From Argonema antarcticum A004/B2 (GTDB taxonomy: Bacteria > Cyanobacteriota > Cyanobacteriia > Cyanobacteriales > Aerosakkonemataceae), in contig NZ_JAIQZN010000003.1 in NCBI RefSeq assembly GCF_023333585.1, positions 68,954-132,953 of the forward strand: a DNA stretch of 64,000 nucleotides, in the 5' to 3' direction. Made by a program: the position numbers and the translations under genes. A model generated the notes under the pieces. The model was not told the origin of the DNA. It saw nothing but the letters and a program-made list of their open reading frames with translations, and did no database searches. Of this stretch, positions 1-64,000 are shown piece by piece (position 1 is the stretch's first letter; each line of letters begins with the position of its first letter).

Positions 1-1566
1 CTAAAAACTTCGGAAAATTTTATCACAAAAGTAAATGAACTGTACGCCACTCCAGAAACAGAATTTTGGGACATTTTGGAATTTAAAGATGGGAGAATTT
101 TTGAGCGCTATTCTCAGCCTCAGCGCCTTGGAAAAGAAATCGTTGGCCGAGTTTGGAGCTTTCGGGATATCACCGAGCGTCGGATGGCAGAACAAACAAT
201 TCGCTATCAAGCTTTACACGACCTTTTAACAGATTTGCCCAACCGGATACTGTTCAACGAGCGGCTATCAGCGGCATTGTCAAATGCACGTGAAAGGCAA
301 GGAATGCTCGCTGTGATGTTTTTAGATTTAGATCGTTTTAAGACAATCAACGATACACTAGGTCACGTTTTTGGGGATCAGTTGTTGCAAATAGTTGCTG
401 AACGACTCACCAATTGTCTGTGGCAGCACGATACAGTTGCTCGTTGGGGAGGGGATGAATTCACCCTGCTGCTACCCCAAATCACTTGTGCAGAAGATGC
501 TGGTAGGATCGCCAAAATAATTCTAGATGCTCTTAAGCAGCCTTTTAATATAGAAGGGCACCAACTTTATATCAGCAGCAGTATTGGCATTGCTTTCTAT
601 CCTTATGATGGCGAAGATGCCGAAACACTTATAAGAAACGCAGACGTTGCCCTATACCGTGCTAAAGAACAGGGTCGCAATAATTACCAGTTTTACAAAG
701 CGGCGATGAACTCTCAAGCTTCCGAGTTGTTGATCCTAGAAAACAAGCTGCACCAAGCTTTAGAAAAGGGAGAATTTGTCGTCTACTACCAACCTCAAGT
801 TCATACTACCACTGGCAAAATTACCGAAATGGAGGCTTTAGTACGTTGGCAACATCCTGAGTTGGGGCTGATTTCTCCAGCCAAATTTATCCCGTTAGCT
901 GAGGAAAACGGACTGATTTTACCCATCGGCGAATGGGTGCTGCGAACTGCCTGCGCCCAAAATAAAGTTTGGCATGACGCGGGTTTCCCATCGTTATGCG
1001 TAGCGGTTAACCTTTCTGCCCGCCAGTTTCAACAACCAAATCTTGTGGAAATGGTGGCGCGAGTTTTGTCAGAAACAGGGCTCTCGCCCTGCTTTTTGGA
1101 GTTAGAAATCACTGAAAGCATTGCTATGCAAAATTTGGATTTTACTAGGGCAATCTTGAAAGACTTGCATAGTATGGGTGTCTCTATTTCTATGGATGAT
1201 TTTGGCACTGGATATTCTTCGTTGAGCTATCTCAAAAAGTTCCCGCTTGATAAGCTAAAAATTGACCAATCTTTTGTGCGGGAATTGACAACTGACCCGA
1301 ATGATGGTGCGATTATTAATGCGATCGCAGCTTTGGCAAAAGTATTGAATCTCAAGATGGTGGCAGAAGGGGTGGAAACAGAAGATCAAAGAGATTTTTT
1401 ACAAAGTCTGCAATGCGAATATATGCAGGGTTATTTGTTCAGTCGGCCCTTATCGGCTCAGGATGCAACCCAAATTCTCCAAAAGTCTTGGCCGATTACA
1501 GTCAAACCTTTTGCCAGCTATTGTTATCTTTGTCCCAACAAGGGAGCTAAGCTCTCACAGATCTAA
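1..1566 (+). CDS. PAS-GGDEF-EAL c-di-GMP protein (5' end cut by window edge)
   Basis: Bifunctional c-di-GMP turnover protein: GGDEF makes c-di-GMP, EAL degrades it. The frame is open from base 1, so the gene starts left of the window and the in-frame TTG at 76 is not its start. The visible 521 residues begin in the end of a PAS/PAC module (FRDITERR), then GGDEF with the intact signature RWGGDEF at visible residues 148-154, then EAL with MEALVRW near 278 and DDFGTGYSS later. Both catalytic signatures look intact, so either activity is possible. It is a close paralogue of the protein at 2392. The last ~25 residues diverge from that paralogue. Confidence 0.93.
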
Positions 1567-1584
1567 GGCAGAGGGGCTAGGGGA

Positions 1585-1628
1585 ATTTTAGATTTTAGAT
1601 TTTAGATTTTAGATTTTAGATTTTTTTT
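1585..1628. repeat. AGATTTT heptamer tandem repeat
   Basis: About five consecutive 7-base units (AGATTTT type) directly follow the GGDEF-EAL gene. The same unit recurs near 35590, 38613, 40240, 44975 and 47040-47118. It matches the style of cyanobacterial STRR heptamer repeats. Confidence 0.85.
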
Positions 1629-1693
1629 CACCAGTTTTTCACATTTATTTCCTAGACTGAAAAAAGTCATAAATATTCAGGGAATAGATTGTC

Positions 1694-1915
1694 ATGGAAA
1701 TCCAGCTTTATCTGGTTCCTCACACCATTTCGGAACTTTTCGTTAAAGTCAGTAAGTCTGGAAAGATGAGTGCGATCGAGTATTACAAGCTGTTGGCTAC
1801 ACTGGCAACGAATTCGCTCAACGAAGATGACAATCGCTCTATCAAAAGACTGCTTCACGCCGTGCGTAGAGGATGGGTGCAAGTTGTGGGTATAGATGCG
1901 ACTATTGAGAACTAA
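1694..1915 (+). CDS. Small conserved cyanobacterial protein, 73 aa
   Basis: A 73-residue soluble protein with no known function. Its middle and C-terminus (about LNEDDNRSIKRLLHAVRRG then VQVV) resemble a small family common in cyanobacteria, in which a helical stretch precedes a basic LLxAVRRG motif and a short beta strand. ATG start at 1694. It stands alone between two c-di-GMP genes on the same strand, separated from the next by ~475 bp, so it is probably its own transcription unit. No catalytic motif is visible. Confidence 0.7.
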   Translation: MEIQLYLVPHTISELFVKVSKSGKMSAIEYYKLLATLATNSLNEDDNRSIKRLLHAVRRGWVQVVGIDATIEN

Positions 1916-2391
1916 TAATGTTGTAAAAGCTACTATATGTGAGGCCCGATCGCAAATTTAAACTTACTACTCCCTTCTCGATGGAAGATTATGTATAGTG
2001 GGAGGGCTCTTGCATTGGAGAATTAATCTTAACTCAAAACCGAAACGTTAATTCCGCAATAAACCGGCTCTTTCGGAGTTGTGGTGCTTTTGTTCAAAAA
2101 ATCACATTTTTATGACTCTGCTCAAATAGCATAGTAAATACGGAAGAGCCGTAAAGCTGGAATAGCTTAAGCGCGATCGCATCCAAAATTAGTCCAAAAA
2201 TTACAAAAATTACTTCATACTTAAATTCTTATTTAAATATTAAAAGCTGGCAATATCTATCGATGGATAGAGTGGGTAACTTTTAACTCCTTACTATGAT
2301 ATAAAGGAATTTTATGATAATTTAATTTACAAAAAAATAATCATATTTAGCAAAATCAGTAGTTTTAGATTAAAAAAGAAAAAAATTAGCA
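1916..2391. other. Gene-free spacer with one MITE-like element
   Basis: AT-rich spacer of ~475 bp. It holds the MITE-like repeat at 2065-2151, preceded at 2041-2060 by a 20-base unit that recurs after the second copy at 36401-36420. The rest is probable upstream region for the PAS-GGDEF-EAL gene at 2392. No RNA gene was recognised. Confidence 0.6.
2065..2151 (+). repeat. MITE-like element family A, copy 1
   Basis: An 87-base near-palindromic element bounded by CGGCTCTTTCGGAG and ACGGAAGAGCCG. Imperfect terminal inverted repeats of ~27 bases (GGCTCTT, then TGCT and TTTG) enclose a short core. Related copies lie at 36293-36401, 46608-46690 and 57716-57784. There is no coding capacity. Confidence 0.75.
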
Positions 2392-5340
2392 ATGAAAAGG
2401 GGCTTTATGTCAGCAGATATAGTCAGCTTGTATAAGTCAGATGTCAGTGAGCGCAAAGATATGGAACCAGCATTGAGGGAATCGGAAGCACGCTATCGCG
2501 CGATAGTTCAAGATCAGACAGAATTAATATGTCGGTTTTTAGCTGACGGAACGCTTACCTTCGTTAATGATGCCTACTGTCGCTATTTTAACAAAAAGCG
2601 GGACGAGTTAATTGGGCATACTTTTATACAGTTGATTCCAGATGACGATCGAGAAAAAATGGAAAAGCACATTGCTTCGCTTAGCCTGGAAAATCCTGTC
2701 GGCACGATCGAACACCGTGCGATCGTATCCAGTGGAGAGATTCGCTGGCAACAGTGGCTCGATCGGGCCATATTTGACGATCGAGCTTGCTTAATCGAGT
2801 TCCAATCTGTAGGGCGGGACATCACCGAATCCAAACGAATGGAATTAGCATTAAGAGAAAGTGAAGAACGCTATCGCGCTGTATTTACGCAAACTTACGA
2901 CGGTATTTATTTGTGTGATATTAATACCAAACGTATTCTTGAAGTTAATCCCGCACTTTGTCAATTGCTTGATTACACAGAAGCAGAAATTATGGAACTG
3001 ACACTTTACGATCTAGTCGCCACCAATAGGGAAAATATCGAGCGCAATATCCAGCGGCTGTTGGTAGAAAAACACTTGTTAATTGGTGAATCGCATCACC
3101 GTCGTAAGGATGGTTCCTCGATCGATGTAGAAGTTAGCCTTAACCTGATTTCCTACGGAAGAAAAGAAGCTGTATGTGCTGTTATTCGCGACATTACTGA
3201 GCGGAAGCGGGCACAAGATGCTCTCCGGGAGAGCGAAGCGCGACTGCAAGCAATCCTAGATGGCTGTCCGTCTGCCATTTATCTTAAGGACTTGGAAGGA
3301 CGACTCATTACGATCAATCACAGCAGCGAAAAGACAATTAAGCGAAGTAAAGAAAAGATAATTGGCAAGACAGTCTACGACCTCTTTCCACAGGAGATAG
3401 CAGAGCAATTTTACGCAAACGATCGACAAGTATTGTCAACTGGTATTTCCAAAGAATTCGAGGAATTTATTCCACAAGATGACGGTTTGCACACCGTGAT
3501 TGCCAATAAATTTCTGATTTATAACTCGGCTGGAAACCCCTACGCTATTTGCGGGATATCCACTGACATCAGCGATCGCAAGAGATCGGAAGAGGCATTA
3601 CGGCAAAGCGAAGCGATGAATTCCGCTCTCCTTAATGCGATACCAGATTTGATGATAAGAATGACCAAGAATGGAACTTACCTTGATTTTAGACCAGCAA
3701 AAAATTTCAAAGTTGTGATGCCTAGCTGGGATATAATCGGCAAAAATTTATTCGATATTCTGCCAGCAAACATAGCTGAGCAAAGAATGTATTACGTAGA
3801 CCAAGCACTCTCTACTGGCGAGACACAAATTTATGAATATCAGATGCCTTCTGACAACAGCACTATCTCTTATCAAGAAGCTCGCATCGTAGTCAGTGGA
3901 GAAGATGAAGTGTTAGTCATAGTCAGGGATATTAGCGATCGCAAACAAAATGAAGAAATCATCCGCTATCAAGCTTTTTATGACCAACTGAGCGGTTTGC
4001 CTAATCGAATATTATTTGAAGAACGGCTATCTATCTCATTACATCAGACACATCGAAACCTTGATATGGATATGGTGGCTGTGATGTTTCTGGATTTAGA
4101 CCGCTTCAAGACAATCAACGATACATTAGGCCACGCTATGGGCGATCGCTTATTACAAAGCGTTGGACAAAGACTGACAGGATGTTTGCGCGAAGGAGAC
4201 ACAGTTGCCCGTTGGGGAGGCGATGAATTCATCCTACTACTGCCCAACATCTCCTGTACAGAGGATGCCGCTCATCTGGCACAAAGGATTCTAGATGCCT
4301 TTCAGCGGCCTTTTAATCTAGAGGGGCACCGCCTTCATATCACCATCAGCATTGGGATTGCCTTCTCTCCCTGTGACGGCAAACAGGCAGAAACACTTTT
4401 AAGAAACGCAGATGGAGCCTTATATCTTGCTAAAGAACAAGGCCGAAATAACTATCAGTTTTATAATTCTACTCTCAATTCTCAAGCTTCTGAATTATTG
4501 GGACTGGAAAACGATCTGTACTATGCCGTAAAGCGGGGTGAATTTGTCGTCCACTACCAACCGCAGGTGAATACAACCACTGGCGAAATCATTGGGATGG
4601 AAGCTTTAGTGCGTTGGCAGCATCCTCAGTTCGGGTTAGTTTCTCCCGCAAAATTTATTTCGTTAGCTGAGGAAACCGGACTGATTGTACCTATCGGTGA
4701 ATGGGTGCTAAAAACTGCTTGTGCCCAATGTAAAGCTTGGCAGAATACAGGATTAGCAGGACTAATCGTCGCGGTTAACCTTTCGGCGAGACAGTTTCAG
4801 CAACGGAATTTGTTGGAAATAGTGGCGCATACTTTGCAAGAGACAGGGCTAGATCCCCAATGTTTGGAATTGGAAATTACGGAAAGCATTGCCATGCAGA
4901 ATGCGGAAAATACTCGTTCAATTATGAACCAATTGCATCAAATGGGAGTGCGCCTGTCCATAGATGATTTTGGCACAGGATATTCTTCATTAGGTTATCT
5001 GAAAAAATTCCCAATAGATACGCTGAAAATTGACAAATCTTTCATTAACGATCTGAATACTAACTCTAAGGATGCAGGGATCGTAAATGCCATTATGATT
5101 TTAGCAAAGGGACTCAACATTAAAGTGATTGCCGAAGGGGTGGAAACAGAAGCACAAAAAAAATGCCTCCAAAGTCTCCAATGTCAAGAAATGCAGGGTT
5201 ATTTGTTCAGCCGTCCCTTAGCAGCTGAGGATGCCACTAGACTGATGTGCAAATGTGGTTGTCTCAGAATGTTTAACTCATATACAGGTGTAATTATTTG
5301 CACCTGCGATTCTGGCTTCAACTTTCTAGAAACGGCTTAG
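2392..5340 (+). CDS. Multi-PAS GGDEF-EAL c-di-GMP protein, 982 aa
   Basis: Cytoplasmic-looking c-di-GMP synthase/phosphodiesterase with no membrane segments. Four PAS/PAC units each begin with an AL-R-(E/Q)SEA-type linker (near residues 28, 152, 276, 399), followed by GGDEF (RWGGDEF, residues 607-613) and EAL (MEALVRW, EAL at 737-739). Both signatures are intact. The N-terminus (DVSERKDMEPALRESEA) looks like the tail of another PAC module, so an upstream sensor part may have been lost. The last ~30 residues are unlike other EAL tails and Cys-rich (CKCGC, CTC). The stop overlaps the 3' end of convergent cobN by 23 bases. GGDEF-EAL is closely related to that of the first gene. Confidence 0.93.
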   Translation: MKRGFMSADIVSLYKSDVSERKDMEPALRESEARYRAIVQDQTELICRFLADGTLTFVNDAYCRYFNKKRDELIGHTFIQLIPDDDREKMEKHIASLSLENPVGTIEHRAIVSSGEIRWQQWLDRAIFDDRACLIEFQSVGRDITESKRMELALRESEERYRAVFTQTYDGIYLCDINTKRILEVNPALCQLLDYTEAEIMELTLYDLVATNRENIERNIQRLLVEKHLLIGESHHRRKDGSSIDVEVSLNLISYGRKEAVCAVIRDITERKRAQDALRESEARLQAILDGCPSAIYLKDLEGRLITINHSSEKTIKRSKEKIIGKTVYDLFPQEIAEQFYANDRQVLSTGISKEFEEFIPQDDGLHTVIANKFLIYNSAGNPYAICGISTDISDRKRSEEALRQSEAMNSALLNAIPDLMIRMTKNGTYLDFRPAKNFKVVMPSWDIIGKNLFDILPANIAEQRMYYVDQALSTGETQIYEYQMPSDNSTISYQEARIVVSGEDEVLVIVRDISDRKQNEEIIRYQAFYDQLSGLPNRILFEERLSISLHQTHRNLDMDMVAVMFLDLDRFKTINDTLGHAMGDRLLQSVGQRLTGCLREGDTVARWGGDEFILLLPNISCTEDAAHLAQRILDAFQRPFNLEGHRLHITISIGIAFSPCDGKQAETLLRNADGALYLAKEQGRNNYQFYNSTLNSQASELLGLENDLYYAVKRGEFVVHYQPQVNTTTGEIIGMEALVRWQHPQFGLVSPAKFISLAEETGLIVPIGEWVLKTACAQCKAWQNTGLAGLIVAVNLSARQFQQRNLLEIVAHTLQETGLDPQCLELEITESIAMQNAENTRSIMNQLHQMGVRLSIDDFGTGYSSLGYLKKFPIDTLKIDKSFINDLNTNSKDAGIVNAIMILAKGLNIKVIAEGVETEAQKKCLQSLQCQEMQGYLFSRPLAAEDATRLMCKCGCLRMFNSYTGVIICTCDSGFNFLETA

Positions 5341-8300
5341 TTTCGATCGCAGCTTCGGCTTGGTGAACCAGCGATCGCAATTTCTCCACCATAGGATGCT
5401 CAACTCCTTGCCACAAACCGCGCTGATGCGCTTCTAACAACCTTTCCGCCATATCTCGCATGGCCCAAGGATTTTTTTCTTGGATAAATGCCTGCACGGA
5501 TGGCTCAAACAGATACGCCTCTGCCACTCCCCGATACATAAAATCTTCCACACAGTTAGCCGTGGCATCGTAAGCAAATAAATAATCCACCGTCGCCGCC
5601 ATTTCAAACGCACCTTTGTAACCGTGACGCATCACTCCAGCGATCCATTTGGGATTCACTACACGAGAACGGTATACCCGTGCAATTTCCGATCGCAGTT
5701 GTCTCACTTTCGGATTTTCTGGCATAGAATTATCGCCAAAATAAGTTTGGGGATTTTTTCCAGTTAAGGCACGAACTGCTGCTGTCAAACCCCCTTGAAA
5801 TTGATAATAATCATCAGAATCCAGCAAATCGTGTTCGCGGTTGTCTTGATTGTGCAAGACAATTTGCATCTGTTGTAAGCGCTGCTCAAATGCTTCGGGT
5901 GCTGCTTGTCCTTCCTTTTTCGCACTATAAGCGTAACTGCTCCAATTGATATAAGCACGCGCTAAATCTCGCTCATCCTTCCAGTTTTGGGCTTCAATTA
6001 CACCTTGAATACCAGCACCGTAGGCACCGGGTTTAGAGCCAAAAATGCGGTAGCTCGATCGCACTTCTGCCTGTTCCTTACTCAACCCGGCTGAAAGCCA
6101 AAATTGCGTTTCTTGCTTTACTTGCGCCGCCAAAGGGTTTTGTTCTGGCGGTTCATTTAATGCCGCCACAGCTGAAGAGGCCCGATCGAATAAATCGATC
6201 AAATTAGGAAAAGCATCGCGGAAAAAACCCGAAATTCGCAGCGTCACATCCACACGCGGGCGTCCCAAAACCGAAACTGGTAAAATCTCAAAATCCACCA
6301 CCCGTCGCGAAGGGCCATCCCACACGGGTCGCACGCCCAGCAACGCCAACGCCTGCGCCAAATCATCCCCGCCAGTTCGCATTGTGGAAGTTCCCCATAC
6401 CGATAAGCCGAGTGTTTTTGGATACTCGCCATTCTCTTGGGTATATAGCTCTATCAATGTTTCAGCCGCTTTACGACCGACATCCCAGGCAGTCTCAGTA
6501 GGGATATTGCGTATATCTACTGAGTAAAAATTGCGGCCTGTAGGCAATACCTCCGGGCGTCCCCGCGTCGGAGCCCCAGATGGGCCACTGGGTACAAAGC
6601 GACCATCCAAACCTCGCAACAGTTGGGTAATTTCTTGTTGAGTTTGTTGGAGTGCAGGCAACAAATGAATGCGTATCCAATCTAACTCCAGTTTTGTCAT
6701 TTGTCCGTTGTCAGTTGTCAGTTGTGTGTTAACATTTGCGATCAGTTGCTCTACTAATTCAGCTGCGTATTCTTCCAATACTTCAACTGCATCACCAACC
6801 GTGCGACAATCTTTACCATTGACAAACGAAGAATGTACGGGTGAAGCATTTGTGTAGATCATCTTTGAGCGATCATCTAAATTTTTCGACACAAATGCTT
6901 CGCCCCTACTAACTAATGACAAATCTGCCGTTAAAGGATCGAAATCCAAACCCCAATCTTTAGCAATAGCACGAGTTAAACCAAGACGATTCGTACCCGG
7001 ATGACGGGCTATAGCGACAATCAAATCCCTTAATTGTCGCCCCTGCGGACACTGCCCAAAAATATGCAATCCATCGCGAATTTGAGCTTCTTTCAATTCG
7101 CACAAATAACCATCAATTGAATTCAAAACAGACAAATCCAAATTGCCAACATAAGATTCTCTATTTTGACTTTTGATTTTTGATTTTTGACTTACTTCTA
7201 AATCTTGATTTAGATTTTCTTGCAATATCAATTTAGCGATGCGATCGCCGATCATCGACAATCGCGACGGATCTAAACTTTGAGCATCATAATATTCATC
7301 AATTAAACCCTCCAATTGTTGCAAAGGGCCATAAAGTTCAGCCCTTGTCATCGGTGGAGTCAGGTGATCGATAATAACTGCTTGAGCGCGACGTTTAGCT
7401 TGAGAACCTTCACCAGGATCGTTAACAATAAAAGGATAAAAATGTGGCATTGCGCCTAATGCAACTTCTGGATAACAATTGCTGGATAACGCCACACTTT
7501 TACCAGGTAACCATTCCAAATTACCGTGCTTACCCACGTGAACGATCGCATCAGTATTAAAATGTTGCCGCACCCAATAATAAAAAGCCAAATAAGCATG
7601 AGTAGGTTCTAAATCAGGAGCATGATAATTTAAAGACGGGTCAAGATCGTAACCACGACTCGGCTGAATACCCACAAAAATATTACCCAATTGAATACCT
7701 GAAATGGGCAGAGGGTCAGAGGAGAAGGATTCTTCATTTCTCCATTGCACAAGAGTTCCCCACCGATCGCATATCCCTTTTTGAACCTCTGATGGCAAAG
7801 TGGCAAAATACTCTTTATATTGCTCTAAAGATAGATGCTGCCTGCGCGATCGCAATTCGCGCCCTTCTGGATCGTTCGTCACCCCAGCAGTTAAAATATC
7901 AATCAATTCATCACCAGTTTCAGGTATATTTTCAACCTGATAACCCGCTTGTTGCAAAGCCTTAAGAATTTCCACACAACTAGCTGGAGTATCCAAACCA
8001 ACGCCATTAGCAAGACGCCCATCGCGGTTAGGATAATTAGCTAAAATTAGAGCAATTCGACGATCGGCAACAGGCGTTTGACGCAGATGCACCCAGCTTA
8101 AAGCTAAATCGGCAACAAAAGCAATCCGGTCTAATTTAGGTTCGTATCCCACCACATCTGTTTGTAGTTCAGAATGTCGAGATTGCACCGCTTTAAAAGA
8201 AACTGCCCTACTAATAATTCGCCCATCAACCTCCGGTAATGCCACATTCATCGCCATATCTCGCGGCGAAAGTCCTTTGAAGCCAGATTCCCAATCTTCG

Positions 8301-9253
8301 ACAGTACCGCCGCTGAGAATTACCTGCAATACAGGCACATCTAAAGTGCTGAGTACTGAGTGCTGAGTGCTGAGTAAGGAGTCAGTTTCATTGGAAAAAG
8401 TAGTTTTGGCGATTGAAAAGCTGGTAGTGTTGAGTAAAACTTGTACAGGTTCTGCATCTTTGGGTTGGAAATATTCTAATAGATCTGCTTGTACATCAGG
8501 ATCTCGCAAAGAAGAGACAAATATCGGCACTGGGTGTAATTTGCGATCGGCTAAAGCTTGACAAATCGCATCAATTACAGTTGTATTTCCAGCCAAGTAA
8601 TGAGCGCGATAAAATAAAATTCCAACTTTAGGGATATCTAATTGGCAAAAATCTTCCACAGTCCCTATTTTCTTTTGACTTTTGACTTTTCTAGTCTCGC
8701 CTTGCCAGGGATAAAATCCCACACGGGGAACTTCTTGTGGCGGTGCTGGATTATAAATTTGCCCCAAACACACATCGGCCACAAATTTGAGGGCGTTAAG
8801 AAAATTTTCTACGCCGCCTTCGGTGAAGTAGCGCCACAGCTGATTAACGACTGTCAGCGAAACATTTGAGTGACTGATTAAATCTGGATCTGGGCTAGAG
8901 TCTCCTGGTATGACAATCATAGCTCCCTGGGATTTTTGCACAGTCTCCCGCGCCACTTCCAACCCATAAGACCAGTAGGAACGCCCTCCCAGCAACCGTA
9001 TAATGATTACCTGCGCCTGAGACAGCACCTGTTCTGCGTAAGTATCAATACTTAGCTGTTGTTGTAATTGCAAGAGATTGACAACCCTAATGTTCGGGAA
9101 TCCGTCTGGTAGTTTACCAACTGCCGCCCCTAGCGTTTGGATGTCTGTATCGGCAGCAGTCAGAAAAACGATCGGAGCGGGTGTCTGCTCCACAAAAATT
9201 ACACCTTCTTCCTGAAAATTCCATCCTCCGGGGGTAGCAGCTAAGCGATGCAC
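5318..9253 (-). CDS. cobN: Cobaltochelatase subunit CobN
   Basis: Large subunit (1311 aa) of the ATP-dependent cobaltochelatase that inserts cobalt into the corrin ring for B12, of the CobN/magnesium chelatase H family. The cyanobacterial-type N-terminus is present (GTG start; MHRLAATPGGW, then VEQTPAPIVFLTAADTDIQT), with the VHVGKHGNLEWLPGK segment and a complete C-terminal part. ChlH is similar, but the N-terminus fits CobN better. Four low-complexity insertions lie near residues 186-199, 288-304, 682-700 and 838-855. Their DNA consists of the short repeats found in nearby spacers, yet the frame stays open. No partner chelatase subunit is adjacent. The 174-bp upstream spacer shows no recognisable cobalamin riboswitch. 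Confidence 0.93.
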   Translation of the reverse strand: MHRLAATPGGWNFQEEGVIFVEQTPAPIVFLTAADTDIQTLGAAVGKLPDGFPNIRVVNLLQLQQQLSIDTYAEQVLSQAQVIIIRLLGGRSYWSYGLEVARETVQKSQGAMIVIPGDSSPDPDLISHSNVSLTVVNQLWRYFTEGGVENFLNALKFVADVCLGQIYNPAPPQEVPRVGFYPWQGETRKVKSQKKIGTVEDFCQLDIPKVGILFYRAHYLAGNTTVIDAICQALADRKLHPVPIFVSSLRDPDVQADLLEYFQPKDAEPVQVLLNTTSFSIAKTTFSNETDSLLSTQHSVLSTLDVPVLQVILSGGTVEDWESGFKGLSPRDMAMNVALPEVDGRIISRAVSFKAVQSRHSELQTDVVGYEPKLDRIAFVADLALSWVHLRQTPVADRRIALILANYPNRDGRLANGVGLDTPASCVEILKALQQAGYQVENIPETGDELIDILTAGVTNDPEGRELRSRRQHLSLEQYKEYFATLPSEVQKGICDRWGTLVQWRNEESFSSDPLPISGIQLGNIFVGIQPSRGYDLDPSLNYHAPDLEPTHAYLAFYYWVRQHFNTDAIVHVGKHGNLEWLPGKSVALSSNCYPEVALGAMPHFYPFIVNDPGEGSQAKRRAQAVIIDHLTPPMTRAELYGPLQQLEGLIDEYYDAQSLDPSRLSMIGDRIAKLILQENLNQDLEVSQKSKIKSQNRESYVGNLDLSVLNSIDGYLCELKEAQIRDGLHIFGQCPQGRQLRDLIVAIARHPGTNRLGLTRAIAKDWGLDFDPLTADLSLVSRGEAFVSKNLDDRSKMIYTNASPVHSSFVNGKDCRTVGDAVEVLEEYAAELVEQLIANVNTQLTTDNGQMTKLELDWIRIHLLPALQQTQQEITQLLRGLDGRFVPSGPSGAPTRGRPEVLPTGRNFYSVDIRNIPTETAWDVGRKAAETLIELYTQENGEYPKTLGLSVWGTSTMRTGGDDLAQALALLGVRPVWDGPSRRVVDFEILPVSVLGRPRVDVTLRISGFFRDAFPNLIDLFDRASSAVAALNEPPEQNPLAAQVKQETQFWLSAGLSKEQAEVRSSYRIFGSKPGAYGAGIQGVIEAQNWKDERDLARAYINWSSYAYSAKKEGQAAPEAFEQRLQQMQIVLHNQDNREHDLLDSDDYYQFQGGLTAAVRALTGKNPQTYFGDNSMPENPKVRQLRSEIARVYRSRVVNPKWIAGVMRHGYKGAFEMAATVDYLFAYDATANCVEDFMYRGVAEAYLFEPSVQAFIQEKNPWAMRDMAERLLEAHQRGLWQGVEHPMVEKLRSLVHQAEAAIETKPFLES

Positions 9254-9427
9254 GATATTATCCTCAAAATAAGTTGAAGTCTTTTCCAGAGCTTCCGCAG
9301 CTTTAGCAAAAGTGAAGATTTAAGTCTTGCCTGAGATCTTGCTTTAGGTTTGATAATTAAGAAGACAACAGAAATAATCGATCCTCTGCCAAAAATTTTA
9401 GTTAGCTTCTTTAGATAAACCGCTAAA
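9254..9427. promoter_or_regulatory. Divergent promoter region cobN / histidine kinase
   Basis: This 174-bp AT-rich spacer separates cobN (minus) from the hybrid kinase (plus), so promoters for both must lie here or in the gene ends. No clear -35/-10 pair, B12-box or operator palindrome could be picked out by eye. Confidence 0.4.
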
Positions 9428-11872
9428 ATGGTGAGTTACCAAAAATCAATTTTAGGCCGGTCTTTGCCCCTTGCAACTTTTGAGCGGCTGCGAAAGCTGT
9501 TGCAACAGATGGCTGAGAGGGTTGGGGAAGATACCTCCCTCAATTCTGACCAAACTGTCGGAAGAGAAGTAAATGATATTACCCTATTTTTGACCGAAGA
9601 GGTAGTGTCTTCTGTGGAAATTGTGCAGAAAACACAGTCAGAAAGGTTCGCGGTGTTAGTTTCGAGGCGGTTTAGTGCCCTGCTGTTGGGGACAGCCTTG
9701 CAGTCAGATCTTCTCACACAAAACTCTCTAAAGGTGGAGTTGACCTTCGAGCCTGGAGCGATCGCCGCCTTTTTGGCCCAACTTAGCAATTTACTCAAAA
9801 ACAATCCTTTTGCTTGCAAAACTCTGCAAACAGCCAGCGAAATCCTCCAACCCAACGACCCGACCCTTCAAAGTGAATTCACCCTCTCTTTGCTGGAAAT
9901 GCTTTCGCCCGAAGAGACACCAGAAACGTGCTACCCTTATGTTTCTGTCTGTCAACCCGTGCATGAGGCACTAGGCCAACAAATCGAACAAGAGCAACTC
10001 CTGAATCGGGTGACAACCCAAATCCGCCAGAGTCTAGAGTTACCCGTCATTCTGAAAACTGCGGTTGAGCAGGTTAGATCTTTCTTGCAAGCCGATCGCT
10101 TAGTAATATATCAATTTAACTTTAATTCGACAGATAAGGAGCAAAACGCCTGTGTAATACCTCCTTTTGTCCAAGAACTCGACGCTTATGAAGTAAACGG
10201 AAACGCAGATTCAAATTTTCCTCTCCCCCTTTTACCCCCGGCTCTCCCACTCCCCCACTCTCCCGCTCCTGTACCCTCTGCCTTTCTATATCCCTCCTCA
10301 TGCTCCGGTCGTATTACTTACGAAGCTAGATCTGACGATACCATACCCTCAGTACTGAATTTGGCTGAGGAGGCGCACTGCTTCACGTATGTACCCGACT
10401 GTCGGGAGAAATATCGCAAAGGCTTAGCCATAGCGGTGGAAGATGTGGAAACTGCCTACGTCTTTTCTCCCTGCTTGTTGAATTTAATGCGACGCACTCA
10501 GGTTCGAGCGAAGTTGGTTGTGCCAATTGCGATCCAAGATCGGTTGTGGGGACTGGTGATTGCCCATCAATGCTTCGAGCCGCGCCAATGGCAGGATAAT
10601 GAAAAAAACTTTCTGCGGGATATTGCAGAACACTTAGCTTTAGCAATTTACCAAGCCGAACTTTACGCCGAAGTGCAACAGCAAAAACAAACGCTAGAAC
10701 AACGGGTGATCGATCGCACGCAAGAACTCCACGATGCCATGCTAGCAGCACAATCAGCGAACCGAGCCAAGGGTGAATTTCTCTCCACCATGAGCCACGA
10801 ATTGCGGACTCCCCTCACCTGCGTCATCGGGTTGTCTGCTACTCTGTTGCGTTGGTCATTTGGCCAGCTGAGTCAGAAGCAGCGCGATTACCTGCAAACC
10901 ATCCACGACAATGGAGAACACCTATTAGAGTTAATCAACGATATTCTAGATCTGTCTCAGCTGGAAGCGGGTAAAACCCTTTTAAATTTCAGTGACTTTT
11001 CCTTGTCTCAACTTGCTCAACAAAGCTTACAAATTGTGAAAGAAAAAGCCCAACAACGCGGGGTTGAACTAGCAATAAATTTACGAATTAACCCCGTTCG
11101 CGATCGCTTTTTGGCTGATGATAAACGAGTTAGGCAGATTCTTTTTAATCTCTTGAGCAATGGCATCAAATTTACCCCTTCTGGCGGACGAGTTATTCTG
11201 CGAGTTTGGTTAGAAAACAACACGGCTGTGTTTCAGGTAGAAGACACTGGTATCGGCATTTCCGAAGCTCAGATGCCTCTACTTTTTCAGAAATTTCAAC
11301 AGTTGGATACTTCTTACCACCGCCAATATGAAGGAACTGGGCTGGGTTTAGCTTTAACAAAACAACTGGTAGAATTGCATCAAGGCAGGATCGAAGTCGA
11401 ATCTACAGTCGATGTGGGGTCGATTTTTACCGTGTGGTTGCCTCTACCGCCGTCAGCACCTGTGGTCAGCGACGCGCAAATACCGGGAAGTAGCGATATT
11501 CCTGAAGGGCGCATTGTTTTGATTGAAAACGATGAAGAAACAGCTACCCTGATCTGCGATATACTTACAGCCGCAGGTTATCAGATGGTGTGGATTGTTG
11601 AAGGCAGTACGGCTCTTATGCAAATTGAGATCTTGCAACCCTTAGTTGCGATCGTGGAGATTAATTTATCAGGAATGAATGGTTATGAAGTCATTCGCGA
11701 ACTGCGTAATTCCCCAGCAGTGCCAAACCTCAAAATTATCGCTATAGCAGCTACGGAAACGCCTGAAAATAATTTGTACGGTTTGGCAGCAGAACCAGAT
11801 GATTATCTGCCAAAACCCTTTCGCCCAGAGCAATTATTGCATAAAATTGCTAACTTCGTCATCGCTCAGTAG
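9428..11872 (+). CDS. GAF hybrid histidine kinase with altered receiver
   Basis: Soluble 814-aa sensor kinase. Residues 1-180 are an unrecognised N-terminal domain. A phytochrome-style GAF domain follows (about 190-415), interrupted near 262-291 by a Pro/Leu/Ser-rich stretch encoded by a CTCCCCCA-type repeat. A coiled linker leads to HisKA with FLSTMSHELRTPL (His457), a HATPase (VEDTGIGI, GTGLGLALTKQL) and a C-terminal receiver (about 695-814). In the receiver the phospho-acceptor Asp is replaced by Glu744 (AIVEINLSGMNG) and the acidic pair reads IEN, while the Lys (LPKPF) is kept. The kinase core looks active; the receiver probably cannot be phosphorylated normally. The ligand or chromophore is unknown. 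Confidence 0.92.
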   Translation: MVSYQKSILGRSLPLATFERLRKLLQQMAERVGEDTSLNSDQTVGREVNDITLFLTEEVVSSVEIVQKTQSERFAVLVSRRFSALLLGTALQSDLLTQNSLKVELTFEPGAIAAFLAQLSNLLKNNPFACKTLQTASEILQPNDPTLQSEFTLSLLEMLSPEETPETCYPYVSVCQPVHEALGQQIEQEQLLNRVTTQIRQSLELPVILKTAVEQVRSFLQADRLVIYQFNFNSTDKEQNACVIPPFVQELDAYEVNGNADSNFPLPLLPPALPLPHSPAPVPSAFLYPSSCSGRITYEARSDDTIPSVLNLAEEAHCFTYVPDCREKYRKGLAIAVEDVETAYVFSPCLLNLMRRTQVRAKLVVPIAIQDRLWGLVIAHQCFEPRQWQDNEKNFLRDIAEHLALAIYQAELYAEVQQQKQTLEQRVIDRTQELHDAMLAAQSANRAKGEFLSTMSHELRTPLTCVIGLSATLLRWSFGQLSQKQRDYLQTIHDNGEHLLELINDILDLSQLEAGKTLLNFSDFSLSQLAQQSLQIVKEKAQQRGVELAINLRINPVRDRFLADDKRVRQILFNLLSNGIKFTPSGGRVILRVWLENNTAVFQVEDTGIGISEAQMPLLFQKFQQLDTSYHRQYEGTGLGLALTKQLVELHQGRIEVESTVDVGSIFTVWLPLPPSAPVVSDAQIPGSSDIPEGRIVLIENDEETATLICDILTAAGYQMVWIVEGSTALMQIEILQPLVAIVEINLSGMNGYEVIRELRNSPAVPNLKIIAIAATETPENNLYGLAAEPDDYLPKPFRPEQLLHKIANFVIAQ

Positions 11873-11889
11873 GAAATTCGCGTTCTCAT

Positions 11890-11984
11890 ATCTGTGTTCA
11901 TCTGTGTTCATCTGTCTTCATCTGTGGTAAAAATTTAACCACCGATGAAAACAGACAATTTAACGATTTCACTCTGATCCTAAC
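11890..11984 (+). repeat. Dispersed ~90-bp repeat (TCTGTGTTCA unit), copy 1
   Basis: Begins with TCTGTGTTCA units and continues through a shared stretch ending near ACAGACAATTTAACGA. A near-identical copy spans about 34292-34380, and a shorter fragment lies at 21449-21480. It is non-coding. Confidence 0.75.
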
Positions 11985-12085
11985 GATGCAACCCAGGTGA
12001 GTGAGGTACAGAGATCCCCGACTTCTTGAAGAAGTCGGGGATCTCGCTATCCCAGGCTGTACTTCATGCAACTGAAAACCGCTAT
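11985..12085 (+). repeat. Composite repeat family B, copy 1, with a 35-nt palindrome
   Basis: The outer arms (GTGAGTGAGGTACA on the left, TGTACTTCAT on the right) match those of an element at 41540-41635 on the other strand. The centre at 12011-12045 is a perfect 17-bp-stem palindrome (GAGATCCCCGACTTCTT, one base, then its complement). In the other copy a different palindrome occupies the centre. The hairpin could also terminate transcription from the kinase gene. Confidence 0.75.
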
Positions 12086-12099
12086 ATAACCAATAACCA

Positions 12100-12795
12100 A
12101 TGACTTTTAATAAAGAACAAATAACACAGATCCGTAAGAGCCTAATTGTTTCTTGTCAGGCTCCAGCTGACTCACCGTTGCACGACCCGCAAGCGATCGC
12201 CGCAATGGCGCAAGCAGCTGTACTGAACGGGGCATCTGCGGTGCGAATTGATACTCCAAGTCATGTAAGTGCCGTGCGGCAGAGAGTCAAAGCACCTATA
12301 ATTGGGCTTTGGAAACAGCAAATACCTGGATACGAAGTATACATTACTCCCCAGTTTGAACACGCAGATGCGATCGCATCTGCCGGTGCAGATATCATCG
12401 CTATTGACGCCACCCTCAGACCAAGACCAGGAGATGAAACAATTGATATATTAATTGATCGTATTCACAAGGAACTGGGCAAACTGGTAATGGCAGATGT
12501 GGATACGATCGAATCTGCGATCGCAGCCACCAAAGCTGGTGCTGATATTGTAGGTACTACTTTATACGGCTATACTGATGCAACCAAACATCTGTCTCCC
12601 CCCGGCTTTGACCTATTGAGCCAAATGGTAGAAAAATTGACCGTGCCAATAATTTGCGAAGGCGGAATCGCCTCCCCCCAAATGGCCAAAAAAGCCTTGC
12701 AATTGGGCGCATTCGCTGTTGTCGTCGGTACTGATATCACAGGCATCGATCTCAAAGTTCAAGCTTATCAAGCAATACTAAAGGCTGAAGGATGA
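12100..12795 (+). CDS. nanE: N-acetylmannosamine-6-phosphate 2-epimerase
   Basis: NanE (231 aa) interconverts N-acetylmannosamine-6-phosphate and N-acetylglucosamine-6-phosphate in amino-sugar metabolism. A full TIM-barrel protein is visible, with NanE-typical segments: LIVSCQAPADSPLHDP at the N-terminus, VRIDTP, PIIGLWKQ, DIIAIDATLRPRP, MADVDTIE, VGTTLYGYT and the C-terminal ICEGGI and VVVGTDIT phosphate-binding loops. The length is normal for the family. No other nan genes lie nearby, so in this organism it probably serves sugar or cell-wall recycling. It has no strong Shine-Dalgarno, which is common in cyanobacteria. Confidence 0.93.
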   Translation: MTFNKEQITQIRKSLIVSCQAPADSPLHDPQAIAAMAQAAVLNGASAVRIDTPSHVSAVRQRVKAPIIGLWKQQIPGYEVYITPQFEHADAIASAGADIIAIDATLRPRPGDETIDILIDRIHKELGKLVMADVDTIESAIAATKAGADIVGTTLYGYTDATKHLSPPGFDLLSQMVEKLTVPIICEGGIASPQMAKKALQLGAFAVVVGTDITGIDLKVQAYQAILKAEG

Positions 12796-12886
12796 ACAGG
12801 AATTACACAAAATAATAGATGCTTCTATGTGACAGTTGAAAGGGCAGAATATGGGCGAGCGCCTCTAATTTATCGGTAGTTGATGG

Positions 12887-13309
12887 CTATCGTTCCCAGC
12901 AAAACTTGCGTTCTGATTCTTGAATCGGTACATCGTTGATACTGGCTTCCCGTCTCTGCATCAGTCCATTCGATGCAAATTCCCACTGTTCATTACCATA
13001 AGCGCGATACCACTGACCGGAATCGGTGTGATATTCATACTCAAATTTGACGGAGATCCGATTATCGGTGAAACTCCAAAGTTCTTTTCTCAACCGATAA
13101 TCTAGTTCCGTATTCCACTTGCGGGTAAGAAATTCTCGAATCTTTTCGCGTCCGGTGAAAAATTCCGCTCGATTTCGCCAAACAGAATCTTTTGTATAGG
13201 CTAACGTCACTCGTTCGGAGTCGCGGGTATTCCAGGCATCCTCAGCCGCTTGCACTTTGACTTTGGCAGTTTCCAAGGTAAAGGGAGGTAGGGGCGGTCT
13301 AGTTTCCAT
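12887..13309 (-). CDS. NTF2/SnoaL-like protein, DUF1348
   Basis: A 140-residue protein of the nuclear transport factor 2-like DUF1348 family. The N-terminus [11 protein letters not shown], the segments [23 protein letters not shown] and REKIREFL, and the [12 protein letters not shown] strand are typical. The fold is a small cone-shaped alpha+beta barrel that often binds a small molecule, but the ligand and any reaction are unknown. It lies 58 bp downstream of the PNPOX-like gene on the same strand, so the two may share a transcript. Confidence 0.87.
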
Positions 13310-13367
13310 TTTGGGTTTTTCTTTATTAGTGTTGTAAAGTCTATCCTGTTAGAAAGGGTTATTGGCA

Positions 13368-13979
13368 TTATTGCGATCGGCTATGACGTTCGCCCAATTG
13401 CTGTTCCAACTCTGCAATCCTAGCTTGCAAAGGAGCCATCATTGCTTCAACTTCGGCAACAGAGTAGCGAATGGGAATATGTTGGGGACAGTTCTCGCTG
13501 ATTGCTTCCACGTGGAAGAGAATTGCCCGTTCCACGGATGCTGGGTAGTCAGGTACTCGTAGCCTTTCAAGCAATGCTGTATCGCCTTCAACATATTCAG
13601 CGCGTCCCCAAATTTTGATGCGTTTGCGGTGACGATAATCCATCAGAAACAAGAACGCTTTATCATTCCCGGACAAGTTGCCCACCGTAATGTATTGCAA
13701 ATTCCCGGAAAAGTCATTAAAGCCCAAAGTCTTTTCATCCAACACCTTCAGGAAACCTGGTAGTCCGCCCCGAAACTGAATATAAGGATAGCCATTGGAA
13801 CTGACTGTTCCCAGGTAAAATCCATCAATTTCTGCAATAAATTGTGCAATTTTCGGGGTAATAGCATCATTGGCAGGCCCATTAGCGATATATTTCGCGT
13901 AGGTCTGCCGAGAGCCTCGTTTTTCCTGCGCCGCTTGCACTTCAGGTGTGAAGGCAATTTCTCCAAACTTATGTGGCAT
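13368..13979 (-). CDS. Pyridoxamine 5'-phosphate oxidase family protein
   Basis: A 203-aa split-barrel flavin-binding protein of the PNPOX-like superfamily. The body (DGFYLGTVSSNGYPYIQFRG, LGFNDFSGN, GNDKAFLFLMDY, RIKIWGRAEY) gives the usual beta-barrel pattern, and the C-terminus ends in a short coiled coil (MMAPLQARIAELEQQL). These proteins bind FMN, F420 or haem; which one is used here cannot be told. It is transcribed away from the peroxiredoxin-glutaredoxin gene across a ~210-bp spacer and followed by the DUF1348 gene, suggesting a small oxidative-stress neighbourhood. Confidence 0.87.
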   Translation of the reverse strand: MPHKFGEIAFTPEVQAAQEKRGSRQTYAKYIANGPANDAITPKIAQFIAEIDGFYLGTVSSNGYPYIQFRGGLPGFLKVLDEKTLGFNDFSGNLQYITVGNLSGNDKAFLFLMDYRHRKRIKIWGRAEYVEGDTALLERLRVPDYPASVERAILFHVEAISENCPQHIPIRYSVAEVEAMMAPLQARIAELEQQLGERHSRSQ

Positions 13980-14071
13980 TATGCCCTCCTAAACATCGCA
14001 GGTTCGGTAATTCCCATCATGCCCTCTGAAATTTTAATTGGTTTTAACTGATGATTTTGCGATCGTTACAC

Positions 14072-14090
14072 CCAATCATTATCATTGTTG
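14072..14090. promoter_or_regulatory. Possible weak Fur-box-like site
   Basis: On the minus strand the 19 bases include ATGATAATGATT, matching about 13 of 19 positions of the Fur consensus GATAATGATAATCATTATC. It sits in the divergent spacer of the PNPOX-like and peroxiredoxin genes. The match is by eye only and weak. Confidence 0.25.
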
Positions 14091-14135
14091 TCCGATTGAA
14101 CTTCGAGATGGGCCAATCCAAAATAACTTGACAAA

Positions 14136-14158
14136 GCATACTCATAATGAGTACGCTT
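14136..14158. promoter_or_regulatory. Perfect palindromic operator candidate upstream of prx-grx
   Basis: TACTCATAATGAGTA (14139-14153) is a perfect 15-base palindrome about a central A. It extends to AGC...GCT at 14136-14156, with one mismatch pair, and a TTGACA lies just upstream at 14129-14134. It falls 35-50 bases before the preferred start codon at 14189, where a repressor or activator would act. It resembles ArsR/Rrf2-type operators in size only; the regulator is unknown. Confidence 0.55.
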
Positions 14159-14188
14159 AATAACAGATTCATTCTAGGAGCCAAATTA

Positions 14189-14920
14189 ATGTTGCCCAAT
14201 AAAGAAGGACAAAAAGTTCCCAACGTCACCTTCCGTACTCGTCAGAAAGGCCAGTGGGTAGATGTGACTACAGATGAGCTATTTGCAGGTAAGACAGTAG
14301 CTGTCTTCTCCTTACCGGGTGCTTTTACGCCAACCTGTTCATCGACCCACGTCCCCGGCTACAACGAATTGGCGAAGGTCTTCAAAGAAAATGGCGTAGA
14401 CGATATTGTTTGTATTTCCGTCAATGATGCCTTTGTCATGGAGGAATGGGCAAAAGATCAAAAGGCAGATAATATCACATTCATTCCCGATGGTAACGGT
14501 CAATTCACGGAAGGAATGGGATTGCTAGTTGATAAGTCAGACCTGGGCTTTGGTAAGCGGTCGTGGCGCTATTCTATGCTGGTCAAAGACGGCACGGTTG
14601 AGAAAATGTTTATTGAGCCAGAAGAACCTGGCGATCCCTTCAAAGTGTCTGATGCCCAGACAATGCTTAGCTATATTAACCCGGAAGCAGTTAAGCCAAA
14701 ATTAGTTTCTTTGTTTGCCAAAGTCGGTTGTCCCTTCTGCGCCCGTGCCAAAGCTATGCTGAAGGATCATGGCTTAGATTACGAAGAAATTGTCTTGGGT
14801 AAGGATGTCACCACGCGGTCTTTACGCGCCGTCACAGGTGCAATCACAGTTCCCCAAGTATTTATTGATGGCAAATTAATTGGTGGTTCAGAAGCGCTAG
14901 CAGCCTACCTGGGTGCTTAG
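14189..14920 (+). CDS. Peroxiredoxin 5-glutaredoxin fusion
   Basis: A hybrid 243-aa peroxidase. Residues 1-160 are a Prx5-type peroxiredoxin with the peroxidatic Cys in [16 protein letters not shown]. Residues 175-243 are a glutaredoxin with a CPFC dithiol ([12 protein letters not shown]), TVPQVFIDG and GGSEAL. Such fusions reduce H2O2 and alkyl hydroperoxides using glutathione, with the glutaredoxin domain recycling the peroxiredoxin. An ATG at 14147 is in frame, but it sits inside the palindrome; the ATG at 14189 has AGGAG 8 bases upstream and matches the usual N-terminus ([15 protein letters not shown]). It is single-gene, with convergent neighbours downstream. Confidence 0.93.
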
Positions 14921-14973
14921 TACTGAGTACTGAGTGCTGAGGAAACCCGGTTTCTCCAAGAAACCGGGTTTCT
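14918..14973. terminator. REP palindrome between convergent genes
   Basis: A GAGTACTGAGTGCT-type short repeat runs from the prx-grx stop. It is followed by a perfect 14-bp-stem hairpin, GAAACCCGGTTTCT - CCA - complement, at 14942-14972. Related GAAACCCGG palindromes occur at 41572-41605 and 43734-43766. Its position between two converging genes suits a bidirectional terminator. Confidence 0.6.
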
Positions 14974-14999
14974 GATTGTTCCTTTTATTTACACCCTAC

Positions 15000-15773
15000 T
15001 TACTTTCTTTTGAGGATCACGATATTCGATCCGACAACCGGGCTGCGGGCTACTAAGCTACCTTGAGAGTCGTTAATTTCTAGCTTGCTAAAGTCGAGTT
15101 CTTGAGCCCGACGCCACATATCAGTAGCTAAGTTATCTTGTTTCAATGAATCGAAAGTGTACCAATCCTCGCTGACTTTAACAGTTAAAACACTGCTCGG
15201 AAAGTTCGCTTGAATTGCTTGAATAAACCCATCAGCATATTGGCTGGTGATTTGGGCTACTTGATTTTGAATAGCCGCGATCAGGTTCTGTTCTGGTGTT
15301 AAAACTGGAGGGGGTGGTACAATAGTCGCCACGGATTCCGGGGATGAAGGGGCTGTCAATTCGGGTGGTGCTGTCAATTCCGGTGAGACGATCGCATTTG
15401 GGGGCGGAACTTCGGCGATTTGAGGCGGTTTTCCGGGTGAAAGGATGGAACTTACCCAGAAGAGGAAGATAAAGAGGGCTGCTAGAGCACCTGTTAACAA
15501 TGTATCGTTGGACAGCTTTTGGTTGAGAGACTGGGGCAATAGGGTGCGAATTTTTGTTAAGGCAGCTTTCCACCAAACGGGAATATTCATCAAAACCGGA
15601 CGCAAGCGCGTCCAGATATTCTGTATTTTCGTATTGGGTTCCAGCTGCTTCCAAGTTTGCACAAGGGTTTGTACGACTTTCTGAAACCCTGACTCGGACT
15701 TTGGTGTCGTTGGTTTTGGTGCGATCGGTGTCTGTTTCTGCGGTTCTGGCTGCTTTGGCTGTTCCTGTGACAT
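15000..15773 (-). CDS. Single-span membrane protein of unknown function
   Basis: The protein has 257 residues from the ATG at 15773, preferred because AAGGGG precedes it by 7 bases; an upstream in-frame start at 15815 lacks this. The N-terminus is Pro/Gln/Lys-rich and cytoplasmic-like. One hydrophobic span follows (LLTGALAALFIFLFWVSSIL), then a Pro-rich linker and a C-terminal domain of ~100 residues with Trp/Tyr-containing strands (VKVSEDWYTFDSL). It looks like a widespread cyanobacterial hypothetical anchored in the membrane. No enzyme motif is seen. Pro/Thr repeats (ELTAPPELTAP) lie in the linker. Confidence 0.75.
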   Translation of the reverse strand: MSQEQPKQPEPQKQTPIAPKPTTPKSESGFQKVVQTLVQTWKQLEPNTKIQNIWTRLRPVLMNIPVWWKAALTKIRTLLPQSLNQKLSNDTLLTGALAALFIFLFWVSSILSPGKPPQIAEVPPPNAIVSPELTAPPELTAPSSPESVATIVPPPPVLTPEQNLIAAIQNQVAQITSQYADGFIQAIQANFPSSVLTVKVSEDWYTFDSLKQDNLATDMWRRAQELDFSKLEINDSQGSLVARSPVVGSNIVILKRK

Positions 15774-15907
15774 CGAAATTCCCCTTAAGTGCAGCGTATA
15801 TAGGCTCAAACGCAATAGATTTTAACGGGATACTCACCCCAAAGCCTTAATCTACCATTTTGCTATCTTGTTTTTAAGCGATCGCTCAATTTTCCTTCAG
15901 GTTACTT

Positions 15908-16816
15908 ATGCCCCTCAAACGTCGTCAGTTTCTCCTTTTCGGTAGTCTTAGCGCCTTCGGGTTAAGTTTTTTATGGAAAATTCTTCAGCGTCAAGAAGCT
16001 TATAGCGCTCAAATCAACCCAGTCCTCACCCCAACAGTAGCCGCAGAAAAGCCCCTACTGCGCTTTGTTTCGATCGCAGACACTGGCACGGGCGCACAAG
16101 GACAGTATGCCGTAGCTGAGGCGATGACTCGCTATCACCGCCAAAACCCCTATGACTTGGTAATTTTAGCAGGGGACAACATTTACAACAATGGTGAAAT
16201 TGAGAAAATTGGCGCTGTTTTTGAGCAACCTTATCAGTCTTTGCTGAAACGGGGAGTTAAATTTCATGCTTGTTTGGGAAACCACGACATTCGTACCGAC
16301 AACGGCGATCCACAAGTTCGCTATTCTGATTTTAATATGCAAGGGCGCTACTACACATTTCGCCGCGACCTTGTGCAATTTTTTGCTTTAGATACTAATC
16401 CTAATGCTGATTGGAAAGAGGAACTTGTTTGGTTGGAAAAAGAATTAAGTGATAGCGATGCTCCTTGGAAAGTAGTCTTTAGTCATTATCCCATTTATTC
16501 TTCTGGTTTGTATGGAACAAATCAAAATTTTATCAAAATTTTTACACCTCTATTTCAAAAGTACAAAGTTCAGCTTTATATTAATGGACACGAACACAAT
16601 TATGAGCGGACTCGTTCTATTAATGGCACAACTTATCTAATTTGTGGAGGAGGTGCGGGAGTTCGTCAGGTTGGGCGTTCGGAATGGACAGAACATTCTG
16701 CTAGCGTGCTGAGTTTTGCGGCGTTTGATGTGTATGCGGATAGGATGGTGGTGAGTGGGATTGGTACGGATGGTCGGGTGTTCGATCGGGGTGTGATTGG
16801 TTTGCGATCGGTTTAG
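15908..16816 (+). CDS. Tat-exported metallophosphoesterase
   Basis: Calcineurin-like phosphoesterase of 302 aa. The N-terminus KRRQFLLFGSLSAFGLSFL is a probable Tat signal (RRxFL plus a hydrophobic core). Metal-binding blocks are in the usual order: SIADTGTG, LAGDNIYNNG, LGNHDIR, VVFSHYP and NGHEHNYER, all with the expected Asp/Asn/His residues. It resembles small purple acid phosphatase-like enzymes, so it probably hydrolyses phosphate esters outside the cytoplasmic membrane. The stop codon overlaps the Shine-Dalgarno of the next gene (ptuA-like), 8 bp apart, so co-transcription is likely, although a functional link is not obvious. Confidence 0.9.
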   Translation: MPLKRRQFLLFGSLSAFGLSFLWKILQRQEAYSAQINPVLTPTVAAEKPLLRFVSIADTGTGAQGQYAVAEAMTRYHRQNPYDLVILAGDNIYNNGEIEKIGAVFEQPYQSLLKRGVKFHACLGNHDIRTDNGDPQVRYSDFNMQGRYYTFRRDLVQFFALDTNPNADWKEELVWLEKELSDSDAPWKVVFSHYPIYSSGLYGTNQNFIKIFTPLFQKYKVQLYINGHEHNYERTRSINGTTYLICGGGAGVRQVGRSEWTEHSASVLSFAAFDVYADRMVVSGIGTDGRVFDRGVIGLRSV

Positions 16817-16824
16817 GAGAAATT

Positions 16825-18147
16825 ATGAAAGTTAAGCAATTGAAAATGACCTCGTTTCGAGGAATTGGGGATTTGACGCTGGACTTTCCAGAAGATCAGC
16901 CAATTGTATTTATTGGGGATAATGGTGTTGGAAAATCGAGTATTCTTGATTGTTCGGCGATTTTGCTGTCGTGGTTTAGATTTAGGATTAAATTTGCGCC
17001 TCCATCAGATAACTCAATTTATTATAAAGCTATCAGGTATTCTGGTTTGTTTAGCGATGAACAAGAGTTTACGGGGCGTTCCTTCAGCGAAGCGGACATT
17101 AAAAATGGATATCAAGAGAGTTGCACCCAAATTACAATTTATTTTGACAAAAAAGAGGAAATAAGTTGGTCTTTATTCAAGCTTCGTCAAGAAGATAATA
17201 AAGATCCAAAAAACGACTTGACTGAGTTAGATGAAAGTACTAAAAACATACGTCTTCAGTTGCAAACCAATCCTAAAGTTAACATACCTTTAGCCGTTTA
17301 CTACCCAGTCAATCGTTCAGTAATGGATATTTCCCTAGAAATTCCAGAGAATTATTCGTTTAAGCAGATAGACGCCTATGAACAAGCACTAGAAGGAGTA
17401 CAAATCAGCTTCGATAGCTTTTTTCAATGGTTTAGATCATTAGAAGATTTAGAAAATGAAGGACGAAGAGATAATCCTAATTATTTAGACAACCAACTAG
17501 AAGCTGTTAGAAACGCAATATCTTCATTAATGCCAGAGTTTTCAACCTTGCGCGTTCGTCGTTCTCCCCTAAGAATGACTGTCACAAAACAAGGTCAAGA
17601 ACTGATTATCAATCAACTATCAGATGGCGAAAAATGTTTACTCGCAATGGTAGGAGATTTGGCGCGGCGTCTTGCTATTGCAAACCCAGGCTTAGAAAAA
17701 CCACTTGAGGGAAGCGGAGTTGTATTAATTGACGAAATTGAATTACATCTTCATCCCAAATGGCAAAGAGAAATTATTCCAGCTTTGACTAGAACATTTC
17801 CTAATTGCCAATTTATTGTTACTACTCATTCTCCACAAGTAGTTAGTCATGTTAAACCAGAAGGAATCTATATTTTGAAAGCTACACCTGAAGGTATCAT
17901 CGCCACACATCCAGAAAGTTCTTATGGTAGAGATAGCAATCGCATTCTGGAAGACTTGATGGAAGTGCCAAAGCGTCCCCAAGAAATTAAAAATCGCCTT
18001 TTAGAATTGTTTCGACTCATTGACAATAAAGACCTTGATAGTGCCAAGCAATTGCGTTATCAAATTGCAGAAGAAATCGGGTATGATGAACCAGAGTTAG
18101 TGAGAGCAGATGTCTCCATCCGACGCAGGGAGATTTTGAATAAGTGA
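16825..18147 (+). CDS. ptuA: Septu-like defence ATPase (PtuA family)
   Basis: AAA/ABC-type ATPase of 440 aa, soluble. Walker A is GDNGVGKSS (31-39), the ABC-like signature is LSDGEK, Walker B is GVVLIDEIELHLHP, and the switch His is in IVTTHSP. It is the OLD/RecF-like AAA_21 architecture found in PtuA, the ATPase of Septu and of retron Ec78 effectors. A strong AGGAGAAATT ribosome site precedes the ATG. The stop overlaps the GTG start of the HNH gene (GTGA), indicating translational coupling, which is the expected ptuAB order. No reverse transcriptase lies nearby, so it fits stand-alone Septu rather than a retron. Confidence 0.85.
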   Translation: MKVKQLKMTSFRGIGDLTLDFPEDQPIVFIGDNGVGKSSILDCSAILLSWFRFRIKFAPPSDNSIYYKAIRYSGLFSDEQEFTGRSFSEADIKNGYQESCTQITIYFDKKEEISWSLFKLRQEDNKDPKNDLTELDESTKNIRLQLQTNPKVNIPLAVYYPVNRSVMDISLEIPENYSFKQIDAYEQALEGVQISFDSFFQWFRSLEDLENEGRRDNPNYLDNQLEAVRNAISSLMPEFSTLRVRRSPLRMTVTKQGQELIINQLSDGEKCLLAMVGDLARRLAIANPGLEKPLEGSGVVLIDEIELHLHPKWQREIIPALTRTFPNCQFIVTTHSPQVVSHVKPEGIYILKATPEGIIATHPESSYGRDSNRILEDLMEVPKRPQEIKNRLLELFRLIDNKDLDSAKQLRYQIAEEIGYDEPELVRADVSIRRREILNK

Positions 18148-18779
18148 AATATATCCACAAGGGTGAAGAACCAGAAATGTTTGCCGTATGGAAAAGGTTA
18201 CAAAACGAAGATTGGACACCCAATTGGGATGCCCTTCGTTCACCAGAAAAACCAGTTCTGAATGATGCTTTACTGCGCGAACAAGGTTATATTTGTTGTT
18301 ACTGTGGAATGGAAATTAGTAAAAAAAATAGTCATATTGAACATTTCAAACCTCGTAGCATTTATCCACATTTAGAGTTGGAATACACAAATTTATTAGT
18401 TTCATGTCAAAGAAAACGTACTTCCCCCGAACATTGTGGTTATAAGAAAGATGATTGGTACGATGAACAACTTATGGTTTCGCCGCTAGAGGCGAACTGT
18501 GCTGATTTTTTTAGCTATACTGAGTCTGGAAAAATTCAGGCGACAGATGATCCAAATAAGCAAGCTGCTGCTGCAACCACTATTGCTCAACTTGGACTTA
18601 ATATTAATAAATTAATAGATCTGCGGCAAGTGGCAATTGAGGAAATATTGGAAGGTATTGATGAATTGACGAAAGAGGAGATACAAAAGCTAATAGAGGA
18701 TTATGAAAAACCCGATGGGGATGGTAAATATTCGCCGTTTTGTGCTGCGATCATCTATAGGCTTAAGCAATATATTTAA
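18144..18779 (+). CDS. ptuB: Septu-like HNH endonuclease (PtuB family)
   Basis: A 211-aa HNH nuclease of the PtuB/TIGR02646 type. The N-terminus MKYIHKGEEP, a zinc pair CCYC (51-54), the catalytic-like HIEHFKPRS (64-72), and the later VSCQRKR and HCGYKK Cys/His cluster are typical. It presumably cleaves DNA when released or activated by the ATPase during phage infection. The GTG start overlaps the ptuA stop by four bases. The 3' end overlaps the convergent Dam gene by 17 bases. All key residues of the HNH module appear intact. Confidence 0.85.
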   Translation: MKYIHKGEEPEMFAVWKRLQNEDWTPNWDALRSPEKPVLNDALLREQGYICCYCGMEISKKNSHIEHFKPRSIYPHLELEYTNLLVSCQRKRTSPEHCGYKKDDWYDEQLMVSPLEANCADFFSYTESGKIQATDDPNKQAAAATTIAQLGLNINKLIDLRQVAIEEILEGIDELTKEEIQKLIEDYEKPDGDGKYSPFCAAIIYRLKQYI

Positions 18780-19605
18780 TCAGTACTTCAGCAATTTTCC
18801 CTCGCTTCTTACTATTCGAGTTAATCGCCCTTGCTGCTGATATATTGTGAATATCAAAATCATTATACAATTCTCGAATAAAATTACAATCAGAATTAGA
18901 CAGCATCACCTTTACCCCACGCCTAGCAAGTTCGGCAAATACATCTCTTAACCTAATTTGATCATCTTTACTAAACGAATAACGACTGTATCCTGTAAAG
19001 TTGCTGGTATCACTTAGAGGATAGTAAGGCGGATCGAAGTAGACAAAATATTCGCTAGTCTTAACATAATCTAAAACTGCTTCAAAACCTCTTTCTGCAA
19101 TCTCAATAGATTGCAGTGCTTCCGATACTGAATAAAGTAAATCTGCATTACAAATTTTAGGATTTTTGTATTTACCTACGGGAACGTTAAATTCACCTTT
19201 GGGATTTACTCTATAAAGACCATTAAAACAAGTTCTATTTAGATAAATAAACCGCGCCGCTGCTTCTAAGCCATTAAAGTTGTGGCAATTTCGCAGATCA
19301 TAATAGTAATATTGATTATGTTTTTCTTGATGAACTTCCAAAAGCTTAATCAATTCCTCAACATCATCTCTAACACAGCAATAAGTATTAATTAAATCTG
19401 CATTAATATCGGTCAAAACTGCCTTGAAAGGCGGTCGAGTTTGCAAAAGATGAAAAAATACAGACCCACCACCCAAAAATGGTTCATAATAGTTGTTAAA
19501 TTCCTGGGGAAAAAACTTCTCATATTGGGGAATCAGCTTACTCTTACCACCAGCCCATTTTAGAAATGGTCGGGGAGAAACTTTTTCTTTTGCAGCAGTG
19601 GACAT
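18763..19605 (-). CDS. DNA adenine methylase, D12 class (Dam-like)
   Basis: N6-adenine DNA methyltransferase, 280 aa. N-terminal FLKWAGGKSKLI (14-25), the SAM-binding motif EPFLGGGSVFF (41-51) and the catalytic DPPY (191-194) are all present in alpha-class order. Dam-type enzymes methylate GATC, and cyanobacteria commonly carry a solitary GATC methylase. GATC lies at the centre of the abundant HIP1 octamer here, so the target is plausible but not shown. It converges with ptuB (17-bp overlap). It could be a housekeeping methylase, part of the defence cluster, or an orphan of a restriction system; no cognate restriction gene other than ptuB is visible. Confidence 0.9.
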   Translation of the reverse strand: MSTAAKEKVSPRPFLKWAGGKSKLIPQYEKFFPQEFNNYYEPFLGGGSVFFHLLQTRPPFKAVLTDINADLINTYCCVRDDVEELIKLLEVHQEKHNQYYYYDLRNCHNFNGLEAAARFIYLNRTCFNGLYRVNPKGEFNVPVGKYKNPKICNADLLYSVSEALQSIEIAERGFEAVLDYVKTSEYFVYFDPPYYPLSDTSNFTGYSRYSFSKDDQIRLRDVFAELARRGVKVMLSNSDCNFIRELYNDFDIHNISAARAINSNSKKRGKIAEVLIKYIA

Positions 19606-19662
19606 TTATCTAAAATATGTAAAAAGCGTAGTGCGTTTAATTATATAATTAAACGCACCCTA

Positions 19663-21105
19663 CTATTTAAATAATTTTCTCAGCACCACGAGGATACCCC
19701 ATATTAACGCACCCAATGCGAAACCAAAAATAATACTCCAGAAAATCGACCACACAAAGGGATGAATTGGTAGAGAAGGATCGATTTTCCATTTTATCGG
19801 AACAGTTGTAGTAAGTGCGTAGCTGGTACAAAATATACCGCCAGCAGCTATAGCAGTACCAACGAAGAAGATGATATCTTGTAATTTGCGATCGCGCCTA
19901 TTCTCATCATCCTGCCATTTTCTGTCACTTTCCACCTGTTCGATTTGCACCATTCCTCGAATTGTCGATATCATTTCTCGGAATAGTTCTTGACTGGGAA
20001 ACAGATAACCTAAATCTGCTTTTATTTGCTGCTGATATTTATTTTCAGCTAAATCGAGAAACTTTTGCCAAAATTCTAAGTTATCCCCTTCTAAGCTCAA
20101 ACTTTGAATTCCCGTTAAAGCTTCTCCATAGTTTTCCGCATTATTTACTATAGTATTGTGATATTCTCGCAAGTTTCGCAGACATCCCGTGTATTGAAAA
20201 ACTTTTGTCCTGATTCGGGCTAGTAATTCCTTTAATTGCCTTAATCTATTTTCCGGATCTGGTTCTTTTTCTATTTGGGCAAATGCCGGAATCTCAGTTT
20301 CGATTTCGCTGGCGATGCGTTGCCCTTCGCGATACCATTCCCGCGATTTTTGATAAGCAAATACTATTTTAGCACGAGAACACAGCAGATTGAGTAAATA
20401 ATAGTTAAAATTTGTTGTTGCCAGTTTCAACGTATCGGGATGGCTTTTCAACCATACTAAAACGTGACAGCGTTGGGCGGGATTTATATTGCGATTATCA
20501 TATTCAAAAATCGGGCTACCAAATAGCGTTCCTTCCGCGATCAATTTGGGTGCAGATGGCATTTTATCTGGCAAAAAAGCTTTCAGACACTCATCGGCAA
20601 GATTACGATAACCATCATACACTACTGGCTCTGCATAAAGCAAGATAGTTTGACCGAGAGATGCTTGGATTTGATTCGGTAACAAGCAACCATTGGGATT
20701 TAATTGTTTCAGTTTATCTAATGTAACTGTCAGGTTTTGATAAGAGAGAGTTAAGTCAGCAGCATAGGTATCGTGAATGCGTAAAGGAAGGATAGAACCG
20801 TTAAGAATTAGGTTATGGGGTAGAGAGATTGCCTGAAATGGCAAGGTATTGCTATCTGGCGTTAGTACTTGGTAATTACTTTGTCCGGTTTCTTGTTTGT
20901 AAATGCCATTTTCGTAGCAAATCAGATGATTTCTTATTGATTCTAATTCGGTAATTTTTAATTGTTTTCCGATATTATCGGCTAGATTATCCCACAATTG
21001 GGACACATTTTGAGCGGTTGATTGAAAACCTAAATCGAAATCATCGCGCAGATGAAAAGGATAAAGGGTAACGCTAGGATTTCTGATTTTATTTTCTTCG
21101 TTCAT
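19663..21105 (-). CDS. Two-TM C-terminally anchored protein, unknown function
   Basis: A 480-aa protein I do not recognise. The N-terminal ~230 residues form a globular-looking domain (AISLPHNLILNGSILPLRIHDTY, then VLVWLKSHPDTLKLATTNFNYYLL). Residues 270-400 are helical and charged, with Trp/Arg-rich segments (ESDRKWQDDENRRDRKLQD). Two hydrophobic spans close the protein (IIFFVGTAIAAGGIFCTSYAL and WSIFWSIIFGFALGALIWGI), ending in LRKLFK. It sits between the TPR-CHAT protease and the Dam gene on the same strand, separated from the protease by ~520 bp of repeats. A membrane effector acted on by the protease is possible but purely inferred. Confidence 0.75.
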   Translation of the reverse strand: MNEENKIRNPSVTLYPFHLRDDFDLGFQSTAQNVSQLWDNLADNIGKQLKITELESIRNHLICYENGIYKQETGQSNYQVLTPDSNTLPFQAISLPHNLILNGSILPLRIHDTYAADLTLSYQNLTVTLDKLKQLNPNGCLLPNQIQASLGQTILLYAEPVVYDGYRNLADECLKAFLPDKMPSAPKLIAEGTLFGSPIFEYDNRNINPAQRCHVLVWLKSHPDTLKLATTNFNYYLLNLLCSRAKIVFAYQKSREWYREGQRIASEIETEIPAFAQIEKEPDPENRLRQLKELLARIRTKVFQYTGCLRNLREYHNTIVNNAENYGEALTGIQSLSLEGDNLEFWQKFLDLAENKYQQQIKADLGYLFPSQELFREMISTIRGMVQIEQVESDRKWQDDENRRDRKLQDIIFFVGTAIAAGGIFCTSYALTTTVPIKWKIDPSLPIHPFVWSIFWSIIFGFALGALIWGILVVLRKLFK

Positions 21106-21625
21106 ATTATCTCCTAGTTGTGAATAAAGGCCGCCGGAGATTGAAATCCCTGGCTAATAGCGAAAGCCCGCCTGCGAATCAATTCGCAGGCTAATAGCGA
21201 AAGTCCTCTCAAGAGGACTGAAAGAAAATTTAATACCAGCCCGCCTGGAAATTTGGTAAATAACCAAGCCCGCCTGCGAATCAATTCGCAGGCTAATAGC
21301 GAAAGTCCTCTCAAGAGGACTGAAAGAAATTTAAATTTTGATGGCGGTATAATATTCATTTTCAGGTAATATCCAACGAAGATAATCAACGGATACAGGT
21401 TATTTTTATAACAAATAATAGACACATCGCCCAAATCAATTATCCCATCTGTGTTCATCTGTGTTCATCTGTGGTTTAATTACCTAAAATTGGTCTTTTA
21501 CCAAAAATCTAATCCCACTCTTTATCTTCAGTCCACTTCAGTGGACTTTCGCTATTAGCCTGCGAATTGATTCGCAGGCGGGCTTGGTTATTTACCAAAT
21601 TTCCAGGCAGGTTTTGCTATATTAC
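21106..21625. repeat. Inverted REP-type repeat cluster
   Basis: The 520-bp spacer holds multiple copies of palindromic units: GCCTGCGAATCAATTCGCAG (near 21170 and 21272; inverted near 21558) and GTCCTCTCAAGAGGAC. A ~75-bp block containing GGAAATTTGGTAAATAACCA (21249-21320) recurs in inverted orientation at 21545-21610, making a large hairpin of ~280-bp spacing. A fragment of the TCTGTGTTCA repeat is at 21449. An open frame across the repeats is judged spurious. Confidence 0.8.
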
Positions 21626-24451
21626 CTAATTCTTATCCTTCGTTCCCGATGAAGAAGAAGGCGGAGGCGAACCTAATCTCGTCCTATTTTCCAACAATCT
21701 ATCATTAAATTCCCTCGCCACTTCCTCATCGGGTTTACTCTCCGTTCCTCCTGCACCCATTTGGCAAAGTTTGTTATTTATACCCTTTTCAATTCCGAGT
21801 TTATCTTTGCACCACGCTTCTATTCTTTTTGCGATTTCTTGGGCGCTATCCGCAGGTTCTGCTTTAAGTTCTTCCATAAATTCTAGATAGTTGGAAAATA
21901 CATTAGATGTTTCCAATAATTTGAAAAAGGCGTCGATAATTTCTTGCGGTGTGCTTTCTGGCGAAAATGGCATAGTTAACTCCTGTTGCTCAATCTTTTG
22001 TGTGTTTAAAGATAAACTTTCGGTTTCACCAATTAAGGTAAAAGCGGCCCAATCTCCGGGACTATCCAGTCCCTCTTCTGCTTTCGTAGTTAGCATAGCA
22101 TATCGCAAAGCGGCGGCTCGATCCATGCCGCGTTCCAAATTTTGATAGAATTCAGTCATCAGTAATTTGGCGGAAAGTGCGCCCATATTCCACAGGGAAA
22201 CGATGACGCTGGGAACGCCTGCGAGGATGAAGCAACGGGAAAGTCCGATGATCCCATCTCCGGTTATTTTACCTTTTCCGGTACTGCAAGCACTCAAAAC
22301 TACGATTTCGGAATTGAGTTTTAAGGCGAGAATATCAATTGCCCTAATTGCACCATCATCGGTAGCCGAATTGGGTGCTAAAATTATCGCCCCGGGTATG
22401 CCGGAATCTCCGAAATCATCTAAGAGTCCGTGGGCGGAAATATGGGCGATTCGCACGCCTAAAATGCGATCCATAATTACCGCTTTTGTTGCTTTTTCCC
22501 CGGTAATTGCTTCCGTTTCCAAAAGGGCAGCAATTGTTTGTGCTGCTTCTTTTGCTGCGGGAATGGGTTTGAGATTATAGGGTTCTTGGCTGAATTTTGA
22601 AGCAATAAGTGGGTCGCCTACTACTAACGCTGCTTGGTTTAATCCGCGAATATTTTGGTGGTGCTGATGGGTGAGGTCTAATATTTGGATGGAAGGGGCG
22701 GTGAGGATGGTATGATTTTCAATTAAGTAGCTGCCATCTGCGGGGTTTTGTAGGGCGGGAAAGGGAACTAGAAATAAGTTGTAATGGGGGATAAAGATAA
22801 CTTTGGCGTTGGGGTGTTTGGGTAGTAAGTCGGCGATGGGGGAAATGAGGATTTCATAGAGGAGTTGTAATAAGGGATATCGCCCTTGGTTGTCGCGTTT
22901 AAATTCGGTTTCGAGTTTAATTTTCTGTTCCTCTGCATCTTTTTCTTCTATGCCAATGGAAACGCGAGATTTGAGGATGATTGATTCTAAGTTGGCGAGG
23001 GTTTGGTTTAGTTGCTGGAGGGGTTGGAGGTTGGCGCGACGAAAGGCGATTTCTCCGTTGGGTAGAATTACCCAAATGTAAATGTCTTCAATCAGGATCG
23101 AATATTCGATGATGGTGGCTTTTTGGGATTGGGCAATTTGTTGAATTTGGGCAGAGGATAGATTAACGTTAGCTTGTAGGGGCGGGTTTTGTTGGGAAGT
23201 TATCTGTTCTTGCTTAATATCTTCTGCTAAACCCGCCCCTACATTTGTTGTGAATAAGGTTTTTGTTAATAATTCCACGAAGGCGCGGGTACGTCCCCTT
23301 TCGGATATTTCTAAGGCGGTATCAAATTTATTTTGGGCGACTAAGACTTCTTGCAATAGTTGATAGGTATTTATATAAATTTCAAAGATAGAAACTTTAT
23401 GATCATAATTGGGTAATTCAGATCGCAGTGTTTCCCGAATCTGCATAGCAGCATAAAGTGTTTCTTCGGCTTTTGCAATTTGGTTAGTTCTGAGGAAAGC
23501 AAGTCCTAGATTGTTTAAAGATGAGGATTCACCTTGGCGATCTCTCATTTCCCTTGCAATATCTTGATACTGCTGATGATATTTGATCCCTTTTTCGTAT
23601 TCCCCCAAAGAATGATAAGCATTTCCCAAATTCCCAAGAGAATTAGCTTGACCTTGACGATATCCTGTTTCCCGTGCAATTGCCAATTGGTGATGATAAT
23701 ATTCGCTCCCTCTTTGGTATTCCCCCAAGCCACAATAAGTATTTCCCAAATTCCCCAGAGAATTAGTTTCCAATTGACGATCTCCGATCTCCCTTGCAAT
23801 TGTTAGTTGTTGCTGATTATATTTGATCGCTTTTTGGTATTGCCTCAAAAAAAAATAGTTATTGCCCAAATTCCCCAAAGACGCAGCTTCCCATTGGCGA
23901 TTTCCGATTTCTCGTGCAATTGTCAAACACTGCTGATGGTAATTGATCGCTAGTTTATATTCCCCCAAGGAATTGTAAGCAATTCCCAAATTTCCCAGAG
24001 AAATTGCTTCCCCAGGGCGATTTCCGATTTTTCGTGCGATTGCGAGTAACTGTTGATGGTAATTGATTGCTAGTTGGTATTGCCCCAAGGAACAGTAAGC
24101 AGAACCTAAATTTCCCAGAGAAAAGGCTTCGCCTTGACGATTTCTAATTTCCCGTGCAATTGTCAAACACTGCTGATGGTAATCAATCGCTATTTGGAAT
24201 TCTCCCAAGGAATAGTAGGCATTTCCCAAATCGCCTAGAGAAAAGGCTTCGCCTTGACGATTTCCAATTTTTCGATAAATAGTTAATGCCTGTTGTAAAG
24301 ACTCCAAAGCGTCGTTAAATAGACTTTTATTACACTGCTCAATTCCAAGATTCAACAATCTATCTGCTTTTGCTTTTAAGGTAATCCCTGCTAAGTATTT
24401 TCTATACACTCCAAGCAGCTTTTCTGCCATATTCCTCAACCAATTAAACAT
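21626..24451 (-). CDS. TPR-CHAT caspase-like protease
   Basis: 941 aa. Residues ~30-350 are eight tandem 40-residue TPR units of the NLGNAYxSLGEYxxAIxYHQQ type, near-identical enough to show as a 120-bp DNA repeat. Residues ~590-820 are a CHAT domain with the catalytic His (ISAHG, His674) and Cys (LSACSTG, Cys722), so peptidase activity is likely. A ~110-residue C-terminal tail (ends SPPPSSSSGTKDKN) has no recognised domain. CHAT-TPR proteins act in bacterial immunity and programmed death in several studied systems. A 59-residue ORF upstream overlaps the start by 8 bases and resembles the N-terminus seen in longer relatives. The target is unknown. Confidence 0.9.
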   Translation of the reverse strand: MFNWLRNMAEKLLGVYRKYLAGITLKAKADRLLNLGIEQCNKSLFNDALESLQQALTIYRKIGNRQGEAFSLGDLGNAYYSLGEFQIAIDYHQQCLTIAREIRNRQGEAFSLGNLGSAYCSLGQYQLAINYHQQLLAIARKIGNRPGEAISLGNLGIAYNSLGEYKLAINYHQQCLTIAREIGNRQWEAASLGNLGNNYFFLRQYQKAIKYNQQQLTIAREIGDRQLETNSLGNLGNTYCGLGEYQRGSEYYHHQLAIARETGYRQGQANSLGNLGNAYHSLGEYEKGIKYHQQYQDIAREMRDRQGESSSLNNLGLAFLRTNQIAKAEETLYAAMQIRETLRSELPNYDHKVSIFEIYINTYQLLQEVLVAQNKFDTALEISERGRTRAFVELLTKTLFTTNVGAGLAEDIKQEQITSQQNPPLQANVNLSSAQIQQIAQSQKATIIEYSILIEDIYIWVILPNGEIAFRRANLQPLQQLNQTLANLESIILKSRVSIGIEEKDAEEQKIKLETEFKRDNQGRYPLLQLLYEILISPIADLLPKHPNAKVIFIPHYNLFLVPFPALQNPADGSYLIENHTILTAPSIQILDLTHQHHQNIRGLNQAALVVGDPLIASKFSQEPYNLKPIPAAKEAAQTIAALLETEAITGEKATKAVIMDRILGVRIAHISAHGLLDDFGDSGIPGAIILAPNSATDDGAIRAIDILALKLNSEIVVLSACSTGKGKITGDGIIGLSRCFILAGVPSVIVSLWNMGALSAKLLMTEFYQNLERGMDRAAALRYAMLTTKAEEGLDSPGDWAAFTLIGETESLSLNTQKIEQQELTMPFSPESTPQEIIDAFFKLLETSNVFSNYLEFMEELKAEPADSAQEIAKRIEAWCKDKLGIEKGINNKLCQMGAGGTESKPDEEVAREFNDRLLENRTRLGSPPPSSSSGTKDKN

Positions 24452-24623
24452 TATTTAAACTCCCTTCCCTTCTCAAATTATCAGCCACTTCTAACATTGT
24501 CTGCACCAAACCGGCATCCTGCAAATCTGGGTGTGCCAGCAAAATTTCTGCTTCTTCGCCGCTAGGACAATTTAGCAGTGCTTCAATTAGCTGATGATAG
24601 GCGTTTTGGCGTTCTTCGTTCAT
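24444..24623 (-). CDS. Short ORF resembling the split-off N-terminus of CHAT proteins, 59 aa
   Basis: ATG at 24623, stop at 24444, reading MNEERQNAYHQLIEALLNCP, SGEEAEILLAHPDLQDAGLV and QTMLEVADNLRREG. This MNEER...CPSGEE...DAGLVQTM pattern is what I recall at the N-terminus of many cyanobacterial TPR-CHAT proteins. Here it stops just after the CHAT gene has begun in another frame (ATGTTTAA overlap of 8 bases), consistent with translational coupling or with a frameshift that split one gene. Either a small separate protein or a remnant is possible. Confidence 0.65.
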   Translation of the reverse strand: MNEERQNAYHQLIEALLNCPSGEEAEILLAHPDLQDAGLVQTMLEVADNLRREGSLNNV

Positions 24624-24637
24624 GGTTGGCGTTGGGT

Positions 24638-25085
24638 GGGAGAGGTATGTTGTTGGGCTTTAGCGCTCTTATTTAGGTACGTTGTTGGGCTTTAGCCCTC
24701 TTAATTTAGGTATGTTGCGCTTTTAAGAGTATATGTTGTGACACTTCAGGGCTTTTAAGAGGGCTGAAGCCCAACAACGTACCTTCGGTAAGCTTTCCCA
24801 GACTTCTCCCCACTCTGCTAAGTCAATGATGACTGCTGTTTTTTCTCCCGTATCGTCTACTACGAATTGGATGCCTTTCATCGCAGTTATGCTCTGTTTA
24901 AAAGTCATATTAATAATCCTAACGCCCCTACAGTTGGTTTGGGTGAAGGTACGTTGTTGGGCCTAAGTACCTGGATGAGAGAGGTACGTTGTTGGGCTTG
25001 GGCGCTATTGGGGCTAAAGCCCAACAACGTACCTAAAGGCTTGGGCGCTATGGGGGCTAAAGCCCAACAACGTACCTAAAGGCAA
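24638..25085. repeat. REP cluster, ACGTTGTTGGGC family
   Basis: About seven copies of a palindromic unit whose core is GGTACGTTGTTGGGCTTTAG, in both orientations (near 24643, 24673, 24764, 24949, 24979, 25012 and 25055). Many are paired head-to-head as hairpins around AGCGC or GGGGCTAAAGCCC. They surround and interrupt the antitoxin remnant. Confidence 0.8.
24723..24908 (-). pseudogene. Truncated antitoxin-like gene
   Basis: The first ~42 residues (MTFKQSITAMKGIQFVVDDT, GEKTAVIIDLAEWGEVWE) resemble the N-terminus of a small cyanobacterial antitoxin-like family with the pattern ITAxKGIQFVVDxxGEKTAVxIDL. After residue ~42 the frame runs into a REP unit (VRCWASALLKAL) and stops. The usual C-terminal half, which would bind a toxin, is missing, and no toxin gene follows. 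I read it as a gene broken by REP insertion; a functional short DNA-binding domain cannot be excluded. Confidence 0.55.
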
Positions 25086-25161
25086 GGTCGATCGACTTGC
25101 CGAACTACTCCACAAATGCTACGAGTTAAGATGCAGTCGCTCTTAACTCCTCTAAAGACAG

Positions 25162-25368
25162 ATGTTTGAAGGATTTTGGCTTAATATTTCGCGTTACTTC
25201 AGCTACTTTATTACGATCACGCTGGGGGTATTATTCTTTGCTTTTGGGTGGTTAGTACCGCTTTTCAAGCGTCCGGTAACCGCGATCGCACTGGTGGGTT
25301 TTTTCGTCGCCAGCTTAATTTTTGTTGCCCTCACCCTAAAGGCGATGCTGGGCTTGAGTCCCGTTTAG
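25162..25368 (+). CDS. DUF751 (Ycf33-like) small membrane protein
   Basis: A 68-residue protein with two predicted membrane spans (ITITLGVLFFAFGWLVPLF and AIALVGFFVASLIFVALTL). The sequence FEGFWxNxSRYxxYFxTxxLG is typical of DUF751, related to plastid Ycf33. Its function is unknown. It lies 52 bp upstream of rbfA on the same strand, an arrangement I recall from other cyanobacteria, so the two are probably co-transcribed. Confidence 0.87.
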   Translation: MFEGFWLNISRYFSYFITITLGVLFFAFGWLVPLFKRPVTAIALVGFFVASLIFVALTLKAMLGLSPV

Positions 25369-25420
25369 GTACGATGGTTAGAGGCATTGCTCATACTGCC
25401 TCAAAAGGCAGCTGTTTATT

Positions 25421-25843
25421 ATGGCTACAGATCGTCGCGTCTCTCGCGTTGCGGCACTAATTCAACGCGAAGTCAGCCAATTGCTCCAAAACGGCATCAA
25501 AGATGACCGGGTAGGCTCAGGTATGGTCAGCGTCACCGATGTGAATGTTTCTGGCGACCTTCAGCACGCCAAGATATTCGTCAGTATCTACGGCACGCCT
25601 GAAGCAAAGGCGGAAACGATGGCGGGGTTAAAAGCGGCGACTGGTTATGTGCGTCGGGAAATCGGTCAACGGGTACGTCTGCGCCGGACGCCAGAGGTGG
25701 TGTTTATGGAAGATAAATCCCTGGAACGAGGCGATCGCATTATCACCCTCCTGAACCAAATTAACCAAGACCGTCGTGATGACAATGCGATCGAGGAGGA
25801 TAATGAGAAGGACTACGCAGTCTCGGCGGAAGAAGAGGACTAA
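25421..25843 (+). CDS. rbfA: Ribosome-binding factor A
   Basis: RbfA, 140 aa, assists maturation of the 30S subunit by binding 16S rRNA near helix 1, and is needed in the cold. The N-terminus [19 protein letters not shown], the KH-like core ([20 protein letters not shown]) and the [16 protein letters not shown] motif are clear. The C-terminal tail is acidic, ending AEEED. The downstream GH3 gene begins 3 bases after the stop, so the genes form an operon with DUF751. Confidence 0.96.
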
Positions 25844-25846
25844 AGA

Positions 25847-27451
25847 TTGAAATCTTCTAAATTGCCAGATTTAGATAAACTTACCCTAGCAGAACAAGTA
25901 GCCCAGATGGTTGTAGTGCGAGCCTCTGGCTACTTGTTCGATCACCAAATCAAGTATCCCCAATGGGAACCACCCGCAGCTAAGTTACAGCATTTAATCG
26001 CCAATCTTGGCGTGGGTGGGGTTATTCTACTTGGGGGTAGTGCGGCTGAATTGGCGCTGCGATCGCAACAACTCCAAAACTGGGCCAAAATTCCCCTCCT
26101 GATCGCCGCCGATATTGAAGAAGGCGTCGGTCAGCGTTTTTCGGGTGCTACCTGGTTTCCTCCACCGATGGCAATTGGTGCGATCGCTCAAAGAGATCTT
26201 AACCTCGCCGAACAATATGCTCAGCAGATGGGAGCGATAATTGCTCAAGAAGCAATTGCTCTAGGCATAAACTGGGTACTGGCACCAGTCGTCGATGTTA
26301 ATAATAATCCCGATAATCCAGTTATCAATGTCCGCGCCTTTGGCGAAACTCCCGCCGTCGTCAGTCAACTCGCTGCTGCTTTTATCGAAGGTGCGAAACC
26401 TTATCCCGTTTTAACCACCGCGAAACATTTTCCCGGACACGGCGACACTGCGGTAGATTCTCACTTAGAATTACCCGTAATTCCTCATTCCCCAGCCAGA
26501 TTGGCAGAAATTGAGTTGCCACCCTTCACCGCCGCTATAAATGCTGGTGTAGATACGGTAATGACGGCTCATCTGCTGATCCCGAATTGGGATCGGGAAC
26601 GACCCGCGACTCTATCTCATCCCATTTTGACAGGTCAGTTACGCGAAAACCTGGGTTTTGAAGGTTTGATTGTCACAGATGCTTTGGTGATGGGTGCGAT
26701 CGCAAATCAATATGGTGCTAATGAAGCACCCGTTTTGGCAGTCGAAGCTGGTGCTGATATTTTACTCATGCCGGTAGATCCAGAAGGTGCGATCGCAGCG
26801 ATATGCGACGCCGTAACATCTGGACGTATCTCACCCGCTAGAATTCGCGCCTCTGTAGAACGCATTTGGCAAGCTAAACTCAAGGTGTTTGAGGCGGGGA
26901 GTGGGGGAGTGGGGGAGTGGGGGAGTAATTTTATGCTTCAATCTTTGGAGGAAATTGCACAACCAGCATCTCTTGCCGCACCTGTCAACATTCTGCGAGA
27001 AACTACAGAAGTTTTCGGGTCTGTGCCTTTACAGGTAGCCAATTTGGTAAATTTACGTAACTTAATAGTGGTAGATAATCTACTAGACTGTAAGTTTATC
27101 GATCGCCAAGCACCTGCGATCGCTATCCCAGCGCAATTAGGCTACACTACTCAGTTATGCGATATCCACACACCCAGCGCTTCCAACTCCGATGACCTAC
27201 AACCCACGCTCATGCAAGTCTTTATCCGAGGCAATCCTTTCCGAGGCAGTGCTGGAATATCATCTGTTGCCGAAGATTGGTTTAAGAAACTATTAAGAGC
27301 AGGTCAACTTCAAGCCCTAATACTTTACGGTAGCCCTTATATCAAAAAACAATTTTTAGATCATCTCCCTTCCGATATACCTTGTCTATATTCCTACGGA
27401 CAGATTTATGCAGCGCAGGCGATCGCCTTAGAAGCATTATTCGGTAAATAA
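25847..27451 (+). CDS. GH3 beta-N-acetylhexosaminidase (NagZ-like)
   Basis: Family 3 glycoside hydrolase, 534 aa, likely removing N-acetylglucosamine in cell-wall recycling. The NagZ signature KHFPGHGDTAVDSH is present (His/Asp acid-base dyad), and the nucleophile Asp is in GLIVTDALVMGAI. A C-terminal ~190-residue extension goes beyond minimal NagZ. The start is a TTG 3 bases after the rbfA stop; no ATG alternative preserves the N-terminal strand. Near residues 349-361 a GGGAGTG-type DNA repeat gives a Gly/Ser/Trp-rich insert (SGGVGEWGS) at the domain boundary. Co-transcribed with rbfA. Confidence 0.9.
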   Translation: MKSSKLPDLDKLTLAEQVAQMVVVRASGYLFDHQIKYPQWEPPAAKLQHLIANLGVGGVILLGGSAAELALRSQQLQNWAKIPLLIAADIEEGVGQRFSGATWFPPPMAIGAIAQRDLNLAEQYAQQMGAIIAQEAIALGINWVLAPVVDVNNNPDNPVINVRAFGETPAVVSQLAAAFIEGAKPYPVLTTAKHFPGHGDTAVDSHLELPVIPHSPARLAEIELPPFTAAINAGVDTVMTAHLLIPNWDRERPATLSHPILTGQLRENLGFEGLIVTDALVMGAIANQYGANEAPVLAVEAGADILLMPVDPEGAIAAICDAVTSGRISPARIRASVERIWQAKLKVFEAGSGGVGEWGSNFMLQSLEEIAQPASLAAPVNILRETTEVFGSVPLQVANLVNLRNLIVVDNLLDCKFIDRQAPAIAIPAQLGYTTQLCDIHTPSASNSDDLQPTLMQVFIRGNPFRGSAGISSVAEDWFKKLLRAGQLQALILYGSPYIKKQFLDHLPSDIPCLYSYGQIYAAQAIALEALFGK

Positions 27452-27805
27452 TGCTATTTTCTTCCACAAGTTTTAATCTTTAGTTTTGTCATCCCTCAGT
27501 CTGTTTTAGTAATGCCAAGAAACTCTTTTTTCCCCTTATTGCTCCCTTAATCTGGCTTAACGTGGGGATTACGGAATGCTTACCGGCTCCTAAACCAACT
27601 GCCATAAGATTGCTAGTACAAAGAATAGTGGCCTAAAACTGTAAATCCATGCGGCAAAAATGTCAAGGTTTGATGACTTTTGAAATATTTGTTAATATAA
27701 CAGCAGAGCAGATAGCGTAAAAATGAAAGCAGTTTAGTATATAGAGCTACAAACTATCTCCTTTCAACCAGCGAATTCTGGCCCATTAGTTTAAGAGTGA
27801 ATAAA
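27452..27805. other. Gene-free spacer
   Basis: About 350 bp, moderately AT-rich. No tRNA, hairpin family or convincing ORF was seen. The end near 27806 is the probable promoter region of the DUF4327 gene. Confidence 0.5.
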
Positions 27806-28045
27806 ATGACCGTAAACACAGTTTCCACTAAATCCGTTCAATACTCTCTAGATGTAATCAAAGAAGAAGCGACTCGGCTTGTACATAAAGGAGTTGTCAG
27901 CCGTCAGCAACCCATCTACACTCTCTGCCAGTATATTCCGGCGCGTGAATGGGCTTGGGTTGAGTGCGAGTTGGAAAAATGCAACTATTTACTCAGAGAT
28001 CGGATCGCAGATTTAATGGGTCGCGAAGAATGGGAGAATGACTAG
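27806..28045 (+). CDS. DUF4327 family small protein
   Basis: A 79-residue soluble protein from the ATG at 27806; an in-frame GTG 9 bases upstream is less likely. The sequence VSTKSVQYSLDVIKEEATRL, KGVVSRQQPIYTLCQYIPAR, then LLRDRIADLMGREEW matches the cyanobacteria-wide DUF4327 family closely. The function is unknown; the conserved QPIYxLCxYIPxREW core suggests a small helical fold. A TnpB element follows immediately downstream on the opposite strand. Confidence 0.9.
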   Translation: MTVNTVSTKSVQYSLDVIKEEATRLVHKGVVSRQQPIYTLCQYIPAREWAWVECELEKCNYLLRDRIADLMGREEWEND

Positions 28046-28089
28046 AAGCCTACTATGACTGAGATTGATAAATAGTGCCAAGCCTTAAG

Positions 28090-29550
28090 ATCGAAATCTT
28101 GACATCCTCCCACCGCTAATTCGGAGTACCGAATATAGCGGGGGATTCCAAAGATTGCTCTTTGGATTTCCTCTTTCTACGAGTTGATTTGCCGGGAGGA
28201 ATTTCTTTCTCCAAGTATTGACCAATCTCTCCAGAGGCGTTAATTCCCGTCTGCCCGACGGTATTTTCAGAAATTTTGCTTAAGATTGACAACGCCTTGT
28301 TGAGAATATTAATTGCGGCATTCCAATCTCTATCCTGAATATGTCCACAATGAGGACATTGATGCGTTCTAACGCTCAATGATTTTTTAACAATTTGGTG
28401 GCATTGAGAACAATTTTGAGATGTGTAATGAGGTGGAACAGCAATCACTGTCACATCAAATACTTTCCCAAAATGTTCTAACCAACTGCGGAACATTGAC
28501 CACGAAGCATCATTAATAGACTTAGCAAGATGATGGTTTTTTACCATGTTTCTCACCTGTAAATCCTCAAAGGCTACCAAGTCTGACGACTGGACTAACG
28601 CTCTCGCCAACTTAACGACGAAATCTTTACGTTGCCTTTCTACTTTTAGGTGTTTTCTTCCTAATCTATTTCGGGCTTTAGAGCGATTTTTAGACCACTT
28701 TTTAGTTCTCGATAACTTACGCTGTGCCTTTTTCAGGGATTTCTCAGCTTTTCGTAAAAAGCGCGGATTTTCTATTTGCTTGCCTTCAGAATCAGTATAT
28801 AAATGATTTAACCCAACATCAATACCCAGATTTTTGCCGGTTGGATTATGTTTTTCTTTTCGTTCATAATCAAGGCAAAACTGAGCATAATAGCCATCAG
28901 ATTTTCTAACTATCCGTACCCGTTTGATTTGCTTACTTTGATAGAAATGTAAGTCTCTAGTCCCCCAAAGTTTGAATGTTCCTGCTTTAAATCCATCGGT
29001 AAAAGTAATATATCTTCTATCTGATGACAGTTTCCAACCACAAGTTTTGTACTCGATAGATGCTCTATTTTGTAGCTTTCTAAATCTGGGATAGCCTTTT
29101 TTTTCTGATGGATTTCGACTACGCTTAATACAAGTCTTAGATTGGCAATTACTGAAAAATCTGGATATGGCTAACCAAGCACGTTCCGCCATTGCTTGAC
29201 GTGCCATTGAGTTCAACTTTTTAACCCAAGGGAATTCAGGATTATCAGCTAATACTTTGCAATACTTATTTAAGTCCATGCCATTCACGCCTGGATTATC
29301 TATCCAGTAGCGCAAAGCTTTATTACGAACAAAAAGCCCCGTCCGCAACATCTCATCAATAAGGCGGTACTGGTCTTCTGTTCCTTTTAACTTTGCTTCG
29401 TAAATTAGCATTTTAGGGAAAGTTAAGTCTACAATTAGAATAACATGATTTGTCAAAAATGGGGAGATCGAATCCCCATTTTTGACCCGCCTTTCATCCC
29501 CCGCTAATAAGATATAGCGGGGGATGAAAGGCGGGGTAGATAAACATCCA
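28090..29550 (-). mobile_element. IS200/IS605-type element carrying only tnpB
   Basis: Bounds are approximate. The right end, downstream of tnpB, holds an imperfect hairpin at 28104-28146 (ACCGCTAATTCGG...CCGAATATAGCGG) that overlaps the last codons of tnpB. The left end holds two hairpins: 29452-29486 (13-bp stem, GTCAAAAATGGGG) and 29486-29535 (21-bp perfect stem around ATAAGATA). Both ends share CCGCTAAT...ATAGCGGGGGAT. Subterminal hairpins without inverted termini are the hallmark of this family. No tnpA is present, so movement would need a transposase in trans. Confidence 0.8.
28116..29411 (-). CDS. tnpB: TnpB RNA-guided nuclease of IS200/IS605 family
   Basis: 431 aa from the ATG at 29411; the longer reading to 29588 runs through left-end hairpins and is rejected. 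The RuvC-like triad appears intact: Asp198 (GIDVGLNH), Glu282 (VAFEDLQ) and Asp362 (QDRDWNAAINI). The zinc ribbon CSQCH/CPHCGH (334-356) and the N-terminal helix-turn-helix-like region are present. TnpB proteins are omegaRNA-guided DNA nucleases that help the element persist. The guide RNA is expected from the 3' end of the gene and beyond, around 28050-28250. A C-terminal tail of ~45 residues is basic (STRRKRKSKEQ). Confidence 0.93.
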   Translation of the reverse strand: MLIYEAKLKGTEDQYRLIDEMLRTGLFVRNKALRYWIDNPGVNGMDLNKYCKVLADNPEFPWVKKLNSMARQAMAERAWLAISRFFSNCQSKTCIKRSRNPSEKKGYPRFRKLQNRASIEYKTCGWKLSSDRRYITFTDGFKAGTFKLWGTRDLHFYQSKQIKRVRIVRKSDGYYAQFCLDYERKEKHNPTGKNLGIDVGLNHLYTDSEGKQIENPRFLRKAEKSLKKAQRKLSRTKKWSKNRSKARNRLGRKHLKVERQRKDFVVKLARALVQSSDLVAFEDLQVRNMVKNHHLAKSINDASWSMFRSWLEHFGKVFDVTVIAVPPHYTSQNCSQCHQIVKKSLSVRTHQCPHCGHIQDRDWNAAINILNKALSILSKISENTVGQTGINASGEIGQYLEKEIPPGKSTRRKRKSKEQSLESPAIFGTPN

Positions 29551-29552
29551 CA

Positions 29553-29580
29553 CCCGCCAAGTGCGATCGCACTTGGCGGG
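29553..29580. terminator. Perfect 28-bp palindrome with HIP1 at its centre
   Basis: CCCGCCAAGTGCGATCGCAC followed by TTGGCGGG is fully self-complementary, with GCGATCGC at the centre. It lies just downstream of the minus-strand gene ending at 29607 and beside the TnpB element. It could act as a terminator, although no T-run follows on the minus strand. Confidence 0.5.
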
Positions 29581-29606
29581 TTATTCACAACTGGCCCTAG
29601 CTGTAG

Positions 29607-30008
29607 CTAGCTACCTGATGACTGAGAATCTTGATTCCGCAGACTTTCTAGCTCAGCACGCATAGCAGCGATTTGTGCTGTCAGTTCCTGTAGTTCTAGC
29701 TGCACATCTGGAGAAGCAGCCGGGGTAGATGTTTCGGTGGTAGTACCTGACGTCCCTGGTGTCTCTCCAGGCGTTTGATTGCTTTGTTGACTCAAGAGGG
29801 AATCAACGAAATTGCGAGCTTCCTGCTCAGTTACTTCACCTTTTTCAGCCCACTCCTGAGTCAGCTGAGCAAATTCTGAGTTTGTCAGCTTGGAAAGAAT
29901 TTCCTCTCGCTTTTGAGAATCTTGCAGGCTTTCAATCAGGGAAGCGGTTGCCCCCAGAGAGATGCGAAAACCTGTTTGCAGTAACTGAATCGGGTTATCG
30001 GCGTTCAT
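29607..30008 (-). CDS. Conserved cyanobacterial helical protein, 133 aa
   Basis: Begins MNADNPIQLLQTGFRISLGA at the ATG at 30008 (a TTG two codons earlier is unlikely). The N-terminal half is amphipathic and helical (TASLIESLQDSQKREEILSK, then FAQLTQEWAEKGEVTEQEAR). A Ser/Thr/Pro-rich linker follows, then a C-terminal coiled coil (VQLELQELTAQIAAMRAELE). This shape is similar to phasin-like proteins but no homology is proven. It lies ~120 bp downstream of another small conserved gene on the same strand. Confidence 0.75.
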   Translation of the reverse strand: MNADNPIQLLQTGFRISLGATASLIESLQDSQKREEILSKLTNSEFAQLTQEWAEKGEVTEQEARNFVDSLLSQQSNQTPGETPGTSGTTTETSTPAASPDVQLELQELTAQIAAMRAELESLRNQDSQSSGS

Positions 30009-30127
30009 CGGCAATTTGAGCTAGGAACACACAGTCGCAGACAGCAGCACAAGGATATCGAAGCCGAGAGAAGTTGCTTTGCCTTATGCCGCAGTTGTAC
30101 CAAGTGTACAGTATTGACCGCCAAGAC

Positions 30128-30481
30128 TTAACCAACCTGCTCTAGATATAGGTTAATGTCGTCAATAATGCGAGTTAGTTCTGCTTCAGTCGTCACGCGA
30201 ATCCGGTCATCCCGAAGTGTGATTAACACTTTGGCGGCAAAGGGAGTGGGCCAGATATTAGGATTGCAGAACATTTCCAGAAATACATCACCTGTGTACT
30301 GATATTCCATCGGTTTCTGGGGACTGGCTTTGCCACCACCGCCAGAGGCTTGAGCGCTGGTTGCTTTCAAGCGATCCATCAATTGAGCGATCGCAGCTTG
30401 CAACTCCCGTGCCGCACCCGGCGTGAAGCTAAAGGAGACAGAACCCTCTCCCAGGTTGAATCTGAGTTGAGAAGAGGACAT
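30128..30481 (-). CDS. Conserved cyanobacterial protein, 117 aa
   Basis: Begins MSSSQLRFNLGEGSVSFSFT at the ATG at 30481. It contains AARELQAAIAQLMDRL, a Gly/Ala/Ser linker (SAQASGGGGKA), then YQYTGDVFLEMFCNPNIWPT and a C-terminal VLITLRDDRIRVTTEAEL with helix. I recognise it only as a small cyanobacterial hypothetical family with predicted alpha/beta content. There is no membrane span or enzyme motif. It is probably transcribed with the 133-aa gene downstream. Confidence 0.75.
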   Translation of the reverse strand: MSSSQLRFNLGEGSVSFSFTPGAARELQAAIAQLMDRLKATSAQASGGGGKASPQKPMEYQYTGDVFLEMFCNPNIWPTPFAAKVLITLRDDRIRVTTEAELTRIIDDINLYLEQVG

Positions 30482-30723
30482 TGGCAATTAATCTTTACAT
30501 CTTATGTATTAATGCTAAAAGATCTGGTCGCTTTATGGAATACCTTCTCAAGAGAATCAGGCAAGATAGCTGTTATTAATTAAAAATTGTGTCAACAAAC
30601 CCAGAAAATTTATAGATATTAAAGATAACTCTAATCTAGATTCGGTAAGGTTTGTAGGTATCCTCTGCCTGCTTTGCGGTCTACACTGGAGGCGAAAGAA
30701 ATTTATAACTAATAATCCGTATC

Positions 30724-31650
30724 ATGGTTTTAGATAACCGCTCTGAAGTAAAAAAAGTGTTGCTCATCACCTTGGTACTTAATGTACTGGTGATGGCGAT
30801 TAAAGCCGGTGTAGGATGGTCAACTGGTTCCCTAAGTTTGCTAGCCGATGCCTTGCACAGTGTCACCGATAGTGCCAACAATATTTTGGGACTGATTGCG
30901 ACGCGCTTGGCTTCTCCCGAACCAGACCGCGACCACCCTTACGGACACCAGAAATTTGATGCCTTGGGGGCTTTGGGAATAGCAGCCTTTTTGGGAATCG
31001 CCTGCTTTGAAATTCTCAAAGGTGGAATAGAAAGGGCTTTAGACGGTTTTCAACACGGTTTGCAAGCAGTAAAAATATCACCATCAGAATTGTGGATACT
31101 GCTGATTGTTCTGGGAATCAATATTTTCGTCACATTTTACGAGCGCGGTGTCGGTGTGCGGGTGGGCAGTCCAATTCTGATCGCTGACGCTCAACATACC
31201 ATGAGCGATGTCTGGGTGACGATAACGGTTATTTTGGGGTTGATTGGCGTTTGGCAAGGGCGAGTTTTAAACCTGCCAATATTACAGTGGTTGGATGTGG
31301 TTTTGTCTTTCCCAGTCGCTTTGTTGGTGTTTCGCAGCGGTTGGTCAGTTTTGAAAGATAATTTGCCCTGGTTGGTGGATGAAATGGCGATCGCACCGGA
31401 GGCTATTCATACTTTAGCCATGCAAGTTCCTGGCGTCATCAATTGCCACGACATTGCTTCCAGGGGTGTCGTAGGACGCCAGGTGTTTATTGAAATGCAC
31501 TTGATTGTGGATGCCAAAGATGTCGAAGGATCTCACCGAATTACCGAGGAAGTAGAAGCCCTTCTAGCAGAACGGTTCAGCCCGGTAAGGGTCTTAATTC
31601 ACGTTGAACCGCCTGCCTACAAATCTGACCAGATTACCTATCAGTCTTAA
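30724..31650 (+). CDS. Cation diffusion facilitator transporter
   Basis: CDF-family divalent metal efflux protein, 308 aa, inner membrane. About six spans are visible. Metal-binding residues fit the zinc-type site: Asp42, His45 and Asp49 in LADALHSVTDS, and the second pair in IADAQHTMSDVW. The cytoplasmic C-terminal domain (HDIASRGVVGRQVFIEMHLI) has the ferredoxin-like fold typical of the family. The metal cannot be assigned for sure; zinc, iron, cobalt or manganese are possible. It is a single gene, with a long spacer downstream. Confidence 0.93.
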   Translation: MVLDNRSEVKKVLLITLVLNVLVMAIKAGVGWSTGSLSLLADALHSVTDSANNILGLIATRLASPEPDRDHPYGHQKFDALGALGIAAFLGIACFEILKGGIERALDGFQHGLQAVKISPSELWILLIVLGINIFVTFYERGVGVRVGSPILIADAQHTMSDVWVTITVILGLIGVWQGRVLNLPILQWLDVVLSFPVALLVFRSGWSVLKDNLPWLVDEMAIAPEAIHTLAMQVPGVINCHDIASRGVVGRQVFIEMHLIVDAKDVEGSHRITEEVEALLAERFSPVRVLIHVEPPAYKSDQITYQS

Positions 31651-31960
31651 TCAAAATAGAGGTAGTTTTCCACAGCAAAACCCATTTTTCCACAGATATT
31701 GTGCAGTTTTTCCACAAAAAGTTAAGAACGCGATCGAAATTTTCAATTTCAGAGGGCAGTTATAAATTTTGTTCGGACAACACCGCATGGATTTATTGCA
31801 ATAGCAGACCAGCTAGCAGTGTTCTTTCCCCGATCTCTGATCTATCTGCGGCAAGCATATTACTGCTACTTCGGAATTAGCCTGTCTGTATACGACACAT
31901 TCGGGTGGGTCAACGACCACTTATATACTAGGATGAATATGTTCGCATTGTGTTCATGTC
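31651..31960. other. Gene-free spacer
   Basis: A 310-bp spacer between the CDF gene and the RHH-like gene. It begins with TTTTCCACA-type short repeats (31665-31725). No RNA gene or palindrome worth naming was seen. The region just before 31961 probably holds the promoter of the RHH-like gene. Confidence 0.45.
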
Positions 31961-32152
31961 ATGAAAACAAAAGATTTGCATATCCGGATGACTGAACGTA
32001 GATACAATAAGCTTCGACTATATGCCACCTCTAAGGAGAAATCAGTCACGCAACTAATAGAAGATTGGGTTGATAGGTTGCCTTGTCCAGAAATTGATGA
32101 CTCCTTATCCACCCACCTCCCTCATCAGCCTGCGGCTGATATAGGTCAGTAG
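31961..32152 (+). CDS. Ribbon-helix-helix-like small protein, 63 aa
   Basis: MKTKDLHIRMTERRYNKLRL, then YATSKEKSVTQLIEDWVDRL: a short strand followed by two helices, the CopG/Arc pattern of DNA-binding antitoxins and plasmid-type repressors. The last ~20 residues (PEIDDSLSTHLPHQPAADIG) are unstructured. Similar proteins are widespread in cyanobacteria. No toxin partner is adjacent. It may be a transcription regulator; the DNA target is unknown. Confidence 0.7.
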   Translation: MKTKDLHIRMTERRYNKLRLYATSKEKSVTQLIEDWVDRLPCPEIDDSLSTHLPHQPAADIGQ

Positions 32153-32479
32153 GTGTATTCGTCGCCATCCGGCTTATATCCCGCCGCCGAATCGAAGCGA
32201 TTATGGCGGGAGACTTACGCCGAAAGAGTTAAACCCCATCTGCAATCTCAAATTAATTAAACCCATTGGTAAAGTTGGCATTGCTCACCTCCTTTTCCTA
32301 CCTTGTTGTAGAGACGTTTTATGAAACGTCTCTACAGAGTTACAGCCTTTGGTAAGCTAACACGCATCTAATTCGGATATTTCTAATCCGGCAATCAAAC
32401 CTTCAATTCCTCTCCCACTCCCCCACTCCCCCACTCTCCCACTCCCGCTAAACATACAAATTAAATGCGTAGCAGCTTA
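32153..32479. repeat. Spacer with hairpin and CTCCCCCA repeats
   Basis: Holds a perfect 12-bp-stem hairpin at 32308-32335 (GTAGAGACGTTT - TATG - complement) and a CTCCCCCA-type tandem repeat at 32411-32448, the unit also seen inside the histidine kinase and GH3 genes. Nothing coding was recognised. Confidence 0.7.
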
Positions 32480-34099
32480 TTACTCCCATTCAATAGTTCC
32501 AGGCGGTTTAGAGGTGATATCGTATACCACGCGATTTACCCCAGACACTTCGTTAACGATCCGAGTCGAGATAGTTTCCAAAAGCTCATAAGGAACTCGC
32601 GCCCAGTCAGCCGTCATCCCATCTTCGCTGGAAACAAAACGCAAAACGATCGGGTAAGCGTAAGTGCGTTGGTCGCCCATAACGCCTACACTGCGGATGG
32701 GCAGCAAGACTGCAAAAGCCTGCCACAAGAGGCTGTACATCCCCTGACGGTTAATTTCCTGGCGGACAATTAAATCTGCATCTCGGAGAATCTCCAGCCG
32801 TTCTGCCGTCACTTCGCCCAGGATGCGAATTGCCAGTCCAGGACCTGGGAAAGGATGGCGGTTGACAATTTCCTCTGGTAAGCCGATCGAACGACCGACT
32901 TTTCGCACTTCATCCTTGAAGAGTTTCCGCAGAGGTTCTACCAGCTTAAAGCGCAGGTCTTTGGGCAAACCGCCAACGTTATGATGGCTTTTAATCTTCA
33001 CAGCTACCCTTTCCCCCGTTTTGGGGTCAACGTTGGTATCAGCTGATTCAATCACATCCGGGTAGAGAGTGCCTTGGGCGAGGTAATCAAAAGGGCCTAG
33101 ACGTCTGGATTCCTCTTCAAATACACTGATAAATTCGTGACCGATGCGGCGACGTTTTTCTTCAGGATCGGTGATATTGGCGATCGAACTTAAGAAGCGA
33201 TCGCGAGCATTCACATACTCCACCCCAATATGGAATTGCTCGTCAAACAGCTTCACCAACCGCTCTGGCTCATGTTTACGCATGAAGCCTTGGTCGATGA
33301 ACATACAAGTCAGTTGGTCGCCGATCGCCTTGTGCAGCAAGAATGCCAGAGTCGAAGAATCAACCCCGCCAGAAAGAGCCAGCAATACCCGCTTATCGCC
33401 CACTTTCGCCTGGATTTCTCGAATTGATTGCTCAACGAAGGCGGCGGTAGTCCAAGTGGGTTCGCAGTCGCAGATATGGTAAACAAAGTTGCGGATTAAA
33501 GCTTGTCCGCCAACCGAATGTACGACTTCTGGATGAAACTGGACGCCGTACAGCTTTTTCTCGTGATGAGCGATCGCAGCAGAAGGAGTATTATCTGTGT
33601 GAGCTAAGATTTCAAACCCAGTGGGCAGAACGTTACAAGAATCTCCGTGGCTCATCCACATTGTTGTACCATCTTCCACATTGGTCAGCAAATCTGTGGG
33701 GTCGTCAATAAACAGAGACGCTTTGCCATACTCAGCCCGCTGAGACCGCGTTACTTCGCCACCCTGCTGTTGTACCATCAGTTGCATCCCATAGCAAACG
33801 CCCAGTATAGGAATGCCTAGTTCCCAAATTTGGCGATCGCAATGAGGCGCGACCGGATCGTACACCGAGCTTGGGCCACCAGAAAGAATTATTCCCTTGG
33901 GATTGAGCTTTAGCAGCTGTTCGGCGGTAGTCCGATAAGACAGAACTTCCGAATATACTTGAGTTTCGCGAATCCGGCGAGCAATCAACTCAGAGTACTG
34001 AGAGCCGAAGTCCAGAATCACAATTATCTGGCGATTTAACTGAGCCAACGATTCGATAGGGAGCGGTTGAGAGGTTTGGAGTGACACTGATAATTCCAA
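32480..34099 (-). CDS. guaA: GMP synthase (glutamine-hydrolysing)
   Basis: Converts XMP to GMP using glutamine and ATP in purine synthesis; cytosolic. The N-terminal class I glutamine amidotransferase has [15 protein letters not shown], nucleophile GVCYGMQL (Cys102) and QFHPEV. The ATP-pyrophosphatase P-loop is [10 protein letters not shown], and the C-terminal dimerisation domain ends in KPPGTIEWE. The length (539 aa) is normal. The N-terminal start is uncertain: TTG at 34099 or GTG at 34087, the latter with GGAA 8 bases upstream. cbiD lies upstream on the same strand across ~350 bp of repeats. Confidence 0.97.
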
Positions 34100-34445
34100 A
34101 AAACAGAGCGTAAAAATGTCGCATTATATATTTATTTATATCTTGATGTCTACCAATAGCGCTTTAGATCTCAGCATCTGGACAAGCCGACTCTGGGGAA
34201 TACTCTCCAAAGGTAGGGTTTTTTTTGCCCTCCGTGATTTACATCATGTCCTTACGCATCGGTTACCTAAAAAATTCCTGTTCTTATTCTTATCTGTGTT
34301 CATCTGTGTTCATCAGTCTTCATCTGTGGTAAAAATTTAACCAACGATGACAACAGACAATTTGACGAAATCGCTCTTATGCTATCAAAGGTTCTAAAAA
34401 TAGAGCCAAAGCCAAGAAACGAGTTGGTCGAAAGCACTTAGAAAA
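34100..34445. repeat. Repeat-bearing spacer between guaA and cbiD
   Basis: Contains the second copy of the ~90-bp TCTGTGTTCA repeat at about 34292-34380. The remainder is unremarkable. An open frame across it (74 aa) is judged spurious because it is made of repeat sequence. Confidence 0.65.
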
Positions 34446-35585
34446 TTAACACAATTGGGAAAGCAACGCCGAACCAATTTGGCTAGTGATAAAGATATGA
34501 CGATCGCGATCGAACAAAACTGACCCGACGCAAACCTCCCGTTCGCTGTGAGTGCGGATATAACCTTGAGAACGCTTATCAATAGCTTGAGCGATCGCAC
34601 CATAAACCAAATTCACCCAATTACTACCGCTTTTGGCGTCCAACTCCCGCAAGTATTTCAAGGCATCCTCAGCAGTTGCGCTCTTCAAAACCCTCTGCAA
34701 TACTGGTGTCGGTAAACCCACCCCAGCGCAGTGAGCTGTAAGAATTTCCAGGCGTCCATCAGCAAGGTGATGGTGAGTGTGAAAAATGCCGCCAGCCAAT
34801 TTGATCAGCTTACCGTGATAGCCAAACAACAAAATTGCCTTAACGCCCTGTAGTCCAGCCTCTACTAGCATTGGCCCCAGCCAGTTGGCAGTTTTCAGCA
34901 ACCTCTCTGGTGCGATCGTCAATTGTCGTGCCAAGTCTAAACCATTTTCTCCCACACAGAATACTAAAGTTGGGTATTGAGCATTAGGCATTGGAAATTG
35001 GGAAAACTCTCTAACTTTCGCTCGTAATTCCTCAAGGGAAGCGTCCAAGTGACCAGCCGCACTCAAAGGCTGAGAAATGCCTGTGGTACCTAGCAGAGAA
35101 AGTCCATCCACAACGCCAAAGGCTGCGTTAGAAGTGCGTAAGCCAAGCGTTCGCCCTTCTGGTAAAGCGATCGTCACTTCAATTTTCTGACCTGGTTCTA
35201 AAAGACGCTCAAGGTTTTCTCGCAACAGCCGTCGGGCATAAGCATAGATAGCCGCTTCTCCTGAAGCGTCAACTATTTGCCCAATCCCTTCACCGCCTTT
35301 AATGATAATCTGTTCGCCTGCTCCCTCGCTTAATTCCACCAGCGACCAGATTGGCGTGTTGCGGGTGAGATCGAGGTTATCGCCGGGATCGCTGCGCGTA
35401 ATTGCCAAAGCCTCGCCCTCTCTGATTCCGCTCACTTGCTCAATCGGGATATCCACAGTTTGGGCAGGTTCAATTAAATCCACCGACACTGATAAGGTAG
35501 GCTTACGGTGCTTCAGCCATAGTAAAGCTGCGATCGCGCCAGCACAAGCAAACACCGGCAAGGTATATCCAGAACGGGGTCTCAT
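34446..35585 (-). CDS. cbiD: Cobalt-precorrin-5B C(1)-methyltransferase
   Basis: CbiD (379 aa) methylates C-1 of cobalt-precorrin-5B in the anaerobic B12 pathway using SAM. The family start SGYTLPVFACAGAIAAL, the central ITRSDPGDNLDLT-type segment, GTTGISQPLS and the C-terminal HGKLIKLAGGIFHTHHHLAD are visible. It forms a plausible operon with guaA (both minus strand), which I recall as a common cyanobacterial order. Near residues 196-206, FPMPNAQYPTL is encoded by a GCATTGG-type short repeat, likely an in-frame insertion. No cobalamin riboswitch was recognised upstream. Confidence 0.94.
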   Translation of the reverse strand: MRPRSGYTLPVFACAGAIAALLWLKHRKPTLSVSVDLIEPAQTVDIPIEQVSGIREGEALAITRSDPGDNLDLTRNTPIWSLVELSEGAGEQIIIKGGEGIGQIVDASGEAAIYAYARRLLRENLERLLEPGQKIEVTIALPEGRTLGLRTSNAAFGVVDGLSLLGTTGISQPLSAAGHLDASLEELRAKVREFSQFPMPNAQYPTLVFCVGENGLDLARQLTIAPERLLKTANWLGPMLVEAGLQGVKAILLFGYHGKLIKLAGGIFHTHHHLADGRLEILTAHCAGVGLPTPVLQRVLKSATAEDALKYLRELDAKSGSNWVNLVYGAIAQAIDKRSQGYIRTHSEREVCVGSVLFDRDRHIFITSQIGSALLSQLC

Positions 35586-35742
35586 GGCAATTTTGGATTT
35601 TGGATTTTAGATTTTAGATTTTAGATTTTGGGGACAAGTGTGGCATAAGTAGTCGGTTGGGAGGAAGAGTCCGCCTTGTCCCTTTTAGCTTTTGACTTTT
35701 GACTTTTGACTTTTGACTTTTGACTTTTAAGTTTTGACTTGT
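35586..35742. repeat. Two heptamer tracts upstream of cbiD
   Basis: An ATTTTAG/ATTTTGG tract (35590-35630) and a TTTTGAC tract (35689-35740), separated by ~60 bp, lie between cbiD and the STAS gene on the opposite strand. TTTTGAC units also appear inside cobN and near 41445. Confidence 0.8.
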
Positions 35743-35867
35743 GTGATTTAAATCATAGGTTTATAGTGACTGATCGCAAACCAACGAGCGCCAATTTGTT
35801 TCACTCTATAAGAGTATCGTTGGGCTACAAGCCCTGCATTATTGACCACCGCGTCCTGGAGCTTCCC

Positions 35868-36203
35868 ATGGAACCCCTCATGGACTTAATGTCTAATTTC
35901 CCTCATTTACTTAACCCAGTAGAAAGTGGACGACCCCGCACCGTTGTCCTCAGACCCAATGGCTGTCTGGATGGTATGAGCTGCCCAGCCTTCACGAAAG
36001 CCCTAGAACAAGCTCTGGAAATAACAACCGATACCGTAGTTGTCGATCTCTTATGGGTAGACAACGTGGAAGCGGAGGGAGTCAAGAGTCTGATTACTGG
36101 ACTCAAACGAGCCGCAGCCCTGGGCAAAACGCTTTCGTTGCGATTTATGGATGTCGGAACTCAAGCCGCAGTTGAAGCAGCGCGTACTCACCAGTATGCC
36201 TAG
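35868..36203 (+). CDS. STAS-domain protein (anti-sigma antagonist-like)
   Basis: 111 aa from the ATG at 35868, preferred because GGAG lies a few bases upstream and the extra upstream residues in the longer frame look non-family. The core RTVVLRPNGCLDGMSCPAFTK, TVVVDLLWVDNVEAEGVKSL, LSLRFMDVGTQAAVEAA is the STAS fold: strand-helix alternation with a position where SpoIIAA-type proteins have a phosphorylatable Ser. Here that stretch reads LWVDNVEAEG rather than DSSG, so phosphoregulation is doubtful. Partner unknown; no kinase is adjacent. Confidence 0.8.
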   Translation: MEPLMDLMSNFPHLLNPVESGRPRTVVLRPNGCLDGMSCPAFTKALEQALEITTDTVVVDLLWVDNVEAEGVKSLITGLKRAAALGKTLSLRFMDVGTQAAVEAARTHQYA

Positions 36204-36292
36204 CGATACACTGCTGCTAAGGCGAGCTACTACTGCTTTGCTACTTACTGAAAAACGAGATCTCATACCCTGGCTTTAGAGATGGGGAAGTT

Positions 36293-36401
36293 GGCTCTTT
36301 GGGAGTTGTGATGCTTTTGTTCAAAAAATCACATTTTTATGCCTCTGCCCCTCTGCTTCTCTGCTCCTCTACTCAAATAGCATAGTAAATACGTAAGAGC
36401 C
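36293..36401 (+). repeat. MITE-like element family A, copy 2
   Basis: GGCTCTTTGGGAGTTGTGAT at the left and ACGTAAGAGCC at the right. It is identical to copy 1 over much of its length, except for a ~25-base CTCTGCCCC-type insertion in the middle. It is followed at 36402-36420 by GAAACGTTAATTCCGCAAT, which in copy 1 precedes the element. Confidence 0.75.
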
Positions 36402-36512
36402 GAAACGTTAATTCCGCAATGCTAATGCCTACGGCACGCTTTGCGCGTTCGCCCCTACATAATCTTTTGGCGGGAAGGGAGTAACCGACTCATCGGTTGC
36501 TATAAATCAACT

Positions 36513-36579
36513 TGTAGGGTGCGTCAGACGAAGTTATACATGAATAGAATAAGGGTTTGTGCTTCTGACGCACCCTACA
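36513..36579. repeat. 16-bp inverted repeat
   Basis: TGTAGGGTGCGTCAGA and its exact reverse complement are spaced by 35 bases. It could form a long hairpin and lies downstream of the pentapeptide gene's stop. A related GTAGGGTGC hairpin is at 60852-60880. Confidence 0.7.
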
Positions 36580-36605
36580 AATTGTGCCAGTTGGCTTTAG
36601 TTCTA

Positions 36606-37808
36606 TTACCGTTTCATCAATTCCCTTGCCTTAGCCTCAACGATCGCTAGAGCCTTCTCTTCAAGGGAAACCGTGAGTTCCTCCAAGTCCCGATACCGAT
36701 AGGTCTGGAGTAACCAAGGGTATGGCTGTCCATCCTCAAATAAGTCACATTCACCAGATGTTGCTTGCACTAATGGCTGCACGGGTACACGCTTCTGTTG
36801 GAAAGCAAGGTGCTGCAATTGCTGCGAAATGCCGCTGGCATCGGTAAGGTCAACAATGATGAAGCGAGCCATATTAGCCAAACAGGAAATAGTCTCGGTA
36901 AAATCGCGATCGGCAGGTTTGTCCAGATCGAATACCACTGGCAAATAAGAGCGAAGGCGAAGTCGATCCCGAATGACATTCAGAATATCTTTGCGTTCCG
37001 CCGATGTGAAATTACCCAATACCAGTACTATTTCCGAGGGAACGGTATTGAGGATCTGGCGGATTTTTTTGTGGTTGAGTAGCAGATAAATAAACTGGGC
37101 TACCTCCAGATTATCTACTGCGATCCCAGGTTCGCCAGGAGGCGCGATTTCCAAATTGGACTGCTTGGCACCTTGCAGATTTAACTCCCAGCAGGAAATC
37201 CCGTAAATTGAACAACCAGTCAGGTTAGCATCCTCAAAATTCGTCTTCAGCAACCTTGCCCCCATCAAGTTTACCTTATCCAGATTTGCTCGCCGCAGAT
37301 CCGCCGCTTGTAGATCGGCTCCGCTCAAATTTGCGCCCCGCAGATTCGCATCGCTGAGGTTTGTCCCCAGCAAGTACGCCCCCCGCAAATCTGCCTCGCT
37401 CAGGTTTGCCTCAATTGCGTATGTTCCAGATAAGTCTGCCTGACCCAGATATGCCCATTGCAGATCCGCCCCATTCAGGTTCACCCGGCTCAAATTCGCC
37501 TCAAATAGGTAAGCTTCGCTCAGGTTTGCTTCGCAAAGATTAGCCTCAGAGAAATCTGCATTGCTTAGGTATGCCTGACTTAGATTAGCTCCACGAAGGT
37601 CGCAAAAGCGCAGAGTTGCCCCCATCAAATTAGCTCCGCTGAGGTCGCAAGAGCGCAAATCGGCCTCCATTAAGTTAACTCCACCGAGATCTTCCTTTTG
37701 GAGTTCTGCCTCACGCAGGTCTGGTCGCGTTTCAGGATTCTTTTCCCTCCATTCATTCCAGACATTTACCCCTTTCTTGAGCAAAGCCAACTGTTGCTCG
37801 TTTGCCAT
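36606..37808 (-). CDS. Pentapeptide-repeat protein with C-terminal Rossmann-like domain
   Basis: 400 aa from the ATG at 37808. A short helical N-terminus (QLALLKKGVNVWNEWREKN) is followed by ~32 tandem A(D/N)LxX pentapeptides (about 35-210), which fold as a quadrilateral beta-helix. From residue 240 comes a domain of ~150 residues: EIVLVLGNFTSAERKDILNV, LPVVFDLDKPADRDFTETIS, MARFIIVDLTDASGISQQL. This strand-helix pattern is shared by many cyanobacterial pentapeptide proteins and looks like a TIR- or nucleoside-deoxyribosyltransferase-like Rossmannoid. Its activity is unknown. A signalling or defence role is possible, unproven. Confidence 0.85.
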   Translation of the reverse strand: MANEQQLALLKKGVNVWNEWREKNPETRPDLREAELQKEDLGGVNLMEADLRSCDLSGANLMGATLRFCDLRGANLSQAYLSNADFSEANLCEANLSEAYLFEANLSRVNLNGADLQWAYLGQADLSGTYAIEANLSEADLRGAYLLGTNLSDANLRGANLSGADLQAADLRRANLDKVNLMGARLLKTNFEDANLTGCSIYGISCWELNLQGAKQSNLEIAPPGEPGIAVDNLEVAQFIYLLLNHKKIRQILNTVPSEIVLVLGNFTSAERKDILNVIRDRLRLRSYLPVVFDLDKPADRDFTETISCLANMARFIIVDLTDASGISQQLQHLAFQQKRVPVQPLVQATSGECDLFEDGQPYPWLLQTYRYRDLEELTVSLEEKALAIVEAKARELMKR

Positions 37809-37817
37809 GCCACTCAA

Positions 37818-38215
37818 CCCCTGTTTTTGTTTGCGTATTTGCGGTTCGTATCTGTAAGTTACGCTTCCCTTCTGCTGCTCTAGAGATTAAACGAGCTTTA
37901 TTGGGAAACCTATAAAAAGGGCAACACCCCAGGTATCCAACCAGTGCTTGTCCATGTCGTATCGGTGTTTGGAGCCAAAGAGTTATAGTGCTACGCACTC
38001 TCGTCTGTGGCCGTCTTGGGATGCACCCCTGTCGATCGCGCGATGATGTCATTCATCTAGCGGCAGACATCAAAGTTTGATTTTTGGATCGGTAGATGGA
38101 GAAGTATATCTTTCCCCAGCAAGCTGCCCGCCATAGAACTCCCAATCTATTGTTGTCTCATCCCCCACCTTCTAGGCAAAACTTCGTAGGTTATCTTTAT
38201 TTAGTGAGGAATTAA
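37818..38215. other. Gene-free spacer
   Basis: A ~400-bp spacer between the divergent pentapeptide gene and the MFS pseudogene. No repeat family or RNA gene was recognised. GAGGA at 38206-38210 is the ribosome site for the pseudogene's GTG start. Confidence 0.45.
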
Positions 38216-38622
38216 GTGGTTGCCTATTCCAACCAATCGAGTTACGTAGTCGAATCTGGTTCTGAAATATCTCCTCCGACTAATGAAATTATAGAGATCG
38301 TTAAGGTAGCAGAGGCCGTACAGCCTCCCAACTATCCTCTCAAATTTTCCAAAGGAGCCATTCGATCGAGTTTGAGGGCGTCTACTTGGGATGGCGTCTT
38401 TGCTGCCATCTTTGGCAATATTACCGGCGGCGTCTTGCTGAGTAATTTTTTACTGCAACTGGGTGCCACCCTGTGGAAATTGGCGTCCTGTCCTCGGTTC
38501 CCATGTTGGTGAATTTGCTCCAGCCTGTGGGAGCTTATCTGGCAGGCAAAACCACCAGCCGCTTCAAGTACGACCTGTCGGTCTTTGGCCCATCGCTGCT
38601 GCTGTCGCTATCCAAAATCTAA
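38216..38622 (+). pseudogene. Truncated, frameshifted MFS transporter
   Basis: GTG start with GAGGA 6 bases upstream. The first frame reads to GVLLSNFLLQLGAT, then loses frame near 38470; one missing C restores PVEIGVLSSVPMLVNLLQ, PVGAYLAGKTTSRF and YDLSVFGPS. The frame then runs into a CCAAAATCTAAAATC heptamer repeat at ~38611 and stops. The result is ~135 of an expected ~450 residues of a major facilitator family protein of cyanobacterial type. It is followed at once by the adaptor gene, whose ATG lies at the end of the same repeat. Confidence 0.8.
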
Positions 38623-38630
38623 AATCTAAA

Positions 38631-40157
38631 ATGATATTAGGTGAAGTAGGTAAAAAAAGATTCAAAAACGGAGTTAGACTGTTAGTTTGGTCGGGAATAT
38701 TAGCTGTTGTTAGCGCCGGAGGTTGGCTAGTTTACGTCCAAAGACTGAATCGACCGCCCGAACCTGTGGCAGTACGTTCAGTAACCGTAGAACTTGGCAC
38801 TATTGAAACTACAATTAATGAAAGCGGTACGGTTGAACTGGGCGGTCAACAAACCCTCACATCCCCAACAGAAGGAGCAGTGGAGCGGGTGTTGGTGACA
38901 TTGGGCGATCGCGTTCGCTCCGGTCAACAGCTAATCGTCCTACGCAACCCCGATAGACAAACTATCCTCAGTACCCAACAATTAGCAATTCAAAAACAAG
39001 AACTTACTCTCGCAAGCAATCGCCAAAAAGTTGCTGAAGCTGCCGCTAAACTAAAAGCTTATCGAGAAGAATTTCAAGAAATTATTAAACAGCGAGATAT
39101 TAAACAAAAAAATGACATTGCCACCAAACAATTAGAGATTCGCGAACAGGAATTCACCCTAGCACGCAGCCGCCAAAAACTTAAAGAAGCTGAAGAAAAG
39201 GTGACATCTGAACAACGAAAACTTAAGGATCTGGAAGATTTAGACCGCAGAGGTTTTATTCCCAGAAATGAACTACAAACTCAGCAAGAAGCGGTTCGCG
39301 GCGCTGAATCTGGGCGGCGGGACGCTCAGTTAGCCGTCAGCACCGATACTCTCAAACTTCAACGCCTTGAGATTAAAACCGAACTTATTGCACCGCAACT
39401 GCCAGAAAAAGCGATCGCAGCTCAAAACGACTTGCGGGAGGCTCAGTTAGCTGTCAGCACTGACATTCGGGAACTCCAGCGCCTGCAACTGGACTTGCAA
39501 AAAAGTCAGCAGCAACTCCAGGAATCGAGCGTGATTGCGCCAATTAGCGGTAAAGTTCTCAATATTATGGTCAAAGATGGTGATGGAGTCGATCGCAAGA
39601 ATAACCTGCTTACTTTAGGCGATCCCGCACAAGAACTGGTAAAACTCCAGTTGTCTACTCTCAATGCCGCTCAAATAAAGTTGGGTCAATTGACTCGCAT
39701 CAGCGTAATTGGCCCGACTCCGCAGATTTACACCGGCAGGGTACAAAGTTTGTATCCCCAAGCAACGACGGGGGAAAAGGAGGGAGAAAACAGTTCATCG
39801 GGCCGATCGAATCAAGCGACGGTGCCTGCAACGGTAAAATTAGATCAGCCTACAAGCACGCTCATTCCTGGCAGCAAAGTCAATGTAGAGATTATTTTGC
39901 AGCAGCGACAGAATGTAGTTGTTTTGAATACAGAAGCAATTCAACGCGATCGCGCTAAGCCGTTTGTATGGGTGCGAGACTCACAAGGTAAGGCTCACAA
40001 ACGCAGCGTTAATTTGGGTTTAGAGGGGTTAACAACTGTCGAGGTATCCTCTGGCTTGCAAGCTGGGGAACAGATTTTATTGCCTTCTGCTGAGGAGTCT
40101 TTAGAAGAAGGAACGCCAACGATCCCCCAAACCAACTCCGATGAACTTAAAAAATGA
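38631..40157 (+). CDS. Periplasmic adaptor (HlyD/MacA-like membrane fusion protein)
   Basis: 508 aa from the ATG at 38631. One N-terminal anchor (VRLLVWSGILAVVSAGGWLV) is followed by barrel-sandwich/lipoyl halves (GTVELGGQQTLTSPTEGAVE, then VIAPISGKVLNIMVKDGD) flanking a coiled-coil hairpin of ~190 residues, and a C-terminal beta-barrel. It bridges an inner-membrane ABC permease to an outer-membrane TolC channel. The adjacent permease and the TolC gene fit that job. The start codon abuts the heptamer repeat ending the upstream MFS fragment. The cargo is unknown. Confidence 0.9.
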   Translation: MILGEVGKKRFKNGVRLLVWSGILAVVSAGGWLVYVQRLNRPPEPVAVRSVTVELGTIETTINESGTVELGGQQTLTSPTEGAVERVLVTLGDRVRSGQQLIVLRNPDRQTILSTQQLAIQKQELTLASNRQKVAEAAAKLKAYREEFQEIIKQRDIKQKNDIATKQLEIREQEFTLARSRQKLKEAEEKVTSEQRKLKDLEDLDRRGFIPRNELQTQQEAVRGAESGRRDAQLAVSTDTLKLQRLEIKTELIAPQLPEKAIAAQNDLREAQLAVSTDIRELQRLQLDLQKSQQQLQESSVIAPISGKVLNIMVKDGDGVDRKNNLLTLGDPAQELVKLQLSTLNAAQIKLGQLTRISVIGPTPQIYTGRVQSLYPQATTGEKEGENSSSGRSNQATVPATVKLDQPTSTLIPGSKVNVEIILQQRQNVVVLNTEAIQRDRAKPFVWVRDSQGKAHKRSVNLGLEGLTTVEVSSGLQAGEQILLPSAEESLEEGTPTIPQTNSDELKK

Positions 40158-40237
40158 TATTGAGAAGCCATTCGCCAAATCCGATTCTACGCGCATACCT
40201 CACAATAAATCCAGATCCATATCTGTCTAAGGACATG

Positions 40238-40261
40238 ATCTAAAATCTAAAATCTAAAATT
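40238..40261. repeat. ATCTAAA heptamer repeat
   Basis: GATCTAAAATCTAAAATCTA lies in the 120-bp spacer between adaptor and permease. It is the same unit as at 38613. Confidence 0.75.
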
Positions 40262-40278
40262 CCCCAATCCTCAATCCC

Positions 40279-41433
40279 ATGAGCCTTTCCGCTTTCGACC
40301 TGATCCTGCTAACCTGCAAATCTCTGCTTGGCAACCCTTTACGTTCTGGTTTAACCACCTTGGGAGTGTTTATGGGTGTAGCAGCGGTGAGTGCAACGCT
40401 TCAAGTTGGCAACATCAGTCGCGCCGTGATAGAAAAGCAACTAGCAGAACGGGAAGCTCCTCAAGTTAACATATATGCGGACGAACTGAAGTTAGACGAC
40501 CTAGAATTCTTGCGGCAGCGGCTGACGGGTTTAAAAGCAATTAGTGCGACTCAGTGGCTAGGCCCTTCTCAAACAGTGTTTCGCGATCGGCAGGCTGAGC
40601 CTTTTATATATGCTGTTACGTTAGACCATTTTCTCACATCTGGTAAGCAAAAGATCGCAGGGCGTTTTTTTACTCCAGCCGATTTTGATAACTATCGACC
40701 TGTAGTAGTAATCGATCTATTTCTGGCCGAAAAACTTTTCCAAGGCGAAGATGCGATCGGTCAGCGCATTTATGCAGAAGGCAGACCCTACATCGTTGTG
40801 GGAGTAGTGCCGATCGAAGCAGGTGCTAAGGAACCAAAAGGTGAGATGACAGTGCCAATGTCGATTTATAATGCTATAACGGGCAGTCGCGATCTTGGCT
40901 CCTTCCAAATACGTCCTCGCAATCTCGAAGATATCAACAATCTAGAAGATAAAGCCGTGAAATTGTTGAAGCAGCGCTACCCAGACAAAGATTTCTATTC
41001 TTACAACAATGTAAAGCAGATTCTGGAGCAAAAGCAAACTTTGGAAATGGCTTCGCGGGGACTGACAGCAGTGGGAGCAATTTCGCTGTTGATTGGCGGT
41101 GTCGGTATTGCTAATATTTCCATTGCTGCTGTAATGGAACGCACGCCAGAAATAGGACTGAGGCTGGCAATTGGAGCCACAAAGTGGGATATTTTATTGC
41201 AGTTTATCCTGGAAGCAGCCTTTTTGAGCTTGTTCGGAGGAATTGTCGCTATTGTTACGGTACATGGATTGACACTGGCGGTTAGCGATACTTTTAAGTT
41301 ACCCTATAAATTTGACCGGGAAACAGCAGTTTTGTCGTTAGGATCGGCGCTGCTGGTGGGGGTGGGAGCTAGTTTTATTCCAGCTTTGCAAGCTAGTAAT
41401 CTCGATCCTGTCAAAGCATTGCGAGGAGGGTAG
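40279..41433 (+). CDS. MacB/FtsX-type ABC permease without ATPase domain
   Basis: 384 aa: one N-terminal span (LGVFMGVAAVSATLQV), a periplasmic MacB_PCD-like domain of ~220 residues, then three C-terminal spans with the FtsX core (ISLLIGGVGIANISIAAVMERT, then EIGLRLAIGAT). It lacks a nucleotide-binding domain, unlike canonical MacB. The ATPase that powers it is not adjacent. It lies between adaptor and TolC genes on the same strand, so the three probably make a tripartite exporter. Confidence 0.88.
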   Translation: MSLSAFDLILLTCKSLLGNPLRSGLTTLGVFMGVAAVSATLQVGNISRAVIEKQLAEREAPQVNIYADELKLDDLEFLRQRLTGLKAISATQWLGPSQTVFRDRQAEPFIYAVTLDHFLTSGKQKIAGRFFTPADFDNYRPVVVIDLFLAEKLFQGEDAIGQRIYAEGRPYIVVGVVPIEAGAKEPKGEMTVPMSIYNAITGSRDLGSFQIRPRNLEDINNLEDKAVKLLKQRYPDKDFYSYNNVKQILEQKQTLEMASRGLTAVGAISLLIGGVGIANISIAAVMERTPEIGLRLAIGATKWDILLQFILEAAFLSLFGGIVAIVTVHGLTLAVSDTFKLPYKFDRETAVLSLGSALLVGVGASFIPALQASNLDPVKALRGG

Positions 41434-41539
41434 AAAAGTCAAAAGTCACTCATTCAAAAGTCAAAAGAAACAAGAGAAAAGAAAACTGATGGATTATTTT
41501 TTGCTAGAGGCACTAAATAATTTTGGGTATTGTGGAATT

Positions 41540-41635
41540 ACAGCGGCTTGCAGTCAGATGAAGTACAAGCCAGAAACCCGGTAACTTCTGCGAAACCGGG
41601 TTTCTATGTACCTCACTCATCTGAAAGGCGCTGTA
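41540..41635 (-). repeat. Composite repeat family B, copy 2
   Basis: The reverse complement starts ACAGCGCCTTTCAGATGAGT and ends TGACTGCAAGCCGCTGT, so the ends are imperfect inverted repeats (ACAGCGSCTT, CAGATGA, GTACA). The centre at 41572-41605 is an AGAAACCCGG palindrome. Copy 1 at 11985-12085 has the same arms but a different central palindrome. Confidence 0.75.
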
Positions 41636-41731
41636 AATATTTCGGTCATAATAAAATTTTAATTATGCCGTGACCCTACAGCATATTTGAACCGAAAAAA
41701 CTATAGTTTTTGAAATTAGCGATCGGGTTTC

Positions 41732-43708
41732 ATGAACAATCTACCAGAACCAGATTCTCAAAATTCAATCCAACGCCACCAAGTTGTTTCTCCCGTCCCA
41801 GTTTGGAGTGGTATTGCACTCGTTTTGACTGCCACTTTTACGGCTGTTGCTTTCAGTTCTGCTTCTAAACCACAGCCGAAAGCTAAAGCCACCGCTAAGG
41901 TGCAAAGTGCGATCGTACAGCCAAAGATTCAGTCTACTATCTTACCCATCCAATTACAGGAAAATCAAGCGGTTATCAATAGGGAAAATATTGTCCAAAG
42001 TACGATAAATAAGCAATCCCCTCAAACAGTTATTCAATCTCAAAATCTTTCATCAGAGTCTCCCATTCCTACACCTAAAACTACTTTACAGACACCTGTT
42101 GCTACTGCTTCACAACAAGAACCAAATATTACTATATCAAAAGAAGTTTCCGAACAGGAAAAAGAACCAGCGCAAATCAATCTTCAGGGTAAGTTGCCAT
42201 CGTCAAATATCCAAACAAATCTAATTCCAGAACAGAAACTTTATCATCACTTACCAGTTGGCTCAAATCCTCAAACTGAATCTGAAGTAAGTAAACAAGC
42301 GGCTCAGTTACTTCCCACAAATACAAAGCAGAATCGACAAGAATCGCCTGCATCTAAACGAAGGCTAGAATTGAGGCTTGCCGATGTTGTTGTTTTGGCT
42401 TTGCAAAATAACAGAGAGATCAAGAATGCCTATTTAGAAAGAATAGCACAACGGCAAGACCTAGAAGTAGCTGAAAGTAAATTTAAACCAACTTTTATAC
42501 CTGGTGTGGTGGTGTCAGTCGATCGCGCAGAGTCAGGTGGAATCGTTAGAAGCACTGGTAATGTCCGTGTTTCGGCAAGCGTTGGATTAAGGCTTCCTTC
42601 TGGCGGAGATATCAGTTTTGGATGGCAAGCTTCCGCGCCAAACTCTAGCAGCAATCTTTTAAATGTTAGTGGGGTAAATTCGGTTGGCCAAAATTTACAG
42701 CTAAGGTTTAATCAACCTTTATTGAGAGGTGCGGGACTAAATTTTAATCGAGCTTCGGTTGAAATTGCTCGATTGGCTGAGAAAGGAAATATCTTAGCTT
42801 TGAGAACAACTTTAATCGATACAGTTACTTCTTCTATTTTGGTTTATCGGCAGTTACTTCAGGCTCAAGAAAAACTAAAAATTGAGGAGCTATCTCTTCA
42901 AAGTGCTAAAGAATTCTTGGAAATTAACCAAGTTTTGATTGAGGCTGGTAGGCTAGCACCAGTGGATATCGTGCAAAATCAAACTTCGATTGCGAATCAG
43001 CAAGTAAATTTATTATCTGCTAGAAATAATCTGGAAACTTTCAAGCTTAATTTGCTGAAAATCTTAGATATAGACCCGAAGATGGATATTGTGGCTGTAG
43101 AAAATTTAGCTGCAAAACCTCTAAATTTAGATTTAGATAAGCTCAGGAAAATAGCTTTACAAAATAGGGCAGATTATTTACAAGCACAATTGACGCTAGA
43201 CCGAACTAAATTTGATCAGTTGATAGCAGAAAATAATAAACGCTGGAACTTAGATTTTGTGGCAAGTTACGGTAATGAAATAGACAGTACAAACCAAGTT
43301 AGTGCGGGACTAGCTTTCACTCGTACTTTTGGCGATCGCAGTTTGGAACAAGCTGTGGTGCGAAGCCGAGTAAACCTCCAACAAGCCGAAAATAATTTGC
43401 GGGAGTTGCGCGAAACTTTAAACTTAGAATTAATAGATGAAGTTAAAAATGTGAATTTAAGTTTTGAGCAGGTTAAGCTTGCTCAACAAGCTAGAGAGTT
43501 AGCAGAAAAAAAACTAAATATAGAAAAAGAAAAGCTGAGGTTAGGTAGGTCGGCAATTTTCCAAATTTTGAGTTTTCAGGATGATTTAGTAGCGGCAAGA
43601 AATACAGAATTGAATGCTATAATAGATTATCTCAATGCCTTAACTCGCCTCGATCGAACGGTGGGGACTACGCTAGAAACTTGGCAAGTGACAATAGAAA
43701 CTAAGTAG
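41732..43708 (+). CDS. TolC-family outer-membrane channel
   Basis: 658 aa. A hydrophobic N-terminal segment (PVWSGIALVLTATFTAVAFS) acts as a signal or anchor. It is followed by ~160 residues of Gln/Ser/Thr/Pro-rich low complexity with few charges, unusual for TolC. The channel core (about 225-655) has the two-fold internal repeat of alternating helices and strands (LRLADVVVLALQNNREIKNA ... LDKLRKIALQNRADYLQAQL). The neighbouring adaptor and permease suggest a type I-like or MacAB-like exporter. The extended linker may span peptidoglycan; this is inference. Confidence 0.9.
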   Translation: MNNLPEPDSQNSIQRHQVVSPVPVWSGIALVLTATFTAVAFSSASKPQPKAKATAKVQSAIVQPKIQSTILPIQLQENQAVINRENIVQSTINKQSPQTVIQSQNLSSESPIPTPKTTLQTPVATASQQEPNITISKEVSEQEKEPAQINLQGKLPSSNIQTNLIPEQKLYHHLPVGSNPQTESEVSKQAAQLLPTNTKQNRQESPASKRRLELRLADVVVLALQNNREIKNAYLERIAQRQDLEVAESKFKPTFIPGVVVSVDRAESGGIVRSTGNVRVSASVGLRLPSGGDISFGWQASAPNSSSNLLNVSGVNSVGQNLQLRFNQPLLRGAGLNFNRASVEIARLAEKGNILALRTTLIDTVTSSILVYRQLLQAQEKLKIEELSLQSAKEFLEINQVLIEAGRLAPVDIVQNQTSIANQQVNLLSARNNLETFKLNLLKILDIDPKMDIVAVENLAAKPLNLDLDKLRKIALQNRADYLQAQLTLDRTKFDQLIAENNKRWNLDFVASYGNEIDSTNQVSAGLAFTRTFGDRSLEQAVVRSRVNLQQAENNLRELRETLNLELIDEVKNVNLSFEQVKLAQQARELAEKKLNIEKEKLRLGRSAIFQILSFQDDLVAARNTELNAIIDYLNALTRLDRTVGTTLETWQVTIETK

Positions 43709-43733
43709 GTGGGCGTAAATAAACTCAACTCCC

Positions 43734-43766
43734 AGAAACCCGGTTTCTTGGAGAAACCGGGTTTCT
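43734..43766. terminator. AGAAACCCGG palindrome after tolC-like gene
   Basis: A near-perfect hairpin AGAAACCCGGTTTCT - TGG - AGAAACCGGGTTTCT lies 26 bp after the stop. It is the same REP family as 14942-14972, and probably terminates the transporter operon. Confidence 0.55.
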
Positions 43767-43977
43767 TTGGGCTTGAAGTTTTACGTTTAATTATGCCCAC
43801 CTACTTAGATCGAGTTTTGCATAATTTCGATCGGGAAAAGAAAACGTAATCGCAATCAACGCCCCTATTTTCAAAGAACAGTTCTACCATAGTCAGTGTA
43901 CCCCGGCCAAACCTTTTGCAGCTACACATATAAAACCGGATCGGTTTACCCTACAGCAAACTGAGCAGAATCAACAG

Positions 43978-44964
43978 ATGAACCAAGTAGATTACCTCCG
44001 TATCAGCTTAATCGATCGCTGCAATTTCCGGTGTCAGTACTGTATGCCGGAAGGAGCGGAGCTAGATTATATCTTGCAGCAACAGCTGTTGACCGATGGG
44101 GAACTGCTGACACTGCTGAAGGAAGTTTTTATCCCTGTGGGGTTTACCCGATTTCGCCTGACTGGGGGTGAGCCGTTGCTGCGTCCGCGTGTTGTAGAGT
44201 TGGTAAGGGCGATCGCATCTCTTCCCCAAACCCAAGACCTCTCGATGACTACAAACGGGTTTTTACTCGCTGGGATGGCGCAAGATTTGTACGATGCTGG
44301 TTTGCGGCGAATTAATATCAGTCTCGATTCCCTCGATCCCGAAACTTTTGATAAAATTATTGGCAATCGCAGTCGATCGCGCTGGCAGCAGGTTTGGAAT
44401 GGCATACAAGCTGCTCATCGGGTCGGATTTGACCCCCTCAAGCTCAATGTAGTGCTAATTCCAGGAGTGAACGATCGCGAAATTCTCGATTTAGCCGCTC
44501 TTACCCTGGACAGAGAATGGCACGTCCGGTTTATTGAATTTATGCCGATCGGCAATGCTGAGATGTTTGGTTCTAGCGGTTGGGTGCCTTCCGAAGAGTT
44601 GAGGCAACAAATTCGCGAACGTTGGGGCTTGACAGAAGCGCAAGTTCGTGGTAATGGCCCCGCAGATGTATTTAAGATACCGGGAGCCAAGGGAACGCTG
44701 GGATTTATCAGTCAGATGTCGGAGTGTTTTTGCGATCGCTGTAATCGGATGCGCCTTTCGGCGGATGGCTGGTTGCGTCCCTGTCTTTTGAACGAAACCG
44801 GACAAATTGACCTAAAAAGCTCACTTAGAGCCGGAATTAGCACAACCGAGTTATGCTCTAGCGTGCGTGACTTACTGGCAATTAAACCAGAGATTAACTT
44901 TAAGCAACGCTATTCAGGCAGCGCCGGTACTTACACCCGCACCATGTCGCAAATCGGTGGCTGA
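43978..44964 (+). CDS. moaA: GTP 3',8-cyclase, molybdenum cofactor synthesis
   Basis: Radical-SAM enzyme (328 aa) making 3',8-cyclo-7,8-dihydroguanosine triphosphate, the first step of molybdopterin synthesis. The N-terminal 4Fe-4S site is Cys15, Cys19 and Cys22 ([10 protein letters not shown]). The C-terminal second cluster is [20 protein letters not shown]. The [10 protein letters not shown] motif is present and the C-terminus ends in the essential GG. It is complete and likely active. No other moa genes lie nearby. Confidence 0.96.
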
Positions 44965-44969
44965 GACAA

Positions 44970-45026
44970 TTTCAGATTTTAGATTTTAGATTCAATCCAA
45001 AATCTAAAATCCAAAATCTAAAATCG
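44970..45026. repeat. AGATTTT/AAAATCC heptamer tract
   Basis: AGATTTTAGATTTTAGATT, then its complement CCAAAATCTAAAATCCAAAA, sit back to back between moaA and the convergent rpsD. They could form a hairpin acting as a terminator for both genes. Confidence 0.75.
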
Positions 45027-45635
45027 TTAGGCTTGCCGTGAGTAGTACTCAACAATCAGCAATTCGTTAACTTGTAGCGCCACCCATTCGCGCTCAATCA
45101 CACCATTCACCTTGCCAACGAGCTTGTTCTTATCAAACTCAAGATGACTGGGTAGATTTGCCAAACCGGGGTATTGCAGGTTAGCTTCTACCAGCTTGCG
45201 GGAGTGTTCCTTGTCTCTAACGGCAATAACTTCTCCGGGTCTGCAACTGTAGCTGGGAATGTCCACCACACGACCGTTAATGGTGATGTGACCGTGATTT
45301 ACCAGCTGACGGGCTGCTGGTATAGTAGGAGCCATACCCATACGGAAGATCGTGTTATCCAGGCGCATTTCCAGCAATTGCAGCAGCACTTGTCCGGTTG
45401 AGCCGGTAACGCGACGGGCTCTACGCACGTAGCGCAGAAGCTGTCTTTCTGTTAAACCATAGTTAAAGCGAAGCTTTTGCTTTTCTTCTAAACGGATGGC
45501 ATACTCAGAGCGCTTCTTGCGGTTCTGACCGTGCTGACCTGGGGGGTAGGCTCGTCTTGCGGACTTACGGGTTAAGCCGGGTAAGTCACCCAGGCGACGA
45601 ACTATTCTGAGGCGTGGGCCTCTATATCGCGACAT
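45027..45635 (-). CDS. rpsD: 30S ribosomal protein S4
   Basis: S4 (202 aa) binds 16S rRNA early in 30S assembly. The N-terminus [20 protein letters not shown], the S4 RNA-binding domain ([33 protein letters not shown]) and the C-terminal YYSR are standard. It is a stand-alone rpsD, as in other cyanobacteria. The length is normal. Confidence 0.98.
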
Positions 45636-45867
45636 TTCGCTTCCTCTCTAGATCTTTATCAAATAATAGCCAGACTTTCTAGTATCGCAAAGTTTTACCA
45701 AAAATATCAATAAGGCGGTAAAATTTCTGCGATCGCATGACCCGCTACTTAAATCTGGAAACAGCACTTAAGCAAGGTTACTCGATCGAGCAAGAATCCC
45801 CAACATCTTAAAGTTGGGAAAGTCAATAGAATTTAGACTGGCAAAAATTTGTCAGAGTAAAACCATT

Positions 45868-46497
45868 ATGGGAATGCGTTTGAGCAATAAATCGTTTCGT
45901 TTAATTGGCTTTTGGGCCACGCCGCTGTGGACGCTGTTGTCGCTGACGGTTGCGATACCCAGCCAACCTGCTTTTGCAGTTCAACGCAATAATTTCCAAC
46001 TGTGCGCCTCGGAGTTGTTGCGTGGTGGGATATCTGCTGCGGTAGCAGCAGAGGCCTGTGCGGCATCGCTCTATCCTAAAGACTTAACCATCTGCGTTAC
46101 TCAGATTTACCAGCAGACGAACATCGCCGCTAGGGATGCCCTTTCCACTTGTACAAAGGTGCGCCGTCCCCGCGATTTGGCAACTTGCGTGGTGAACATC
46201 AGTAACGGCACCCAAAACTCACTGGCTCCAGATGTGTTGGATAACTGCCGCAGCAGTCTTTTGCCGGTACGCTTTGCTGAGTGCGTGGTGGGATTGAATC
46301 GCGAAGTTGATTTTTCTGTGGGTCAAATGATGGGAACCTGCATTGATGCGAGCGATCGGCCCCAGGATTTCTATCCCCCTGGTGTAGTACCAAGGCAGAC
46401 TTCATCACCCTCAAGGCCAATACTGGTGCCCCCGAATGCACCGCCGTTTGGGCCAACGAGATTGCCAGTGGTGCCGATCGAGCCGCGTGGTTTCTAA
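45868..46497 (+). CDS. Exported Cys-repeat protein, unknown function
   Basis: 209 aa from the ATG at 45868; an upstream in-frame start would add residues outside the signal peptide. The signal peptide is MGMRLSNKSFRLIGFWATPL, then WTLLSLTVAIPSQPAFA. The mature part has four related units of ~36 residues with a Cys pair each (CAASLYPKDLTICVTQI, CTKVRRPRDLATCVVNI, CRSSLLPVRFAECVVGL, then CIDASDRPQDF). The tail is Pro-rich. It is likely a periplasmic or cell-surface disulfide-bonded protein. I do not recognise a named family; similar cyanobacterial hypotheticals share the PxxLxxCVxxI pattern. Confidence 0.75.
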   Translation: MGMRLSNKSFRLIGFWATPLWTLLSLTVAIPSQPAFAVQRNNFQLCASELLRGGISAAVAAEACAASLYPKDLTICVTQIYQQTNIAARDALSTCTKVRRPRDLATCVVNISNGTQNSLAPDVLDNCRSSLLPVRFAECVVGLNREVDFSVGQMMGTCIDASDRPQDFYPPGVVPRQTSSPSRPILVPPNAPPFGPTRLPVVPIEPRGF

Positions 46498-46832
46498 AGA
46501 ATCTTGGCTTTCAGGGCTTTCGCAAATAAAGAATGATAATTTCTAGGTCAGATCCAAAATCTTTCGTGGGCAAATGCGAAAGCCCTTACTGAATTTTGAG
46601 TAGGAGCGGCTTTTTCGGAGTTGTTATGCTTTTGTTCATAAAAGAACATTTTTATTTCTTTTCTCCTTTGCCCCTGGGGCCCAAATAGCACGCCTCTACC
46701 CACTAAGCACTTTCGCAGTTATTTTATTGGTAATCACCAAAAATCTCAGCGCTCTTTTCTTCGCCCCTACCCAGGCGGCTCTGGTGCCTACGGTCATACC
46801 CTATAGTCCAGGAATAATATCGGCTTATTGCA
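46498..46832. other. Spacer with MITE-like copy 3
   Basis: A ~335-bp gene-free spacer holding the decayed family A element at 46608-46690. The remainder has no recognised feature. Confidence 0.55.
46608..46690 (+). repeat. MITE-like element family A, copy 3 (right end decayed)
   Basis: GGCTTTTTCGGAGTTGTTAT followed by GCTTTTGTTCATAAAAGAAC. The right end keeps CAAATAGCA but lacks the ACGGAAGAGCC terminus, so it looks degraded. Confidence 0.6.
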
Positions 46833-48845
46833 ATGCACCCTAAACACGCTAATACAAAATCAAAAGTGAAAAGTAAAAAGGTAAAAGAAAGAGGGAAAAA
46901 ATATATGTCAGTTTTGTCTTTTGCCCTTTCCCTTTTGACCGAAAACCTAAAAGGTCTCAAGCCCCCGACTGAAAGTTGTAAAGAAGAAAAAAACCTGTTC
47001 AGTATTGCACGCCCCCTCTTTTTCGTCAGAGGGTCAATCGAAAATCCAAAATCCAAAATCCCAAATCGAACGATCGTCAGAGGGTCAATCCAAAATCCAA
47101 AATCCAAAATCCAAAATCGATTGACCTATCTGGCGCTAAGTCTAATAGTGCTGACTGGGAACTTCTATGCTGAAGCGCTGAAAGCCCAGACGATTACCCC
47201 GACTCCAAGCCAAGTACCCAACCCGATTCTGCCGACACCCCAGCCTCTGCCCGATCTTGCCCCACTGCCGCCGCCAGAAGAACTTCTGCAACCGCCTACC
47301 AGAGAGACTCCCACAGTCCCAGAACAAGCTCCAAGTGACCTTACTAACGTCATCAAAGTTGAACGGTACGAGATTGTCGGTAGTACTGTCTTCAGCCGCG
47401 AAGAGTTTGACAAAGTACTGAAGCCCTTCGTGGGGTCAGTTTCCTTTGCCCAGTTACTTGAAGCTCGTTCGGCGGTGACTAAGCTATACATTGACAATGG
47501 ATACATCACTTCTGGTGCTTTTATCCCGCCCCAAGCGCTTACAGGTGGCACAGTCAAAATTCAAGTGGTGGAAGGTGCTGTAGAAGAAATCAGAGTCAAC
47601 GGTAGTGGGCGTTTGAATCCCAACTATGTGCGATCGCGCGTAGCCTTGGGCACCGACAAACCCCTGAAGGTCAGCCGCCTGCTGGAATCCTTGCAACTGC
47701 TGCAACTCAACCCCTTAATCAGAAATATCTCCGCAGAACTATCAGCGGGATCGCGTCCTGGATTAAGTGTGCTGGAGGTAACAGTACGACCGGCCAGAAC
47801 CGAAGATGTTCAAATCACCCTCGATAACGGTCGTGCCCCCAGCGTGGGCACTTTCCGCCGGGGCATAGCCTTTACCGAAGCCAATTTGCTGGGACAGGGA
47901 GATACCCTAACCGTGTCCTACGCCAACACCCTGGGCAGCCACGAGGTAGACGCCAGCTACATCTATCCCGTAAATGCCCGCAACGGCACCGTCCGTTTCA
48001 GCGTCGGCTTCACCAAAAGCAGCATCATCGAGGAACCCTTCGACCAAGTGGACATTGAGGCGGTTTCCCGCGATTACGAGCTGACGTACCGCCAGCCAAT
48101 TATTCAAACTCCTACCCAAGAATTCGCCCTTGGTTTGACCGCTTCTAGGCGCGAAAGTAAGACTTTCCTTTTAAATGAGCCTTTCCAGCTTTCCCCAGGC
48201 GCTGACGACGAAGGACGCACCAGCATCTCAGCGATCAGGTTTTTCCAGGAATGGACGCAGCGAGGCAGTCGTTCTGTCTTTGCTGCTAGGTCGCAGTTCA
48301 ATTTCGGAATAGGTGCCTTTGATGCCTCGATTAACGAACGCTTTCCCGATAGCCGATTTGTCGGTTGGCGGGGACAGGCGCAGTGGTTGCGCCTTCTAGG
48401 TTCCCCAGGAAGCGAAGCCTCCAGTTCTCCTGTACTGTTGCTCCGGGCCGATATGCAGTTAGGCGATCGCGCCCTGTTACCATTGGAGCAGTTTGGTGTG
48501 GGCGGCAATGAAAGCGTGCGGGGATACCGCCAAGACACTTTGCTAACCGATAACGGCGTTTTTGCTTCTGCCGAAGTCCGATTTCCAGTTTACCGTCTCC
48601 GCGATCGGCAAGGTGTCTTGCAAATCATCCCATTTGTTGATGTGGGCAAAGGGTGGAACAGTTCGGGAAGATTAAATCCAGACCCCAATACCCTGGCGGC
48701 GGTCGGACTTGGCTTACAGTGGCAAATGGGTGACAAGCTGCGGGCTCGCATAGATTATGGCATCCCGCTGATTCATATTGATGACACCGATCGGACTTTG
48801 CAGGAAAAAGGGTTGTATTTTTTCTTACAATATAATCCGTTCTGA
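46833..48845 (+). CDS. TpsB/ShlB-FhaC-HecB outer-membrane secretion protein
   Basis: Two-partner secretion or Omp85-like beta-barrel transporter. A Pro-rich linker (PSQVPNPILPTPQPLPDLAP) is followed by a POTRA domain (KVERYEIVGSTVFSREEFDK), then ShlB-type VEGAVEEIRVNG and a ~330-residue barrel ending in YFFLQYNPF with a C-terminal Phe. The first ~95 residues are odd: Lys/Ser and NPKSK repeats encoded by heptamer DNA units near 46859-46890 and 47040-47118. The hydrophobic LTYLALSLIVLTGNFYAEAL (from ~47121) looks like the real signal core. The true start is therefore uncertain. No TpsA substrate is adjacent. Confidence 0.85.
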   Translation: MHPKHANTKSKVKSKKVKERGKKYMSVLSFALSLLTENLKGLKPPTESCKEEKNLFSIARPLFFVRGSIENPKSKIPNRTIVRGSIQNPKSKIQNRLTYLALSLIVLTGNFYAEALKAQTITPTPSQVPNPILPTPQPLPDLAPLPPPEELLQPPTRETPTVPEQAPSDLTNVIKVERYEIVGSTVFSREEFDKVLKPFVGSVSFAQLLEARSAVTKLYIDNGYITSGAFIPPQALTGGTVKIQVVEGAVEEIRVNGSGRLNPNYVRSRVALGTDKPLKVSRLLESLQLLQLNPLIRNISAELSAGSRPGLSVLEVTVRPARTEDVQITLDNGRAPSVGTFRRGIAFTEANLLGQGDTLTVSYANTLGSHEVDASYIYPVNARNGTVRFSVGFTKSSIIEEPFDQVDIEAVSRDYELTYRQPIIQTPTQEFALGLTASRRESKTFLLNEPFQLSPGADDEGRTSISAIRFFQEWTQRGSRSVFAARSQFNFGIGAFDASINERFPDSRFVGWRGQAQWLRLLGSPGSEASSSPVLLLRADMQLGDRALLPLEQFGVGGNESVRGYRQDTLLTDNGVFASAEVRFPVYRLRDRQGVLQIIPFVDVGKGWNSSGRLNPDPNTLAAVGLGLQWQMGDKLRARIDYGIPLIHIDDTDRTLQEKGLYFFLQYNPF

Positions 48846-48873
48846 TGCCTGGATTTTATAGCTAGTGCAAGTG

Positions 48874-49027
48874 GTCAGTGGTCAGTGGTCAGTGGTCAGT
48901 GGTCAGTTGTCAGTTGTCAGTTGTCAGTTGTCAGTTGTCAGTTGTCAGTGGTCAGTTGTCAGTTGTCAGTGGTCAGTGGTCAGTGGTCAGTGGTCAGTTG
49001 TCAGTTGTCAGTTGTCAGTTGTCAGTT
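48874..49027. repeat. 22-unit GTCAGTG/GTCAGTT minisatellite
   Basis: Twenty-two uninterrupted 7-base units differ only in the last base. Unit order by last base: G4 T6 G1 T2 G4 T5. It lies between the TpsB-like gene and the hydrolase. The same unit is found in frame in cobN near 6698-6725. Confidence 0.97.
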
Positions 49028-49115
49028 GTATAGCTAGGGACTAGGGGAAGAAGTGTTTAGAATTAAGGGTTTGGTGGAATTGAGAATTTCCTAACCGACT
49101 TTCATCGGTTGCTAT

Positions 49116-49991
49116 ATGACTAAAATTTTAGTGGCATTTTTAATAAAGTTGCTAAAAGTTGTGGTTGGGCCGATCGCGCTAGCCTACTCATCCGCCTGTC
49201 TATTTCTTTTTTTCTGGCAGAATCACTTCATTTTTTTCCCATCTTCTGTAATTGAAATAACACCTGCTGCTTTCGCTCGTTTTGAGGATGTCTGGTTGCC
49301 AGTATCGAACAGATCGGGTAAAGTCGAACTCATTCATGGCTGGTGGATTCCAGGAAAAGGACAACAGACAGTATTATATCTGCATGGTAATGGAATTAAT
49401 GTAGGAGCCAATGTCGCTCATGCGATTCGTTTGCATAAGCTGGGGGTTTCTGTACTGTTAATTGATTATCGCGGTTACGGACGTAGTGAAGGCAAGTTTC
49501 CTACAGAAAAAAGCGTTTATCATGATGCGGAAACTGCTTGGAATTATTTGATAGAAAAACGGCATATTTCGCCAAAAGATATTTTAATTTACGGTCATTC
49601 TCTGGGAGGTGCGATCGCGATCGATCTAGCAGTCCAACATCCAGATGCAGCGGCGTTAATCGTACAAAGCTCGTTTACCTCAATGAGTCAAATGGTGAAT
49701 GAAAGACCCACTTTTAGGATATTTCCGACAAATCTAATTCTTCGCCAGCGGTTTGATTCCATTAGTAAAGTCGGCTCGCTAAAAACGCCCGTCCTTTTCA
49801 TTCACGGTATGGACGACAGTGTGATACCATATAGGATGAGTCAAATCCTGTTTGCTGCGGCTCCCGAACCCAAACAATTGTTCCTCGTTCCCAAGGCAGA
49901 CCATAATAATGTAGCTGATGTCGCCGGGGTCAAATATCTCCAAACTGTTCAAAACTTCGTTGAATTGGCAGATCCTAAAACTAACAAATAA
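49116..49991 (+). CDS. Membrane-anchored alpha/beta hydrolase
   Basis: 291 aa. The N-terminal anchor is [20 protein letters not shown], followed by an alpha/beta hydrolase fold of the ABHD13/17-like kind. The nucleophile Ser is in [10 protein letters not shown], the acid Asp in HGMDDSVIP and the His in KADHNNV. The oxyanion region is YLHGNG. It is likely an esterase, lipase or thioesterase; substrate unknown. The stop is 14 bases before dnaE, so it is probably co-transcribed with it. Confidence 0.88.
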
Positions 49992-50005
49992 CAACTAAAA
50001 ATCAG

Positions 50006-53000
50006 ATGTCTTTTATTGGTTTACACACTCACAGCGATTATAGTTTACTTGATGGAGCCAGTCAGTTACCCGATCTGGTAGAACGAGCCGTCGAGTTAGG
50101 TATGCCTGCGATCGCACTCACAGATCACGGCGTCATGTACGGTGCGATCGAACTGATCAAAGTTTGTCGCACCAAAAACATCAAACCGATTATTGGTAAC
50201 GAAATGTATGTAGTAAATGGCGACATCGAAAAACAAGAACGAGGTCGAAAAAAATATCACCAAATCGTATTAGCGAAAAATCAACAAGGATATAAAAATT
50301 TAGTCAAACTTACTACTATTTCTCATCTCAAAGGTGTACAAGGAAAAGGGATATTTTCTCGTCCTTGCATTAACAAGGAATTGCTGGAACAATACCGCGA
50401 AGGACTAATTGTGACCAGCGGTTGTCGAGCCGGGGAAGTACCGCAGTTGATTCTCCAAAGTAAACTGAAAGAAGCACGGGATTGCGCCAAATGGTACAAA
50501 GAATTGTTTGGCAAAGATTATTATTTAGAAATCCAAGATCACGGTTATCTGGAAGACAGAATTGTTAATGTCGAAATAGTTAAAATAGGCAAGGAACTAG
50601 AGATAAAAGTCGTAGCGACAAACGATTCTCATTTTACAGAATGCTCGGATGTAGAAGCTCACGATGCGCTGCTTTGCATTAACACTAAACAGTTAATTAG
50701 TGATGAAAAACGAATGCGCTATAGCGGGACTGAGTATCTTAAATCCGCTGAAGAAATGGCGCATTTGTTCCGGGATCATTTGTCAGATGATGTAATTCAA
50801 AATGCGATCGCCAATACCCAGGAAGTAGCTAACAAAGTAGAACCATACAACATCTTAGGTGAAGCTCGACTTCCAGACTATCCCGACGTTCCATCTGGTC
50901 ACACACCAGATACTTACGTCCAGGAAAAAGCCTGGGAAGGACTCCTAGAAAGATTAAATACTAAATCCCGCAGCGACATCAATCCCGTTTACAAAGAACG
51001 GCTAGAATACGAACTGACAATGATCGAGCGGATGGGATTTTCCACTTACTTTCTAGTGGTTTGGGATTACATCAAATACGCCAGAGATAACCAAATTCCC
51101 GTTGGGCCAGGTCGCGGTTCTGCCGCCGGTTCTCTTGTCGCTTATGTTCTGAAAATTACTAATATTGACCCAGTTCACCACGGACTTCTATTTGAGCGTT
51201 TTTTGAATCCAGAACGTAAATCAATGCCAGATATTGATACAGATTTCTGTATCGAAAGACGAGATGATGTGATTAAATACGTCACCAAGAAATACGGCGC
51301 AGATAGGGTAGCGCAGATTATTACATTTAACCGCCTAACTTCCAAAGCTGTTTTGAAAGATGTCGCCAGAGTCTTGGATATTCCCTACAAAGAATCCGAT
51401 GAAATGGCAAAGTTAATCCCGGTAGTGCGAGGGAAGCCGACTAAACTAAAGGTGATGATTTCTAATGATACGCCTGCGCCAGAATTTAAAGATAAATACG
51501 ACAACGACGATAAAGTACGACGCTGGGTTGATATGGCGATGCGGATTGAAGGAACTAACAAAACTTTTGGCGTACACGCTGCTGGTGTAGTGATTTCCGC
51601 ACAACCTCTGGATGAAGTTGTGCCGCTACAAAAGAATAACGACGGTTCTGTAATTACTCAGTATTTCATGGAAGATTTGGAATCGCTGGGTTTGTTGAAG
51701 ATGGATTTTCTGGGGTTAAGAAACTTGACGATTATCCAAAATACGATCGATCTGATTAAGCAAACTCATGGTCATAGAATAAATCCAGACGATGTAACTG
51801 CTGACGAAAGAAAGAGTTATAAAATCTTATCGAAAGGCGAACAAAACAAAAGACCAAGAGATGTTGAGAATACATATAAAAAGTTAGAATCGGGAGATTT
51901 AGAAGGTATTTTTCAATTGGAGTCTTCTGGAATGCTTGATGTGGTGGCAAAACTGAAGCCGTCAAGCATAGAAGATATTTCCTCGATTTTAGCGCTCTAT
52001 CGACCAGGGCCATTGGATGCGGGTCTGATTCCTAAGTTTATTGACCGGAAGCACGGTCGAGAGGCGATCGAATACGAAGATAAAGCTTTAGAGCCGATTC
52101 TCAATGAAACTTATGGAATCATTGTTTATCAAGAGCAAATTATGAAAATTGCTCAAGATTTAGCTGGGTATTCTTTGGGTCAAGCTGACCTATTAAGGCG
52201 TTGTTTGAGTGGATCGACAAAGATAGTTGATGCGACTACAGGTCGTTTAGTTAGTTTAAGTGAGATTGCTGCAAAACCTGAGTATTGGTTAGGACGAAAA
52301 GTATTTTCTCTAGATTTGGATAGGCAGAAAATTACTCAAAAACCAATTACTGAAATTCATCATAATGGGGTAAAAGCTGTCTGGGAGATTATAACCAAAA
52401 CTAACCGTAAAATTAGAGCGACAGACGATCATCTTTTTTATACACTTTTGGGATGGAAACCTCTGAAAGATTTCAAAGTAAGCGATCGCATCGGTTTGGC
52501 CAAGACACTCCCGATCGCTCACACCAGTGAAATCTCAGACGCTCAAATTAAGCTGACTGCGTATCTGATTGGCGATGGACATCTGTCTACTAAAAGTCCG
52601 GCTTGTAGCTATTTCTGCAACAGCGATCGCGAACTGATTGCTGATTTCAATCATTGTGCTGAAGAACTATTTGGTTCGCCTGCGCCGGTGGATCATCAGT
52701 TGCATTTCGGTCGTAAGTCTGTTACCTACGCCCGGATTGGTTTTATTTCAGCTTTCAATGGCTGGGTAGATAGCCACATAAAACGCGCCCATTCCAGGGA
52801 TAAAGAAATTCCCAGTTGGGTTTTCTCGTTATCCAAGAGCCAATTACAACTTTTCTTGGGAACTTTATGGTCAACAGATGGCAGCTTTGATACTGCGATC
52901 GGACATACAGACTACACTTCAACTTCTGAACTTTTAATCATCCAAATTCAACACCTACTATTGCGGCTGGGAATTGTTGCTCTGTTCAATGTGAAGAGAA

Positions 53001-54892
53001 TCAAATATCAAGGTAATCCTCACGTCTCTTATCGAGCGCAAATCACAGGACGGGAAGATATGCTTAAGTTCTGCGAGCTGATTCAACCCTACCTGAGTAG
53101 CTCTAAGTCGCAGCAAGCACAACTTTGTTATGTAGCTATAAAAGATAAGCTGCCAAATCAGTCTAAGCATTCAATCCCTCCAGAAGTCATCAAGATAATT
53201 GCAAATGCTAAAAAAGCTAGTGGCATGACTTGGGCGCAAATTGACCAGGCTGTGGGAGCAACGAGCAATAAAATGTCCTCTGGTTTGAATTTCCACAAAA
53301 CTCCAACTAGGAGTTTAGCTCGTCATCGAATTCGCAATTTTGCTACGGCTTTCCAGCATCCAGAATTGATGACGATCGCTGATTCTGAAATCTTTTGGGA
53401 TGAGATTATTGCGATTGAATATGTTGGTGAGGAAGAAGTATTCGATCTCACTATTGCAGAAACACATAATTTACTCGCTAATGACTTTATTGCACACAAC
53501 TGCATGGGCAAGAAGAAAGCTGATGAAATGCAGAAGCAACGCGAGAATTTTATTGAGGGTTCAACTAAGAATGGAATTAAAAAAATAGTTGCGGATAAAC
53601 TATTCGATCAAATGGTTTTGTTCGCGGAATATTGCTTCAACAAATCCCATTCAACCGCTTACGCCTATGTGACATATCAAACAGCATATTTAAAGGCGAA
53701 TTATCCAGAAGAATATATGGCGGCGCTGCTGACGGCGAACAGCGATGACCAAGATAAGGTGAAAAAATATATTGGCAACTGTCAAGGATTGGGAATTACG
53801 GTAGAGGGGCCAGATATTAATCGATCGCAGATAAATTTTACGCCGTCTAAGGGCAAGATTTTGTTTGGGTTGTCAGCAGTCAAAACTGTGGGAGAGGGCG
53901 CGATCGCAAATATTTTGGCAGCGCGTCAAGAAGGGCCATTTACATCTCTGCCGGATTTGTGCGATCGCATTAACCTCCACACCGTCAACAGCCGCGCCTT
54001 GGAATCCCTGATCAAATGCGGTGCATTAGATAGTATCAGCGCCAACCGGAAACAATTAATCGAATATTTACCATTAGTTGTAAATTGGACGCAGAAAAGT
54101 AAAGAAACCTCCGAACAACCCACACTTTTCGATCTTGGTTCTGTGAGAAGTCCAGCTCCCAAAATACCAGAGATCGATGATTTTCCTTTGAAAGAAAAGT
54201 CGGAGTTTGAACAAGAACTGCTGGGGTTTTATTTATCTTACCATCCGCTTAAATCGGCAGCAAAAGTAGCTAAACGCGAGGGGATCGATCCTATTAATCT
54301 CAGCCAGATCGACGACTATATTCGCAAGGGAAACGTAACTGCGATCGTGATGCTCAAAGAAGTCAAGCAAATCGTGACTAAAAAAGATGGGCGGATGATG
54401 GCTATTTTACAAATCGAAGATTTAGAAGGTCAACAAGCGCCTGCGGTAGTATTTCCAGACACTTATGAAAAAATTAGTTCATTGCTGGTAACAAACACCG
54501 CTGTCATTCTCTTTGGTAAGGTAGGTCGAGATCAAAAGGATGAACAAACTCAGCTGATGGTAAATGACGCCAAACCCCTGGAAACGGAAACTTTGGCGGA
54601 GGAAACATCTCTGGGACTAGAAGACGATCTAGAACTGATCGTGATGCTGCAACTGACACTACAGCAAGTCAACGATGAAGAACAACTTAAGCGCCTGAAA
54701 GACTTTTTGAAAGAATACTCAGGCGAGACAGACAAAGCAAAAGTTCCGGTGATGGCGATCGTAGCAGGTCAAGACGATCGTCAATTGGTTAGCTTCGGAC
54801 AAAATTTCTGGGTGCAAGACCCTCAAGGTGCTGTCTCGCGCCTTCAGGACGCCGGTTTTCCAGCTAGCACCCAACCTCCCCTCCCTGTGTAA
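50006..54892 (+). CDS. dnaE: DNA polymerase III alpha subunit with an in-frame intein
   Basis: Replicative polymerase alpha subunit, 1628 aa including a 433-aa intein, leaving ~1195 aa of host protein. The N-terminal PHP domain starts [20 protein letters not shown]. The polymerase catalytic motif PDIDTDF and the [11 protein letters not shown] block follow, and C-terminal OB-fold and tau-binding regions end in TQPPLPV. Most cyanobacteria split dnaE into two genes by a split intein between AEY and CFNKSH. Here that site is uninterrupted ([20 protein letters not shown]), so the gene is whole at that point. The hydrolase gene lies 14 bp upstream. Confidence 0.96.
52202..53500 (+). other. DnaE intein with DOD homing endonuclease
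   Basis: Residues 733-1165 of DnaE, inserted between LLRR and CMGKKK. Block A begins Cys1 ([14 protein letters not shown]). Block B is [11 protein letters not shown] with the TxxH pattern. LAGLIDADG-type blocks are YLIGDGHLS and LWSTDGSF. Block F/G is [20 protein letters not shown], then HN, with Cys as the +1 residue. Splicing residues (Cys1, TxxH, His-Asn, Cys+1) all look intact, so protein splicing should work. The endonuclease would target an intein-free dnaE allele. Confidence 0.92.
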
Positions 54893-54905
54893 AATGTCGA
54901 TCGAC

Positions 54906-56885
54906 TTAACCAAAACTTTGCCAGATTTTGATAGTATTATCCCAACTGCCACTGGCAAGGATCTGTCCATCGACACTAAGAGCCAAAGAATTAACTGGAT
55001 TGGTATGTTCTTCCAAAGTATCGATCGCTTCTCCGGTAACTAGATTCCAAACTTTGATCGTCTTGTCGCTGCTGCCGCTAATAATACTTTGTCCATCGGG
55101 GGTGATGAGAACGCAATTTACCGCGCCTGAATGTCCAGAAAAAGTGCGGATATTTTCGCCCTTAGTGACATTCCACAGTTTAATTGTCTTGTCCTTAGAG
55201 GCGCTGACAAGTATTTTCCCATCTGGGTTAAAAGCAACGCAATGAATTGAATTCAAATGCCCTTTGAGGGTTAAAAGCAATGCGCCGGTAGTTAAATTCC
55301 ACAATTTGATTTGGTTGTCAAGACCGCCGCTGGCTAGGATAGGCTGATTAGGAGCGATCGCAACTGATTTAATTATCCCCGCCGCCCCCGATAGGGTGCG
55401 GATCTGTGCCCCATTTTGTAGTTTCCAAACTTTGATAGTTCGGTCTTCGCTACCGCTAGCTAGGATTTGTCCGTTGGAGCTGATGGCAACAGAAGTAACA
55501 TCTCTATTATGCTCGTTTAAGGTATGAAGCAGCTTTCCAGAGCAAAGATCCCAAATTTTTACTGTATCGTCATCACCGCAGCTGACGAGGATTTTTCCAT
55601 CTGGGCTAATAGCGAGAGAATTAATAGCTTTGGCGTGTCCGGTGAGAGTTTGTAGCAATTCTCCACTCTGGAGGTTCCAAATCTTAATTTTGTCGTCGAG
55701 ACTGCCGCTAGCAAGAAGTTGCTTGTTGGGGCTAATGGCAACTGCCATTACCCAGGATGAATGTCCGCTTAAAGTATTTATACATTTCCAAAGCTTACCT
55801 GGAAACTTAGAAATAGGAAGTTTAGATGGGCTAGAAGTAAAATGCTTAGAAATAGTAGGTTGGGAAGTGAGCTGACTGGTGATATTATTGTTAATACTAC
55901 TGGGTCTGGAGGCAGGCGGTTTGGAAGTAGGGGGTGGGCTAACTCTGCCTGGTTGTGTAGGTATTGTAGCTGTTGAAATGGAAGGTTGGGAAAGATGAGA
56001 ATTTAGGTCTTGCAGCACCTGTTGCGCTGATTGGTAACGTTGGTTAACTAAATCTTGCAGCATTTTGTCCAAAATCTGCCCCAAACGATCGCTGAAGACT
56101 TTCCCTTTTTTGAGCAGATGGTCTTTCCATATCCAACGACCATCGAGGGGATTGTAGAGATTATCGGGTTTGGTTTGGGTCATCAGAAATATGCAAGTTG
56201 CGCCCAAACTGTAGATGTCGCTGGCGGGATATACTTGACCGCTTCGCAGTTGTTCTAGGGGTGCATATCCTTCTGTGCCAATTCTGGTGCCCGGTTGAGC
56301 GTTGGACGTTTCTGTGATCTGCTTGGCAATTCCAAAATCAATCAGCACCAATTTGCCATCTATCTGACGGCGTATTATGTTGGTTGGTGTAATATCCCGG
56401 TGAATTACTTGGCGATCGTGGATAAATTTGAGAATTGGCAGGATATCCAGCAAAAGTTCTCGGATTTTTTCTTCGCCAAATGCTCCCTGCCGCTGCAATT
56501 CTTGGAATAAATTCGGCCCTTCAATAAACTGCTGTACCAGATACAGGCGTTTGTCATGCTCGAAGTAAGCTAGCAGGGTGGGAATTTGCGGATGTTCTCC
56601 CAGCTGATGAAGTCGAATTGCTTCTTGGTTGAAGAGTGCGATCGCTTTTTCTAGAGATTTGGTTCCTTGCGCTTGGGGCGAAAATTGCTTAATCACGCAG
56701 CTGGTTTGGAGCATATCTTCATCGACTGCTAGGTAGGTTCTGCCAAAACCTCCCTGACCGATCGGTCGGATGACGCGGTAGCGGTTTCTCAGCAGTGGTT
56801 CTATTTTCATCCCACAGCTTTGGCAAAATTTGGTATCTTTACCATTCACGGGCTGCTGACAACTGGGATTAATACAGCAAATCAT
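54906..56885 (-). CDS. Ser/Thr protein kinase with WD40 propeller
   Basis: 659 aa. An N-terminal zinc-ribbon-like CINPSCQQP...CQSCG is followed by a kinase domain (about 35-305) with GQGGFGRTYLA, catalytic HRDITPTN and DFGIA, all intact. A Ser/Pro/Thr-rich linker (about 310-365) precedes seven WD40 repeats (about 370-659; GHSSWVMAVAISPN, IKIWNL and so on), forming a propeller that binds protein partners. It is a cyanobacterial Hanks-type kinase, probably cytoplasmic. It converges on dnaE with only 13 bp between stops. Substrate unknown. Confidence 0.93.
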   Translation of the reverse strand: MICCINPSCQQPVNGKDTKFCQSCGMKIEPLLRNRYRVIRPIGQGGFGRTYLAVDEDMLQTSCVIKQFSPQAQGTKSLEKAIALFNQEAIRLHQLGEHPQIPTLLAYFEHDKRLYLVQQFIEGPNLFQELQRQGAFGEEKIRELLLDILPILKFIHDRQVIHRDITPTNIIRRQIDGKLVLIDFGIAKQITETSNAQPGTRIGTEGYAPLEQLRSGQVYPASDIYSLGATCIFLMTQTKPDNLYNPLDGRWIWKDHLLKKGKVFSDRLGQILDKMLQDLVNQRYQSAQQVLQDLNSHLSQPSISTATIPTQPGRVSPPPTSKPPASRPSSINNNITSQLTSQPTISKHFTSSPSKLPISKFPGKLWKCINTLSGHSSWVMAVAISPNKQLLASGSLDDKIKIWNLQSGELLQTLTGHAKAINSLAISPDGKILVSCGDDDTVKIWDLCSGKLLHTLNEHNRDVTSVAISSNGQILASGSEDRTIKVWKLQNGAQIRTLSGAAGIIKSVAIAPNQPILASGGLDNQIKLWNLTTGALLLTLKGHLNSIHCVAFNPDGKILVSASKDKTIKLWNVTKGENIRTFSGHSGAVNCVLITPDGQSIISGSSDKTIKVWNLVTGEAIDTLEEHTNPVNSLALSVDGQILASGSWDNTIKIWQSFG

Positions 56886-56996
56886 ATTGGCAAGGTCGCA
56901 GAGGAGCAGAGGCTCATAGGAAGCCAGATTTTTTATTTTACTCTACTTTTTGGCAAGGCCGAGGGTTAAACCGCTTTGCTCTTGTCGCGATCGCAC

Positions 56997-57311
56997 TTAG
57001 ATTTTTTGTTTTGGCGATCGTTCGATCTCCATCACCGCTCGTCTGAAGCCTACCACAACCAAAATATTGGCGAGCGTCAAGAAGAATTCTGCCCCGCCAT
57101 GCAGCCAATCGACATCAGCTAAAGACTTCTCATAAGCAATTTTGGCATAAATCCCGGCGGGGATAGTGACGCCCACAAAAACCAACGTCATGTAAAATCC
57201 AATCAAGGCTAAACGCGGTGTTTGTCCCGAACGGGTAAGAAACCACAAAAAACCCAGGTAGGGAAACAGAGATAGAGCGAACAGGGCTTCTTTGGAAATA
57301 TGAAACATCAT
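56997..57311 (-). CDS. DUF3593 membrane protein
   Basis: About 104 aa from the ATG at 57311, which makes an ATGA overlap with the stop of the DUF2499 gene; an ATG at 57308 is the alternative. FHISKEALFALSLFPYLGFL, then VDWLHGGAEFFLTLANILVV are typical of DUF3593, with three membrane spans. The gene pair DUF2499-DUF3593 is common in cyanobacteria and plants and probably encodes a two-subunit membrane complex of unknown role. A longer reading upstream to 57347 lies inside the partner gene. Confidence 0.88.
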   Translation of the reverse strand: MMFHISKEALFALSLFPYLGFLWFLTRSGQTPRLALIGFYMTLVFVGVTIPAGIYAKIAYEKSLADVDWLHGGAEFFLTLANILVVVGFRRAVMEIERSPKQKI

Positions 57312-57616
57312 GACTGTGCCTTTTGTCTTACAGAACGCCAAATCCACCAGCCTGCTACCAAAAGGGTGAAGTTACCCAGCATTGTCATAGTAGCTTGCAG
57401 GGTGACGAGCCATTCCAGAGATTCAAGGTTATCGAAAAAATGCCAGGTACAGGCACACATGGCACCGATCAAGGCTGGCAGCATGGCTACAGACAAAGCC
57501 CACCAAGCTCGGTTACCGCTAACTTCGCTGTAAGTCCAGATCGACCAAATGGCGGCTATCCACTCGATTACGCTGGAAATATGGATAATCCAGGTCGGAA
57601 TTGAAAGGGCGTGCAT
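57308..57616 (-). CDS. DUF2499 membrane protein
   Basis: 102 aa from the ATG at 57616 (an in-frame TTG one codon upstream is less likely). MHALSIPTWIIHISSVIEWI, then ACTWHFFDNLESLEWLVTLQ are the family signatures, with three hydrophobic spans. It overlaps the DUF3593 start by four bases (ATGA), so the two are translationally coupled. Function unknown, presumably thylakoid or plasma membrane in cyanobacteria. Confidence 0.9.
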   Translation of the reverse strand: MHALSIPTWIIHISSVIEWIAAIWSIWTYSEVSGNRAWWALSVAMLPALIGAMCACTWHFFDNLESLEWLVTLQATMTMLGNFTLLVAGWWIWRSVRQKAQS

Positions 57617-57715
57617 CAATAATTATACAAAACAGGTATTATAGCAAAGTGCTTCGGCTTTAGTACAAAAACAGTAGTGATGCTGGCTTTGAACCTCGTG
57701 AGCGCAACGATAAGC

Positions 57716-57784
57716 GGCTCTTTCCGAGTTGCTATGCTTTTGTTGAGTCAAGAACATTTTGAGCATAGTAAGTACGGAAGATCC
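57716..57784 (+). repeat. MITE-like element family A, copy 4 (short)
   Basis: GGCTCTTTCCGAGTTGCTAT...GAGCATAGTAAGTACGGAAG, ending GATCC: a compact 69-base version with a long stem (CTATGCT pairing with AGCATAG). It keeps both ends and the core AACATTTT. Confidence 0.75.
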
Positions 57785-57852
57785 TATTTTCGATCTTCCG
57801 CTCCCATGAGTCCAACCGAAAATAAAGAACTTCAAATTTTGAATGTAAAATT

Positions 57853-60504
57853 TTAAATTGGCGATCGCACTTTCCGCTTCCTCATCAGTTTACCTGAATC
57901 TCCAAAATTCGTAGCCGGAATGTAAAACTGATAGTTATTTCGACCATTTTCCTTAGCTTTATATAAAGCAGCATCTGCGTTTGTTAATAAAGTTTGGATA
58001 TCTTCACCGTCCTGGGGATAGAGTGAAATGCCAATACTGCTGCTGATATAAAGTTCGCGATCCTCCAGATTCAAGGGCTGCTGAAAAGCATCTACAAGTC
58101 TTTGAGCAACCTTTTCAACCTCATGTAGAGTATGAATTTGAGGCAGTAGCACGGTGAATTCATCGCCTCCCCAGCGGGCAACGGTATCGCCTTCTCGCAA
58201 ACAGCTTGTCAATCGTTGGGCAACAACTTGCAATAAGCGATCGCCCACAGTATGCCCTAAAGTATCGTTGATAATCTTGAACCGATCTAAATCTAAAAAC
58301 ATCACCGCCAGCTTGCCCCGGTTCCTATGGGCATTTGCCAGAGACACTTCAAGCCGATCGCTAAACAGCGTCCGGTTGGGTAAATTAGTCAACAAGTCAT
58401 GAAAGGCTTGATAGTGGATCGTGGCTTCCGCTCGTTTCCGCTCGGTAATCTCTACCACAGTGCCTTCATAACCGAGCAATCGACCATCATCATCATAGAG
58501 CGCATAAGCATTCTCCGAAATCCAGATCGCGGTGCCGTCTTTGCAATAAACTTGAGACTCAAAGCCCCAGACAGCACCTTGCTCCTTTACCAGACACATG
58601 AATTCAGCACGGCGACTGGGGTCAACGTAAAGTTGATGCTCGATATCCGTCAAAGCCAATAGCAATTCTTCAGGCGAATCATAGCGGTAAATGCGGGCTA
58701 ACATCGGGTTTGCAGTCAAGTAATGCCCATCTACCGTGGTTTGGAAAATACCTTCGACAGCATTTTCAAAGATACTGCGATACTTCCGTTCGGCTTGCCG
58801 TAATGCCTCCTCTGCCTGCTTGCGATCGGTGATATCGATGCCCGTGCCGATGATGTACTTGACGGAGCCATCAGCATCGCGGAGGGCGCTATTAGACCAG
58901 GAAATCAGTCGCCAAGTTCCGTTCTTGTTTAGCCAGTAGTTTTCACGTTCATTTGATGGCGCGCCTCCTCGAAGTTCCTCGAAGATAGCTTTAACTGGCT
59001 CCACATCTTCAGGAATTAAAAATAGATCCCAGATATATTTATTCTTCACTTCATCGAATTTGTAACCAGTTATTTTTTCGCAAGCTCGATTAAAACGAAT
59101 AATTTGTCCTTTTTGGTCGAGAACCACCACTAAACTGCTGGCAGTTTCAAGGACTGCGGAGACAAAGTTGCGCTCTTCAAGCAAATCTTCCTCGGCGCGT
59201 TTGCGATCGGTGATGTCGGTAATGAAGCCTTCGAGTCCAAGCACTTCACCGTCCTCGTCAAATACTCCTCTTCCTTTTTCCCATAACCATTTTTCTTGGC
59301 CGGATTTGGTGGAAATGCGATACTCAACTACATAAGGTTGCTTTTTGATGACTGCGGCCTCAATGGCTTGTAAAACGTTGGCTACGTCTTCAAAATGAGT
59401 GATAGCGTTATAGGAAATTCCATCACCTAAAAGTTCTTCGCTTTTATAACCAGTCAAGTTAAGACAACCTTCGCTGAGGTATTTCATTGACCATTGAGGA
59501 TCGTTTGAACAGGAGAAAGCAATACCTGGAAGCGAATCAATCAGGGTGGCAAGCCGTCGTTTGCTTTGTCGGAGTTCTTCTTCTGAAGACTTGCGCTCGG
59601 TGATGTCCTCTCGAACGCAAATCCAGTACTTTTTACTCGAAATTTCTAAAGCACTGATCCGGGCATAGGTAATGAATGAAGTTCCGTCTTTTTTACAGTT
59701 TTGAAATTCCCCGAACCAAGAGCCTTGACTCTGCAACTGTTGATTGATTTGAGCTAGAAGCAGCGCATTTTCTTCGGGTGCGTTGGCATTGAGAACGGAA
59801 ATGTTTTGGCCGCTCAAGACGCCTCGTTCATATCCGAACATGGCATCGAATGCGGCATTGGTAAAAAATATAAACCCATTCTCGTCACACATATTGACCC
59901 CTTCTACCATACTTTCTAGCACTCGCGCCTGGGTCTTTAGCACCTCCTGTATCCGTTTATGCTGAATTAGTTCGCCCAGTTGAGTTGCAACGCCTGAAAC
60001 CATCTCGACGAGTTGCTTCTCCTCTTCGCGAGATTCAAACATGAAAAATACGAGAATCGCCAGCACTCGATCGCGATCGAGGATGGGAATTCCTAACCCG
60101 GCTTTCAGTCCAGGTTCTAGTGCCATTTGGCAACGGAGAAAAATCGAGTCAGACTCGTTGGAAACATCTTCGATCCACTCAGGCTGCTTCGATGCCCAAA
60201 CTCGCCCTGGTAGGCCCACGTCGGGGGGAAATGTCAATGCCTCGCTCAATTTTCTAAATTTCTCCAGATTATTGGTACTGCCGTACCAGACTGGGCTACA
60301 TTCAAGAGTTGTGCCATCCAGGCGAGGAATCCATACTTCTCCATACTTCCAGCCTGTTGCTTCGCACACCTGACGCAAGGCTTCTCCCAGCGCGGTATGA
60401 AAATCTTGGGACTGGGCGATCGCTAGCGTCATGGCTTGTAAAAGTCGGGCTTCTTCTTGAATCTGCTTGCGCTCCGTGTTATCTTCATCCATATTAAGAA
60501 CCAT
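57853..60504 (-). CDS. GAF-PAS4-GGDEF diguanylate cyclase
   Basis: 883 aa. GAF (about 20-185) is followed by four PAS/PAC modules (VREDITERK, ITDITDRKRAEE, TGIDITDRKQAEE, VVEITERKRAEA mark their ends) and then GGDEF (RWGGDEF, intact). It ends just after NNYQFYIPATNF, where the two paralogues in this window continue into EAL, with a short basic tail (LMRKRKVRSPI). It therefore probably only makes c-di-GMP. No membrane span; the signal is unknown. Confidence 0.92.
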   Translation of the reverse strand: MVLNMDEDNTERKQIQEEARLLQAMTLAIAQSQDFHTALGEALRQVCEATGWKYGEVWIPRLDGTTLECSPVWYGSTNNLEKFRKLSEALTFPPDVGLPGRVWASKQPEWIEDVSNESDSIFLRCQMALEPGLKAGLGIPILDRDRVLAILVFFMFESREEEKQLVEMVSGVATQLGELIQHKRIQEVLKTQARVLESMVEGVNMCDENGFIFFTNAAFDAMFGYERGVLSGQNISVLNANAPEENALLLAQINQQLQSQGSWFGEFQNCKKDGTSFITYARISALEISSKKYWICVREDITERKSSEEELRQSKRRLATLIDSLPGIAFSCSNDPQWSMKYLSEGCLNLTGYKSEELLGDGISYNAITHFEDVANVLQAIEAAVIKKQPYVVEYRISTKSGQEKWLWEKGRGVFDEDGEVLGLEGFITDITDRKRAEEDLLEERNFVSAVLETASSLVVVLDQKGQIIRFNRACEKITGYKFDEVKNKYIWDLFLIPEDVEPVKAIFEELRGGAPSNERENYWLNKNGTWRLISWSNSALRDADGSVKYIIGTGIDITDRKQAEEALRQAERKYRSIFENAVEGIFQTTVDGHYLTANPMLARIYRYDSPEELLLALTDIEHQLYVDPSRRAEFMCLVKEQGAVWGFESQVYCKDGTAIWISENAYALYDDDGRLLGYEGTVVEITERKRAEATIHYQAFHDLLTNLPNRTLFSDRLEVSLANAHRNRGKLAVMFLDLDRFKIINDTLGHTVGDRLLQVVAQRLTSCLREGDTVARWGGDEFTVLLPQIHTLHEVEKVAQRLVDAFQQPLNLEDRELYISSSIGISLYPQDGEDIQTLLTNADAALYKAKENGRNNYQFYIPATNFGDSGKLMRKRKVRSPI

Positions 60505-61311
60505 GAAATTGTATTGTTTGTTGCAAAAAATCGGGCAGCATAGTCAAGGGCTGGGGTAACCAACCCTATTGACTTAAAAAACCCCTGAGTGCTATATTCA
60601 GCGATCGATCTTTGAGTATTTCAGTCATTAAAACCTTAATTCTGTTAACTGGTAACGGTTTTAAGATTTTTTTTGAGAATAGCTCTGTTTTTCAGAAAAA
60701 GCGCAATTAAAGCTGAAATTTTGGCAAATTCAGCCCAAAAGCTTACACTGGCTTTCCCTAAGTTCCTCTTTACACCAGGGCATCGACAAAAATCTAGTGT
60801 AGATTGGCAGAAAGAATCCATCAATTTTAGAACTTACACAACAACTGTACCTGTAGGGTGCGGACAAAGCACCCTAAACTACTAATAGGGCCTAATGAGC
60901 ATTTTTGCTTAGCCCCTGATCTATAGGCTCCAACTGCGGTCATAAGTAGTTGCTTGGGAGGAAGATTCCTCAAGAGTCCAGTTTGTTCTTTCGATCGCCA
61001 ACTGTTGCTTGCACCCTACTCTACCCTTTTCCCCTCGCTATGCGATCGGTGACATCGCCTACTGCTTCCATAAGCTAGGCTAGTGTAGCGGGGATATCCC
61101 TTGCCTTCTACTGGCAACAGGCAGATAATATGCTTTCCAGTAAAATACATATCGTAGCACTCAGTGAGAGAGTATAAAAGTAGAAGCAAAATCGATAAAG
61201 TGATGGAAACCCTAATTCCCTCATAATTCTTTACTTTTAGTGACTTAGGTGATGCTCTTACCTTTGTGCGGGGCATTCTATAAACAGGCGTCAATATAGC
61301 TGCTACCTAGT
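60505..61311. other. Long gene-free spacer
   Basis: About 800 bp. It contains a GTAGGGTGC hairpin (60852-60880) and a stretch at 60940-60980 resembling the spacer near 35646-35680 (AGTAGT...TTGGGAGGAAGA). Two open frames here (70 and 92 aa) have no family-like features. No tRNA or riboswitch was recognised. Confidence 0.5.
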
Positions 61312-62280
61312 ATGTCAATCCCGATTATTCTCGTAGAACCCCTGTTGGCTCAAAAACCTCCCGCCGTCAAGCCCAAAGCTTCGTCGCCAGATCTACCCTG
61401 GATGGGAATCTCTGGGGGGCTGGTTTTACTGCTGATTGGTTTAGGGGTTTTTTCTTATCTACAGACAGCCAGACTGAAGAAGAAGATCCGGTTTGAAGAG
61501 TTCAGAACGCGAGAACTCGATAAAAAGTTAAAGCTGGCGCTGGAAACGATCCGAAAAATGGAAACCAATCCAGACTTGGTTCACTCGCGAGATTTTAACT
61601 TGGATTATCTGCGGCTGCGGATGTCCGAGGAGGTGTTTCACTTTGCGATCGTCAATCAAATCAAGGTGAAGGTCAAAGATAAAATTTCTCTAGCCCTGCG
61701 TCCAAGTCAAGTTGCACCAACCGCGGCTACGGGTAGTACCGCTAATCCCGGAAGGCAAGTCGATGAACAATTTGATGTGGAGTATCAAACAGTAGACAAT
61801 CCGAAGGCGAAGAAGGCTGTGCTTTTCCGCATTCAAATCCGCTTGATGAAGTTACCGACTCAGGCAACTTCGGCGACGATAAATCAAATAATTGACTGCA
61901 TTGAAACTTTCTTGAGTCCGTCTGATGACCAGGATAACTGGCAACCGACGATTCAAGGTCGCATTGTGCATATGCAATGGGATCAACAGGCTAAGCCCAC
62001 ACCTATGTTAGTGCTAGACCAATCCCAGGACGGTGTGAATGTTAGTTTTGCCACTAAAAGGGTGCCTGGAGCAGCAGGGCTATCCGATCCGCTGCCTCCG
62101 CCGCCTCCCCGTGCGACGCCTCAAGGTCAGAACAAAACGTCAGCAGATAGGACTAAATCGAATAAACCGTCAGGGACTCCGGCTAAACCTAATCAAACGT
62201 CAGGGACTCCGGCTAAACCTAATCAAACGTCAGGGACTCCGGGTAAAGCCAATCCGGCTAATAAAAAAGCAGGCAAGTAG
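61312..62280 (+). CDS. Conserved cyanobacterial membrane-anchored protein
   Basis: 322 aa. One N-terminal span (MGISGGLVLLLIGLGVFSYL) is followed by a coiled coil (LKKKIRFEEFRTRELDKKLK), then a ~150-residue domain containing VSFA/VHMQW-type strands (about 100-235), and a Pro/Lys/Thr tail. The tail has three imperfect TSGTPAKPNQ units encoded by a 30-bp tandem DNA repeat (62168-62250). I do not recognise a named domain. A role at the thylakoid or plasma membrane is possible, not shown. Confidence 0.75.
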   Translation: MSIPIILVEPLLAQKPPAVKPKASSPDLPWMGISGGLVLLLIGLGVFSYLQTARLKKKIRFEEFRTRELDKKLKLALETIRKMETNPDLVHSRDFNLDYLRLRMSEEVFHFAIVNQIKVKVKDKISLALRPSQVAPTAATGSTANPGRQVDEQFDVEYQTVDNPKAKKAVLFRIQIRLMKLPTQATSATINQIIDCIETFLSPSDDQDNWQPTIQGRIVHMQWDQQAKPTPMLVLDQSQDGVNVSFATKRVPGAAGLSDPLPPPPPRATPQGQNKTSADRTKSNKPSGTPAKPNQTSGTPAKPNQTSGTPGKANPANKKAGK

Positions 62281-62376
62281 CGCTGAGTGCTGAGTGCAAA
62301 TGCTCTCCTGCTCCTCTGCCCCTCTGCTTCTCTGTGGCCATAATGATTCCGATACAACCGGAAACGATATCACTGC

Positions 62377-63087
62377 TTAGTTATGAGATGCTGCGGTCAG
62401 GGCTGCATCTGGGAGCAAACCACCATCCTCCATCTGGACGATGCGATCGGCTATATCCAAAATGCGATTGTCGTGAGTCACCATTAAAATGGTACAGCCT
62501 TGTTCTTTTGCTAAACCCTGCATTAATTCGACTACATCGCGGCCTGATTTACTGTCTAAAGCAGCAGTGGGTTCGTCTGCTAAAACTAATTTGGGATGAC
62601 TGACTAAGGCACGTGCGATCGCAACTCGTTGTTTTTGTCCACCCGAAAGGTTATTGGGATAGTAATTGACTCGATCTCCTAACCCTACAGCCTCTAGCAT
62701 AGCGGACGATCTAGATCTGACTTCCTGTTGAGAAAAACCATGATGCAATTCCATCGACATTCGCACATTTTGCTCGGCAGTTAAACACTTTAGCAAGTTA
62801 TGCGCTTGGAAAATATAACCAATTTGGCGACGAATTTTTACCTGTTGATTTTTGCTTGCACCGCGAAGTTCTTGGCCTAAAATTTTGAGGCTGCCTTCTT
62901 GAATTGACCTCAAACTACCAATTAATGTTAGCAAGGTGGTTTTTCCACACCCGGATGGCCCTGTCAATATCACAACTTCTCCGGTTTGCAGTTCTAGGTT
63001 AATGTCAAATAAAGTTTGTTTCTGGAGCGAGCCTTCACCAAAGTAATGATTGAGATTTTGGATTTCAACAACTGGTCGATCGGTCAT
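62377..63087 (-). CDS. devA: DevA-type ABC exporter ATPase
   Basis: 236-aa ATP-binding subunit. Walker A is GPSGCGKTT, the Q-loop IFQAHNLL, the signature NLSGGQKQR, Walker B LVLADEP and the H-loop VTHD. It is of the LolD/MacB-like branch and matches cyanobacterial DevA. It follows devC on the minus strand across ~60 bp. DevBCA exporters move glycolipid in heterocystous species and other substrates elsewhere; the substrate here is unknown. devB would lie beyond the right edge, upstream. Confidence 0.92.
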   Translation of the reverse strand: MTDRPVVEIQNLNHYFGEGSLQKQTLFDINLELQTGEVVILTGPSGCGKTTLLTLIGSLRSIQEGSLKILGQELRGASKNQQVKIRRQIGYIFQAHNLLKCLTAEQNVRMSMELHHGFSQQEVRSRSSAMLEAVGLGDRVNYYPNNLSGGQKQRVAIARALVSHPKLVLADEPTAALDSKSGRDVVELMQGLAKEQGCTILMVTHDNRILDIADRIVQMEDGGLLPDAALTAASHN

Positions 63088-63147
63088 GGGGGAATTTAAA
63101 ATCGTAATTTTTAAATCTGAAATCTGAAATTGGTTATTGGTAAAATT

Positions 63148-64000
63148 TTAAAAGATGTCGGCTGGATCGGCAGCTTGTAGTTTACGTACTGCGATCGCAC
63201 CCGAAATAAAACACATCACAATCGTCAATATCATCACTGTTAATGCCAGGTCTAGAGTCATTATCATTGGTAGTCCAGTTCCACTTTTGGCTACATTATA
63301 CAGTCCCATAGAAATAATAAATCCGGGAATGTAGCCTAATACTGACAGAAGTATTGCTTCTTGAAAAACTACATTCAACAGGTATAAGTCTGTATATCCC
63401 ATTGCTTTAAGCGTAGCATATTCTGGCAAATGATCTGCTACATCGGTGTAAAGAATTTGATAAACAATAACGATTCCAACAATAAATCCCATTCCTACGC
63501 CTAAGCCAAAAATAAATCCGATCGCTGTGCTTGTTTCCCAGTAGTGTTTTTCCATTTCCATAAAACCTTTTAGCGTCAGCACTTTCACGTCGTTTGGCAA
63601 CTTTTTCTGGATATTTTCCAAGACAATTTGTGGATCGGCACCCGGTTTTAGATTGATAAAACCAATATCAATTTTCTCTAAAGAACGCTTGGTTACGCGG
63701 ATAAAATTCAAATCGCTAGTGATCACATTGCCATCGGCTGTAAAGGAAACACCGAGTTTAAATAATCCACCTATTTTAATTCGGCGCTCGCTTAATTCAG
63801 TTGTAACTGTTTTACCTTGTTTAAATAGCTCTGCCACCGGCCCAAATTCAGCCCGCGAAGCTTCGTCAAATAGAAATACATCGGGCAGTTTTATCTTATC
63901 TAGTTGTTCATTTACTTCAGGTATATCGAAAACGGGTCTTGCTGGGTCAAACCCAAAAATGAAAAGCGATCGATTATAACTGGGATTTACAGGATTTTTC
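63148..64000 (-). CDS. devC: DevC-type ABC permease (5' end cut by window edge)
   Basis: The frame is open up to base 64000, so the GTG at 63837 is not the start. The visible ~283 residues include the MacB/DevC periplasmic part (KNPVNPSYNRSLFIFGFDPA, LPDVFLFDEASRAEFGPV) and three C-terminal spans with FtsX-type segments (HLPEYATLKAMGYTDLYLLN). It fits DevC, the membrane partner of DevA. The N-terminal span and the start lie outside the window. Confidence 0.92.
   Translation of the reverse strand, partial: KNPVNPSYNRSLFIFGFDPARPVFDIPEVNEQLDKIKLPDVFLFDEASRAEFGPVAELFKQGKTVTTELSERRIKIGGLFKLGVSFTADGNVITSDLNFIRVTKRSLEKIDIGFINLKPGADPQIVLENIQKKLPNDVKVLTLKGFMEMEKHYWETSTAIGFIFGLGVGMGFIVGIVIVYQILYTDVADHLPEYATLKAMGYTDLYLLNVVFQEAILLSVLGYIPGFIISMGLYNVAKSGTGLPMIMTLDLALTVMILTIVMCFISGAIAVRKLQAADPADIF

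What the first reader, a model, noticed from the sequence alone, without database searches (positions are those of the whole stretch)
11490..11872. Receiver domain with Glu instead of the phospho-acceptor Asp
In the hybrid kinase the receiver reads VAIVEINLSGMNG, so the normal Asp is Glu744, and the acidic pair is changed to EN while Lys is kept. A Glu there can mimic permanent phosphorylation, suggesting a locked receiver.
Basis: seen in the sequence. Interest (0 to 1): 0.55.

Follow-up and report, generated by a model that had tools for sequence, protein, structure and literature searches.

The report
Clock kinase CikA with Glu pseudo-receiver
The gene encodes the cyanobacterial clock kinase CikA, and the odd glutamate sits in its known kind of non-phosphorylatable 'pseudo-receiver' docking domain, so the substitution is real and conserved locally but fairly ordinary.

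Summary
In detail: in the 814-aa hybrid kinase (9428-11872, +) the phospho-acceptor is Glu744, the acidic pair is Glu700/Asn701, and Lys796 is kept. The protein is the orthologue of the circadian input kinase CikA. Its receiver's best PDB sequence match is the S. elongatus CikA pseudo-receiver; it is the reciprocal best hit of Thermosynechococcus CikA; it shares the divergent chlH neighbour; kaiABC lies on the same contig. CikA receivers are already known as 'pseudo-receivers' that lack the Asp. Across 144 CikA receivers the position is D 77, N 32, S 12, A 10, E 8, G 2, T 2, H 1, with at least 24 D/non-D switches and 4 separate origins of Glu. What is conserved is the KaiB-binding strand (Cys710, Val/Ile721, Trp722, Leu736). 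Glu is shared by the genus and two neighbouring genera, so it is neither an error nor a recent mutation. Most likely this is a phosphorylation-independent KaiB-docking and kinase-restraining domain. A phosphomimetic lock is not excluded, but it is weakened by the missing Thr and by Lys being kept in only one of the four Glu origins.

The parts
9428..11872 (+). cikA, 814 aa: N-terminal region, GAF, HisKA, HATPase_c, pseudo-receiver
10040..10648 (+). GAF domain (residues 205-407), with Cys349 at the position of the bilin Cys of related GAF domains
10766..10972 (+). HisKA (residues 447-515), His457 invariant in 57 aligned full-length sequences
11117..11449 (+). HATPase_c (residues 564-674)
11495..11869 (+). 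pseudo-receiver (residues 690-814); AlphaFold2 model with receiver fold, mean pLDDT 81
11525..11530 (+). acidic-pair positions, Glu700-Asn701
11555..11557 (+). Cys710, equivalent of T. elongatus CikA Cys630, a KaiB contact
11588..11590 (+). Val721, equivalent of T. elongatus Ile641 in the middle of the KaiB-binding strand
11633..11635 (+). Leu736, equivalent of T. elongatus Leu654, a KaiB contact
11657..11659 (+). Glu744 (GAG) at the phospho-acceptor position
11747..11749 (+). Ala774 at the conserved Thr/Ser position
11813..11815 (+). Lys796, conserved Lys kept
5318..9253 (-). chlH (magnesium chelatase H subunit; name recalled, no family search run), divergent neighbour; arrangement also seen beside other cikA genes

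Best explanation
The protein is CikA, the kinase/phosphatase that links the KaiABC clock to its surroundings and to the output regulator RpaA. Its C-terminal receiver is a pseudo-receiver. It is not phosphorylated at the usual site. It works as a docking and restraint domain: its beta-2 strand binds fold-switched KaiB on KaiC at night, which turns CikA toward dephosphorylating RpaA, and when unbound the domain restrains the kinase. Glu744 is one of several tolerated replacements of an acceptor that CikA no longer needs. In this clade the D-to-E change keeps a negative charge next to Lys796, probably for fold and electrostatics. Shown here: orthology, the residue changes, their conservation and the conserved KaiB-contact residues. 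Taken from published work on other CikA proteins: KaiB binding, RpaA dephosphorylation, kinase restraint and quinone sensing. Inferred: that this orthologue behaves the same and that Glu744 itself carries no signal.
For: The best PDB sequence match of the domain is 2j48 (S. elongatus CikA PsR), with 5jyu (T. elongatus CikA PsR) third (identities of the proteins). The architecture is GAF-HisKA-HATPase-REC. Thermosynechococcus CikA (L106) hits this gene at 512 bits in its genome, runner-up 201. The chlH N-terminus lies upstream in the opposite direction in 25 of 78 cikA loci, among them three Thermosynechococcus loci. kaiA-kaiB-kaiC lies about 25 kb away on the same contig. KaiB-contact residues C630/I641/L654 (section 10 of PMC6378743) map to C710/V721/L736: Cys in 136 of 144, V or I in 143 of 144, Leu in 129 of 144. 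By weighted entropy C710 ranks 2nd of 121 positions, the acceptor 68th and the second acidic position 95th. PsR dN/dS against the two congeners is 0.13-0.18, so the domain is under constraint.
Against: 77 of 144 CikA receivers keep Asp and 25 of 144 keep every canonical active-site residue, so phosphorylation may matter in part of the family. Glu has been kept through synonymous divergence of about 1 or more, so it may be selected rather than merely tolerated. KaiB binding was not tested for this protein. No coordinates were available to measure a Glu744-Lys796 contact.
Confidence: 0.77

Rival explanations
1. Phosphomimetic lock: Glu744, paired with Lys796 and freed from the second acidic residue, holds the receiver in its phosphorylated-like form, so CikA in this clade is constitutively in one signalling state.
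For: Glu and Lys796 are both kept in 5 of 5 clade members and Asn701 in 5 of 5. PDB 2jb9, titled a constitutively active PhoB D10A/D53E double mutant, has the same pair of changes in kind. PMC12632262 section 18 calls Glu at the D position an attractive source of constitutive activity.
Against: Thr/Ser 774 is Ala in 4 of 5 clade members. The other three Glu origins carry E, H or N in place of Lys. The CikA proteins whose pseudo-receivers have been studied, S. elongatus and T. elongatus, have Ala at the site. Passages of PMC4395418 say D-to-E alone is often not enough, and that in ChxR replacing Glu did not abolish activity.
Confidence: 0.15
2. A phosphorylatable receiver that uses Glu744 or a nearby residue (for example Asp702) as an alternative acceptor.
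For: Asp702 follows the acidic pair and Lys796 is kept. PMC4395418 notes that Glu has been shown to be phosphorylatable.
Against: The second acidic residue (Mg ligand) is Asn and the Thr is Ala. Position 702 is variable in the family: D 0.32, H 0.28 by weight.
Confidence: 0.03
3. A sequencing error or a decaying domain.
For: The receiver domain is absent from several related CikA proteins, for example L010, L045, L049, L053.
Against: Glu occurs in four other genomes with two codons; the frame is intact; PsR dN/dS is 0.13-0.18 in the genus.
Confidence: 0.01

Closest known systems
CikA of Synechococcus elongatus PCC 7942 and Thermosynechococcus elongatus (pseudo-receiver structures 2j48, 5jyu, 5jyv)
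   Same: Kinase core, pseudo-receiver lacking the Asp, KaiB-contact residues (C, V/I, L), and for Thermosynechococcus the divergent chlH neighbour
   Different: Acceptor position is Glu here, Ala in both references; active-site Lys kept here but Leu in the Thermosynechococcus loci; the alpha2 and beta4-alpha4 regions are longer than in T. elongatus
Aspartate-less receivers (ALR) with Glu, such as ChxR
   Same: Glu at the D position with the second acidic residue lost, the commonest pattern described for ALRs (Glu 26%, second residue acidic in only 29%; PMC4395418 passages)
   Different: Here it is the C-terminal domain of a hybrid kinase, not a DNA-binding response regulator
Plant clock pseudo-response regulators (PRR)
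   Same: Clock protein with receiver-like domain in which D is typically Glu (PMC12632262 section 4)
   Different: Different architecture and no orthology; an analogy only

Membership tests
CikA (circadian input kinase) | N-terminal region, GAF, HisKA, HATPase and C-terminal receiver in one protein | tested here: met
   57-row full-length alignment
CikA (circadian input kinase) | Orthology: best match of Thermosynechococcus CikA in this genome, and conserved gene neighbour | tested here: met
   512 against 201 bits; chlH in 25 of 78 loci
CikA (circadian input kinase) | KaiB-contact residues of the pseudo-receiver | tested here: met
   C710, V721, L736
CikA (circadian input kinase) | Genome holds kaiA, kaiB and kaiC | tested here: met
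CikA (circadian input kinase) | KaiB binding, RpaA dephosphorylation, quinone response | not testable with these tools
   published for S. elongatus and T. elongatus
Pseudo-receiver / aspartate-less receiver | Receiver fold recognised as such, lacking the phospho-acceptor Asp | tested here: met
Canonical phosphorylatable receiver | Asp acceptor, acidic second residue and Thr/Ser | tested here: not met
   E744, N701, A774
Phosphomimetic-locked receiver | Glu at the acceptor with the Thr/Ser and Lys that would hold it | tested here: not met
   Lys796 present but position 774 is Ala
Phosphomimetic-locked receiver | Constitutive active-state behaviour | not testable with these tools
   needs biochemistry

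The most novel reading that the evidence does not exclude
CikA is a family in which one orthologous domain keeps switching between a full phosphorylatable receiver and a pseudo-receiver (25 of 144 fully canonical, 67 of 144 without Asp, at least 24 switches), while KaiB docking stays fixed. In this clade Glu744-Lys796 with Asn701 freezes the domain in its phosphorylated-like form, so the window lineage would have hard-wired a clock-input state that its Asp-bearing relatives still switch by phosphorylation.
Probability: 0.15. Interest if true: 0.5.

Novelty: new member of a known kind. Interest (0 to 1): 0.2.

Why it matters
It places an apparently odd receiver in a well-studied clock protein and shows that the acceptor position is one of the less conserved parts of that domain, while the KaiB-binding strand is nearly fixed. 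The set of natural D, N, S, A, E and canonical CikA receivers would let one test whether phosphorylation ever modulates CikA, using pairs of close relatives such as the window clade (Glu) and L035-L039 (Asp).

Tried and rejected
NCBIfam gave no equivalog: 133 families matched at E up to 0.001 (25 shown), and every one shown scores far below its cut-off; CikA was identified through PDB matches, best hits and synteny instead.

I first took residue 775 as the Thr/Ser position and corrected it to 774.

Whether loss of Asp goes with loss of Lys: 15 independent pairs on supported branches, Lys differed in too few to decide (median p 1). Raw counts from the 110-row set (Lys kept in 51 of 63 with D, 23 of 47 without D) are therefore not evidence by themselves.

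The fold search confirmed only a receiver fold; 5jyu ranks 15th by E-value, and ordinary receivers rank higher. In the VIA second look neither 2j48 nor 5jyu is among the 50 entries shown. The full-length model has pTM 0.43, so the placement of the PsR on the kinase is not usable.

Rows dropped: L135 (183 bits, a Bacteroidales record) and L136 (kaiA locus), 15 duplicates, and 9 proteins with no or short receiver; 6 further duplicates. The entropy and first tree use the 110- and 119-row sets; the final tally uses 144 of 153. Sampling limits: the genome-contig scan favours relatives of the window; of the 388 genomes sampled in the class, 311 had a match, and I read receivers from only part of them. 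The trees are quick ones with many open forks and some joined long branches; switch counts are minima on those trees.

Full report
What is there. The window carries an intact 814-codon gene at 9428-11872 (+). Pfam finds GAF (205-407), HisKA (447-515), HATPase_c (564-674) and Response_reg (696-807, E 8.4e-16). Glu744 occupies the phospho-acceptor position, Glu700-Asn701 the acidic pair, Ala774 the Thr/Ser position, and Lys796 the conserved Lys.

Which protein. The receiver's best PDB sequence match is 2j48, the pseudo-receiver of S. elongatus CikA (E 5.9e-17); 5jyu, that of T. elongatus CikA, is third (8.2e-15). Both have Ala where this protein has Glu. Searching the window's genome with a Thermosynechococcus CikA (L106) returns this gene at 512 bits, with the runner-up at 201. 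The divergent chlH-cikA arrangement recurs in 25 of 78 cikA loci searched, including three Thermosynechococcus records; not all 78 have enough upstream sequence to show it. KaiA, KaiB and KaiC are encoded together about 25 kb upstream of cikA on the same contig (KaiC by its recognisable sequence, no family search). I therefore call it CikA.

Is the Glu real and old? The two congeneric genomes found and two other genera of the family have Glu (5 of 5 with the window), coded GAG in three and GAA in two; the other five family members read have Asp. Synonymous divergence to the two sister genera is roughly 1 or more in the receiver by NG86 (some segments saturated), so this is neither an error nor a recent mutation. 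PsR dN/dS against the congeners is 0.13-0.18, lower than the kinase core in those pairs (0.24-0.28); against the two sister genera it is 0.14-0.17, above the kinase core (0.07-0.10).

How unusual is it? In the same genome, 69 of 70 other receivers read have Asp and 1 has Glu; the 70 are the 30 top-scoring matches plus 40 taken at about every third place down the list of 152. Within CikA, however, the position is labile. In 144 receivers from 153 distinct CikA-like proteins it is D 77, N 32, S 12, A 10, E 8, G 2, T 2, H 1. On a tree of the GAF-kinase region, with the receiver left out, D against non-D needs at least 24 changes (the ten label shuffles printed need 43-55) and Glu at least 4 origins; a smaller set of 119 gave 20 and 3. 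Only 25 of 144 keep all five canonical residues, most of them one clade of closely related Microcoleus-type records.

What is conserved instead? A review (PMC6378743, section 10 read) reports that T. elongatus CikA I641, L654 and C630 contact fold-switched KaiB through beta-2, and that C630R abolishes the complex. These map to V721, L736 and C710 here (alignment; residue numbering by my count). Cys is kept in 136 of 144, V or I in 143, Leu in 129, and Trp722 in 141. By weighted entropy in 110 receivers, C710 ranks 2 of 121 and W722 rank 4, against 68 for the acceptor, 95 for the second acidic residue and 100 for Thr/Ser. The domain is thus held by its docking surface, not by its phosphorylation site.

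Mechanism. From published work on S. elongatus and T. elongatus (section 10 of PMC6378743; passages of PMC13421787): the PsR restrains autophosphorylation, docks on KaiB in the KaiB-KaiC complex in competition with KaiA, promotes dephosphorylation of RpaA, and responds to oxidised quinones. By orthology and conserved contacts I infer the same here. Glu744 then most likely keeps charge beside Lys796 and carries no signal.

The lock hypothesis. For it: Lys796 and Asn701 are kept with Glu in all 5 clade members, and a PhoB D10A/D53E structure titled constitutively active has changes of the same kind. Against it: Ala at 774 in 4 of 5; the other three Glu origins have E, H or N in place of Lys; and PMC4395418 (passages) reports that D-to-E is the commonest ALR substitution (26%), is often insufficient alone, and that in ChxR the Glu could be replaced without loss of activity. 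I give it 0.15.

Structure. The AlphaFold2 model of the PsR (mean pLDDT 81) shows a receiver fold with no confident alpha-4. No coordinates were available, so no distances are claimed.

Known or new? That CikA has an Asp-less pseudo-receiver is long known. I did not find a published tally of the acceptor residue across CikA orthologues in searches of the held open-access library; a likely source, Baca et al. 2010, is not held (title seen in a reference list), so I make no claim of priority.

Noticed in passing
L206 (G000:C222:39538-39813): A second receiver of the same genome has Glu at the acceptor (VISEVMMPGMDG) with its DDD motif intact, in a short open frame of 96 aa.
   Followed up: no
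L062-L066, L002, L014, L015, L025, L028, L050 and others: 25 of 144 CikA receivers keep all canonical active-site residues, so some CikA proteins may have phosphorylatable receivers.
   Followed up: partly
L010, L045, L049, L053, L088, L107, L110: CikA homologues whose open frame ends before the receiver; the domain appears to be lost in several lineages.
   Followed up: partly
window 6695-6724, 7163-7189, 8342-8371 and 10235-10279: In-frame insert-like stretches in chlH and in the cikA GAF domain match short repeats found elsewhere in the window (for example near 48900-49030, 35690-35728, 14913-14941, 32410-32445), as if repeats had entered coding sequence.
   Followed up: partly
window 6536-6580: chlH encodes a stretch SGAPTRGRPEVLPTG that looks like a translated repeat element; no second copy in the window.
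   Followed up: no
window residue Cys349 of cikA (10472-10474): Cys at the position of the bilin-binding Cys of related GAF domains is kept in 119 of the 136 sequences with a residue there, although the review read says S. elongatus CikA lacks it; the next residue is Leu, not His.
   Followed up: no
G000:C192:53949-54611, C202:30944-31189, C222:7276-7515: Four more KaiB-domain hits outside kaiABC, one in a 398-aa frame that could be SasA and two side by side on C192.
   Followed up: no
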